Shown here: in pieces, positions 1 through 35,516 of the stretch
How the letters are laid out: every line of letters begins with the position of its first letter
Position numbering within the stretch: the stretch's first letter is position 1
Source: Armatimonadota bacterium
Lineage (GTDB): Bacteria; Armatimonadota; Chthonomonadetes; Chthonomonadales; CAJBBX01
Length of the DNA stretch: 35,516 bases
NCBI GenBank assembly: GCA_026392115.1
Contig: JAPLCQ010000070.1
Span: forward strand, 1-35,516
Direction of reading: 5' to 3'
Position numbers and translations under genes: made by a program
Notes under the pieces: generated by a model
What the model saw: the letters and a program-made list of their open reading frames with translations, nothing else
Databases searched by the model: none
Told to the model about the DNA's origin: nothing

Positions 1-14
1 GCCAGACGGCGGCC

Positions 15-66
15 TCAGGATGACGGCCCGGGGGGCAGGGCGCCTGTGCCTTTGACGTCATCCTGA
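15..66. repeat. Imperfect palindromic intergenic repeat
   Basis: TCAGGATGACG at 15-25 is the exact reverse complement of CGTCATCCTGA at 56-66, with a 30-base loop. The right arm continues into a GCGAAGCGGAAGGATC-like tail. Sequences of this kind (GTCATCCTGA followed by GCGAAGCGAAGGAT) are familiar as dispersed repeats in several high-GC environmental phyla; that link is from memory and was not searched. It could fold as an RNA hairpin at the end of the minus-strand reading frame at 148-292. Confidence 0.55.
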
Positions 67-147
67 CGCGAAGCGGAAGGATCCCCCGGCCTGAGCCGCC
101 CCTCCGTTCAGGGCGACGGCAAGGGCATGCGGCGCGCGTCAAGGGGC

Positions 148-292
148 TCACTTCTCTGCCTTGGGAAAGTGAATCCCTTGGGCTTCCACCGACCACTGCC
201 AGCCATCGGCTACCCTGGCGCTTTGGACCTCCATCTGCTGCTTCACGCGCTTGAGCGTCGCACGGCTGATCCCCTCCGCCTCGGCGCGCCCG
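148..292 (-). pseudogene. C-terminal remnant resembling a RepA/primase-type AAA ATPase
   Basis: On the minus strand an open frame ends at the TGA at 148-150. It reads AEAEGISRATLKRVKQQM, then a short gap, then DGWQWSV. The pattern 'GIS..TL.R.K..L.V....GGW.WS' is typical of the extreme C-terminus of plasmid/phage-type AAA ATPases (RepA/primase-associated). Nothing upstream in this frame looks like the rest of such a protein, because the frame runs straight into the 3' end of the glycan-lyase-like gene at 293. I infer a stranded 3' fragment of a mobile-element gene. The match rests on about 45 residues. Confidence 0.3.
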
Positions 293-3200
293 TCATCCGC
301 CGCCGCCCAGCGCCTCCTCCACCGCGCCGGCCGGCGTGGCCATGCTCCGGTGCAGGCCGAAGGGGCTGAGGCAGGCGGTCACGGCGGCGCGGCCCGGCGG
401 GCGGACGTCGAGCTCCGGTTGGGGGTTGAGCGGCTGGCCGAAGAAGGCGGCCGTGGCTCGGAACGATCCGCCGGTCACGAGCATCGTGCCGAACTGGCAG
501 AAGCTCGCCAGATCGACGGTGAGAGCGCCGCCGTACACCGCCGCCGAGTGCATCGGCGAGCCCCAGAGCGTGGTGTTGATCATCCGCACCTCGGATCGAA
601 GCCCGGCGCCGCACCGCACGTACGCCTTGTCCAGCGAGAACGGCAGCCCGGCGCAGTCCATGGAGACAAGCTGCGAGTTCACCACGTCGATCCCGCCGGG
701 CGCCGCGCCGTCGAACTGCATGGAGATCAACGATCCGTCGGTGCCGTGCCCCAGGATGAGCCCGCCCGGCCCGGCGCCGTTCTCCGATAGACAGCGCAGT
801 CCGATCCGCGAGCCGAAGACCGTGTTCTGGTACTGGAACTCGTTCGAGCAGCTCCCCAGCACGAACGCCTCGAGGTGGTCGTACTGGTACTGCCATGCCG
901 GATTGCCCTTGCCCGGGGCGACGCCGGGGCAGTCGGGCAGCGGCGACCAGGCCCAGTAGTGTGAGTTGAACTGCACGCTCCGCACCTGTCCGCCGCGCGA
1001 CCCGCCGCCCACGGCGATGCCCACGCGGAGCGGCGCGCCCGCCGCGTACTGCACGGCGTGCCGGTCGCACCGGTAGGTGGCCAGGTCAATGAACCGGTAC
1101 GGGTTCACGCCGGTGACGTTGACGATGTAGACGCCGGCGCCGCGACCCTGAACCAGGTAGGGGTAGGGCGTCACGGCCTCGAACCGCTGCTCCGGGTAGT
1201 AGAAGGTGAGGCCCCGAAGGCCCGCGCCCGACTGCAGCACCACGGCGGGCCGCGCCTTCTCGTCGCCGCGCCCGGCGAACACGCGCACCAGGCTGCCCCA
1301 ACCCTTGGTATGGTGCTGCACGTCGTAGACGCCGCGCAGCTCCACGCCGGTCGGAACCGTCAGGCCGCCGCGCAGCGAGTAGATGCCCGCCGGCAGCAGC
1401 ACCGCGCCGCCGCCCGCCGCCCGCGCCCGGTCGAGGGCCGCCTGGATGGCCGCGGTGTCGTCTCCCGGCAGGCCCTGCTTCGGACCGCGCGGACGCGCTT
1501 TGACGACGAAGAGGAGGGGCCGCGACGGCTGTAAGCGCCGATCTTCGGGCATGGCGATATCGGGCGCGGGCAGGGACGCCGCGGCCTCGTCGGAGAGCGT
1601 CACCCGGCCCGACGCGCACTCGTTGACGATGCGCGCGGGTTCGCGGTAGGTCGTCCCGGCGACCTTCACCGTGGCGGCCTCTCGGCCCAGCCGCAGGTGC
1701 TCGCCGAACGAACCGAGGGTGCATCCGAGCATCACCAGGTCGCCCCGTACGCGCTCGACGCCGCCGGTGAGGGCGCACTTCTGCATGAGGATGCTCTGGT
1801 TCGCGATGCCGTCGAGCAGCGCGGCCCGGCGACCGCCGGTCAGCGTGCAGGTGTGGAGGAGCAGGCGCGAGTTGAATGTGGGGCGCGTCGCGATCCCGAA
1901 CTCGTCGCCGGAGAGCGTGCATCGGGTGAACGAGAGGCCCGCGAAGTTGGCGTTCAACACGTCCACGCCGATGCCGCACCGCTCCACGCGGACTTTGTAC
2001 ATCTGGCCGTTCGTCTCGCCGAACGTGTCCGAGTTCACCATGCAGATGCCCGTCTGGTAGCCGCGCAGGCTCACGAACGCGCTGTAGATCCACTCGTACC
2101 GCCGGAAGAGCATCCCGGTCCCGTTGGCGCGCATCCACGCCGCGTGGGGTCCGCCGTTCGCCGGCGATCCGGGCAGGCCGGAAGCGCTCCAGAGCTCGGG
2201 ACCGAAGTCCACCTCGTCCACGCGTCCCGTGTCGCTGACGAAGTCGATCTCGATGCCGATGGAGAGCGGGCTGCCGTAGATGCCGTGGAAGTAGTGCAGG
2301 TACGAGCCGTAGTTGGTGCGGATGCCCTGGTAGGCGTTGACCAGGGTGACGTGCTCCACCGAAGCGCTGGCCGAGCCCATCTGCTCGATGCAGAACGGAT
2401 AGGGGACGATGCGGGCCGGGTTCTGCTCGGGGTACCAGATGGCCAGGTCGCGCAGGCCCGTGCACTGCCGCATCGCGAGGAAGGGCCGCCCGTCGGCCTC
2501 GCCGCGGCCGGGGTAGGCCATCAGCACCGTGCCGCGCACGGGCGCGCCGGGCCGGGGCCGCTCCCACTCGCCGCGCAGCGTCACGCCCGTGGGCACGCGC
2601 AAGTTGCCGCGCAGCGCGTAGCGGCCCGACGGCACGAAGACGGTCCCGCCTCCGGCCCGGGACGTGGCGCCCATGGCGGCCTGGAACGCCGCCGTGTCGT
2701 CGGTGACGCCGTCGCCCATCGCGCCCGCATCCCGCACCGTGCAGCGCGCGACGACCAGGTCGGCCGTGGCGAAGCGCGGCTTCACCACCCGCCACCGGGC
2801 GGCCACCCCGGGCGCGGGCCGGATCGACGCCGAGCGTGACGCGGCCTCCCGCCGGACCTCCGCGGGCGACCAGGCGCGGTGGGTGATCTCCACCGTATCG
2901 ATGAGGCCGTCGAAGTGGCCGTTCCAGGTATGGGCGTGGCCCACGCGGAGAGGCGTGTCGTTGCTGGTATCGCCGATGAGGATGCCCTCGTACCGCTTAT
3001 CCGGCTTGCCGTTCTTGTACCAGGTCACGGCCCTGGCGGCGGGATCGTAGGTCACCGCCCAGTGCTGCCAGACGTCCTCGTCCACGTCGGAGGCGCTGGT
3101 CAGCATGGCGTGGCCCCCGGCAGTCCCGGCGATCCTCAGGGTGATCTTCGTGGGCGCGGTGCCGTCGCCGTAGATCACGTAGCCCGGTGTGGCGTCCGAG

Positions 3201-3544
3201 CGTTTCTTGCTCACCACGCCGGCGGAGTACTGGTCGGACCAGGAGGCGGGGTTCATCCAGAACGCGATGGTGAAGGCCCCGCTGGTGTTGGCCGCCGCCG
3301 CATCGAGCGCCTCGAGGTGGTCCGTCCGCCCGTTCAGCTCCACCGCCGGACCCGCGACGCCGCGAACCCACTTGCCGCCCGCCATGGTCAGGCCGCAACC
3401 GCCCGATGCCTCCCGAACGACGCTCCCGCTCCCCTCGCGGAAGAGCCAGCGCATCGGCGGCGCGTCGGCCGTGGCGGCGATCGGCAGGGCCGGCAGGCAA
3501 AGGAGAAGGGCCCAGAGGCGTGCGGCGCGGTTTCGTGGCATCAT
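293..3544 (-). CDS. Secreted LamG plus double pectate-lyase-3 (right-handed beta-helix) protein
   Basis: 1083 aa, probably exported and acting on or binding a polysaccharide. The start MMPRNRAARL is followed by a hydrophobic Sec signal peptide (about residues 9-27). Residues about 30-230 form a LamG/concanavalin-A-like domain, with 'FTIAFWMNP', 'HWAVTYD' and 'WYKNGKPD' as its usual landmarks. Two pectate-lyase-3 modules follow, each opening with the family signature of a DG(V)xDDTAAxQAA helix, GGG-x-V-x-(V/L)P-x-G-x-Y and 'VPTGV.LRG': the first near residues 270-320, the second near 690-760. Such modules occur in GH28, GH55 and related beta-helix enzymes. No catalytic residues can be assigned with confidence, so lyase versus hydrolase is open. 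The gene is divergent from the small secreted-protein gene at 3649, and its 3' end abuts a mobile-element remnant. Confidence 0.85.
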   Translation of the reverse strand: MMPRNRAARLWALLLCLPALPIAATADAPPMRWLFREGSGSVVREASGGCGLTMAGGKWVRGVAGPAVELNGRTDHLEALDAAAANTSGAFTIAFWMNPASWSDQYSAGVVSKKRSDATPGYVIYGDGTAPTKITLRIAGTAGGHAMLTSASDVDEDVWQHWAVTYDPAARAVTWYKNGKPDKRYEGILIGDTSNDTPLRVGHAHTWNGHFDGLIDTVEITHRAWSPAEVRREAASRSASIRPAPGVAARWRVVKPRFATADLVVARCTVRDAGAMGDGVTDDTAAFQAAMGATSRAGGGTVFVPSGRYALRGNLRVPTGVTLRGEWERPRPGAPVRGTVLMAYPGRGEADGRPFLAMRQCTGLRDLAIWYPEQNPARIVPYPFCIEQMGSASASVEHVTLVNAYQGIRTNYGSYLHYFHGIYGSPLSIGIEIDFVSDTGRVDEVDFGPELWSASGLPGSPANGGPHAAWMRANGTGMLFRRYEWIYSAFVSLRGYQTGICMVNSDTFGETNGQMYKVRVERCGIGVDVLNANFAGLSFTRCTLSGDEFGIATRPTFNSRLLLHTCTLTGGRRAALLDGIANQSILMQKCALTGGVERVRGDLVMLGCTLGSFGEHLRLGREAATVKVAGTTYREPARIVNECASGRVTLSDEAAASLPAPDIAMPEDRRLQPSRPLLFVVKARPRGPKQGLPGDDTAAIQAALDRARAAGGGAVLLPAGIYSLRGGLTVPTGVELRGVYDVQHHTKGWGSLVRVFAGRGDEKARPAVVLQSGAGLRGLTFYYPEQRFEAVTPYPYLVQGRGAGVYIVNVTGVNPYRFIDLATYRCDRHAVQYAAGAPLRVGIAVGGGSRGGQVRSVQFNSHYWAWSPLPDCPGVAPGKGNPAWQYQYDHLEAFVLGSCSNEFQYQNTVFGSRIGLRCLSENGAGPGGLILGHGTDGSLISMQFDGAAPGGIDVVNSQLVSMDCAGLPFSLDKAYVRCGAGLRSEVRMINTTLWGSPMHSAAVYGGALTVDLASFCQFGTMLVTGGSFRATAAFFGQPLNPQPELDVRPPGRAAVTACLSPFGLHRSMATPAGAVEEALGGGG

Positions 3545-3648
3545 GCCCGTAGGTTACCGCGCCGGGCAGGCGATCCGCTCCCCGGCGGCGAACCTTGGCG
3601 GTGTCACCACGGGCGCGGCGCAGGCGCCGACCGTGCGAGGGAACGCAT

Positions 3649-4299
3649 ATGCTGATGGTCGCCACATTGGGTCTCGTCGCCATGCTTTCGGTGGGCCCGA
3701 CCGTTCGGACCCTCACGCCCAGAACTACCGCCGACTACGGCTCGGGCGCCACGGCGCAGACCGACTGGTACAGCCCCGGCGGGCCGGGGCCGAAGGTCGG
3801 CGTCTTCGTGGGCCACCCGAACGGCCTGGCGCGCGGCGACCGGGCGCTGGTGCGCTTCGACCTGGCGCCCTACCTGTTGCCGCCGGTCGCCGAAGCCCCG
3901 GTCCGCGCCGCCGCCCTCACCTTCCGCGTGGAGACCGTGGCAGGCAAGGCCGCCGCCCGCCGCATCGAGGTGAGCCACCTCCGGTACGACGCCTCCTCGC
4001 TGGGCGGCATCGACACCGTCAACAAGGACGCCGACGTCGTCGGGACCATCACCGTCCGGCGCGACGCCGGCCGGCCCTGCCGCCTCGATGTCACTGCCTG
4101 CGCGAAGGCCGACCTCTGGAAGGGCAATCGCTACAGCACGTACCGCTTCCGCGATATCGACGCCGAGGCCGCGGGCAACCCGGAGATGCAGCCGACCGGG
4201 GTGGTGATCTACCTGTACGGCGCGCTGCCCGCGCTGGAGGTTGAGGAGGGGGAGCTGCAAGTCGAAAGTCGGAAGGGGAAAGTCGAAAGTGGCAGGTGA
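3649..4299 (+). CDS. Small secreted DNRLRE/CBM-like hypothetical protein
   Basis: 216 aa from the ATG at 3649, chosen because GAGG at 3637-3640 lies 8 bases upstream and a signal peptide (MLMVATLGLVAMLSVG) follows at once; an in-frame upstream ATG at 3595 would add an arginine-rich stretch before it. The mature protein has features of the DNRLRE/disaggregatase-like beta-sandwich found in secreted proteins: 'DYGSGATAQTDWYSPGG' near the start, 'ALVRFDLAPYL', then 'AALTFRVE'. No catalytic site is visible; a structural or carbohydrate-binding role is likely. The last codons are made by a 21-bp repeat (4259-4300) and read VESRKGK then VESGR. The stop overlaps the GTG start of the next gene, which suggests translational coupling. 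Confidence 0.7.
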   Translation: MLMVATLGLVAMLSVGPTVRTLTPRTTADYGSGATAQTDWYSPGGPGPKVGVFVGHPNGLARGDRALVRFDLAPYLLPPVAEAPVRAAALTFRVETVAGKAAARRIEVSHLRYDASSLGGIDTVNKDADVVGTITVRRDAGRPCRLDVTACAKADLWKGNRYSTYRFRDIDAEAAGNPEMQPTGVVIYLYGALPALEVEEGELQVESRKGKVESGR

Positions 4300-4300
4300 G
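4259..4300 (+). repeat. 21-bp repeat, two units, spanning a gene junction
   Basis: Two adjacent 21-base units, each beginning AAGTCGAAAGT, share the core with the longer 21-bp tandem array at 18638-18735. Here the repeat forms the last codons of the upstream gene. Its GGAAGGGG segment (4271-4278) also lies where a ribosome binding site for the GTG start at 4289 would be. Confidence 0.7.
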
Positions 4301-6643
4301 CGACGACTACCCTTTGGGGCGCTGGCGGCATGGGTCGTGCTGGCTCCGGTCTGTTCCACTGCGGCCGTGCTGGTGCGCGATGGTCGTCCCGCGGCCACGA
4401 TCGTGCTGGCCGCCTCGGCGCCGGACAGCGTGCGCTATGCGGCCGACGAGTTGCAGCGCTATCTCGAGAAGGTGAGCGGGGCCCGGTTGCCGATCCGCGC
4501 CGCCGCCTCCCCCGGCGCGTGCCTCTACGTCGGCGAGAGCGCCTGGACCCGGAAGCTGGGGCTGAACGTGCGGGGCCTCAGGCCGGACGGCTTCCGCATC
4601 GCCTCGGGGCCCGGCTGGGTGGCCGTCGTGGGGCGCGACGCCGCGGGTCCGCCGATCTCCGGCATTCGCAACCCCTGGCGCGCCGTCGAAGTGATCAACA
4701 GCCGGCTGAAGCTGGGCGCGTTCGGCGAGGCGGGCACGCTCTATGGCGTCTACCGGCTGCTGGAGGATGTGTGCGGCATCCGCTGGTACATGCCCGGCGA
4801 CCTGGGCACGGTGATCCCGACGCGCCGTACGATCGACACCGGCCGGATCAGCCTGAGCGTCTCCCCCGACTTCGAGTACCGGTATCCCTGGTTCTGCAAC
4901 TTCGCCGACTCCGAGGACGACGCCCGATGGTTCCGCAGGGCCGGGTTCGGCGCCCCGGCGCCGGCACAGTGCATCGACTCGTTCGCCATGTTCCTGAAGC
5001 ATAAGGAGGCGCACCCGGAGTACTTCGCCCTCATCGGCGGGCAGCGCGACTTCACCAACCTCTCCTGCATCACCGGGGGCGGCAATCTCTGCCTCTCGAA
5101 CCCCGGCCTGGTGGCGCAGTGCGTCACCGACATCCGCGACTACTTCCGCGCCAACCCCGGCCAGTCGACCTTCCCGCTCTCGCCCAACGACGGCATGACG
5201 AAGGTATGCGAATGCCCCGACTGCCGGAAGCAGGTGGATCCGGGCCAGGGCGAGGCGGGCAAGTTCTCCAACCTCGTCTGGACGTTCGTCGACAAGGTCG
5301 CCCGCGGAGTGGCGAAGGCCTGCCCCGGCAAGTTTGTCGGCGCCATCGCCTACGAGCGCTACAACGCGCCGCCCACGCGGCTGGCCCGGCTGAGCCCCAA
5401 CGTCGCGGTCATGATCTGCCAGAGCCGCAGCTCCTTCGTCGACCCCAGGCGGCGGGCGGAAGCCAGGAAGGCCATCGACGGCTGGCGCACCCGGGCGAGC
5501 CGCATCTACCTCTGGGAGTACTACCTCTTCAGCTGGCCTCCCATGCGCGGCTTCCCGGTCTTCTTCCCGCACCTGCTTGCGCGTGACATGGCGAGCCTGA
5601 AGGGCGTCAGCCGGGGTGAGTTCATCGAGGCCGAGAGCGGCGTCGGCGGCACGACACGGATGGATTGCCCCGGCATGGCGCACCTGAACCTCTACCTGAC
5701 CGCCAGGCTCATGTGGCGCGCCGACCAGAGCGTCGATGCGCTGCTGGAGGAGTACTACTCCGCGTTCTACGGCCCCGCGCGGAGGCCCATGAAGGCCTTC
5801 TGGACCGCGGCCGAGGAGGCCTGGACGGCCCGCGGCGCGTCGGGCAGCCCGATCAACATCTACACGCGCGGCGACCTGGCCCGCCTCACTTCGTGCCTCG
5901 ACCAGGCCGTTGCGGCCACCGCCGGGGGATCCGACTACCGGAAGCGCGTGGAGCTGATCCGCGACGAGTTCACGCCCGCCCGGCGCAAGCTCTCCAACGC
6001 GCTCGTCGTCAACCCGCCCAGGCTGTCGCTGAAGGGCCCGGGCCCTGCCGTGCGGATCGACGGCCTGCTGGACGACGAGGCATGGAAGGACGCGGAGCCC
6101 TTCGCGTTCGTCACCAACGACGGCGAGGCCGCCCCGTACAAGACCTGGGGCTATGCGGCGTGGGATGCGGAGGACCTCGTTCTCGCCTTCTCGAACTACG
6201 ACCCGGAGATGGGCAAGCTGACCGCCCGCGCCGCCCGCCGCGACCAAGACTACGCGCCCGGCATGTGGGACGACGACTCCATCGAGATCTTCCTCTCGCC
6301 CGACCCGGCCAAGCGCGGCGACTACCGCCAGTTCATCATCAACGCCGACGGGCTCATATGGGACGCCCGGACCCGCGACGGCGCGCCCGGCATGGAGCTG
6401 GCCTGGAACAGCGCCGCCGCCGCCGTCACGAGGCGCGAGCCCAACCGCTGGGTGCTGGAGGTGAGCATCCCCTTCCGCGACCTCGGGCTGTCGGGCCCCA
6501 TGGAGGGCCGGGCCATCGCCGCCAACTTCTACCGCAACCGCTACTGCGGCGGCCCGGCGGTCTATAGCTGCTGGTCGCCGACGCTGACCATCCAGCACGC
6601 CAACCCCGACCGGTTCGGGATGATCGAGTTCGGGAAGAGGTAA
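4289..6643 (+). CDS. Secreted DUF4838 protein with GH67-N-like and CBM9-like domains
   Basis: 784 aa from GTG 4289 (a TTG at 4241 is possible but would read through the 21-bp repeat before the signal peptide). A signal peptide spans about residues 8-26. The GH67 N-terminal-like domain follows, recognised by 'SVRYAADELQRYLEKVSG' and the 'AWTRKLGL' region. The central DUF4838 domain carries 'GTLYGVYRLLEDVCGIRWY', 'LSPNDGMTKVCECPDCRKQ' and a WEYYLF segment. The C-terminal approximately 190 residues match CBM9-like domains: 'VRIDGLLDDEAWKDAEPF', 'WDDDSIEIFLSP' and 'QFIINADG'. The family is common in polysaccharide-degrading gene sets; its activity is mostly inferred as alpha-glucuronidase-like and I cannot assign a substrate. 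It overlaps the upstream gene by 11 bases and is followed after 13 bases by a metallopeptidase-like gene, so the three are probably one operon. Confidence 0.82.
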   Translation: MAGERRLPFGALAAWVVLAPVCSTAAVLVRDGRPAATIVLAASAPDSVRYAADELQRYLEKVSGARLPIRAAASPGACLYVGESAWTRKLGLNVRGLRPDGFRIASGPGWVAVVGRDAAGPPISGIRNPWRAVEVINSRLKLGAFGEAGTLYGVYRLLEDVCGIRWYMPGDLGTVIPTRRTIDTGRISLSVSPDFEYRYPWFCNFADSEDDARWFRRAGFGAPAPAQCIDSFAMFLKHKEAHPEYFALIGGQRDFTNLSCITGGGNLCLSNPGLVAQCVTDIRDYFRANPGQSTFPLSPNDGMTKVCECPDCRKQVDPGQGEAGKFSNLVWTFVDKVARGVAKACPGKFVGAIAYERYNAPPTRLARLSPNVAVMICQSRSSFVDPRRRAEARKAIDGWRTRASRIYLWEYYLFSWPPMRGFPVFFPHLLARDMASLKGVSRGEFIEAESGVGGTTRMDCPGMAHLNLYLTARLMWRADQSVDALLEEYYSAFYGPARRPMKAFWTAAEEAWTARGASGSPINIYTRGDLARLTSCLDQAVAATAGGSDYRKRVELIRDEFTPARRKLSNALVVNPPRLSLKGPGPAVRIDGLLDDEAWKDAEPFAFVTNDGEAAPYKTWGYAAWDAEDLVLAFSNYDPEMGKLTARAARRDQDYAPGMWDDDSIEIFLSPDPAKRGDYRQFIINADGLIWDARTRDGAPGMELAWNSAAAAVTRREPNRWVLEVSIPFRDLGLSGPMEGRAIAANFYRNRYCGGPAVYSCWSPTLTIQHANPDRFGMIEFGKR

Positions 6644-6656
6644 CGGCCCGAGGGCC

Positions 6657-7418
6657 ATGACCACCCGGATAGCCCGCATCGCCCTGCTCTCCCTGGTCGT
6701 CGCCGCGCAGGCCGGCGCAGGGCCGCGCATCGAGCGGATCGCGCCGCCGGAGCAGGGCTTCTTCGGCAAGCGGCTCGTGGCCCGGGGCATCGTCGTCAAG
6801 GCCCACGAGTGCGTCGCCGACGCGGCCCTGCGCGAGGCCGCGCGGCGCATCGGAGCCATGCTCGCCCGCCTGCCCGATGCCGCTTCCCGCATGGCGAGCG
6901 CTGGCGTGGAGCTGCACGTCATCGGCCGCGACCAGGTCACCTCCGACCTGCCCGACCACCGGGCCTGGCGCGGCAAGCCCTTCGACGGCGCGCTGACCAT
7001 CGACGAGCGGACGCGAGGGGTGGGCGGGCTCCACGCCTCGTGCGGCGAGGAGAACCTGCTGCGCCTGCCCGGCGACCGGTATGCCGGCCGCGACATCTGC
7101 AGCCACGAGTTCGCACACACGCTGATGGAGTACGGGCTCACCCCCGAAGGCCGCGCGCGCATCCGCGACGCCTGGCGGCATGCCCGCGACGCAGGCCTCT
7201 GGCCCGGAGCCTACGCGCTCACCAACGAGGGCGAGTACTTCGCCGAGCTCACCATGTGGCGCTTCGGCGCCCGAGGCGATCCGGGCCGCATCGAGCCACG
7301 CCCGCGGCCCGGGGCCAGCTGGCTCAAGGCCTACGACCCCGAGGGTTGGGCCGCGCTGGAGGCCGTCTACGCGCCCGAACGGCGCCTCTCGTCGCCCCGG
7401 CCGACCGAGGGCCATTGA
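6657..7418 (+). CDS. Secreted HExxH zinc metallopeptidase-like protein
   Basis: 253 aa with a Sec signal peptide (about residues 3-22). The zinc site is visible as His150-Glu151-x-x-His154 in SHEFAHTLMEYG, with Glu193 or Glu197 of NEGEYFAELTMW about 40 residues later as the expected third ligand. That spacing and the 'EYFAE' pattern resemble the anthrax-lethal-factor-like (ATLF) group of gluzincins, although the rest of the protein is not close to a known toxin. It probably acts outside the cytoplasm. It starts 13 bases after the DUF4838 gene and is likely co-transcribed. The substrate is unknown; cleavage of a glycopeptide or of a surface protein is speculation. Confidence 0.7.
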   Translation: MTTRIARIALLSLVVAAQAGAGPRIERIAPPEQGFFGKRLVARGIVVKAHECVADAALREAARRIGAMLARLPDAASRMASAGVELHVIGRDQVTSDLPDHRAWRGKPFDGALTIDERTRGVGGLHASCGEENLLRLPGDRYAGRDICSHEFAHTLMEYGLTPEGRARIRDAWRHARDAGLWPGAYALTNEGEYFAELTMWRFGARGDPGRIEPRPRPGASWLKAYDPEGWAALEAVYAPERRLSSPRPTEGH

Positions 7419-7443
7419 CACGCCCGTGCGTCGCCGGTAGTAT
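7415..7443 (+). promoter_or_regulatory. Near-consensus sigma70 promoter for the SARP-like regulator
   Basis: TTGACA at 7415-7420 is a perfect -35, followed by a 17-base spacer and TAGTAT at 7438-7443 (five of six matches to the -10). The -35 overlaps the stop codon of the metallopeptidase-like gene. Transcription would start near 7450, giving a leader of about 45 bases before the ATG at 7496. Confidence 0.6.
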
Positions 7444-7495
7444 GCCGGGTGTGTGACCGGTTCGCCGCAGCGCCGGCCGCCAGACTGGACCGCCC

Positions 7496-10459
7496 ATGCT
7501 TCAGCCCATGTGGCAAATGCAACTGCTCGGTGACGTCCGGGTCTACGGTCCCGGCGGCCGCGTTATCACGAAGTTCCTCACGAGCAAGCACGCGCTCCTG
7601 CTCGCCTTCCTGACCTATAAGCCGGGCGCGGTCCACGCACGCGATGTGCTGGTGGATATGCTCTGGCCGGGCTCCAGGCCCGCGGCGGGCAAGTCGAACC
7701 TGCGCGCCGTGCTCGCCTCCCTCCGCAAGCAGCTGGAGCCCGCCGATCTGGGCGTCGCCGTCATCGACGCGGACAGGCTCGTGGCACGGGTCAACCCCGG
7801 CGCCATCGGCTCGGACGCCGCTCTGTTCGACGCCGAGCTGACGGCCGCCAGCGCCGCCGGATCCGCCCCCGAGCGGATGGCCTGTCTGGAACGCGCCGCC
7901 GCGGCGTACCAGGGCGACCTGATGCCCTGGCACTACCACGACTGGGTGATCCGCGAGCGCGAGCTGCTGGCCGACAAGTATGTCAAAGCGCTGGCCCATC
8001 TCGCGGACCTGAAGCACAAGGCGGGCGCCATCGGGGACGCGATCCACTGGGCGAAGAAGGCGGTCGAGGTGGACCCCTCCGCCGAGGAGCTCCAGTGCCG
8101 GCTGATCCGGCTCTACCGGCAGGCGGGCCGCAACGCCGACGCCGCGCGACAGGGCGCCGCCATGCGCCACGCCGTGGAGCATGAGCTCGAGATCCCCCTG
8201 GGCAAGGCCGCCCTTGAACTGCTGGAGGAGCTGCCCCCGGCCCCGGGCCGCCGCTCGGAACCCGCGCCGCCCAGGCGCGTCCGGGCGCGGGCGAAGCCCG
8301 CCCGGCAGCCGGAGCCGCCCGCCGCCGCCTCCGCCGCCAACCGGCTCCCGGCGCCCAGCACCAGCTTCATCGCCCGCGACGATGAGATCGCCGCGCTGCT
8401 CGCCATGCTGGAAGGAGACCTGCCCCGGCTGGTCACGCTCACCGGCGGGCCGGGGGCGGGCAAGACGCGGCTGGCCCAGGAGTGCGGCCGCCGCGTGGCC
8501 CAGCAGGGCGCGCGCTCGGTCTGGTGGGCGCCCCTTGCCGGTGTCGCCGATCCCGGCTCCGTGGCCGAGTCCGTGGCTCGCGCCGTCAGCCCGCACCCGC
8601 CGACGGGCCCCGACTTCGTTCCCGGCATCGCCTCGGCACTGGGCGGCGGCCCGAGCCTGCTGATCCTCGACAACGCGGAGCATGTGATCGACGCCTGCGC
8701 CGACCTGGTCGGCGCCCTGCTCGCCCAGTGCCCTCCCCTCACCTGCATGGTCACCTCCAGGCAGCGGCTCGCTCTGAGCGGCGAACAGGAGATCCCCGTG
8801 GCGCCGCTGGAGATCCCGGCCTGGGACGCGAACCTGGACGATCTGGCCCTGTGCCCGAGCGTCCGGCTCTTCATGGATCGCGCCCGCCTGGTGCGGCCCG
8901 ACTTCGCGCTGGCCGCCGGCAACGCTCAGGACGTGGCGGACCTCTGCGCCCGGCTGGAGGGCGTGCCGCTGGCGATCGAGCTGGCGGCGCCGCTGGTCCG
9001 GTCGCTCTCCGCGCGCCAGATTCTCTCCGGCGTCACCACCAGCCTGGGCCTGCCGGAGAGCGGCAGCCGCGACGTGGCGCCCCGCCACCGCAGCGTGCGC
9101 GCCGCGATCCAGTGGAGCTACGACCTGCTGCCGCCCCCGCCCCAGCGCTTCCTCGCGGCCATGTCGGTCTTCCGCGGAGGCTGGACCGGCGATGCCGTGG
9201 GCTCCCTCTGGACCGATGCCGCCGCCTATCCCCTGCTGGACAGCCTGGTGGAGCGGTCGCTGATCACCGCCCATGACGTCGACGGCGAGATGCGCTACGG
9301 CCTGCTGGAGGCCGTGCGCGACTTCGCCGCCGGCAAGGTGACCGACGCCGACGCGCCGGTCCTGGCCAGGCGGCACTCGAACCACTTCGCGTCGCTGGCC
9401 GAGCAGGCCGGCGCGGGCATGAAGTCCGGCGATCAGGCCCACTGGGTCCGCCGCCTCGATACCGAGCGCGACAACCTGGCCGCGGCGCTGGAGTGGGCCA
9501 CCGGCGCCGAGCCCGCCGCCGCGCTCCGCATGGCGGCGGCGTTGGCCCAGTTCTGGTTCGTTCGCGGCTACCTCACCGTAGGCCGCGCCTGCCTGCGGCG
9601 CGCCCTGGCCGCAAGCCGAGCCGGCGGCGCCGACCCGGAGCTGCGGGCGCGTGGCCTCAGCGCCATGGCGGTCCTGGCATCCGCGCAGGGCGACACGGGC
9701 GCCGCGCTCGCCGGCGCCCGCGAGGCCGTCGACCTCATACGCGGTTTGGGCGACACGGAGGCGCTCGCCGCCGCCGTCAACAACCTCGCGGTGGCGGCCA
9801 CGTCGGCGGAGGAGTTCCAGCAGGCCGAGGCCGGGTTCCGCGAGGCGCTTGCGCTCTTCCGCCGGCTCGGCGCGGCCGGCCATGCCGCCACGGCGCTGGG
9901 CAACCTCGGCAGCATCCTGCTCTACCAGGGCCGCCCCCAGGAAGCGCGGGCGCTCCTGGAAGAGAGCCTGCGCTGCAAGGAGCGCCTGGGCCAGAGCCGC
10001 GGCGTTGCCGTATCGCTGCACAACATGGCCGAGGCCGCGCGCGTCTGTGGCGATCCGGTCGAGGCCCAGGAGCTTCTGCGGACCAGCCTGAAGGTGCGCT
10101 GGGCGGTCGGCGAGCGCGTCGAGATCCCCGCCTCGCTGCTGCTCCTCGCCGGCGTCACGCTGCAGCTCGGAGCGCCTGAGCGGGCCGCCACGCTGCTGGG
10201 CGCGGCCGATGCCGTGCGGCACGCCGTGGGCGCCGAGATGCTGCCCGCCGACATCTCCGAGGACGAGAAGGTGCGCGACCTCGTGCGGCGCGCCCTGCCC
10301 TCGGGCGCCTACCTCCGGCGCACCGCCGACGGGCGTTCCATGCCGCCGGCGGAGTGCGTCGGCTACGCCCTGGGCAGCGCCATCCTCCCCTCCAGGCGGC
10401 GCGCCATCGCCGCCGTCCCGCCGCAGCCGGCCGCCCCAACCCCGCCCGCCGAAGCGTAG
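7496..10459 (+). CDS. SARP/BTAD-type transcriptional activator with AAA/NB-ARC ATPase and TPR domains
   Basis: 987 aa, cytoplasmic. Residues 1-95 form an OmpR-like winged helix of the SARP type (LLGDVRVYGPGGRV, then the SKHALLLAFLTYKPG helix), followed by a BTAD helical domain to about 245 ('YHDWVIRERELLADKYVKAL'). After a Pro/Ala-rich linker comes an ATPase: Walker A TGGPGAGKT (316-324), a Walker B ending at Asp392 (LLILDNAEH) and a sensor-like TSRQRL. A winged-helix and TPR region runs to the end, with repeats such as 'AAAVNNLAVAATSAEEFQQAEAG' split over several helices, and the C-terminus carries the 'AATLLGAADAVR' signature common in this ATPase family (COG3903-like). Large SARP regulators activate nearby genes by binding 11-bp-spaced direct repeats. 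A matching repeat lies at 10565-10586, just downstream of this gene. Confidence 0.88.
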   Translation: MLQPMWQMQLLGDVRVYGPGGRVITKFLTSKHALLLAFLTYKPGAVHARDVLVDMLWPGSRPAAGKSNLRAVLASLRKQLEPADLGVAVIDADRLVARVNPGAIGSDAALFDAELTAASAAGSAPERMACLERAAAAYQGDLMPWHYHDWVIRERELLADKYVKALAHLADLKHKAGAIGDAIHWAKKAVEVDPSAEELQCRLIRLYRQAGRNADAARQGAAMRHAVEHELEIPLGKAALELLEELPPAPGRRSEPAPPRRVRARAKPARQPEPPAAASAANRLPAPSTSFIARDDEIAALLAMLEGDLPRLVTLTGGPGAGKTRLAQECGRRVAQQGARSVWWAPLAGVADPGSVAESVARAVSPHPPTGPDFVPGIASALGGGPSLLILDNAEHVIDACADLVGALLAQCPPLTCMVTSRQRLALSGEQEIPVAPLEIPAWDANLDDLALCPSVRLFMDRARLVRPDFALAAGNAQDVADLCARLEGVPLAIELAAPLVRSLSARQILSGVTTSLGLPESGSRDVAPRHRSVRAAIQWSYDLLPPPPQRFLAAMSVFRGGWTGDAVGSLWTDAAAYPLLDSLVERSLITAHDVDGEMRYGLLEAVRDFAAGKVTDADAPVLARRHSNHFASLAEQAGAGMKSGDQAHWVRRLDTERDNLAAALEWATGAEPAAALRMAAALAQFWFVRGYLTVGRACLRRALAASRAGGADPELRARGLSAMAVLASAQGDTGAALAGAREAVDLIRGLGDTEALAAAVNNLAVAATSAEEFQQAEAGFREALALFRRLGAAGHAATALGNLGSILLYQGRPQEARALLEESLRCKERLGQSRGVAVSLHNMAEAARVCGDPVEAQELLRTSLKVRWAVGERVEIPASLLLLAGVTLQLGAPERAATLLGAADAVRHAVGAEMLPADISEDEKVRDLVRRALPSGAYLRRTADGRSMPPAECVGYALGSAILPSRRRAIAAVPPQPAAPTPPAEA

Positions 10460-10564
10460 GCCCGCCCCCGGGGCCCGGCCGACCGGACCAGTTCGGCCCA
10501 GCGCTCAAGAACCGACGCACGATTTACAGCGCTGCACTCCCCTGTCCCTATCCAAGCACGAACC

Positions 10565-10598
10565 ATGCAGCGGTGATGCAGCGGTGAGCACGGACAAT
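10565..10598 (+). promoter_or_regulatory. Candidate SARP operator: 11-bp direct repeat before a -10-like box
   Basis: ATGCAGCGGTG occurs twice head-to-tail with no gap (10565-10575 and 10576-10586). Six bases later comes GACAAT (10593-10598), a weak -10. SARP proteins are known to bind direct repeats one helical turn (11 bp) apart placed about 8 bp upstream of the -10. The match in spacing and position, and the SARP-like gene ending 105 bases upstream, support an operator. The link to that regulator is inference. Confidence 0.5.
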
Positions 10599-10667
10599 GT
10601 CGCCATCGAAGCGCGCAGTCGGGACACCATCGCCCCGAATCAGTGCGCTGAGGAGGGGACAGGGAAC

Positions 10668-11075
10668 ATGAGCGACGTACGCACACTCCGGGCCGGCCGA
10701 CATCCGCTCCGAATGCTCTTCATGATCCTGGCGACGATGGCGGCCCTGGCCTGCGCCGCGAACGACAACGTGCCGCACCCCCTTGTCGAGCCCATTTTCT
10801 GCAACACCAGCACACCCGCCGTGGTCGGAGGCCAGGCTGCCGCGTTCAGCGTCGGCTCAGGCGCCCCCGCCGCGCAGGACACGACCTATACCGTTACCAC
10901 CGACCATCCCGGGCTTTTCGTGAACATGCCCTCCAGCGTCCTCGTGCCGCAGGGCTGCCTCTCCGCCGGCTGGTCGGCCACCACCACTTCGGTCACAGAA
11001 TCCATCACCGTGACGATCACCATGTCCAGGCCCGACGGAGCGACCTCGGTCTGCAGCGTGACCATCAACCCGTAG
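10668..11075 (+). CDS. Small secreted Ig-like/beta-sandwich hypothetical protein
   Basis: 135 aa from the ATG at 10668, chosen because GAGGAGGGG begins 18 bases upstream and AGGGA lies about 3 to 7 bases upstream, and because the signal peptide follows (LRMLFMILATMAALACAA, residues about 14-31). The mature part is Ser/Thr/Val-rich with alternating hydrophobic residues ('DTTYTVTTDHPGLFV', 'ESITVTITMSRPDG'), which suggests a single Ig-like sandwich. Three cysteines in the mature chain could allow a disulfide. The cysteine in ALAC is a poor lipobox, so processing by signal peptidase I is more likely. No family is recognised. It is the first gene after the SARP-like regulator and the candidate operator, so it may be a target of that regulator. 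Confidence 0.65.
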   Translation: MSDVRTLRAGRHPLRMLFMILATMAALACAANDNVPHPLVEPIFCNTSTPAVVGGQAAAFSVGSGAPAAQDTTYTVTTDHPGLFVNMPSSVLVPQGCLSAGWSATTTSVTESITVTITMSRPDGATSVCSVTINP

Positions 11076-11108
11076 CTCCCCAATGGTTGTCTATCTGTCT
11101 GTCTCGTT

Positions 11109-11145
11109 GCGCCGTCCGAAGGCCCCGCGGCCCGCTGGACGGCGC
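11109..11145 (+). terminator. GC-rich hairpin, probable terminator
   Basis: GCGCCGTCC (11109-11117) pairs perfectly with GGACGGCGC (11137-11145) over nine bases, and a pyrimidine-rich CCTTCCTTC tract follows. It lies 33 bases after the stop of the small secreted-protein gene and 30 bases before the NifU-like gene. There is no clean T-run, so it may terminate inefficiently. Confidence 0.45.
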
Positions 11146-11175
11146 CCTTCCTTCGCTCAGAAAGGCCTTAGGAAC

Positions 11176-11628
11176 ATGGTAACGATGGACCGGCCACGAC
11201 CCGCCCCTGAGGCGGCACAACCGATGACGGCAATGGTACAGCGGCTATATGAGCACCCGCACCACCGGGGCTCGCTGCCGCTGGCCGACGCGGTCGGGCG
11301 GGTCGGCGTGCCGGACGCCGGGCAGTTTGTGACTGTCTACCTGCAACTAGACGGTCGCTGCATCTCGGATGCCTGGTTCGAGACGCACAACTGCCCGGTA
11401 GCCGTGGCGTGCGGGAGCTTCGTGACGGCGTGGGCGACCGGCCGCAACATCGCCCACGTCCACGCCCTGGGCCCCGAGGACCTCGCCGGGGCGCTGGGCA
11501 AGCTCCCGTTCGACAAAGAGCACTGCCCCCGGATGGCCGTGGCGGCCCTGCACGCGGCAGCCCGCGAGGCGGCGCGCTCAGCCCCGCGCAACCACGACAC
11601 GCGCCCCGCCGAGGATATGTGCGAGTGA
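11176..11628 (+). CDS. NifU/IscU-like Fe-S scaffold homologue lacking the first cluster cysteine
   Basis: 150 aa from ATG 11176 (AGGA just upstream; ATG 11185 is an alternative, and an upstream ATG at 11083 would read through the hairpin). The fold signature is clear: 'LYEHPHHRGSLPLADA' near the N-terminus, then the ISDAWFETHNCPVAVACGS block, then LPFDKEHCPRMAV. In IscU/NifU-N the three cluster ligands are the Cys of the 'P-x-CGD' loop, the Cys of 'TxGCxxAIA' and the Cys of 'KxHCSxLA'. Here the second and third are kept (HNCPV and EHCPR), but the first loop reads VPDAGQF, so the Cys and the ligand-releasing Asp are replaced. It may bind another metal, act as a regulator or be degenerate. It shares a GTGA stop/start overlap with the HTH gene that follows. 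Confidence 0.75.
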   Translation: MVTMDRPRPAPEAAQPMTAMVQRLYEHPHHRGSLPLADAVGRVGVPDAGQFVTVYLQLDGRCISDAWFETHNCPVAVACGSFVTAWATGRNIAHVHALGPEDLAGALGKLPFDKEHCPRMAVAALHAAAREAARSAPRNHDTRPAEDMCE

Positions 11629-11843
11629 CGGCGACGCCTGCCGAACGCAGGGCGCTGGAGGCGGTGGTGCGTTGCGGTTCCGTGCGCGGCGCCGCCGAAG
11701 GCCTGAGCCTTTCGCCGCACACGGTGGACGAGACCCTGGACCGGCTCAGGCGGCGAACCGGCCTGCACACGACGCCTCAGCTCGCGGCATGGGCGGCGCA
11801 GCAGGGCTGGCTGCGGGTCGAGCCGGTGGAGCATGACGAGTAG
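11625..11843 (+). CDS. Stand-alone LuxR/GerE-type helix-turn-helix protein
   Basis: 72 aa from GTG 11625, whose GTGA overlaps the TGA of the NifU-like gene (GTG 11619 is an alternative). Nearly the whole protein is a GerE/LuxR HTH: 'TPAERRALEAVVRCGSVRGA', the turn SLSPHTVDETLDRLRRRTG and 'TTPQLAAWAAQQGWL'. There is no receiver or sensor domain. The start overlap indicates co-translation with the Fe-S scaffold-like protein, so the two may work together, for example with the metal-binding partner supplying the signal. That function is inference. Confidence 0.72.
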   Translation: MTATPAERRALEAVVRCGSVRGAAEGLSLSPHTVDETLDRLRRRTGLHTTPQLAAWAAQQGWLRVEPVEHDE

Positions 11844-11856
11844 CCGGATTCGGCTA

Positions 11857-11886
11857 TTGACGGCGCAGGGTCTCAGGTCCTACAAT
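11857..11886 (+). promoter_or_regulatory. Possible sigma70 promoter upstream of the first RHS fragment
   Basis: TTGACG (11857-11862), an 18-base spacer and TACAAT (11881-11886) match the sigma70 pattern well. It lies directly after the HTH gene and 16 bases before an in-frame ATG (11902) of the RHS fragment. It may be fortuitous, as the RHS piece downstream is truncated. Confidence 0.4.
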
Positions 11887-11901
11887 GCTAACAACAGGCA
11901 G

Positions 11902-12354
11902 ATGACCGGGGACAGAAGCAGGAGCTACGCGTTGAACCGGCTGACAGGTGTGAACTACGGCGACGGCCTCACGCAGAGCTACACGTTCGACCCGATGGGG
12001 AATCGGTTGACGATGACCGATGCCCAGCAGCACGTCTCGACCTACAACAACGCCAACATGCTGCTGTCGCTCGACGGCAACCCCTACACCAACGACTTCA
12101 ACGGCAACACCCTCACAGGCGGCGGCCGCGTCAACACATGGGACTCGCAGAACCGCCTGCGCCAGTGCGTCTACGGCGGCACGGTCAGCCAGTTCACGTA
12201 CGGCTCAGACGGCCTGCGCCGCACCTCCAACGTCAACGGCACCATCCGCAAGTACATGCTGGACAACGGCATGATGGTGCGGGAGACCGACGCCAACGGC
12301 GTCTCGCAGGCCACCTACCTGGCCGGCCTTCGCGGGCCTTTGCGGTCGCCCTGA
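11902..12354 (+). pseudogene. RHS/YD-repeat fragment, truncated at both ends
   Basis: The frame reads as RHS repeat protein from about 11884 on: 'YALNRLTGVNYGDGLTQSYT', FDPMGNRL, 'WDSQNRLRQCVYGG', FTYGSDGLRRT. It stops at 12352-12354 exactly where a palindrome (12325-12369) begins. There is no signal peptide, N-terminal RHS shell or core domain. Its last part corresponds to the segment just before the core in the RHS tip downstream but differs in sequence, so the two are pieces of different RHS genes. It is open from 11833, and ATG 11902 is the best start if it is translated at all. Confidence 0.65.
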
Positions 12355-12369
12355 GCAACGCGAAGGGCC
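12325..12369. repeat. Palindromic repeat interrupting RHS fragment
   Basis: GGCCTTCGCG (12325-12334) pairs with CGCGAAGGGCC (12359-12369) with one bulge. The RHS reading frame breaks inside it, so insertion of this element probably truncated that gene. Confidence 0.5.
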
Positions 12370-12404
12370 CCGACGCCGGCGCCGCCCTTGCCGTCGCCTC
12401 GGCA

Positions 12405-12507
12405 GTCCGTGGACGTCCGTGTCCGTCCGTGTGTGTCCGTGGCGAAGTCCGGCTCCCACCGGACACGGACCCACACGGACCCGCACGGACGCACACGGAC
12501 CCACCGG
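12405..12507. repeat. GTCCGTG tandem array in inverted orientation (long hairpin)
   Basis: The left arm (12405-12442) is built from GTCCGTG-type units. The right arm (12457-12507) carries the complementary CACGGAC units at 10-13-base steps. The two can fold into one long stem with a short loop. This and its surroundings fill most of 12355-12732, a stretch in which I see no gene. Confidence 0.6.
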
Positions 12508-12583
12508 AGCGTCCGAAGCAGCACTAACAACAAGGGCCGCCCGGCCCCTCCCCTTGGCAGTGGCTGGACCGGGCGGCCAACCC

Positions 12584-12623
12584 CTGAAGGGGTACGCCGT
12601 TATTGTACCGGCTACGCCTTCAG
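12584..12623. repeat. Short imperfect palindrome
   Basis: CTGAAGGGGTACGCCG and CCGGCTACGCCTTCAG flank the eight bases TTATTGTA and pair with a few mismatches. It resembles a REP-type element. Confidence 0.45.
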
Positions 12624-12732
12624 GCCGACCGCCCTGAAGGAGGGAATAAACGAGCCGTTCCGTTCGCAGACTTCAGCGCTTCGCACGATGGCCGGCCGGG
12701 CCGCTCTCCTGCCTTTGCGGCGAGGAAACGGG

Positions 12733-13773
12733 ATGCCAACTATAGACCGAACCAGAGGTTGGCCTCGGGGCCCGGCGACTGAAGTCGCGAGCAACGAACG
12801 GCACGAAGCGCCCCTGCGGGCACTCCCGGCCGCCCACGGCGCCGCGGCTGTCGCCGAGTCGCCGAAGGGCGACTTCCCGCCGTTCGTTGCTGCGGTTTCA
12901 ACCGCCGCGCTTCAGGCTCACGCCTCTTCTTTCAACGCCAACGGCGAGCAGACCGGCCGCACACTGGGCGGCACCGCCTACTCGCTGAGCTACGACTACG
13001 ACGGGCAACTCACGCAGATCACCCAGGGGCAGACCACGACCGACTTCGCCTACGACGCGCTTGGCCGACGCTTCAGCCGCACGGCGGGCGGGTCCACCAC
13101 CGAGTTCCTGTACGGCGCGGGCGGCATGGCGCTGGAGAAGCAGGGCGGCAGCTACACCCAGGCCTACACGCAGGCCAACGGTTTGCTCCGCAGAGGCTCC
13201 GAGTACCCCCTGTTCGACGGGCACGGCTCGGAGCGAACGGTCACCAACTCCAGCCAGACCGTAACCGGCTCGGTGAACTACGAAGCCTTCGGGCAGGTTG
13301 TCGGCACCACCGGCAGCGGCGCCAACCCCTACATGTACGCGGGCGATTGGGGCTACCGCAACGACGGCGACGCGGGCCTCATGCACGTGGGCGCCCGATA
13401 CTACGACGCGCAGGTGGGACGGTTCATCACCCGCGACACGGTGCTGAGCGAGCACCGCTACCTGTACTGCGAGCATGAGCCGGTGGGGGCGGTGGACCCG
13501 TCGGGTGATTCGCCACTAGCTATTGCCGTTGCAGTGGCAGGTGGCGTCAGCTACTGGTTCGGCAACGCCGCTGATGACCAAGGGTGGGAGTTTGGCACCA
13601 ACATCGGCATGGTGTTTGGCGATATCGGTGTGATTGGTGCAGGCGCTATTGCGGTAGTCGCTAGTCCGGCTATTCTGCCGGTGGTCGTTGGACTCATAGC
13701 AGTAGGCGGCGGCTCGTACTGGCTTTCCAAGCACTTGCGTAGGTTCTGGTATGGCCGAGAGAAGATACTGTGA
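12733..13773 (+). CDS. Orphan RHS C-terminal tip 1 (core plus hydrophobic CT domain)
   Basis: 346 aa from ATG 12733, which has GAGG seven bases upstream, although the frame is open from 12388. The first 66 residues come from palindromic DNA and are not RHS. RHS homology starts at about 12931 (FNANGEQTGRTLGG). It includes YD repeats and the RHS-associated core (YMYAGDWGYRNDGDAG, GARYYDAQVGRFITRD, ending VDPSG at 13506). The variable C-terminus (13507-13770, 88 aa) is rich in Gly, Ala and Val, with two or three hydrophobic stretches and a basic end (LRRFWYGREKIL), consistent with a membrane-active toxin; no known toxin motif is seen. The missing N-terminal shell means it cannot be a full RHS machine; it may be silent or a donor for recombination. 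A candidate immunity gene follows at 13871. Confidence 0.6.
   Translation: MPTIDRTRGWPRGPATEVASNERHEAPLRALPAAHGAAAVAESPKGDFPPFVAAVSTAALQAHASSFNANGEQTGRTLGGTAYSLSYDYDGQLTQITQGQTTTDFAYDALGRRFSRTAGGSTTEFLYGAGGMALEKQGGSYTQAYTQANGLLRRGSEYPLFDGHGSERTVTNSSQTVTGSVNYEAFGQVVGTTGSGANPYMYAGDWGYRNDGDAGLMHVGARYYDAQVGRFITRDTVLSEHRYLYCEHEPVGAVDPSGDSPLAIAVAVAGGVSYWFGNAADDQGWEFGTNIGMVFGDIGVIGAGAIAVVASPAILPVVVGLIAVGGGSYWLSKHLRRFWYGREKIL
12774..12906. repeat. Nested palindromic repeat inside the RHS reading frame
   Basis: The outer arms are 12774-12802 and 12879-12906. Both carry AGCAACGAACGGC (in inverse orientation) next to a smaller palindrome of the type GCGACTGAAGTCGC or GCGGTTTCAACCGC. The interior holds a perfect hairpin, AGTCGCC (12857-12863) with GGCGACT (12868-12874). 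The element lies in frame, so the RHS tip at 12733-13773 reads through it. Confidence 0.6.
13072..13506 (+). repeat. RHS core repeat, copy A (435 bp)
   Basis: This block matches 14441-14875 (copy B) end to end with equal length and only scattered substitutions. Positions 13222-13391 match 16838-17007 (copy C). It encodes the segment from FSRTAGG to VDPSG. Confidence 0.85.
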
Positions 13774-13870
13774 CCGTGGCTCGGATCACCCGCGATGCCG
13801 GGCCACAGGGCCCTGAGAGAGCCGTTGCTCCGTCCGTGCGTGGCCGCAACTCTGACTTGAGGCGGCCCGC

Positions 13871-14206
13871 ATGAACGAAACCGTAGTTGGCCTGATGGGA
13901 TGCGCGTTGGTCGGACTCTCGGGACTGCAGCTTACTCTCGCCCGTCATCGCCTACGTGGCGGCCTCCGCTTCGTCGTGGCCGAGCTTTCGCTGCCGCTGT
14001 TTTTCATGACGGTCGGGATCGAGTGGATTCATGACACAGGCTTGCTCAGATTGCCCGGACCCTTACGGCTCATCATTGGATGCCTTGTCGGCGTGTCTTG
14101 GCTGGCGCTGGTCGTCCTCGGCTTCCGCTACGGCAGCTTTTGCCGGTGGTCAGCCAGGGGCCGAGAGGTGGTTGCCGCCCGCCGTGGCCGGAATCACGGC
14201 AGGTGA
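13871..14206 (+). CDS. Small membrane protein, candidate immunity protein for RHS tip 1
   Basis: 111 aa, with GAGG eight bases before the ATG. It has three hydrophobic segments (about residues 5-22, 33-50 and 63-86) and a basic C-terminus (RGREVVAARRGRNHGR). No family is recognised. Its position right after an RHS tip with a hydrophobic toxin-like end is where immunity genes lie in RHS/CDI loci, and a membrane immunity protein would suit a membrane-acting toxin. The base composition around it is visibly less GC-rich than the flanking glycosidase genes, as expected for laterally exchanged tips. Function is inferred from context only. Confidence 0.5.
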   Translation: MNETVVGLMGCALVGLSGLQLTLARHRLRGGLRFVVAELSLPLFFMTVGIEWIHDTGLLRLPGPLRLIIGCLVGVSWLALVVLGFRYGSFCRWSARGREVVAARRGRNHGR

Positions 14207-14398
14207 CCGTACCAGCACCAGGCATCACCCTGGTCCATGAGCTGTTGCAGTCGACTCGTCCACCCTTCACACGAACATCAAGTGAAAGAGATCCAGCGGT
14301 GCGGGCGGCGCGCAGGACACCGCGATGAACGGCCGCCTGGCTCGCCCCGCACTGGGCAGGAAACGAGCCGGGCGGCCACAAGTAGAACAAGGCAGCGA

Positions 14399-15214
14399 AT
14401 GATCAGTTCGATGCGCCGACCACGCAGGGCACATCACTGGTTCAGCCGCACGGCGGGCGGCACGACCACCGAGTTCGTCTACGGCGCGGGCGGCATGGCG
14501 CTGGAGAAGCAGGGCGGCAGCTACACCCAGGCCTACACGCAGGCCAACGGCCTGCTCCGGAGGAGTTCCGAGTACCCGCTGTTCGACGGCCACGGCTCCG
14601 AGCGCACCGTCACCAACTCCAGCCAGACCGTCACCGGCTCGGTGAACTACGAAGCCTTCGGGCAGGCCGTCGGCACCACCGGCAGCAGCGCCAACCCCTA
14701 CATGTACGCGGGCGACTGGGGCTACCGCAACGACGGCGACGCCGGCCTCATGCACGTGGGCGCCCGATACTACGACGCGCAGGTGGGACGGTTTATCACC
14801 CGCGACACGGTGCTGAGCGAGCACCCGTACCTCTACTGCGAGCATGAGCCGGTGGGATTCGTGGACCCGAGTGGGCACTTTGCAGTCCTCCTGCTTGCGG
14901 CAATTGTCATCGTCGGAGCAGCTCTGATTGGGCGGTGCGGGCCCGCAGACCCAGACCCGAGCCCGGCACCGCCCGTCGTGCCGACGGAACCGAGATGGGG
15001 TATCGGCCCAGATTGGGTCGACTCCCCGTTCAACCCGAGGCTGCCCACCTACGAGCCGCCGCGTGGCTTCAATCGAACGTGGCCGGTTGAGCCGTGGCAG
15101 GGCTCAACGACGCCAGAGACCTACAAGGACCCCACCCTGCCGTTCACGGCTCCAAGCAGTGAGATCTCAAACGAGTACAAGTGGTACGGAGGTTCGACCA
15201 ATGGGATTCACTAG
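14399..15214 (+). CDS. Orphan RHS C-terminal tip 2 (core plus TM and Pro-rich CT domain)
   Basis: About 271 aa from ATG 14399; ATG 14237 is also in frame, and neither has a good ribosome site. RHS homology begins abruptly at 14441 (FSRTAGG) and follows copy A without gaps to VDPSG at 14875. The variable C-terminus (14876-15211, 112 aa) differs completely from tip 1. It has one transmembrane segment (HFAVLLLAAIVIVGAALIG), then a Pro/Trp-rich region (DPSPAPPVVPTEPRWG and similar), and ends YKWYGGSTNGIH. No catalytic toxin motif is recognised. The last 14 bases overlap the next gene, and that gene's ribosome binding site lies inside this coding sequence. Confidence 0.58.
   Translation: MISSMRRPRRAHHWFSRTAGGTTTEFVYGAGGMALEKQGGSYTQAYTQANGLLRRSSEYPLFDGHGSERTVTNSSQTVTGSVNYEAFGQAVGTTGSSANPYMYAGDWGYRNDGDAGLMHVGARYYDAQVGRFITRDTVLSEHPYLYCEHEPVGFVDPSGHFAVLLLAAIVIVGAALIGRCGPADPDPSPAPPVVPTEPRWGIGPDWVDSPFNPRLPTYEPPRGFNRTWPVEPWQGSTTPETYKDPTLPFTAPSSEISNEYKWYGGSTNGIH
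14441..14875 (+). repeat. RHS core repeat, copy B (435 bp)
   Basis: Co-linear and of identical length to 13072-13506. Upstream of 14441 the two copies share nothing, which marks a sharp recombination or insertion boundary. Confidence 0.85.
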
Positions 15215-16535
15215 CATTCCCGAGCCCGGGCGAGGTCCAGGGTCGACGGGCTGGGTCCTGTCTCCGCGACCACGCCTGCGCCCGCTGCAGCAGGCGCCCC
15301 GGGGCCGGCGCAACGTCCGGTTCGCCCGGGCGTGTTGCACGGCACTAACAGCAGCTCTGCTGGTATGGTCCGTCGCCTGCGCAGGCCAGGCGGCGGATAC
15401 CGTAACGGCGAACTGGCGGGCCGAACTGGCAAGCTGCTTCGTGCGCGGCGTTTGCGTGGATCGGGATCGCGCCGAGCAGCTACTGATGAGCCTGGACCGC
15501 CTTGCGGCCTCCAGCGCCCTCAGCGGCCGGCCCAATGCGGTGGCTGAACTGTGCCGTGCGCGGGTTGACGGTTGGAGGGCATACGGAGATCCTGCGCGCG
15601 CATCGGTTGCACTCGCATCCGCTGCCAACTGGGCAGTCAACGACCCGCGCCGGGTTGCCTTGCGGCACAGCACACCCCAAGGGTGGCTTGAGGAGCGACG
15701 GTGCGCCATTGAGGCCGGTCAGCACCACTGGCGATCGGCAGCCGGCAACTTCGTTCGGTGGCGTGCTCCGTTCTACCGTGATGCTGTGGCGCCCGCGTGT
15801 CTGGTTCCCCTGGCCTGGGCGGCCCTATGGATGTTCGGTCGGCGGCGACGGAGCTCAAAGCCTTCCCCGCTGGCCTGGCTCTGCGCCGGCCTCTGCCTGG
15901 CGCCACTCTTCCTATCGCTCTTCGGGGACACCGCCATGCTCGCCGCGGGTCTGGCGGCCTCACGCAACCCGTTCGGGGCCCTGCTACGGCCCGATGTGGA
16001 GGAGACTGGCAGGCACCTGGCGGCACTGAGCTTCAGTCTGGCGATGCTCTGGGCGGGCTATCGAGTCACGAAGGTAGGCGGTCTGCCGGCCATCCCGCGT
16101 CCGCCAAGCGGCAGCCCATCCGGGGGCCAGCCGGCCGCAGATGGCGGGCTCCCGCTCCGGCTCGCGGCTGTGGTTGTCGGCGTGGCCATCGTCGCATGGC
16201 CGTGGTTCCGGCCCTCCCTGGCGTTAGGGGTCGTTGGAGGAATCTGGGAGTGGCCTCGTGTGGCACGGCTTGTCGAAGTCGGCCTGCTGTTTCCGATCGC
16301 CAGTCAGTACCTCCTGCAGTACTCCGTGTTACGGGTGATGCAGCGGTTCGGCGGAATGGCGTTTGCCGTGGTGTTCAAGGCCATGCTGTCAGCAGGATTG
16401 GCCAGAGACAACGCAAATACAGCCACACATCTGCTGGCAGGCCTGGTCTACGCAGCGCAGTTCATCCGGTTCCGCTCGCTATCGGTACCGATTGCGACGC
16501 AGGCCGTGGTGACGCTGCTCTCGCAGTCCCGGTGA
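15201..16535 (+). CDS. Polytopic membrane protein overlapping RHS tip 2, candidate immunity protein
   Basis: 444 aa from ATG 15201, fixed by a strong GGAGG at 15188-15192 eight bases upstream. The first hydrophobic stretch (CCTALTAALLVWSVACAG) is followed by a soluble, probably extracytoplasmic domain of about 140 residues containing CFVRGVCVDRDRAEQ. Then come about six or seven membrane segments, from PACLVPLAWAALWMF to the C-terminus. The last part (LLFPIASQYLLQYSVLRVMQ, then HLLAGLVYAAQF) faintly recalls CPBP-type membrane proteases, but the paired-glutamate motif is absent. The 14-base overlap with the RHS tip is typical of coupled toxin/immunity or toxin/partner genes. The function is inferred from position. 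Confidence 0.5.
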   Translation: MGFTSIPEPGRGPGSTGWVLSPRPRLRPLQQAPRGRRNVRFARACCTALTAALLVWSVACAGQAADTVTANWRAELASCFVRGVCVDRDRAEQLLMSLDRLAASSALSGRPNAVAELCRARVDGWRAYGDPARASVALASAANWAVNDPRRVALRHSTPQGWLEERRCAIEAGQHHWRSAAGNFVRWRAPFYRDAVAPACLVPLAWAALWMFGRRRRSSKPSPLAWLCAGLCLAPLFLSLFGDTAMLAAGLAASRNPFGALLRPDVEETGRHLAALSFSLAMLWAGYRVTKVGGLPAIPRPPSGSPSGGQPAADGGLPLRLAAVVVGVAIVAWPWFRPSLALGVVGGIWEWPRVARLVEVGLLFPIASQYLLQYSVLRVMQRFGGMAFAVVFKAMLSAGLARDNANTATHLLAGLVYAAQFIRFRSLSVPIATQAVVTLLSQSR

Positions 16536-16629
16536 CCTACCCATGGCGGCGGCGACGGTGGAGATGCGTCGGCCGGGGACAATCGATGCAGCGCGTGTCA
16601 CGGCACGTGCAAACCATGGAGACGACCGT

Positions 16630-16812
16630 ATGAACAATGCGATGGTCGGCAGAGCGCCGCGGGTAGGTCTCAGGCTTATCCGGGTTGGCGCGATCCTCGG
16701 TATGGTTGGATCGCTGTGGAGCCTGCTCGCCGATCCGCAGCGGCCACTGCTTCCCCTGCTTGGAATCCTGTGGTTTGGCGCCTCTTGGGCATATGCGGCG
16801 AAGGTACAGTGA
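16630..16812 (+). CDS. Small two-TM membrane protein
   Basis: 60 aa from ATG 16630, chosen for the GGAGA at 16618-16622 seven bases upstream (ATG 16543 is in frame but poorly placed). It has two hydrophobic segments (about residues 17-32 and 43-57) separated by a short loop with DPQRP. No family is recognised. It sits after RHS tip 2 and its overlapping partner, and immediately before the truncated third RHS core copy, so it may be a second immunity gene or the remnant of another cassette. Confidence 0.45.
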   Translation: MNNAMVGRAPRVGLRLIRVGAILGMVGSLWSLLADPQRPLLPLLGILWFGASWAYAAKVQ

Positions 16813-16837
16813 CGGTGTGCTCAGTGTACCGCTGCGC

Positions 16838-17007
16838 CACGGCTCCGAGCGAACGGTCACCAACTCCAGCCAGACCGTCACCGGCTCGGTTAACTACGAG
16901 GCCTTCGGGCAGGTTGTCGGCACCACCGGCAGCAGCGCCAACCCGTACATGTACGCCGGGGATTGGGGCTACCGCAACGACGGCGACGCGGGGCTGCTGC
17001 ACGTGGG
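16838..17007 (+). pseudogene. Truncated RHS core, copy C
   Basis: These 170 bases match 13222-13391 of copy A without indels and encode HGSERTVTNSSQTVTG through DAGLLHVG. Homology ends at CACGTGGG, just before the ARYYDAQ part of the core. It is replaced by sequence that reads as a toxin-antitoxin remnant on the other strand. There is no variable tip and no start, so it is non-functional. Confidence 0.75.
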
Positions 17008-17116
17008 AAACGGTCACATCGTCCGCGATCTGGCGATCATTTACCGAGCGCTGAACAATGATCGCGTCGTGTTGCGCTTTGCGAATCAGCAGTCGCGCCT
17101 GGTCGGTCCACGGCAT
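17008..17116 (-). pseudogene. HEPN-domain protein, 5' remnant
   Basis: The minus-strand ATG at 17116 begins MPWTDQARLLIRKAQHDA, then IIVQRSVNDRQIADDV. This is a good match to the start of HEPN-domain proteins ('W...A..DL..A..L......D.I.FH.QQA.EK'). The HEPN continuation is lost exactly at the junction with RHS copy C (17007), so only about 36 codons survive. HEPN proteins are usually the RNase toxin partner of an upstream MNT nucleotidyltransferase, and a matching remnant lies just upstream on this strand. Confidence 0.5.
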
Positions 17117-17312
17117 AGAGCACCTTCCCTTCGCGCAGGGCATCGTAGAGGCAGGAGCCGGGGAAGTCGGCCCACGAAGTGGTCAAGGCTTTTTCGTCGG
17201 TCACAAGCACGTCCACCGCCATGCGCAGCGGGCTCAGTGCGGCGCCCTCCACCTGGGCCCGGCGGCTCGCGCTACACAGCCTATGGTACTCGCCCGGCCC
17301 GCGCGCCCGCCC
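17037..17312 (-). pseudogene. MNT-type nucleotidyltransferase, C-terminal remnant
   Basis: Read on the minus strand, the frame gives EYHRLCSASRRAQVEG, then MAVDVLVTDEKALTTSW, then YDALREGKVLYAVDR. This follows the C-terminal half of minimal nucleotidyltransferases ('P.DVLV......PG....EALREG.VLY'). The catalytic GSxxxG...DxD part is missing; the frame is cut at the stop of the pectate-lyase-3 gene (17314). It overlaps the HEPN remnant in the order and orientation usual for MNT-HEPN pairs. The overlap is longer than in intact pairs, which suggests decay. Confidence 0.5.
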
Positions 17313-17313
17313 C

Positions 17314-18579
17314 TCAGGGCTTCTCCACCAGGTTGCCCGTGATGGTCTTCTGCGCTTTGGGTCCGCTCTGGTCGCGGATCGGCACGGCCGACGTCAGGAT
17401 GTTGTTGGTCAGCGTGAAGAGGGTGACGCCCTCGTCGATCTGCACCGCCGGCTGGCCGGGCACGCTCTTGAAGTGGCTGTCGTGGATGTTCGCCCGGATG
17501 GCGCCCTTCATCAGGCGAACAGCCGGCGAGCCCATGGTCACCTGGCAGTCGGCGATGCTGAGGCGGTTCCGCTCGTGGGGGTTCTTCACGCGGTATTCGA
17601 AGCCGCGGATCGGCTGGTCGAAGGGCCGCACCTGCACGCCGGTGATCACCGCGTTGTAGAAGAGGTGATCGGCGTCCACACGCACGCCCACGCCGCCCTT
17701 GCGCACGAGGATGTTCGTGCTCTCCAGCACGAAGCCGGACGTGCCCTCGAAGATGAAGCCGTTATCGACATCCTCGATCCAGCACTGGTCGATGTGCAGG
17801 CCCAGCGAGTGCGCGGGCTGCTTCGTGCCGTCGGTGGTGTCCTTCGTGGGCAGCTGGTGGAAGAAGGTCCTGGCCCCGATGACGAAGCACTTGCTCATGA
17901 TGAGCCCGTCCACGTCGCCCAGCTCGAAGCCCACGCGGTTGCGCGTGTAGTAGGCCGTGGCGTCGATGGGGTCGCCGCCCACGAACCAGTGGACGTTCTC
18001 CACGCGGACCACGTCGCGGATGCCCGAGAGGTGCATGCCCACGTTGTGGATATGCCCGGTCAGGTTGCGGAAGAGCGACTGGCCGGTCTGGATGCCCGGC
18101 ACCGTGGAGACGCCGTCCCACGCGCAATCGAAGGTGACATCCTCGACGGCGGGGTTGATGCCTCCCAGCAAGATGGCGGGCGGGTACTTCACGGGCTGCA
18201 CGTTCTTGCGGTTGTTGGGGTAGGAGAGGCAGACGCCCTTCAGCGCGGAGGCGTGGTGGAGCCGCACCGCCGCGAAGCCCGGCTGCATGATAAGGATTTG
18301 GGTGGCCGCGTTCTCCCACCGGGCGCCCTCGCCCAGCAGCGTGGCCCCATCGCGCACCAGCAGCGTGGCGCTGATGCGGAACTTGCCCGCCGGCAGGTGT
18401 ACCACGCCGGGGGCGCCCTGCACCGCATCCAGCGCCTTCTGGATGGCGGCCGTGTCATCGGCGACGCCGTCGCCCACGGTCCCGAAGTCGCGCGCATTGA
18501 CGCTCTTCGGCAAGGCGGCCTGCCCCATGGCGGCGCAGGCCGCCGTCAGAGCCAGGCAGAACATGAGAAGGGATTGCAT
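17314..18579 (-). CDS. Secreted pectate-lyase-3 (beta-helix) protein
   Basis: 421 aa with a clear signal peptide (MQSLLMFCLALTAACAAMG). GGAGG, six bases before the ATG on the minus strand, fixes the start. A pectate-lyase-3 domain opens with 'NARDFGTVGDGVADDTAAIQ', then VVHLPAGKFRISATL and 'LLVRDGATLLGEGARW'. The remaining approximately 300 residues show the short alternating strands of a right-handed beta-helix ('RDVVRVENVHWFVGGDPID', 'LHIDQCWIEDVDNGFIFEG'). Likely a secreted polysaccharide hydrolase or lyase; no catalytic residues are assigned. It is related in domain type to the protein at 293-3544 but lacks LamG and has one module. It lies downstream of the GH43 gene on the same strand, separated by a 21-bp tandem repeat. 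Confidence 0.82.
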   Translation of the reverse strand: MQSLLMFCLALTAACAAMGQAALPKSVNARDFGTVGDGVADDTAAIQKALDAVQGAPGVVHLPAGKFRISATLLVRDGATLLGEGARWENAATQILIMQPGFAAVRLHHASALKGVCLSYPNNRKNVQPVKYPPAILLGGINPAVEDVTFDCAWDGVSTVPGIQTGQSLFRNLTGHIHNVGMHLSGIRDVVRVENVHWFVGGDPIDATAYYTRNRVGFELGDVDGLIMSKCFVIGARTFFHQLPTKDTTDGTKQPAHSLGLHIDQCWIEDVDNGFIFEGTSGFVLESTNILVRKGGVGVRVDADHLFYNAVITGVQVRPFDQPIRGFEYRVKNPHERNRLSIADCQVTMGSPAVRLMKGAIRANIHDSHFKSVPGQPAVQIDEGVTLFTLTNNILTSAVPIRDQSGPKAQKTITGNLVEKP

Positions 18580-18637
18580 GGAGGACCTCCCGCGGCCGCG
18601 TTGGGGCCGGCCAAAGCATACCGGACGGGGAAGCGCG

Positions 18638-18735
18638 AAGTCGAAAGGGGCAAGTCTAGAGTCGAAAGGGGCAAGTCTGAAGTCGAAAGCGGTGAGTCGA
18701 AAGTCGAAAGGGGCGAGTCGAAAGTCGAAAGGGAC
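18638..18735. repeat. 21-bp tandem repeat, four and two-thirds units
   Basis: Four consecutive 21-base units (starting 18638, 18659, 18680 and 18701) and a partial fifth share the core GTCGAAAG. The unit consensus is AAGTCGAAAGGGGC followed by RAGTCKR. It fills most of the 168 bases between the GH43 stop and the pectate-lyase-3 gene start. The same unit occurs at 4259-4300. As 21 is a multiple of three, insertions of it preserve reading frame. It is too short and lacks the spacers to be a CRISPR. Confidence 0.8.
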
Positions 18736-18747
18736 GGCGGCGCGGCG

Positions 18748-20364
18748 TCACTTCGCATTTCGCGCCACGGTGAAGTTCCGGAAGGTTGCCGCGTAGGGCC
18801 GCTTGGTTCCGGGCGCAACGGCTCCGAAACCGATCCTCGGCAGGGCGAGGCGCGCCTCGCGCGAAGCGCCGACCGGCGTCCATCGGCCTCCCGCGCCGAC
18901 GACGAAGCTCCAGAGATCGCCGCGGCGAACCAGCCTCAGCCCCACCTTCGAGCCGAGGCTGTTCGGCGTGATCAGCTCCTCGTAGACACCGTTCAACTCT
19001 ATCGCCGTGCTGAACTTCGGTCCGTCTGCATGCACCATCCCCAGACGCACGTAGTTGCCGGCGTCTTGCCATGCGATGATGAAGCACTGCTCGTAGTTCC
19101 CCTGCAGCGCGGCCTCTACCTCGATGCCGACCTCGAAGTCGCCCGCCGCCGGCCCCTGCAAGAAGAGGTTGCGGTAGTCGCAGCGCTGCTTCCACATATC
19201 TCCGTCGAGCGCGGTGACCACGACCCTGCCGGGCTCCTTGCGCCAGTGCTCCGCGCTTTCGTCGACGATCGTCCAGAGGGACCGATCAAGGGCATCGCCG
19301 CCGAAGGCGTCGCTCCGAGGCTCGCGACGCGCAGGCGCGCCCGACGGCGCCGGCTGGGGCGCGACCGTGAGCGGCTCGATGCGCAGGTCCGCCTGCCCGC
19401 CCGGCGTCGTCGTGAGGCGGGCTCGGCTCAAGGCCAGTTGCCGCGCATTGCCGTCGGGATGCAGATGCACGTGCATGTAGGCCCATGTCTCTTTGCCGTC
19501 CGGCGACGCGATGAGGCCGGCGCATCCCGGCCCGGGCAGTCCCGGCGCCTGGCGGATCACCGGCCCTTCGGTCCGTTTGGACCACGGTCCCATCGGGGCA
19601 GGGGCCGTCGCGAAGCCCATGGCGTAGGCGGGATTGCGGAAGTCGTTGATGGAGAACATCATGCAGTAGGTCGAGCCGTGCTTCCATACGTGGGCGCCTT
19701 CGTTGACGGGCTCCACCTCCCAGGGCTGGTTGGGCTCAAGCAGGAGTTTCGGCGCCTCCGCGAGGCTCAGGCGGTCGGCCGTCAGCCTGGCTCCCCAGAT
19801 CGTGTTGCGCCCGTTCCACGCATCGGTGAAGTAGAGGATCGCCGCGCCGCCGGCCTCCTCGAACACAAAGGCGTCAATGGCGTCTCCCCGTCCGGTCCAC
19901 TCGAACATCGGCGCCTTGACGTCGGTGAACGGGCCGAGCGGAGAAGCGCTCCGGGCGACGCATATGCGGCCGACGGCCTTGCCATCCGCCTTGCGGAACG
20001 CGCCGTAGTGCATCAGATAGGCATCGCCGAAACGGTGCACGTCCGGTCCCCAGAACCAGTGCGTGCCCCATCCGTTGGATGTCTTGCGGAAGGCCCAACC
20101 GTGGCATTGCCAGCGGACCAGATCCTGCGATGACCAGACGGGCATGCCCTGGTCGGCATCCTCGGGCATGGATGCCGTGGCATACAGGTAGTAGGTTCCG
20201 CCGGCCCGGATCATGCAGGGATCGGCGAGTTTCACATCGAGCGGGTTCGTAAAGAGCGGGCCGGGGACCGCTTGGCCTTGTCCCCGCGCGCGCATGGCCG
20301 ATGCTCCGACCGACGCCGCGCCGGCGGCCGCCAGCAAGCTTCGACGAGTGAACCGCGAGGTCAT
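18748..20364 (-). CDS. Tat-exported GH43-like glycosidase with C-terminal LamG-like domain
   Basis: 538 aa. The N-terminus FTRRSLLAAAGAASVGASA is a twin-arginine-type signal. Residues about 37-340 form the five-bladed propeller of GH43: the catalytic base is probably Asp48 (NPLDVKLADPCM), the pKa-modulating Asp is Asp164 in DAIDAFVF, and the general acid is Glu222 in VEPVNEGAHVWKHG. The C-terminal approximately 180 residues (from RSDAFGGDALDRSLW) look like a concanavalin-A-type domain that often caps GH43 enzymes. Substrates in this family include arabinan, xylan and galactan. It is upstream of the pectate-lyase-3 gene on the same strand and probably works with it on a plant or algal glycan. 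Confidence 0.8.
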   Translation of the reverse strand: MTSRFTRRSLLAAAGAASVGASAMRARGQGQAVPGPLFTNPLDVKLADPCMIRAGGTYYLYATASMPEDADQGMPVWSSQDLVRWQCHGWAFRKTSNGWGTHWFWGPDVHRFGDAYLMHYGAFRKADGKAVGRICVARSASPLGPFTDVKAPMFEWTGRGDAIDAFVFEEAGGAAILYFTDAWNGRNTIWGARLTADRLSLAEAPKLLLEPNQPWEVEPVNEGAHVWKHGSTYCMMFSINDFRNPAYAMGFATAPAPMGPWSKRTEGPVIRQAPGLPGPGCAGLIASPDGKETWAYMHVHLHPDGNARQLALSRARLTTTPGGQADLRIEPLTVAPQPAPSGAPARREPRSDAFGGDALDRSLWTIVDESAEHWRKEPGRVVVTALDGDMWKQRCDYRNLFLQGPAAGDFEVGIEVEAALQGNYEQCFIIAWQDAGNYVRLGMVHADGPKFSTAIELNGVYEELITPNSLGSKVGLRLVRRGDLWSFVVGAGGRWTPVGASREARLALPRIGFGAVAPGTKRPYAATFRNFTVARNAK

Positions 20365-20469
20365 GGTGTGCGCCCTTCCAACACGGATTGTTGCCGCACC
20401 ATTCGGCGTTGGTAGCGGGTTTTCCTGCGGGAAGTAACGGCGACGGCGTCCCGTCCGTCCGCCGGTCCC

Positions 20470-21318
20470 TTACACCGGCCCGTGCGAACCCCACCAATCC
20501 CGCAGCGCGCGCCGGCGGTTGTCCAGCGAAGGGTGCGTCGAAACCGACTCCTCCAGGCGCGAGAGGTGGTTCGCGTGGCCGTCGGCGGCGTGCATCGCCT
20601 CCAGGGCGCCGATGATCTGCTCGGGTCCGCCGAGCACGCGGGCGGCGAAGCGGTCGGCGGCATACTCCGCCGCGCGGGCTCGGGCGCCCGCTCCGTAGCC
20701 GAGGACCAGCGCGGCGACCGTCACGACGGTGGCGGCCGTCTCGGCCACCAGCGGCGGCCACCCCGCCGCCACCGACGCGGCAACCACCGTGCCGCCTGCG
20801 CCGAGTCCCAGCGCGAGGCTCCTGAGGAGGCGCACCGCGAGGGCCGAGATGGGCCGCTTCAGGCTCAGGTGGCCCGCCTCATGGGCGATGACGGCGTCCA
20901 GCTGATGGGCGGACAAACCGCTCAGGAGGCCCGAGGTGAGCTCAATCCGGCCGGCGCACCGGGCCGCCGCGTTCATGGCGGGGTCATTCAGAATCGTCAC
21001 GCCGCGGATCGCCACGCCCGAGAGGAGCGCCATTCGCTGGGCCGCCGGGAAGCAGAGGTGGAAGCCCTGCCGGCGCGACTGGGTCCGTCGCGTCCGCTCC
21101 GCCGAGCCCGCCATCACGGCATGCACCAGCGCCGCCACCAGCCCGGTGGCCAGCGCAGGCAACCATGCGGGCGTTCCGACCAGCAGGGAGACCCAGATGG
21201 CGAACCCGGCGCAACCGCCAACCGCCGCGATCTGGCAGCCAAGCACGCCCAGCGCGCGCCAGGGCCAACGGGAGGCGCGTCTCAAACCGGCGGCGCTATG
21301 AAGGAGAGGGGCATACAT
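20470..21318 (-). CDS. M48-family (HtpX-like) membrane zinc metalloprotease
   Basis: About 282 aa (ATG 21318; a GTG one codon earlier is also possible, and neither has a clear ribosome site). Two hydrophobic segments (about residues 24-49 and 50-70) precede the catalytic region. The zinc site is His-Glu-Ala-Gly-His (IAHEAGHLSLKRP, about residues 146-158), with the third ligand Glu in ARAAEYAADRFAARVLGG, as in M48. Two further hydrophobic stretches lie between them, as in HtpX. HtpX-type proteases degrade damaged membrane proteins. No heat-shock regulatory site was recognised. It is divergent from the glycosidase gene at 21516. Confidence 0.85.
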   Translation of the reverse strand: MYAPLLHSAAGLRRASRWPWRALGVLGCQIAAVGGCAGFAIWVSLLVGTPAWLPALATGLVAALVHAVMAGSAERTRRTQSRRQGFHLCFPAAQRMALLSGVAIRGVTILNDPAMNAAARCAGRIELTSGLLSGLSAHQLDAVIAHEAGHLSLKRPISALAVRLLRSLALGLGAGGTVVAASVAAGWPPLVAETAATVVTVAALVLGYGAGARARAAEYAADRFAARVLGGPEQIIGALEAMHAADGHANHLSRLEESVSTHPSLDNRRRALRDWWGSHGPV

Positions 21319-21515
21319 CACTGTACGCGCCAGGGACGCGAACCTGTGCCGAACGGGCGGCGCGGCGCATACCGGCGTTGCGCCATGCCATCCGTCTCAT
21401 AGGTCCCACGCGTCTCGTCCGTCCCATCTCACCGTAGCTCCGTCCCGCCCTTGCAGGAAGCCCCGCGCCCCGCGCCGAATGTTGCTCTCAAACCTCTCCG
21501 GGAGTTCACGAGACC

Positions 21516-23609
21516 ATGCCCTGGCTTGCGGCGGCCCTGGCCGCGATCGTGGTGGTTGCGGCGGCCTCGCCTGCCGTGGCGGCCTCGTCCATTTCGCCGT
21601 CGCTCCGGGTCTTCGGCATGGATGGCGCGCGCAGCATCCTCGACGAGGAGCACTTCGGCATCGTCGGCGGGCGGCTCTCGTGCGGGGTGGCGCACTCCGA
21701 CCTGAGCGCCTTACGGGGCGTCTGGGCGCCTCCTTATGTCTCCTCCGACCTGCGGCTGGACCTTCGGCTCTTCGGACGGTCGCTACCCGCCGAGCGGTAC
21801 GAGTGGCTGCCCATGCAGGTGGTGCGCCACGGGCGATGGGGCGGCGTCGCGGTCACGGCCACCACGCTGGCCGCGACGGGTTCGCGATCGCTGGCCCTGG
21901 AGGCCGAGATGCGCAACGACGGCTCCGCGGCGGTCGATGTGCCGCTGGAGCTGGCCTTCTCCGGCACGCTGGACAAGAGCCCCGCCTGGGAGTTCGCCCG
22001 CCCGGCCAGCTCCACGCCTGCGCCTTCGCGCCCGGCCCCGGGCGGCGTGGAGCGCGTGGCGGCCGGCCTTGCCATGGCGCTCCGCACCGTGGGCGTTGCC
22101 GGAACATGGGATGCGGGGGGGTCGCACTGGAGCGCGTCCGTGCGCCTGCGGCCCGGGCAGGTGCGACGCGTCTGGGCCGTGCTTGCGCTGGGCCCGGAGG
22201 CCGAGGCCCGCGCCGAGTGCGCCCGCCTGGCGGCCGATCCCGACCGGGCCATGGAGGCCACCCGCCGCCACTGGTCGCGCCGGGCCGACGCGCTGTTCCA
22301 GAGCCTGCCCCGGCTGGAGGCGTCGGACCCGCGCCTCGTGGCCTTCTACAACCGCTCGCTGGTCCACCTGCTCACCAACCGCTGGGACGTGCCGGAGTTC
22401 ATGCTGCGGCCCTACTACTCCACCGGGAGCGTGAAGGGCGGCTGCGTCTGCTGCTACCTCTGGAACTACGGCGAGGTCTGGGAGATTCTCCCTCTCGCAG
22501 ACGCCGCCGCGGCCCGGGCGCACATCCTCCACTACCTGAAGTGCGATATCTCGACCCACTTCGCCTTCGACCCGGTCACCGGCGCGGCGTTCGGCCCTTG
22601 GTATCCGGTGAACCAGGAGAAGATCCTCGGCTCGATCCACCACTACGTGCGGCTGACCGGCGACGCGGCTCTCCTGCGCGAGCGGGTGAACGGGCGGAGC
22701 GTGCTGGAGTGGGTGGTCCACCACGCAGTCGTTCTGGACGACCCGGCCAAGCCGGTGGCGATGATCGACTACGGCCCCTCCAACAGCCACCTGGAGCTAC
22801 GGCGCGGCTACCCCTACAACCATGTGATGCCGGACCTGAACGGCCGCCGGTACCAGGGCTACCTCTGGGCGCAATCGCTCTGCGAACTGGCCGGCGAGCC
22901 CCGCCCATGGCTGGGCGACCGCGCGGCGCGGCTCAAGGCCCTGCTCAAGCGCGAGATGTGGGACGCTCGCTCCCGCTGGTTCGCCTTCGTGGCAGGCGGC
23001 AAGAGGGACCTGCGCTGGACCATCCAGATGTACAAGCTCTTCGGTAGCGGCGTGCTGGACGCCGAGGAGGAGGAGGGGCTGCTGAGCCACCTGAACGACC
23101 GCGAGTTCCTCTCGGCTTACGGGATGCACAGCCTCGCCAAGGGCGACCCGGCCTACGACCCGGCGGATGTGGACAACGGCGGCCCCGGCGCCTGCACCTG
23201 CTTCCCGCCGCAGGTCATCGAGAAGCTCTGCCGTGCCGGCCGGCCCGCCGAGGCCGCCGATATCCTGGAGCGCATCCTCTGGTGGGGCGAGCGGCTCCCC
23301 TACTGGGGAGACAGCATCGTCGCGGAGCGCATCGACTACCGCCGCGACACGCCGCTCCAGTGTACGCTGGACGGCGCCACCGGCGCGCAGGCTGTGATCT
23401 TCGGCCTCTTCGGCATCGAGGCGCACGCCGACGGCTCGGTCACCGTCGACCCGCACCCGCCGGCCTTCTCGCCGCGCATGGCCCTGAGGGGCCTGCGCAT
23501 ACGCGGTCGCACGCTGGATATCCGCGTCGACGGAGGCTCGTTCACCGTGCGCTCATCCGCGGGCGCCGTGCGGTCGCGGGTAGGCGCGCCTGTGACGGTT
23601 GGCAGGTAG
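21516..23609 (+). CDS. Secreted (alpha/alpha)6-barrel glycosidase-like protein
   Basis: 697 aa with a signal peptide (about residues 3-23). Residues about 25-245 form an N-terminal beta-sandwich. From about 260 on, aromatic-rich helix pairs mark an (alpha/alpha)6 barrel: 'LVAFYNRSLVHLLTNRWD', 'CCYLWNYGEVWEILPLAD', 'WYPVNQEKILGSIHHYVRL', then IDYGPSNSHLEL. A short beta-rich C-terminal domain follows. The layout fits the GH15/37/63/65/78 superfamily but I cannot choose one family. The acids in WNYGEVWE and in IDYGPS are plausible active-site residues by position only. It converges on the kinase gene with an 11-base gap. Confidence 0.68.
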   Translation: MPWLAAALAAIVVVAAASPAVAASSISPSLRVFGMDGARSILDEEHFGIVGGRLSCGVAHSDLSALRGVWAPPYVSSDLRLDLRLFGRSLPAERYEWLPMQVVRHGRWGGVAVTATTLAATGSRSLALEAEMRNDGSAAVDVPLELAFSGTLDKSPAWEFARPASSTPAPSRPAPGGVERVAAGLAMALRTVGVAGTWDAGGSHWSASVRLRPGQVRRVWAVLALGPEAEARAECARLAADPDRAMEATRRHWSRRADALFQSLPRLEASDPRLVAFYNRSLVHLLTNRWDVPEFMLRPYYSTGSVKGGCVCCYLWNYGEVWEILPLADAAAARAHILHYLKCDISTHFAFDPVTGAAFGPWYPVNQEKILGSIHHYVRLTGDAALLRERVNGRSVLEWVVHHAVVLDDPAKPVAMIDYGPSNSHLELRRGYPYNHVMPDLNGRRYQGYLWAQSLCELAGEPRPWLGDRAARLKALLKREMWDARSRWFAFVAGGKRDLRWTIQMYKLFGSGVLDAEEEEGLLSHLNDREFLSAYGMHSLAKGDPAYDPADVDNGGPGACTCFPPQVIEKLCRAGRPAEAADILERILWWGERLPYWGDSIVAERIDYRRDTPLQCTLDGATGAQAVIFGLFGIEAHADGSVTVDPHPPAFSPRMALRGLRIRGRTLDIRVDGGSFTVRSSAGAVRSRVGAPVTVGR

Positions 23610-23620
23610 CCCGCCGACGG

Positions 23621-25042
23621 TCATGCTCCAGGTCGCGCCGGCAGCAGGACGCAGACCTTTGTGCCCGCTCCCGGCGAGCTCTCGAAGCTGATGCGACCGC
23701 CGTGCGCCGTCACGATGCTCTTGACGATCGCCAGCCCCAGCCCGGCGCCGCCGTCGGCGTGCGACCGCGCGGCGTCGACCCGGTAGAAGCGCTCGCCGAG
23801 GTGCGGCAGGTGCTCCGCCGCGATGCCGACCCCTGTGTCCGCAATCGTGAACCGCGCCATGCCCTCTCGGCGCTCCACGCCTGCGCAGATGCTCCCATCG
23901 GCGGGCGTGTGGCGCTGGGCGTTCTCCAGCAGATTCGTGAAGACGCGCACCAGTTCGTCCTCATCGCCGACGACGCACAGCGACGGGTCGGCAACGTCGA
24001 TTTGAACTCGAAGCCGCTCGGGCCGCGAGGTCCTCTTCACGGCCTCGCGCACCAGATCGCCGGCGGGCAACTCGACCTGTTGCCGCACCAGTTGCCCGGC
24101 ATCGGACCGCGCCAGTAGCAGGAGGTCCTGCGCCAGATGCGCCATGGAGTCCGCCGCGCCGTCGATGGCCTTGATCGATCGCAGCAGGTGCGCGGGCGAC
24201 GGGGAGCCCGATAGGCAGAGGCTGGTATTCGCCTTGATGATCGCCAGCGGGGTGCGCAGTTCGTGCGATGCGTCCGCCGTGAACCGGCGCTCGCGCCGCA
24301 CGGCGTCCTCCAACCTGTCGAGCATGCTGTTGATCACGCCCGCCAGGTGCCAGAACTCGTCCTTGCCAGCCACCGGGAGGCGCTCCGAGAGCCGTTGCGC
24401 CCCGATGCGGCCGGCGACCTGCGCCATCCGCCGGACCGGTCCCAGGGCGCGGGCCGTCAGCAGGTAGCCGCCCGCCGCGGCTCCGAGCAGGGCGAACGGG
24501 AGCAGGAGCAGGAGAGCCCTGCCCAGGCCCGTGAGCGCGCGGTTCATCTCCGCCAGGGGATAGGGTATCTGCACCACCCCTTGCGGCGGCCGTCCGGGCG
24601 GGAACGACCTCGAGATAACCCGGAACGGGTAGCCCGCCGCGGTGATGGTCGACAGCGTCTCGTCGCCGTGCGCCGCCGCCTCGCTCGCCCGTGCATCCCA
24701 CGGAGCGCCGGCATCGGGCGGCGACAGGACGCGACCGTGCAGGTCGATGATCTGTGGGCGGTCAAAGCCGGAGTCGGAGCGGGAGGGGTCCGGCTTCTCC
24801 TTGGCCTGCGGCCTCGGCGAACCGGGCGGCGGGGGCTCCCGCAGGTCGGCTTGTTCGGCGAAGCGCATGGCGCGCTTGGTGAGCTCGCGGTCGATGGAGG
24901 CCAGCATGATGGTTCGCACGAGGTGCAGCGCGACGATCCCCAGCGCCACGAGCAGGACCGCCAGCGTCAACATGTTCCAGACCATCAGGCGTGTCCGGAT
25001 GGAGTGCCGGGGCAGCACGGGCAGGCGCAGGCGGGGGCTCAC
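23621..25042 (-). CDS. Sensor histidine kinase, EnvZ/CpxA-like architecture
   Basis: 473 aa from GTG 25042, whose GTGA overlaps the TGA of the response regulator gene, showing co-translation. Domains: TM1 (about 20-43); an extracytoplasmic sensor of about 125 residues that is Pro-rich near its start (REPPPPGSPRPQ); TM2 (about 176-197); HAMP (about 197-250); HisKA with His260 in FTADASHELRTPL; and HATPase with N box NLLENAQRHTP, G1 DTGVGIA and G2 GGAGLGLAIV. All catalytic motifs are intact. The sensor resembles no ligand-binding family I can name. Its neighbours suggest an envelope or surface signal. Confidence 0.93.
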   Translation of the reverse strand: MSPRLRLPVLPRHSIRTRLMVWNMLTLAVLLVALGIVALHLVRTIMLASIDRELTKRAMRFAEQADLREPPPPGSPRPQAKEKPDPSRSDSGFDRPQIIDLHGRVLSPPDAGAPWDARASEAAAHGDETLSTITAAGYPFRVISRSFPPGRPPQGVVQIPYPLAEMNRALTGLGRALLLLLPFALLGAAAGGYLLTARALGPVRRMAQVAGRIGAQRLSERLPVAGKDEFWHLAGVINSMLDRLEDAVRRERRFTADASHELRTPLAIIKANTSLCLSGSPSPAHLLRSIKAIDGAADSMAHLAQDLLLLARSDAGQLVRQQVELPAGDLVREAVKRTSRPERLRVQIDVADPSLCVVGDEDELVRVFTNLLENAQRHTPADGSICAGVERREGMARFTIADTGVGIAAEHLPHLGERFYRVDAARSHADGGAGLGLAIVKSIVTAHGGRISFESSPGAGTKVCVLLPARPGA

Positions 25043-25725
25043 TCCTCGTCCTCGGTGTACGTCCGGCGAAGTGTGTACCCGACCCCTCGGACCGTGTGGA
25101 TCAGGCGCACCGAATGCCCGGCATCGACCTTCCTGCGAAGATGGCCGATGCGGACGTCCACGGTGTTCGAGTAGGACTCGTCGTCCATCCAGATGCGCTC
25201 CTGAATGACCTCGCGCGTCAGGACCTGCCCTTCCCGCGTGGCCAGCGCCTCCAGCAGGTCGTACTCGCGGCAGCTCAGGCCGATCTCGACGCCGGCCCGG
25301 GTGACGCGCCGTGCGGCGGTATCGATCTCCAGGTCGGCGATGCGGATCACCCGAGCCCGATGCACCTTGTCCCGCCGCAAGAGTGCGCGAACGCGGGCGA
25401 GGAGCTCCGTGAAGTCGAACGGCTTGCCCAGGTAGTCGTCGGCGCCCAGGTCGAGCCCGCGGACACGGTCGTCCACGGCGCCCCGAGCGGTGAGCATCAG
25501 TATCGGCACGCGGTTGCACCGTGCTCGCAGCTCCTCGCAGACCTGCCATCCGGTCATGCGCGGCAGCATCAGGTCCAGTACGAGCAGCGAGTAGGCGTTC
25601 TCGGTGGCCATCTGGAGGCCCTGCGCACCGTCCGAAGCCACATCGACGACATACTTGGCGTCCTCCAGGCCCCATCTTATGACCTGCGCCATGGCCGGCT
25701 CATCCTCAACGACGAGTATTCGCAT
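25039..25725 (-). CDS. OmpR/PhoB-family response regulator
   Basis: 228 aa from ATG 25725, chosen because GGAGGG lies six bases upstream and the receiver begins at once (MRILVVEDEPAM); an in-frame ATG 33 bases earlier would add an unlikely leader. The phospho-acceptor is Asp51 (LVLDLMLPRMTG), the conserved Thr/Ala is in LMLTARG, and the conserved Lys is in DDYLGKPFDF. The C-terminal winged helix includes 'LSCREYDLLEALATREGQVL', 'SNTVDVRIGHLRRKVD' and VRGVGYTLRR. It is the first gene of a two-gene operon with the kinase. OmpR-type regulators bind pairs of direct repeats about 11 bp apart. Such pairs lie at 25850 and 27663, upstream of two exported paralogues. Confidence 0.94.
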   Translation of the reverse strand: MRILVVEDEPAMAQVIRWGLEDAKYVVDVASDGAQGLQMATENAYSLLVLDLMLPRMTGWQVCEELRARCNRVPILMLTARGAVDDRVRGLDLGADDYLGKPFDFTELLARVRALLRRDKVHRARVIRIADLEIDTAARRVTRAGVEIGLSCREYDLLEALATREGQVLTREVIQERIWMDDESYSNTVDVRIGHLRRKVDAGHSVRLIHTVRGVGYTLRRTYTEDEE

Positions 25726-25849
25726 GCGACGCCCTCCTACCGCGGCGGTTCGGCACACGGTACTGATCCACCTGCTGCGAGATTACCAGCACTGTGTGAA
25801 GGCTTGATGACGACGGCGGCTGCCGGGCAAAATCGCCGGATTTGTCGAT

Positions 25850-25879
25850 CGTCACGCAAGCGTCATCTGGGCCTGATAG
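25850..25879 (+). promoter_or_regulatory. Putative response-regulator operator, site 1
   Basis: CGTCACGCAAG and CGTCATCTGGG (25850-25860 and 25861-25871) are two 11-base half-sites sharing CGTCA, followed directly by CCTGATAG. The same arrangement with the same spacing occurs at 27663-27692. The site lies in the divergent region between the response regulator gene and the exported protein gene at 25984, so it could control both. Confidence 0.6.
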
Positions 25880-25983
25880 CATGACATCCACGGGCAGCCG
25901 CGGTGTTCGACCATCCGCTATCCATGCGCGGCAGGTACACGCCCCGCGCCGCCGCGGGCTGCCCGTAGAGAGGGGTCAGTGGT

Positions 25984-27615
25984 ATGAGAGAGGGATTGAG
26001 GGTCGCGGCGCTCACCGCCGCGATGCTGCTCTGGTCGGCGATGCCTGCGGCCGCGCAGGACCACACGCTGGCGCAGGCCATTTCGGACCAGGCGCAACGG
26101 ACCACGCTGGCGTTCAGCGGCCTGGGCATGATCACCGGGAACCTGGAGGCGCAGTCGTTCTTCCCGCCCGGCAAGGTGGCGGACTACACAGGCTTCCAGT
26201 ACCTCCGCGACAACGATCCGGACAACATGGGCCACAACACCAGCTTCCTGAGCCGGGTGGCCGACAACGTGCTCTACATCCTCACCGACGCGCAGTTGGC
26301 GGCGCTCAAGGCCGTGGCCACCGGCCAGGTGGACCTGATCAACGCGTACGGATACAAGCGCTACCCGCTGATGAAGGCGTTCCGCAGGCTGGTGGACGGG
26401 ACCGGGCCCGCCGGGTCGCCGGGATTGAGCCTCGCCGCCGTGAAGTCCACGTCCCGGGACCTCTACATCATCGATGGGCAGATCAGCTTCGACCGTGCGG
26501 TCCTCTACGCCGAGATCTACCGGAGCATGACGGCGGCGCAGGTCGCCTACCTCGACGCCATGGCGCGCGAGGGCTGGGGATCGTGGCCCGACATCACAGG
26601 CGACCAGGTCCGAGACAGGCTCCGCGGCCTCGCGCACGACCAGTCGGTGGCGGTGATGACCTACGCGGGCGACCTGTTCAGCTGGTACGCCGGCTCCGTG
26701 CAGGCCGACGTCTACTTCTGCCCCGAGCGCCACGGAACGTACTTCGGCTCGTTCTACATGAAGGACGCGCCCGCCATCGGGCACGAGGGCTACAGCATCT
26801 CGCAGTCGCTCACGGCCGACGCGGGCAGCGCCCTATGCGACAGCCGCCTCGGCTACGTCACGGAGGCGCAGGCGGCCCTTTTCACCCAACTGGTGGACGC
26901 CCAGCGCAACAACCTCTACGCAGGCGCCGTCAACATGGTGCAGGCCCGGACCGACATCGCCGTCGCGCTGCGAAGCCTCGTCACCCCAATTCCGCCCACC
27001 GCAGCGTACCTGGCGCAGGTGCGCGCCTATGTGCTGGCCAAATCGGCGGTCTATGGCGAGCTCGACGGCGAAAACGAGGTCCGGTACGCCACCACCATGG
27101 CCCAGCTCCGACGCTCGCTGACGGACGCCCAGAAGGCCAAGCTCGCCGCGCTCCGGGCGCAGATTCTGTGCGGCACGTACGCCGACGGGACGCCGTTCAA
27201 CTTTACGGTCTGCACGACGCCGTTCCTCTACTCCGCCGTCATCACGGACGTGTCGCTCCTTGCGCCGTACATAGCCAACACGGACTACCTGTTCGCGGCG
27301 CCGTCCGTCCAGGCCAAGCTGGCGGTATCCGTACAGCCCGTGGGAACGCGCGTCGGCGCCGTCATCAACCCGCCCGTGCGGATCGCGGTCCTCGACGCCA
27401 CAGGGAACGTGGTCACGACCGCCACCACCGTGGTCAGCCTGAACCTGGGCATCAACAGGACGGGCGCCAAGCTCCGCGGCGTGACTTCCGTCGCCGCGGT
27501 GGCCGGTATCGCGACGTTCCCGGGAATCAGCATCGACAAGCCCGGCGCCTACACGCTGCGCGCTACCGCAACCGGACTGCAAACGGTCGATAGTGCGCCC
27601 TTCCAGGTGAAGTGA
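25984..27615 (+). CDS. Exported LTxxQ-module protein, paralogue 1 (C-terminal Ig-like domain)
   Basis: 543 aa; the signal peptide ends AAAQD (about residue 25). Residues 26-430 form a module shared with the gene at 27762. Landmarks are QAISDQAQRTTLAFSGLGMI, FFPPGKVADYTGFQYLRD, LFSWYAGSVQ then ADVYFCPERHGTYFGSFYMK (232-260), and LTxxQ-type motifs at about 100 (LTDAQ), 182 (MTAAQ), 292 (VTEAQ) and 379 (LTDAQ), each beginning a helix. LTxxQ is a hallmark of the Spy/CpxP/CnrX-like periplasmic stress and metal-sensing proteins, but those are much smaller and I do not claim homology. The C-terminal approximately 105 residues (VQAKLAVSVQPVGTRVGAVI) look like an invasin-type Ig domain. I know no named function. 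It is divergent from the two-component genes and preceded by operator site 1. Confidence 0.75.
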   Translation: MREGLRVAALTAAMLLWSAMPAAAQDHTLAQAISDQAQRTTLAFSGLGMITGNLEAQSFFPPGKVADYTGFQYLRDNDPDNMGHNTSFLSRVADNVLYILTDAQLAALKAVATGQVDLINAYGYKRYPLMKAFRRLVDGTGPAGSPGLSLAAVKSTSRDLYIIDGQISFDRAVLYAEIYRSMTAAQVAYLDAMAREGWGSWPDITGDQVRDRLRGLAHDQSVAVMTYAGDLFSWYAGSVQADVYFCPERHGTYFGSFYMKDAPAIGHEGYSISQSLTADAGSALCDSRLGYVTEAQAALFTQLVDAQRNNLYAGAVNMVQARTDIAVALRSLVTPIPPTAAYLAQVRAYVLAKSAVYGELDGENEVRYATTMAQLRRSLTDAQKAKLAALRAQILCGTYADGTPFNFTVCTTPFLYSAVITDVSLLAPYIANTDYLFAAPSVQAKLAVSVQPVGTRVGAVINPPVRIAVLDATGNVVTTATTVVSLNLGINRTGAKLRGVTSVAAVAGIATFPGISIDKPGAYTLRATATGLQTVDSAPFQVK

Positions 27616-27662
27616 GGCCGATGGAGGCGCTTTTTCGCCGATCCGGCGAGAACGCCCCTTGC

Positions 27663-27692
27663 CTTCACACAGGCGTCATCTGCGCCTGATAG
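27663..27692 (+). promoter_or_regulatory. Putative response-regulator operator, site 2
   Basis: CTTCACACAGG and CGTCATCTGCG (27663-27673 and 27674-27684) are followed by CCTGATAG (27685-27692). Aligned with site 1, 23 of 30 bases agree without gaps, including the whole CCTGATAG. It is 70 bases upstream of the ATG of the second exported paralogue. Confidence 0.6.
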
Positions 27693-27761
27693 AGTGAGAC
27701 TGGTAGACGCCTGGTGGGAGGATGGACCAACCGCCAGGCGCCTCCAGAGGAGGAGTAGACC

Positions 27762-29930
27762 ATGAGATCGAGATGGATCATCAGACGTTGCGCCGGCTGG
27801 AGTGCGCTGGCGGCCTGCGCCCTGACGGCGGGGGTGATAGGGGCCTGCGCCCAGGACGGCGACACGCAGGACCGCCCCGAAGCCGGGGCGTCAGGCGCCG
27901 CTCGCGGAGGCGCCAACGCGCAGCAGGGCCGGACCGACGATAGGCGGCCACCGGCGCAGCAGCAGGCGGTAGTCGTGGCCAACAGCGACTACGTCTACAT
28001 ACTGGTCGGCAACGTGCTCTACCAGTATTCCGCCAAGGACCTGAAGCTCGTGAACAAGGCCAACCTCCCGGCCCAAGGCGCGGGGGGGCGGGGCAACGGG
28101 CCCGGCAGCCGGCAGCAGCAGGGCCAGGGCGGGCCCAACGAGCAGGGCGGGCCCGGCGGACCGGGCGGACCGGGCGATGACGGTCAGGGCGGCCCGCGGG
28201 GCCAGGGCCAGGGCGGCCCGCAGGCATACTCGCTGGAGCAGGCCATCTCGGACAACGCCCAGCTCCACACGATCGCCTTCAGCGGGCTGGCTTTCATCAC
28301 GGGCGACTACGGCGCCTGCACGTTCCTGCCGCCCGGCAAGGTCTGCGACTACTTCGGGTTCCAGTACATGCGCGACATCGATGCCGCGCAGGCCGGGCAC
28401 AACCCCAAGTTCCTCGACCGGGTGGTGGCCAACGTCCTGCATACCATGACGCCCGCACAGAAGCAGATGCTCGAGGCCCTGGCTCGCCAGGAGGCCGTGC
28501 AGATGAACAAGCTGGCGCTGATGCGCCTGCCGCTCATCAAGGCCTTCTGCCGCAACCTGGAGGGTGAGATTCCATCGGGTAGCTCCGGGCTCAACAAGGC
28601 CGCGGTCGTGCGCGCGGTCGGTGACATCTTCGCATTCGACGCTGAGATCAGCTACGAGCGGTCGCGGGTCTTCGGTCGGATCGCCGGCTCCCTGACGGCC
28701 GATCAGAAGGCGTACCTAGGCAAGATGAAGTTCGGCGACTTCAACACCTGGCCCGACCTGGACGTCTCCGGCTACAAGCTGCCGCGCGGCACCGAGAAGC
28801 CGGTGAACGTGGCCTACATGAGCTGCGCCAGCGAGTTCTTCAGCTGGTACGCCGGATCGGTCAAAGCGGACGTCTACTTCTGCCCGGAGCGCCACGGCAC
28901 CTACTTCGGCGGCTTCTACATGAAGGATATGCCGGCGATGGGCAAGCGCGACTACGACATCAGCACGTCGGTGACGGGCGACAGCGGCCAGGGCTTCCTT
29001 GCCGCGCTCTCCCAGGAGCAGCGCCGGCCGATCGTCGCCATCCCCGACCTGCAGCGCAAGGACATGAACGAGGTGGTCACCGTCCGCCAGGCCATCGCCC
29101 AGGAGCTCCGGAAGTTCCTCGCCGGCGGGCAGGCGAGCAAGGACAAAGTGGTGGCGCTCGGACGCCGCTACGGCGAACTGGACGGCGCCATGTCCTACCT
29201 CTACGCGGCGGCATTCGCCACGGCCGGCAAGACGCTCACCGCCGAGCAGCGGGCCGAACTGGTGCGGCTTCGCAATCTGGACGGCTATACCAGCGCGCCG
29301 GCCTACATCTACTCCGATCCGGTGCGGGCCGCGGTGCCGATCCCGTCCACGGATCACTTCTTCTTCGCTCCGGCCAAGAGCGCGGGGTCGCCTTCGGGCG
29401 GCTCCGCCGGGCCGGCCCGGAGCGCGCCGAAGCAGCAGGCCGGCTTCGTCCTCCGGAGCCCCGCCATCGGCGCGGACGGCGTGCTCCCGGTCGAGTTCAC
29501 CGGCGACGGCGAAAGCGCCAGCCCTCCGCTGGAGTGGTCCGGCGCACCGGCCGCGACGAAGTGCTACGCCCTGACGATGCACCACGTCGATCCCGAGGGC
29601 AACACCAAGTGGTACTGGACCCTCTACAATATCCCGGCCACCGTTCGGAGCCTCACCAAGGGCAGCGCCGGGGTCGGCATCGCGGGCAACAACAGTGTCG
29701 ACCGCAAGACCGCCTACGCCCCGCCCCACTCCAAGGGCCCGGGCGCCAAGACCTACATCCTGACGCTCTACGCGCTCTCCGAGCCGCTCCGTATGTCGAT
29801 GCCCGCCGCCGACGTGTCCCGGCAGGCGCTGCTGGATGCCATGCGCGGCAAAGTCCTGGCCTCGGCCGGCTTGAGCACGAACTACACGCGGGGCGTCGAT
29901 ACCGAGGAGGCCGAACCCGCGCAGCCGTAA
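27762..29930 (+). CDS. LTxxQ-module lipoprotein, paralogue 2, fused to PEBP/YbhB domain
   Basis: 722 aa; GGAGGAG lies just before the ATG. The N-terminus has a signal with a lipobox-like IGAC (Cys29), so it is probably a lipoprotein. A short strand-rich stretch (VVVANSDYVYILVGNVLYQY) and a Gly/Gln/Pro-rich linker (about 104-154) follow. The shared module spans about 155-537, with LTxxQ-type motifs at about 229, 311, 416 and 492 and the signature FFSWYAGSVK then ADVYFCPERHGTYFGGFYMK. The C-terminal 150 residues (about 562-709) are a PEBP/YbhB-type domain: 'SPAIGADGVLPVEFTGDG', SPPLEWSGAP, then YNIPA. Spacing of the four motifs (82, 105, 76) parallels that in paralogue 1 (82, 110, 87). It is 146 bases downstream of paralogue 1 but has its own copy of the operator. 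Confidence 0.78.
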   Translation: MRSRWIIRRCAGWSALAACALTAGVIGACAQDGDTQDRPEAGASGAARGGANAQQGRTDDRRPPAQQQAVVVANSDYVYILVGNVLYQYSAKDLKLVNKANLPAQGAGGRGNGPGSRQQQGQGGPNEQGGPGGPGGPGDDGQGGPRGQGQGGPQAYSLEQAISDNAQLHTIAFSGLAFITGDYGACTFLPPGKVCDYFGFQYMRDIDAAQAGHNPKFLDRVVANVLHTMTPAQKQMLEALARQEAVQMNKLALMRLPLIKAFCRNLEGEIPSGSSGLNKAAVVRAVGDIFAFDAEISYERSRVFGRIAGSLTADQKAYLGKMKFGDFNTWPDLDVSGYKLPRGTEKPVNVAYMSCASEFFSWYAGSVKADVYFCPERHGTYFGGFYMKDMPAMGKRDYDISTSVTGDSGQGFLAALSQEQRRPIVAIPDLQRKDMNEVVTVRQAIAQELRKFLAGGQASKDKVVALGRRYGELDGAMSYLYAAAFATAGKTLTAEQRAELVRLRNLDGYTSAPAYIYSDPVRAAVPIPSTDHFFFAPAKSAGSPSGGSAGPARSAPKQQAGFVLRSPAIGADGVLPVEFTGDGESASPPLEWSGAPAATKCYALTMHHVDPEGNTKWYWTLYNIPATVRSLTKGSAGVGIAGNNSVDRKTAYAPPHSKGPGAKTYILTLYALSEPLRMSMPAADVSRQALLDAMRGKVLASAGLSTNYTRGVDTEEAEPAQP

Positions 29931-29976
29931 CCGTGGGCAGGTAGACTCCGGCTGTAATACGCAAGGAGTGTGCGCC

Positions 29977-32037
29977 ATGCCCAGGTTCGCCGCCGTCGTC
30001 CTTCTCGCCGGCCTCTGCGCCGCCGCTTCGGCCCAGACGTGGAAGCCGATGGCCTGCCCGGAGCCGGCCAACAGCGCCGAGAGGCGCCACGCCGTGGGCG
30101 CCGTGATCGATTCGCTGACGGCTTCGCCGCTGGAGTGGAAGCCGCTGGCTGGCGAGCAGAACTGCCGGGCCACGGTCCGCGTGGAGACGCAGGGCGGCCG
30201 CACCGCGCTCCGCGTGGACGCCGACTTCTCGGGCAAGGCCGGCCTCGAGTACGTTGACCTCAACAAGCCGCTCCGCCTGCCGGAGGGCATCCAGGGCCTC
30301 TGCTACCTCTCCGAGCGTAGCCTGCCGTCCATCGTGCCGGCCCTGCGCATCGCCGATGCGTCGGGCGAGGTGCACCAGTTCTACGGCCAGGAGGACACCT
30401 CCCGCGGCTGGCACCGCATCTACTACCTGCTGAAGGGCGGCCAGACCTGGGCCGGCGACGGCAACGGTCGCTTGGACGGCGCCCTCACCGTTGCGGGCCT
30501 CGTCTTCGATCGGCCCAACGCGGGCTTCAAGGGCAAGGCCACCGTCCGCCTCGCCGACCTGGCGACCTGCAGCCTGGTGGATCGGCCCAACGCGATCACC
30601 GTGGAGGTGGCCGGCAGCCGCTTCGGCAACGTCTACGCCCCTGGCGAGAAGATTCGCGTGCGCGCCTACGCCAACGGCGAACCCATGACCTGGAGCCTGC
30701 TGGACCACGCGGGCAAGATCCTGGGCTCCTCGCGCGGGAGCGCCGAGCGTCCCGTGGTGGAGCCGCCCGCCACGCGGTGCGGCTGGTTCTCCGTGCGCTT
30801 TGAGGTCGCCGGCGCCGACGGCGTGCGCTGCGGCCGCGAGTTCCGCTACGCGGTCCTCCCCACATCGGCGACGGCAGGCAACCCCTTCCTGGGCCTCTGC
30901 ACCCACTACGGCCAGAACGCCTACCCGCTGGAGACCATGGACCTGATGAAGCGCTACGGCTTCACCCGCTTCCGCGATGAGATCAGCTGGGGCGCCATGG
31001 AGCCGACCAAGGGCAGCCTCGCCCTGCCCGACTACGCCGCGAAGTACCTCGAGCACGCGCGGAAGGTGGGCCTGGAGCCGCTCATCATCTTCGACTACGC
31101 GAACAAAAACTACGATAGCGGCGGCTTTCCCAACTCGCCCGAGGCCATCGCCGGCTTCGCCGCCTACTGCGGCGCCCTGGCCGGCGCGACCCGGGACACC
31201 GTGCGGGACTTTGAAATCTGGAACGAGTGGATCGGCGGCTGCGGCATGGGCGGTCAGCCCGGCGACCATGGTCCCGAAGCCTACGGCAAGCTGATGAAGC
31301 CCGCCGCCGAGGCGGCCCGGGCGGTGCGGCCCGACGCGGCTATCTGCGGCGTGGGCGGCGAGTACGGCCCCGACTGCGGCAAGGTTGTCGCCCGCATGTT
31401 CGACGTCGGCGCCACGCCCGCGCTCAACGCCTTCTCCATCCACCCATACCGCTACCCGTCGCCGCCCGAGACCTCCGACCTCGCGGGCGACGTGCGGCGC
31501 ATCCTCGACGCGGCTGTGGAGGGTGGCGCGCCCCGCCACATGTGGGCCACCGAGATCGGCTACCCCACGCATCTGGGCCGCGCAGGCGTGGACGAGGGCG
31601 CACAGGCCGCGCTCTGCGTGCGAACGGCGGCCATCCTGCAGACCTGCGGCTCCGTGGAGCGTCTCTACTGGTACGACCTCAAGGACGACGGCGCCGAGCC
31701 CACCTACAACGAACACAACTTCGGCGTGATCCGGCACCAGGACCTGAACTGCGCGCCCAAGCCCGCCGTGGCCGCCTTCAGCGTCTTCGCCCGGCAGACC
31801 GCTGGAGCCAAGCCGGTGGGCCTGGCCTCGGGCGGAGCCGTCTGGAGCGCGCGGTACCGGCGCGGGCAGGACGACCTGCTGCTGGTCTGGAGCCCCGGCG
31901 GACCCGCGGGCCTGAAGGTGACCGGCAAGGCCGCCGCCCTCGATATGATGGGCAACCGGCTGGCGAGCCTTCCCGCCCGCGCCTCCGAGGAGCCCGTCTG
32001 GTTGGTGGGCCGCAACCTCAAGGTGAACGCCAAGTGA
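29977..32037 (+). CDS. Secreted clan GH-A glycosidase (GH39/GH5-like TIM barrel)
   Basis: 686 aa from ATG 29977, set by AAGGAG eight bases upstream. Signal peptide MPRFAAVVLLAGLCAAASA. The N-terminal approximately 290 residues are beta-rich. The TIM barrel starts at about 300 (FLGLCTHYGQNAYPLETMDL). The acid/base is probably Glu417 in DFEIWNEWIGG (the clan GH-A 'NE' motif), and the nucleophile is probably Glu526 in WATEIGYPTH. A short beta-sandwich ends the protein. Members of related families cleave beta-xylosides, beta-galactosides or glucuronides; the substrate is not assignable. The GH36 gene starts 26 bases downstream, so the two are co-transcribed and probably act on the same galactose-containing glycan. 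Confidence 0.82.
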   Translation: MPRFAAVVLLAGLCAAASAQTWKPMACPEPANSAERRHAVGAVIDSLTASPLEWKPLAGEQNCRATVRVETQGGRTALRVDADFSGKAGLEYVDLNKPLRLPEGIQGLCYLSERSLPSIVPALRIADASGEVHQFYGQEDTSRGWHRIYYLLKGGQTWAGDGNGRLDGALTVAGLVFDRPNAGFKGKATVRLADLATCSLVDRPNAITVEVAGSRFGNVYAPGEKIRVRAYANGEPMTWSLLDHAGKILGSSRGSAERPVVEPPATRCGWFSVRFEVAGADGVRCGREFRYAVLPTSATAGNPFLGLCTHYGQNAYPLETMDLMKRYGFTRFRDEISWGAMEPTKGSLALPDYAAKYLEHARKVGLEPLIIFDYANKNYDSGGFPNSPEAIAGFAAYCGALAGATRDTVRDFEIWNEWIGGCGMGGQPGDHGPEAYGKLMKPAAEAARAVRPDAAICGVGGEYGPDCGKVVARMFDVGATPALNAFSIHPYRYPSPPETSDLAGDVRRILDAAVEGGAPRHMWATEIGYPTHLGRAGVDEGAQAALCVRTAAILQTCGSVERLYWYDLKDDGAEPTYNEHNFGVIRHQDLNCAPKPAVAAFSVFARQTAGAKPVGLASGGAVWSARYRRGQDDLLLVWSPGGPAGLKVTGKAAALDMMGNRLASLPARASEEPVWLVGRNLKVNAK

Positions 32038-32063
32038 ACGCGCCCGGCGCAAGGAGGAGAGCC

Positions 32064-34688
32064 GTGAGCCCATCGACACTGATCCTGCCGGCCCTGCTGG
32101 TATGCATAGCCGTCGCCGCCGGCGCCGTGACGCCCCGCCGCACCGAGACGGCAGCGGCACGGGGCTGGGCCCGCGCGCACCTCCAGGCCGGCGCCGAGGC
32201 GCTGCCCTTCTCCTTCACCTACGGCGGCAAGCCCTCGGCGCGGCTCCTGGCAGCGTGGCCGCGCAAGCGCGTCGCCGAGAAGCTGGAGGGCGACCGAACC
32301 CGAACCACCACCACCTGGACCGATCCCGCCGGCGGCCTTCAGGTGCGCTGCGTCGCCGTGGCCTACTCCGACTACCCGGTGGTCGAGTGGACGCTCTGGT
32401 TCGCCAACAAGGGCGGCTCCGACACGGCTCTGCTGCAGGATATCAACGCCATCGACGCCGCCTACGAGGGCGCGTCGGGCGAGCCGATCCTGCACCACAA
32501 CGTCGGCTCGCCGGCCAACAAGTCGGACTACAGCCCGCTGGTGACGCCGCTGCCGCATGGCGCCTCCAAGCGCATCGGCGCCGCGGGCGGGCGGCCCACC
32601 AACTCCGACATGTCCTACTTCAACCTGGAGTGGGGAGGCCGCGGCCTCATCGCCGCCGTGGGCTGGCCGGGCCAGTGGTCGGCCGACTTCACCCACGCCG
32701 AGGCCGGCGCCGTGCGCCTCCGCGCCGGCCAGGAGCTCACCCGCTTCGTGCTCCACCCCGGCGAGGAGGTCCGCTCGCCGCTGACGGCGTTGCTCTGGTG
32801 GCAGGCCGGCAAGGGCGAGGACTGGGTGCGCGGCCAGAACCTCTGGCGCCGCTGGATGGGTGCGCACAGCATGCCGAAGCCCGGCGGCAAGCTCCCGCCG
32901 CCGCAGTTCGTGGCCAGCAGCTCCCGTGCCTATGAGGAGATGATCGGCGCCAACGAGGCGAACCAGATCATGCACATCGACCGCTACGCCGAGCTGGGCC
33001 TGAAGCTCGACTACTGGTGGATGGACGCCGGATGGTACGTGCAGCAGCAGGGCTGGCCGCAGGTGGGCACGTGGGAGGTCGATCCCAAGCGCTTTCCGCG
33101 CGGCTTCAAGCCGATCAGCGACCGCGCCCGCGACCGGGGCGGCCGCATCCTCGTCTGGTTCGAGCCCGAGCGCGTCGCCCCCGGCACCTGGCTCTACGAG
33201 ACGCACCCGGAGTGGCTCCTCTCCGCCGAGCCGGGCAAGGCCGACGCCATGGCGGGCCTGCTGGCCTGGCGTTCCGACCTCGGAGGCCCCGACCCCGGCG
33301 TCGCCCTCAACAGCACCGACCGCGACATCCGCATGGGTGGCATCCACTGGAAGCCCGGCCGCCTCTCCTTCCACCCCGGTCCCAAGGGCGAGTACTGCGT
33401 GGTGCGCTGGACCTGCCCGGCGGCGGGCGAGTACCGCCTCGACGCCACATTCCTCGGCATCGACGAGAAGACGACCACCGATGTCCACATCCTGCAGGCC
33501 GGCAAGCCTCTCTTCAGCGGCTTCATCGGACTGAACGGCGCTGGACGCGAGGCGAAGCACGGCCGGCCCGTGCGCCTTGGCGCCGGCGAGGCGCTGGACT
33601 TCGTGGTGGGTTGGGGCAACGGGACCCACCAGTGCGATTCCACCGGGCTCGAGGCCAGGCTCACGGGTCCCGACGGCAGCGTGCATGAGGCGGCCCGGGG
33701 CTTCTCGTATGACCGCAACCCCAACGGCGCCTGGAGCTATGGCTGGCTGCCGTCCGGTCCCGCGCCGGACGCGGCCGCATTCAGGCCCAACACCGTCCGC
33801 GCCCGGGGCTCCGACGGCGCCCAGAAGCTCCTCAACCTCGGCAATCCTGATGCCTGGAAGTGGCTCGTGGAGCATGTCGACAAGCTCATAACCGACAACG
33901 GCATCGGCCTCTACCGGCAGGACTTCAACCTCGACCCGCTGGGCTTCTGGCGCGCCAATGACGAGCCCGACCGGCAGGGCATCACCGAGATCAAGCACGT
34001 CATGGGCTACCTGGCCTACTGGGATGAGCTGCGCAGGAGGCATCCGGACATGCTGATCGACTCCTGCGCCTCAGGCGGACGACGCAACGACCTGGAGACC
34101 ATGCGCCGCTCCGTGCCCCTCTGGCGCAGCGACTACGCCTACGAGGCCGTCGGCCACCAGTGCATGGCCTACGGCATTTCCATGTGGCTGCCGTACCACG
34201 GCACCGGCACCGTGGCCTCCGACGGCGCGCCCTACTACGGCGGCGGCAAGACGCCCGTGCAGCCCTATGCGTTCTGGTCCAACGCCGCCCCCAGCCTCGG
34301 TTCCGGCATCGACGTGCGAGAACCAGACCTGGACTACGACCACCTCCGCAAGCTCCTGGCGGCCTGGCGCGACTTGAGCCAGTGCTACACCGGCGACTAC
34401 TACCCGCTGACGGCCACGAGCCAGGACCCCAGGGATTGGATCGCCTGGCAGTTCGACCTGCCCGAGAGGGGCGAAGGCGCCGTGCAGGCCTTCCGCCGCA
34501 ACGAATGCCCCGACGCCGACATCCGCCTCAAGCTCAAGGGCATCGACCCGAAGGCGACCTATACCGTCCGCAACCTCGATACGGGCATCGAGACCACCGT
34601 GTCGGGCCGCGAACTGGCCGCCAAGGGCCTGCGCCTCACCTCAGCCGCCGCGCCCGAGGCCTTCGCCATCCGATACGGAAGGAAGTGA
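32064..34688 (+). CDS. Secreted GH36 alpha-galactosidase-like enzyme with inserted binding-like domain
   Basis: 874 aa from GTG 32064, set by AAGGAGGAGA ending three bases upstream; a GTG at 32034 overlaps the previous stop and is less likely. A signal peptide runs to about residue 21. The N-terminal beta-supersandwich is followed by a TIM barrel beginning YAELGLKLDYWWMDAGWY. The nucleophile is Asp620 in GLYRQDFNLDP. The acid/base is Asp676 in DSCASGGRRNDLETM, which matches the GH36 'CxSGGxRxD' motif. Residues about 410-545 are an extra domain (FHPGPKGEYCVVRWTCPAAG through VVGWGNGTHQCDSTGLEARL) inserted in the barrel between LVWFEPERVAPGT and the nucleophile strand. Expected reaction: release of terminal alpha-galactose. 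It is the last gene before the IS66 end. Confidence 0.88.
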   Translation: MSPSTLILPALLVCIAVAAGAVTPRRTETAAARGWARAHLQAGAEALPFSFTYGGKPSARLLAAWPRKRVAEKLEGDRTRTTTTWTDPAGGLQVRCVAVAYSDYPVVEWTLWFANKGGSDTALLQDINAIDAAYEGASGEPILHHNVGSPANKSDYSPLVTPLPHGASKRIGAAGGRPTNSDMSYFNLEWGGRGLIAAVGWPGQWSADFTHAEAGAVRLRAGQELTRFVLHPGEEVRSPLTALLWWQAGKGEDWVRGQNLWRRWMGAHSMPKPGGKLPPPQFVASSSRAYEEMIGANEANQIMHIDRYAELGLKLDYWWMDAGWYVQQQGWPQVGTWEVDPKRFPRGFKPISDRARDRGGRILVWFEPERVAPGTWLYETHPEWLLSAEPGKADAMAGLLAWRSDLGGPDPGVALNSTDRDIRMGGIHWKPGRLSFHPGPKGEYCVVRWTCPAAGEYRLDATFLGIDEKTTTDVHILQAGKPLFSGFIGLNGAGREAKHGRPVRLGAGEALDFVVGWGNGTHQCDSTGLEARLTGPDGSVHEAARGFSYDRNPNGAWSYGWLPSGPAPDAAAFRPNTVRARGSDGAQKLLNLGNPDAWKWLVEHVDKLITDNGIGLYRQDFNLDPLGFWRANDEPDRQGITEIKHVMGYLAYWDELRRRHPDMLIDSCASGGRRNDLETMRRSVPLWRSDYAYEAVGHQCMAYGISMWLPYHGTGTVASDGAPYYGGGKTPVQPYAFWSNAAPSLGSGIDVREPDLDYDHLRKLLAAWRDLSQCYTGDYYPLTATSQDPRDWIAWQFDLPERGEGAVQAFRRNECPDADIRLKLKGIDPKATYTVRNLDTGIETTVSGRELAAKGLRLTSAAAPEAFAIRYGRK

Positions 34689-34792
34689 ATGACATGATGA
34701 TCGACGGTGCCGTGTAAGCGTCAAACCATCCCCACGTTCCCTTCGCCGTCTCGCATCCGGATAATGCCTCCATCACTTGCATGGAGGTTGAC

Positions 34793-34884
34793 ATGGCGAG
34801 CAGGGCTCTGGTGGAGGCTGCGTGGCGGGAGCGGCTGGAGCGATTCTCCGAAGCGTGGTCCAGGCCCTGGCGGACCCGCGGTGA
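34793..34884 (+). pseudogene. tnpA: IS66 tnpA with internal deletion
   Basis: GGAGG five bases upstream and ATG 34793 begin MASRALVEAAWRERLERFSE, the normal start of IS66 TnpA. After only about 20 codons the sequence jumps into another frame, which gives the normal-looking C-terminus VVQALADPR with the TGA at 34882-34884. The middle of the approximately 100-residue protein, with its HTH, is gone, and the two ends are out of frame. The TGATG overlap with tnpB is intact. Confidence 0.7.
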
Positions 34885-35237
34885 TGACCGCCCTCCACGA
34901 CGCGCCCGTCTACCTCGCGCGCGGCAGCACCGACATGCGCAAGTCCATCGACGGCCTCGCCTCCATCGTCTCCCTCACGTTTGGCCGGGACGTCTGCGAC
35001 GGCAGCCTGTTCGTCTTCTGCAACCGCCGCCGCGACAAGCTCAAGATCCTCTTCTGGGACCACAACGGCTTCTGGCTCTACTACCGCCGCCTGGAGCGCG
35101 GCACCTTCCGCTGGCCCGGCGACGGCGAAGGACCCACGCTGGCCGTCAGCCCGAGGCAGTTCCAGTGGTTGCTGGCCGGCCTGGCCCTCGAGCAGCGCAA
35201 GCCGCACCCGGCATTTCACCCGCAGATCGCCGCGTAA
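34884..35237 (+). CDS. tnpB: IS66 accessory protein TnpB
   Basis: 117 aa from ATG 34884 (GTG 34881 is possible), overlapping the tnpA stop as TGATG. It has the full IS66 Orf2 signature: VYLARGSTDMRKSIDGLAS, GSLFVFCNRRRDKLKILFWD, GFWLYYRRLERGTFRWP and 'QFQWLLAGL'. Length and motifs are those of an intact TnpB. Its exact role in IS66 transposition is not settled, but it is required together with TnpC in studied elements. Confidence 0.93.
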   Translation: MTALHDAPVYLARGSTDMRKSIDGLASIVSLTFGRDVCDGSLFVFCNRRRDKLKILFWDHNGFWLYYRRLERGTFRWPGDGEGPTLAVSPRQFQWLLAGLALEQRKPHPAFHPQIAA

Positions 35238-35286
35238 ACGGCGCCGGGCAGGGGACCGTTTGTGGTATACTATATTTACCAACATT

Positions 35287-35516
35287 ATGAAGACGACACC
35301 CGATACGCCGCCCAACACCGCCGGCTGGAGCCGAGACACCCTCAGGCTCGAGTACCTGCGTTCGTGGATCGAGATCCAGCGGCTCAAGGAGAAGCTCGGC
35401 CTCGCCAACCACCGCAAGTTCGGGGCCTCCAGCGAGGCCGCGCCCACCGCCCAGATGGCGCTGGTGTTCGACGAGGCCGAACTCGAAGCCTCGCCCGAAG
35501 CGCCCGAAGCGCCCGA
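35287..35516 (+). CDS. tnpC: IS66 transposase TnpC, N-terminal part (runs off the window)
   Basis: ATG 35287 opens a frame that continues to the window edge (76 codons). It shows the IS66 transposase N-terminus: a leucine-zipper-like stretch (WIEIQRLKEKLGLANHRKFG), then 'ASSEA', and an acidic segment 'LVFDEAELEA'. The DDE catalytic domain would lie beyond the window. No ribosome site is visible, but an AT-rich GTATACTATATTT lies just upstream. Whether the transposase is complete cannot be judged here. Confidence 0.85.
   Translation, partial: MKTTPDTPPNTAGWSRDTLRLEYLRSWIEIQRLKEKLGLANHRKFGASSEAAPTAQMALVFDEAELEASPEAPEAP

What the first reader, a model, noticed from the sequence alone, without database searches (positions are those of the whole stretch)
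11902..17007. Array of orphan RHS tips with repeated 435-bp core
Core copies A and B are co-linear over exactly 435 bp, then diverge into unrelated C-termini, each followed by membrane-protein genes. Copy C is a 170-bp fragment. No RHS N-terminal shell is present. This looks like a store of displaced tips, as known for RHS and CDI loci, that could recombine with a full-length RHS gene elsewhere through the shared core.
Basis: partly seen in the sequence, partly recalled or inferred. Interest (0 to 1): 0.55.

Follow-up and report, generated by a model that had tools for sequence, protein, structure and literature searches.

The report
Stockpile of swappable bacterial toxin tips
A little-studied bacterium carries a row of spare, probably membrane-attacking toxin ends with likely protective genes, cut off from the large carrier protein they belong to; one of these spares is almost identical in a related species although the DNA around it is not, which points to trading of spares, and the kind of arrangement is already known from other bacteria.

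Summary
RHS core copies A (13072-13506) and B (14441-14875) match at 401 of 435 bases, then diverge at the DPSG motif into unrelated tips, each followed by a predicted membrane-protein gene; copy C (16838-17007) is a fragment. Congeners are MAGs titled uncultured Chthonomonas sp. (Armatimonadota). The same core occurs 15 times at 86-100% identity on seven contigs of this genome. Two contigs end inside shell N-termini, and a same-family relative has one frame joining shell, YD repeats and core start, so the finding's own refutation is not met. Best evidence for exchange is a mosaic: tip B plus its membrane gene differ from a congener at 11 of 1700 bases, while the adjoining core differs at 59 of 386 and syntenic flanks at no fewer than 51 per 1700. 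A second pair of congeners shows the same step. This is an orphan rhs-CT/immunity array as in Poole et al. 2011, in a phylum for which my searches found no report. One unusual point: copy A and eight other copies keep the shell's leader fused to the core ('headless' copies). Loading of an orphan tip onto a shell was not seen.

The parts
11840..12338 (+). Fragment of a second, different RHS family (same family as G000:C134 copies and the G001:C22 array), cut at 12338
   Evidence: 50-55% protein identity to C134 copies; 92.7% DNA identity of 11835-12338 to G001:C22
12360..12709 (+). 5' leader of the RHS shell: upstream region, ribosome-binding-like GGAGGG and signal-peptide coding start; the shell's ATG reads ACG here (12650-12652)
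   Evidence: 82-85% DNA identity to the leaders of the shells at C134 and C26; codon checked
12710..12932 (.). Inserted dispersed palindromic repeat between leader and core (also at C147 and G001:C39)
   Evidence: Inverted repeat 12790-12891; many genomic matches; same insert in upstream sequences of C147_1 and G001.C39_1
12933..13071 (+). YD-repeat stretch directly before core A
   Evidence: Homology of other copies starts at 12932-12934
13072..13506 (+). RHS core copy A, ending in DPSG
   Evidence: TIGR03696 above cut-off
13507..13773 (+). Tip A, 88 residues, two predicted hydrophobic segments
13871..14206 (+). Candidate immunity gene A, 111 residues, three predicted membrane segments
   Evidence: Pfam COX14 only below cut-off
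14441..14875 (+). RHS core copy B, ending in DPSG
14876..15214 (+). Tip B, 112 residues, one predicted hydrophobic segment; 111 of 112 residues identical in congener G001
15201..16535 (+). Candidate immunity gene B, about 444 residues, five predicted membrane segments, overlaps the end of tip B; 98.9% identical in G001
16630..16812 (+). Small gene of 60 residues with one hydrophobic segment, same place in G001
   Evidence: 89% identity for the longer frame 16543-16812
16838..17007 (+). RHS core copy C, truncated on both sides; tip lost
   Evidence: G001:C126 has a longer core with a tip at the same place
17008..17309 (.). Unassigned stretch joining the broken core C to the conserved block that starts at 17310
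   Evidence: Block from 17310 is colinear with G001:C175 and G002:C143

Best explanation
This is an array of orphan RHS tip/immunity cassettes. The genome holds several copies of a secreted RHS carrier (signal peptide, about 1000-residue YD-repeat shell, core ending in DPSG, variable tip). Tips with their immunity genes have been displaced from the shell, or copied in from elsewhere, and sit head to tail, each keeping a stub of core as homology. Homologous recombination in the core moves cassettes between loci and between species (identity tracts shown, mechanism inferred) and could load a spare tip onto a shell (inferred). About half of the tips have predicted hydrophobic segments and two thirds of the next genes are predicted membrane proteins, so the commonest toxic action is probably membrane disruption of competitors, blocked by membrane immunity proteins (inferred). 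In the window, copy A is a headless copy with a disabled leader, B is a plain orphan and C has lost its tip, so the array is probably not delivered as it stands.
For: 15 core matches at 86-100% identity on seven contigs. Shell starts on C134 and C26; long copies C155_1, C66_1, C76_1 cut by contig ends; G007 frame joining shell and core start. Mosaic with congener G001: 59 mismatches in 386 core bases, 11 in the next 1700, 43 in the last 432; background 51-157 mismatches and gaps per 1700 over three syntenic blocks; Fisher p 4e-34 against the core and 2e-28 to 5e-20 against the three flanks. Second pair G001.C126_3 / G002.C175_1: 28 in 284 core bases, then 3 in 500, background between these genomes 22-182 per 500. 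Same tip families on long and orphan copies: C76_1 / C155_2 50%, C66_1 / G002.C175_2 39%, G009.C48_2 / G001.C126_3 57%. Core under purifying selection, A-B pN/pS 0.15. Hydrophobic segment in 32 of 59 tips against 8 of 143 control C-termini, and in 40 of 59 next genes against 165 of 992 control picks.
Against: No tip has a recognised toxin domain above a cut-off in the ten tips scanned with Pfam or the five scanned with NCBIfam. No orphan-to-shell transfer at one locus was seen. The test for recombination within the core is weak (PHI, 230 of 5000 permutations reach it). The pairs C115/C88 and C76/C33 may involve misbinned contigs. Several orphans are broken: stops in C147_1, C66_2, C171_2, truncation in C111_3, C66_3, C147_3. 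The hydropathy controls use mechanical frames, not curated genes.
Confidence: 0.72

Rival explanations
1. Decay only: the array is the debris of old RHS genes, with no present role as a store.
For: Copy C is truncated. Of 16 copies in this genome, three are long and two are cut by contig ends on their upstream side; of the other eleven, six have a stop or are truncated. The leader of copy A has lost its ATG and carries an insertion.
Against: Tip B and its membrane gene are intact and 99.4% identical to a congener's while background is about 94-95%; core pN/pS 0.15-0.19; tip frames stay open even where the core has a stop (C147_1, C66_2).
Confidence: 0.13
2. The point of the array is immunity: orphan modules are kept because their immunity genes protect against neighbours, and tips are passengers.
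For: A frame of at least 50 codons follows each of the 59 tips examined, 40 with a predicted membrane segment (mechanical pick); tip and next gene lie in one identity tract. Poole et al. 2011 raise this idea for CDI (passages read).
Against: Tips and a core stub are kept along with the immunity genes; the exchange tract includes the tip and the core end.
Confidence: 0.3
3. Headless RHS genes: copies that keep the shell's leader fused to the core are small genes in their own right that spread through the genome and founded the arrays.
For: Six copies in three genomes share one leader-core junction; in all six an in-frame signal-peptide frame ends at TGA overlapping [A/G]TG of the core frame; three more (window copy A, C147_1, G001.C39_1) share a variant with an inserted repeat. 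In relative G018 the first or only copies at five loci share another conserved leader joined to the core, three of them with an exact TTGACA-N17-TATGAT.
Against: Of the six with the shared junction, one runs off its contig and two of the other five are broken (C66_3, C157_1); C175_1 has an altered core start; window copy A lost the start codon. No expression data. The shared junction may be one old deletion that was then copied.
Confidence: 0.22
4. Assembly or binning artefact: arrays joined from different loci, or contigs of one species binned into another.
For: Fragmented genomes; the six other contigs with this core end within about 0.65 kb of a core copy; the blocks left and right of the array are not adjacent in G001 and G002; two pairs of contigs are 99.9% identical over 2806 and 3124 bases between species.
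Against: The B-to-C stretch (14490-17007) is colinear in another genome's assembly, and identity changes inside both contigs, which misbinning cannot make; the C115/C88 tract also stops inside both contigs.
Confidence: 0.08

Closest known systems
Orphan rhs-CT/rhsI and cdiA-CT/cdiI modules (Poole et al. 2011, PMC3150448; passages read)
   Same: Array of stubs with the boundary motif, variable tips and following immunity genes; stubs of varying length; most lack start signals; near-identical modules shared between strains; orphan tips found on full-length genes in other bacteria
   Different: Phylum Armatimonadota; no T6SS sheath gene found in this genome; tips often hydrophobic, no known toxin domain found; some copies keep the shell's leader; tracts seen between species
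Orphan Rhs of Salmonella Typhimurium LT2 (Koskiniemi et al. 2014, PMC3967940; listing and start of abstract seen only)
   Same: Orphan Rhs toxin
   Different: Here many loci and many tips; no expression or selection data
MafB-CT cassettes of Neisseria (Jamet et al. 2015, PMC4287609, author name recalled; passages read)
   Same: CT cassettes with immunity genes, some silent and some with their own start codon, recombination onto full-length genes
   Different: Unrelated carrier protein; restricted to Neisseria
Immunity gene arrays of Vibrio cholerae T6SS (PMC5361080; listing and start of abstract seen only)
   Same: Displaced modules build up in arrays (from the title)
   Different: There immunity genes are the subject; here tips and core stubs remain too

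Membership tests
RHS proteins | RHS-associated core domain (TIGR03696) | tested here: met
   53.7 and 57.0 bits, cut-off 32.5
RHS proteins | YD/RHS repeats | tested here: met
   For the core family: repeats upstream in long copies and in G007/G008 frames, by reading the frames; in window frame A one stretch, NCBIfam TIGR01643 18.5 bits against 15.8, Pfam PF05593 below its cut-off
RHS proteins | N-terminal shell | tested here: not met
   Absent from the window array itself; present elsewhere in the genome and relatives
Orphan rhs-CT/rhsI module | Core stub ending in the DPxG motif followed by a variable tip | tested here: met
   Copies A and B
Orphan rhs-CT/rhsI module | Immunity gene directly after the tip | tested here: inconclusive
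   A predicted membrane-protein gene follows tips A and B, and gene B lies in the same tract as tip B; immunity function not testable here
Orphan rhs-CT/rhsI module | A full-length rhs gene with the same core exists in the genome or relatives | tested here: met
   Shell starts and long copies on broken contigs; joined frame in G007 up to core residue 41; shell plus orphans in G008; never one assembled gene with a core over 80% identical
Orphan rhs-CT/rhsI module | Tip inhibits growth, next gene neutralises it | not testable with these tools
   Needs the bench
T6SS-delivered Rhs | T6SS in the genome | tested here: not met
   PF05943 (VipB sheath) 0 of 1 genomes, control E. coli positive; only this one T6SS family was sought, and the genome is a draft
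Integron gene cassettes | attC sites and an integrase | not tested
   Not searched for

The most novel reading that the evidence does not exclude
In Armatimonadota, RHS has split into two kinds of genes: large carriers and a self-spreading class of headless RHS genes that keep only the carrier's leader (upstream region, ribosome site, signal peptide), whose short frame ends by overlapping the start of the core-tip frame. These headless genes seed arrays across the genome, and recombination in the core swaps membrane-active tips between loci and between species.
Probability: 0.2. Interest if true: 0.62.

Novelty: new member of a known kind. Interest (0 to 1): 0.42.

Why it matters
It extends orphan RHS tip arrays to Armatimonadota, a phylum for which my searches found no such report, and gives a nucleotide-level view of a tip cassette shared between species with one edge inside the core. 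If the headless copies are real genes, RHS loci can make tips without a carrier, which would change how orphan toxins are thought to be used.

Tried and rejected
Simple tandem duplication was rejected as the whole story: in the 5' half of the core both A and B are nearest to C171_1, and in the 3' half B is nearer to C155_1 and C171_1 than to A. T6SS delivery: no VipB match. Known toxin domains in tips: nothing above a cut-off in ten tips with Pfam and five with NCBIfam. Recombination within the core: PHI reached by 230 of 5000 permutations over 11 copies, one near-duplicate copy (G001.C88_1) left out; weak. In one search I labelled seven copies 'main' by contig position; C88_1 turned out to be headless, and C115_1 (its near-duplicate), C171_1 and G002.C111_1 have unknown upstream parts, so the class split there is not reliable; the three classes gave 0.17-0.19. 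In one search the 'next gene' is simply the longest frame near the tip end; of 93 core copies, 77 are in the seven genomes used, and 59 of those were kept (core end present, tip of 40 residues or more). Literature: searches (15 of 72 papers listed; 12 of 219 listed) gave precedents only. No structure prediction was run: too few relatives per tip for a useful alignment.
Full report
What is there. The window is contig C111 of a 5.72 Mb, 181-contig genome. Its two congeners G001 and G002 match, by contig number and length, MAGs titled uncultured Chthonomonas sp., a genus of Armatimonadota, class Chthonomonadia. Between 12933 and 17007 lie three copies of an RHS core. A and B share 401 of 435 bases and part at the DPSG motif into unrelated tips of 88 and 112 residues; C is a 170-base piece. 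TIGR03696 recognises A and B above its cut-off. After tip A comes a 111-residue gene with three predicted membrane segments; after tip B, overlapping its end, a gene of about 444 residues with five; then a 60-residue gene with one hydrophobic segment, and core C.

Surroundings. Left of copy A are, in order: a gene block that matches G001 up to 11825, where the G001 contig ends; a fragment of another RHS family at 11840-12338; the 5' leader of this RHS family's shell at 12360-12709; and an inserted palindromic repeat to 12932. Right of copy C is an unassigned stretch of 302 bases, then a block conserved in G001 and G002 from 17310. In G001 and G002 that right block joins a different gene, so the array sits at a break of gene order.

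Is there a shell? In this genome the core matches 25 times at E up to 0.001, 15 of them at 86-100% identity on seven contigs. The six other contigs end within about 0.65 kb of a core copy. Three copies (C155_1, C66_1, C76_1) run upstream through YD repeats to the contig end. Shell starts with a signal peptide are at C134:105200-106914 and C26:1-788, both cut by contig ends; the C134 copy is split over two frames (open frames 163 and 321). In G007 (same family) one frame of 1044 residues joins shell start, YD repeats and the first 41 core residues (56% identity) before its contig ends. In G008 a 1080-residue frame with core and tip is followed by an orphan and a fragment. Of 41 genomes searched (own genome and 40 relatives), 37 have a core match. 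No single assembled full-length gene with a core over 80% identical was found.

Evidence of exchange. Window 14490-17007 is colinear with G001:C126 without gaps. Mismatches are 59 in the 386 bases before the end of core B, 11 in the 1700 after it (tip B and the membrane gene), then 43 in the last 432. Three syntenic blocks between the same genomes give 51-157 mismatches and gaps per 1700 bases. Fisher p is 4e-34 for core against cassette and 2e-28, 6e-27 and 5e-20 for the three flanks against cassette; rpoB is 91% identical. G001.C126_3 and G002.C175_1 show the same step: 28 mismatches in 284 core bases, 3 in the next 500, rising again after about 1000 bases; two syntenic stretches of these genomes give 22-182 per 500. 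Two further pairs are 99.9% identical: C115_1/C88_1 over 2806 bases, ending inside both contigs, and C76_1/C33_1 over 3124 bases, the whole of C33. Misbinning may play a part there, so I do not lean on them. Of 75 tips compared, related tips occur on long and on orphan copies (C76_1/C155_2 50%, C66_1/G002.C175_2 39%, G009.C48_2/G001.C126_3 57%).

Selection and toxicity. pN/pS in the core is 0.15 between A and B and 0.17-0.19 over the classes compared. By hydropathy 32 of 59 tips have at least one membrane segment against 8 of 143 control C-termini, and 40 of 59 next genes against 165 of 992 control picks; controls and next genes are mechanical frames. Ten tips scanned with Pfam and five with NCBIfam gave nothing above a cut-off. 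I infer membrane-active tips with membrane immunity proteins as the main type; this is not shown.

Headless copies. Six copies in three genomes (C155_2, C66_3, G001.C88_1, G001.C157_1, G002.C81_1, G002.C175_1) share one junction between the shell's signal-peptide start and the core. In each the signal-peptide frame ends at a TGA that overlaps an ATG or GTG opening the core frame. Window copy A, C147_1 and G001.C39_1 have instead an inserted repeat at this place, and copy A has ACG where the shell has ATG. In G018, of another family in the order, the first or only copies at five loci share a different conserved leader fused to the core, three of them with TTGACA-N17-TATGAT exactly (nine G018 loci examined). 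This may be one old deletion copied many times, or small genes in their own right; of the six, one runs off its contig and two of the other five are broken. It is the most unusual point here, but unproven.

Known or new. Poole et al. 2011 (passages read) describe orphan rhs-CT/rhsI modules with the same anatomy, near-identical modules shared by strains, and the proposal that they are a reservoir. PMC4287609 (passages read) describes silent and startable CT cassettes in Neisseria. Searches for Armatimonadetes with Rhs and toxin gave no paper, and for Armatimonadota with polymorphic toxin one paper, on lipocone domains, not opened; the library holds open-licence papers only. So this is a new member of a known kind, in a phylum for which I found no report, with good evidence of exchange between species.

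Noticed in passing
window 11840-12338; G001:C22 (L207): A second RHS family with its own orphan array in G001 (core ending ...GYCGGDPVNAVDPSG); a protein that looks by eye like pentapeptide repeats lies in the same array.
   Followed up: partly
window 12770-12910: Palindromic repeat with many matches over the genome (81 matches to 12360-12932 as a whole), REP-like; also in G001 and G002.
   Followed up: partly
G018 loci L078, L079, L080, L081, L083: First or only RHS copies at five loci lack a shell and share a conserved leader directly joined to the YD/core part; three have TTGACA-N17-TATGAT exactly.
   Followed up: partly
G000:C115 / G001:C88 and G000:C76 / G001:C33: RHS stretches 99.9% identical over 2806 and 3124 bases in two species whose background identity is about 94-95%: very recent transfer or misbinning; the first stops inside both contigs.
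   Followed up: partly
window 18627-18731: Tandem array of a 21-base unit just after the pectate-lyase-like frame 17314-18579 and before frame 18748-20364.
   Followed up: no
window 26047-26828 and 28213-28991: Two neighbouring stretches 73-78% alike in parts, probably duplicated genes.
   Followed up: no
window 34714-34850: 97% identical, inverted, to the start of contig C154 of the same genome.
   Followed up: no
G000:C28 (L032) and G001:C143 (L090): RHS frames of over 1900 residues with a C-terminal part of more than 600 residues after the core instead of a short tip; 92% identical DNA over 4.3 kb.
   Followed up: no
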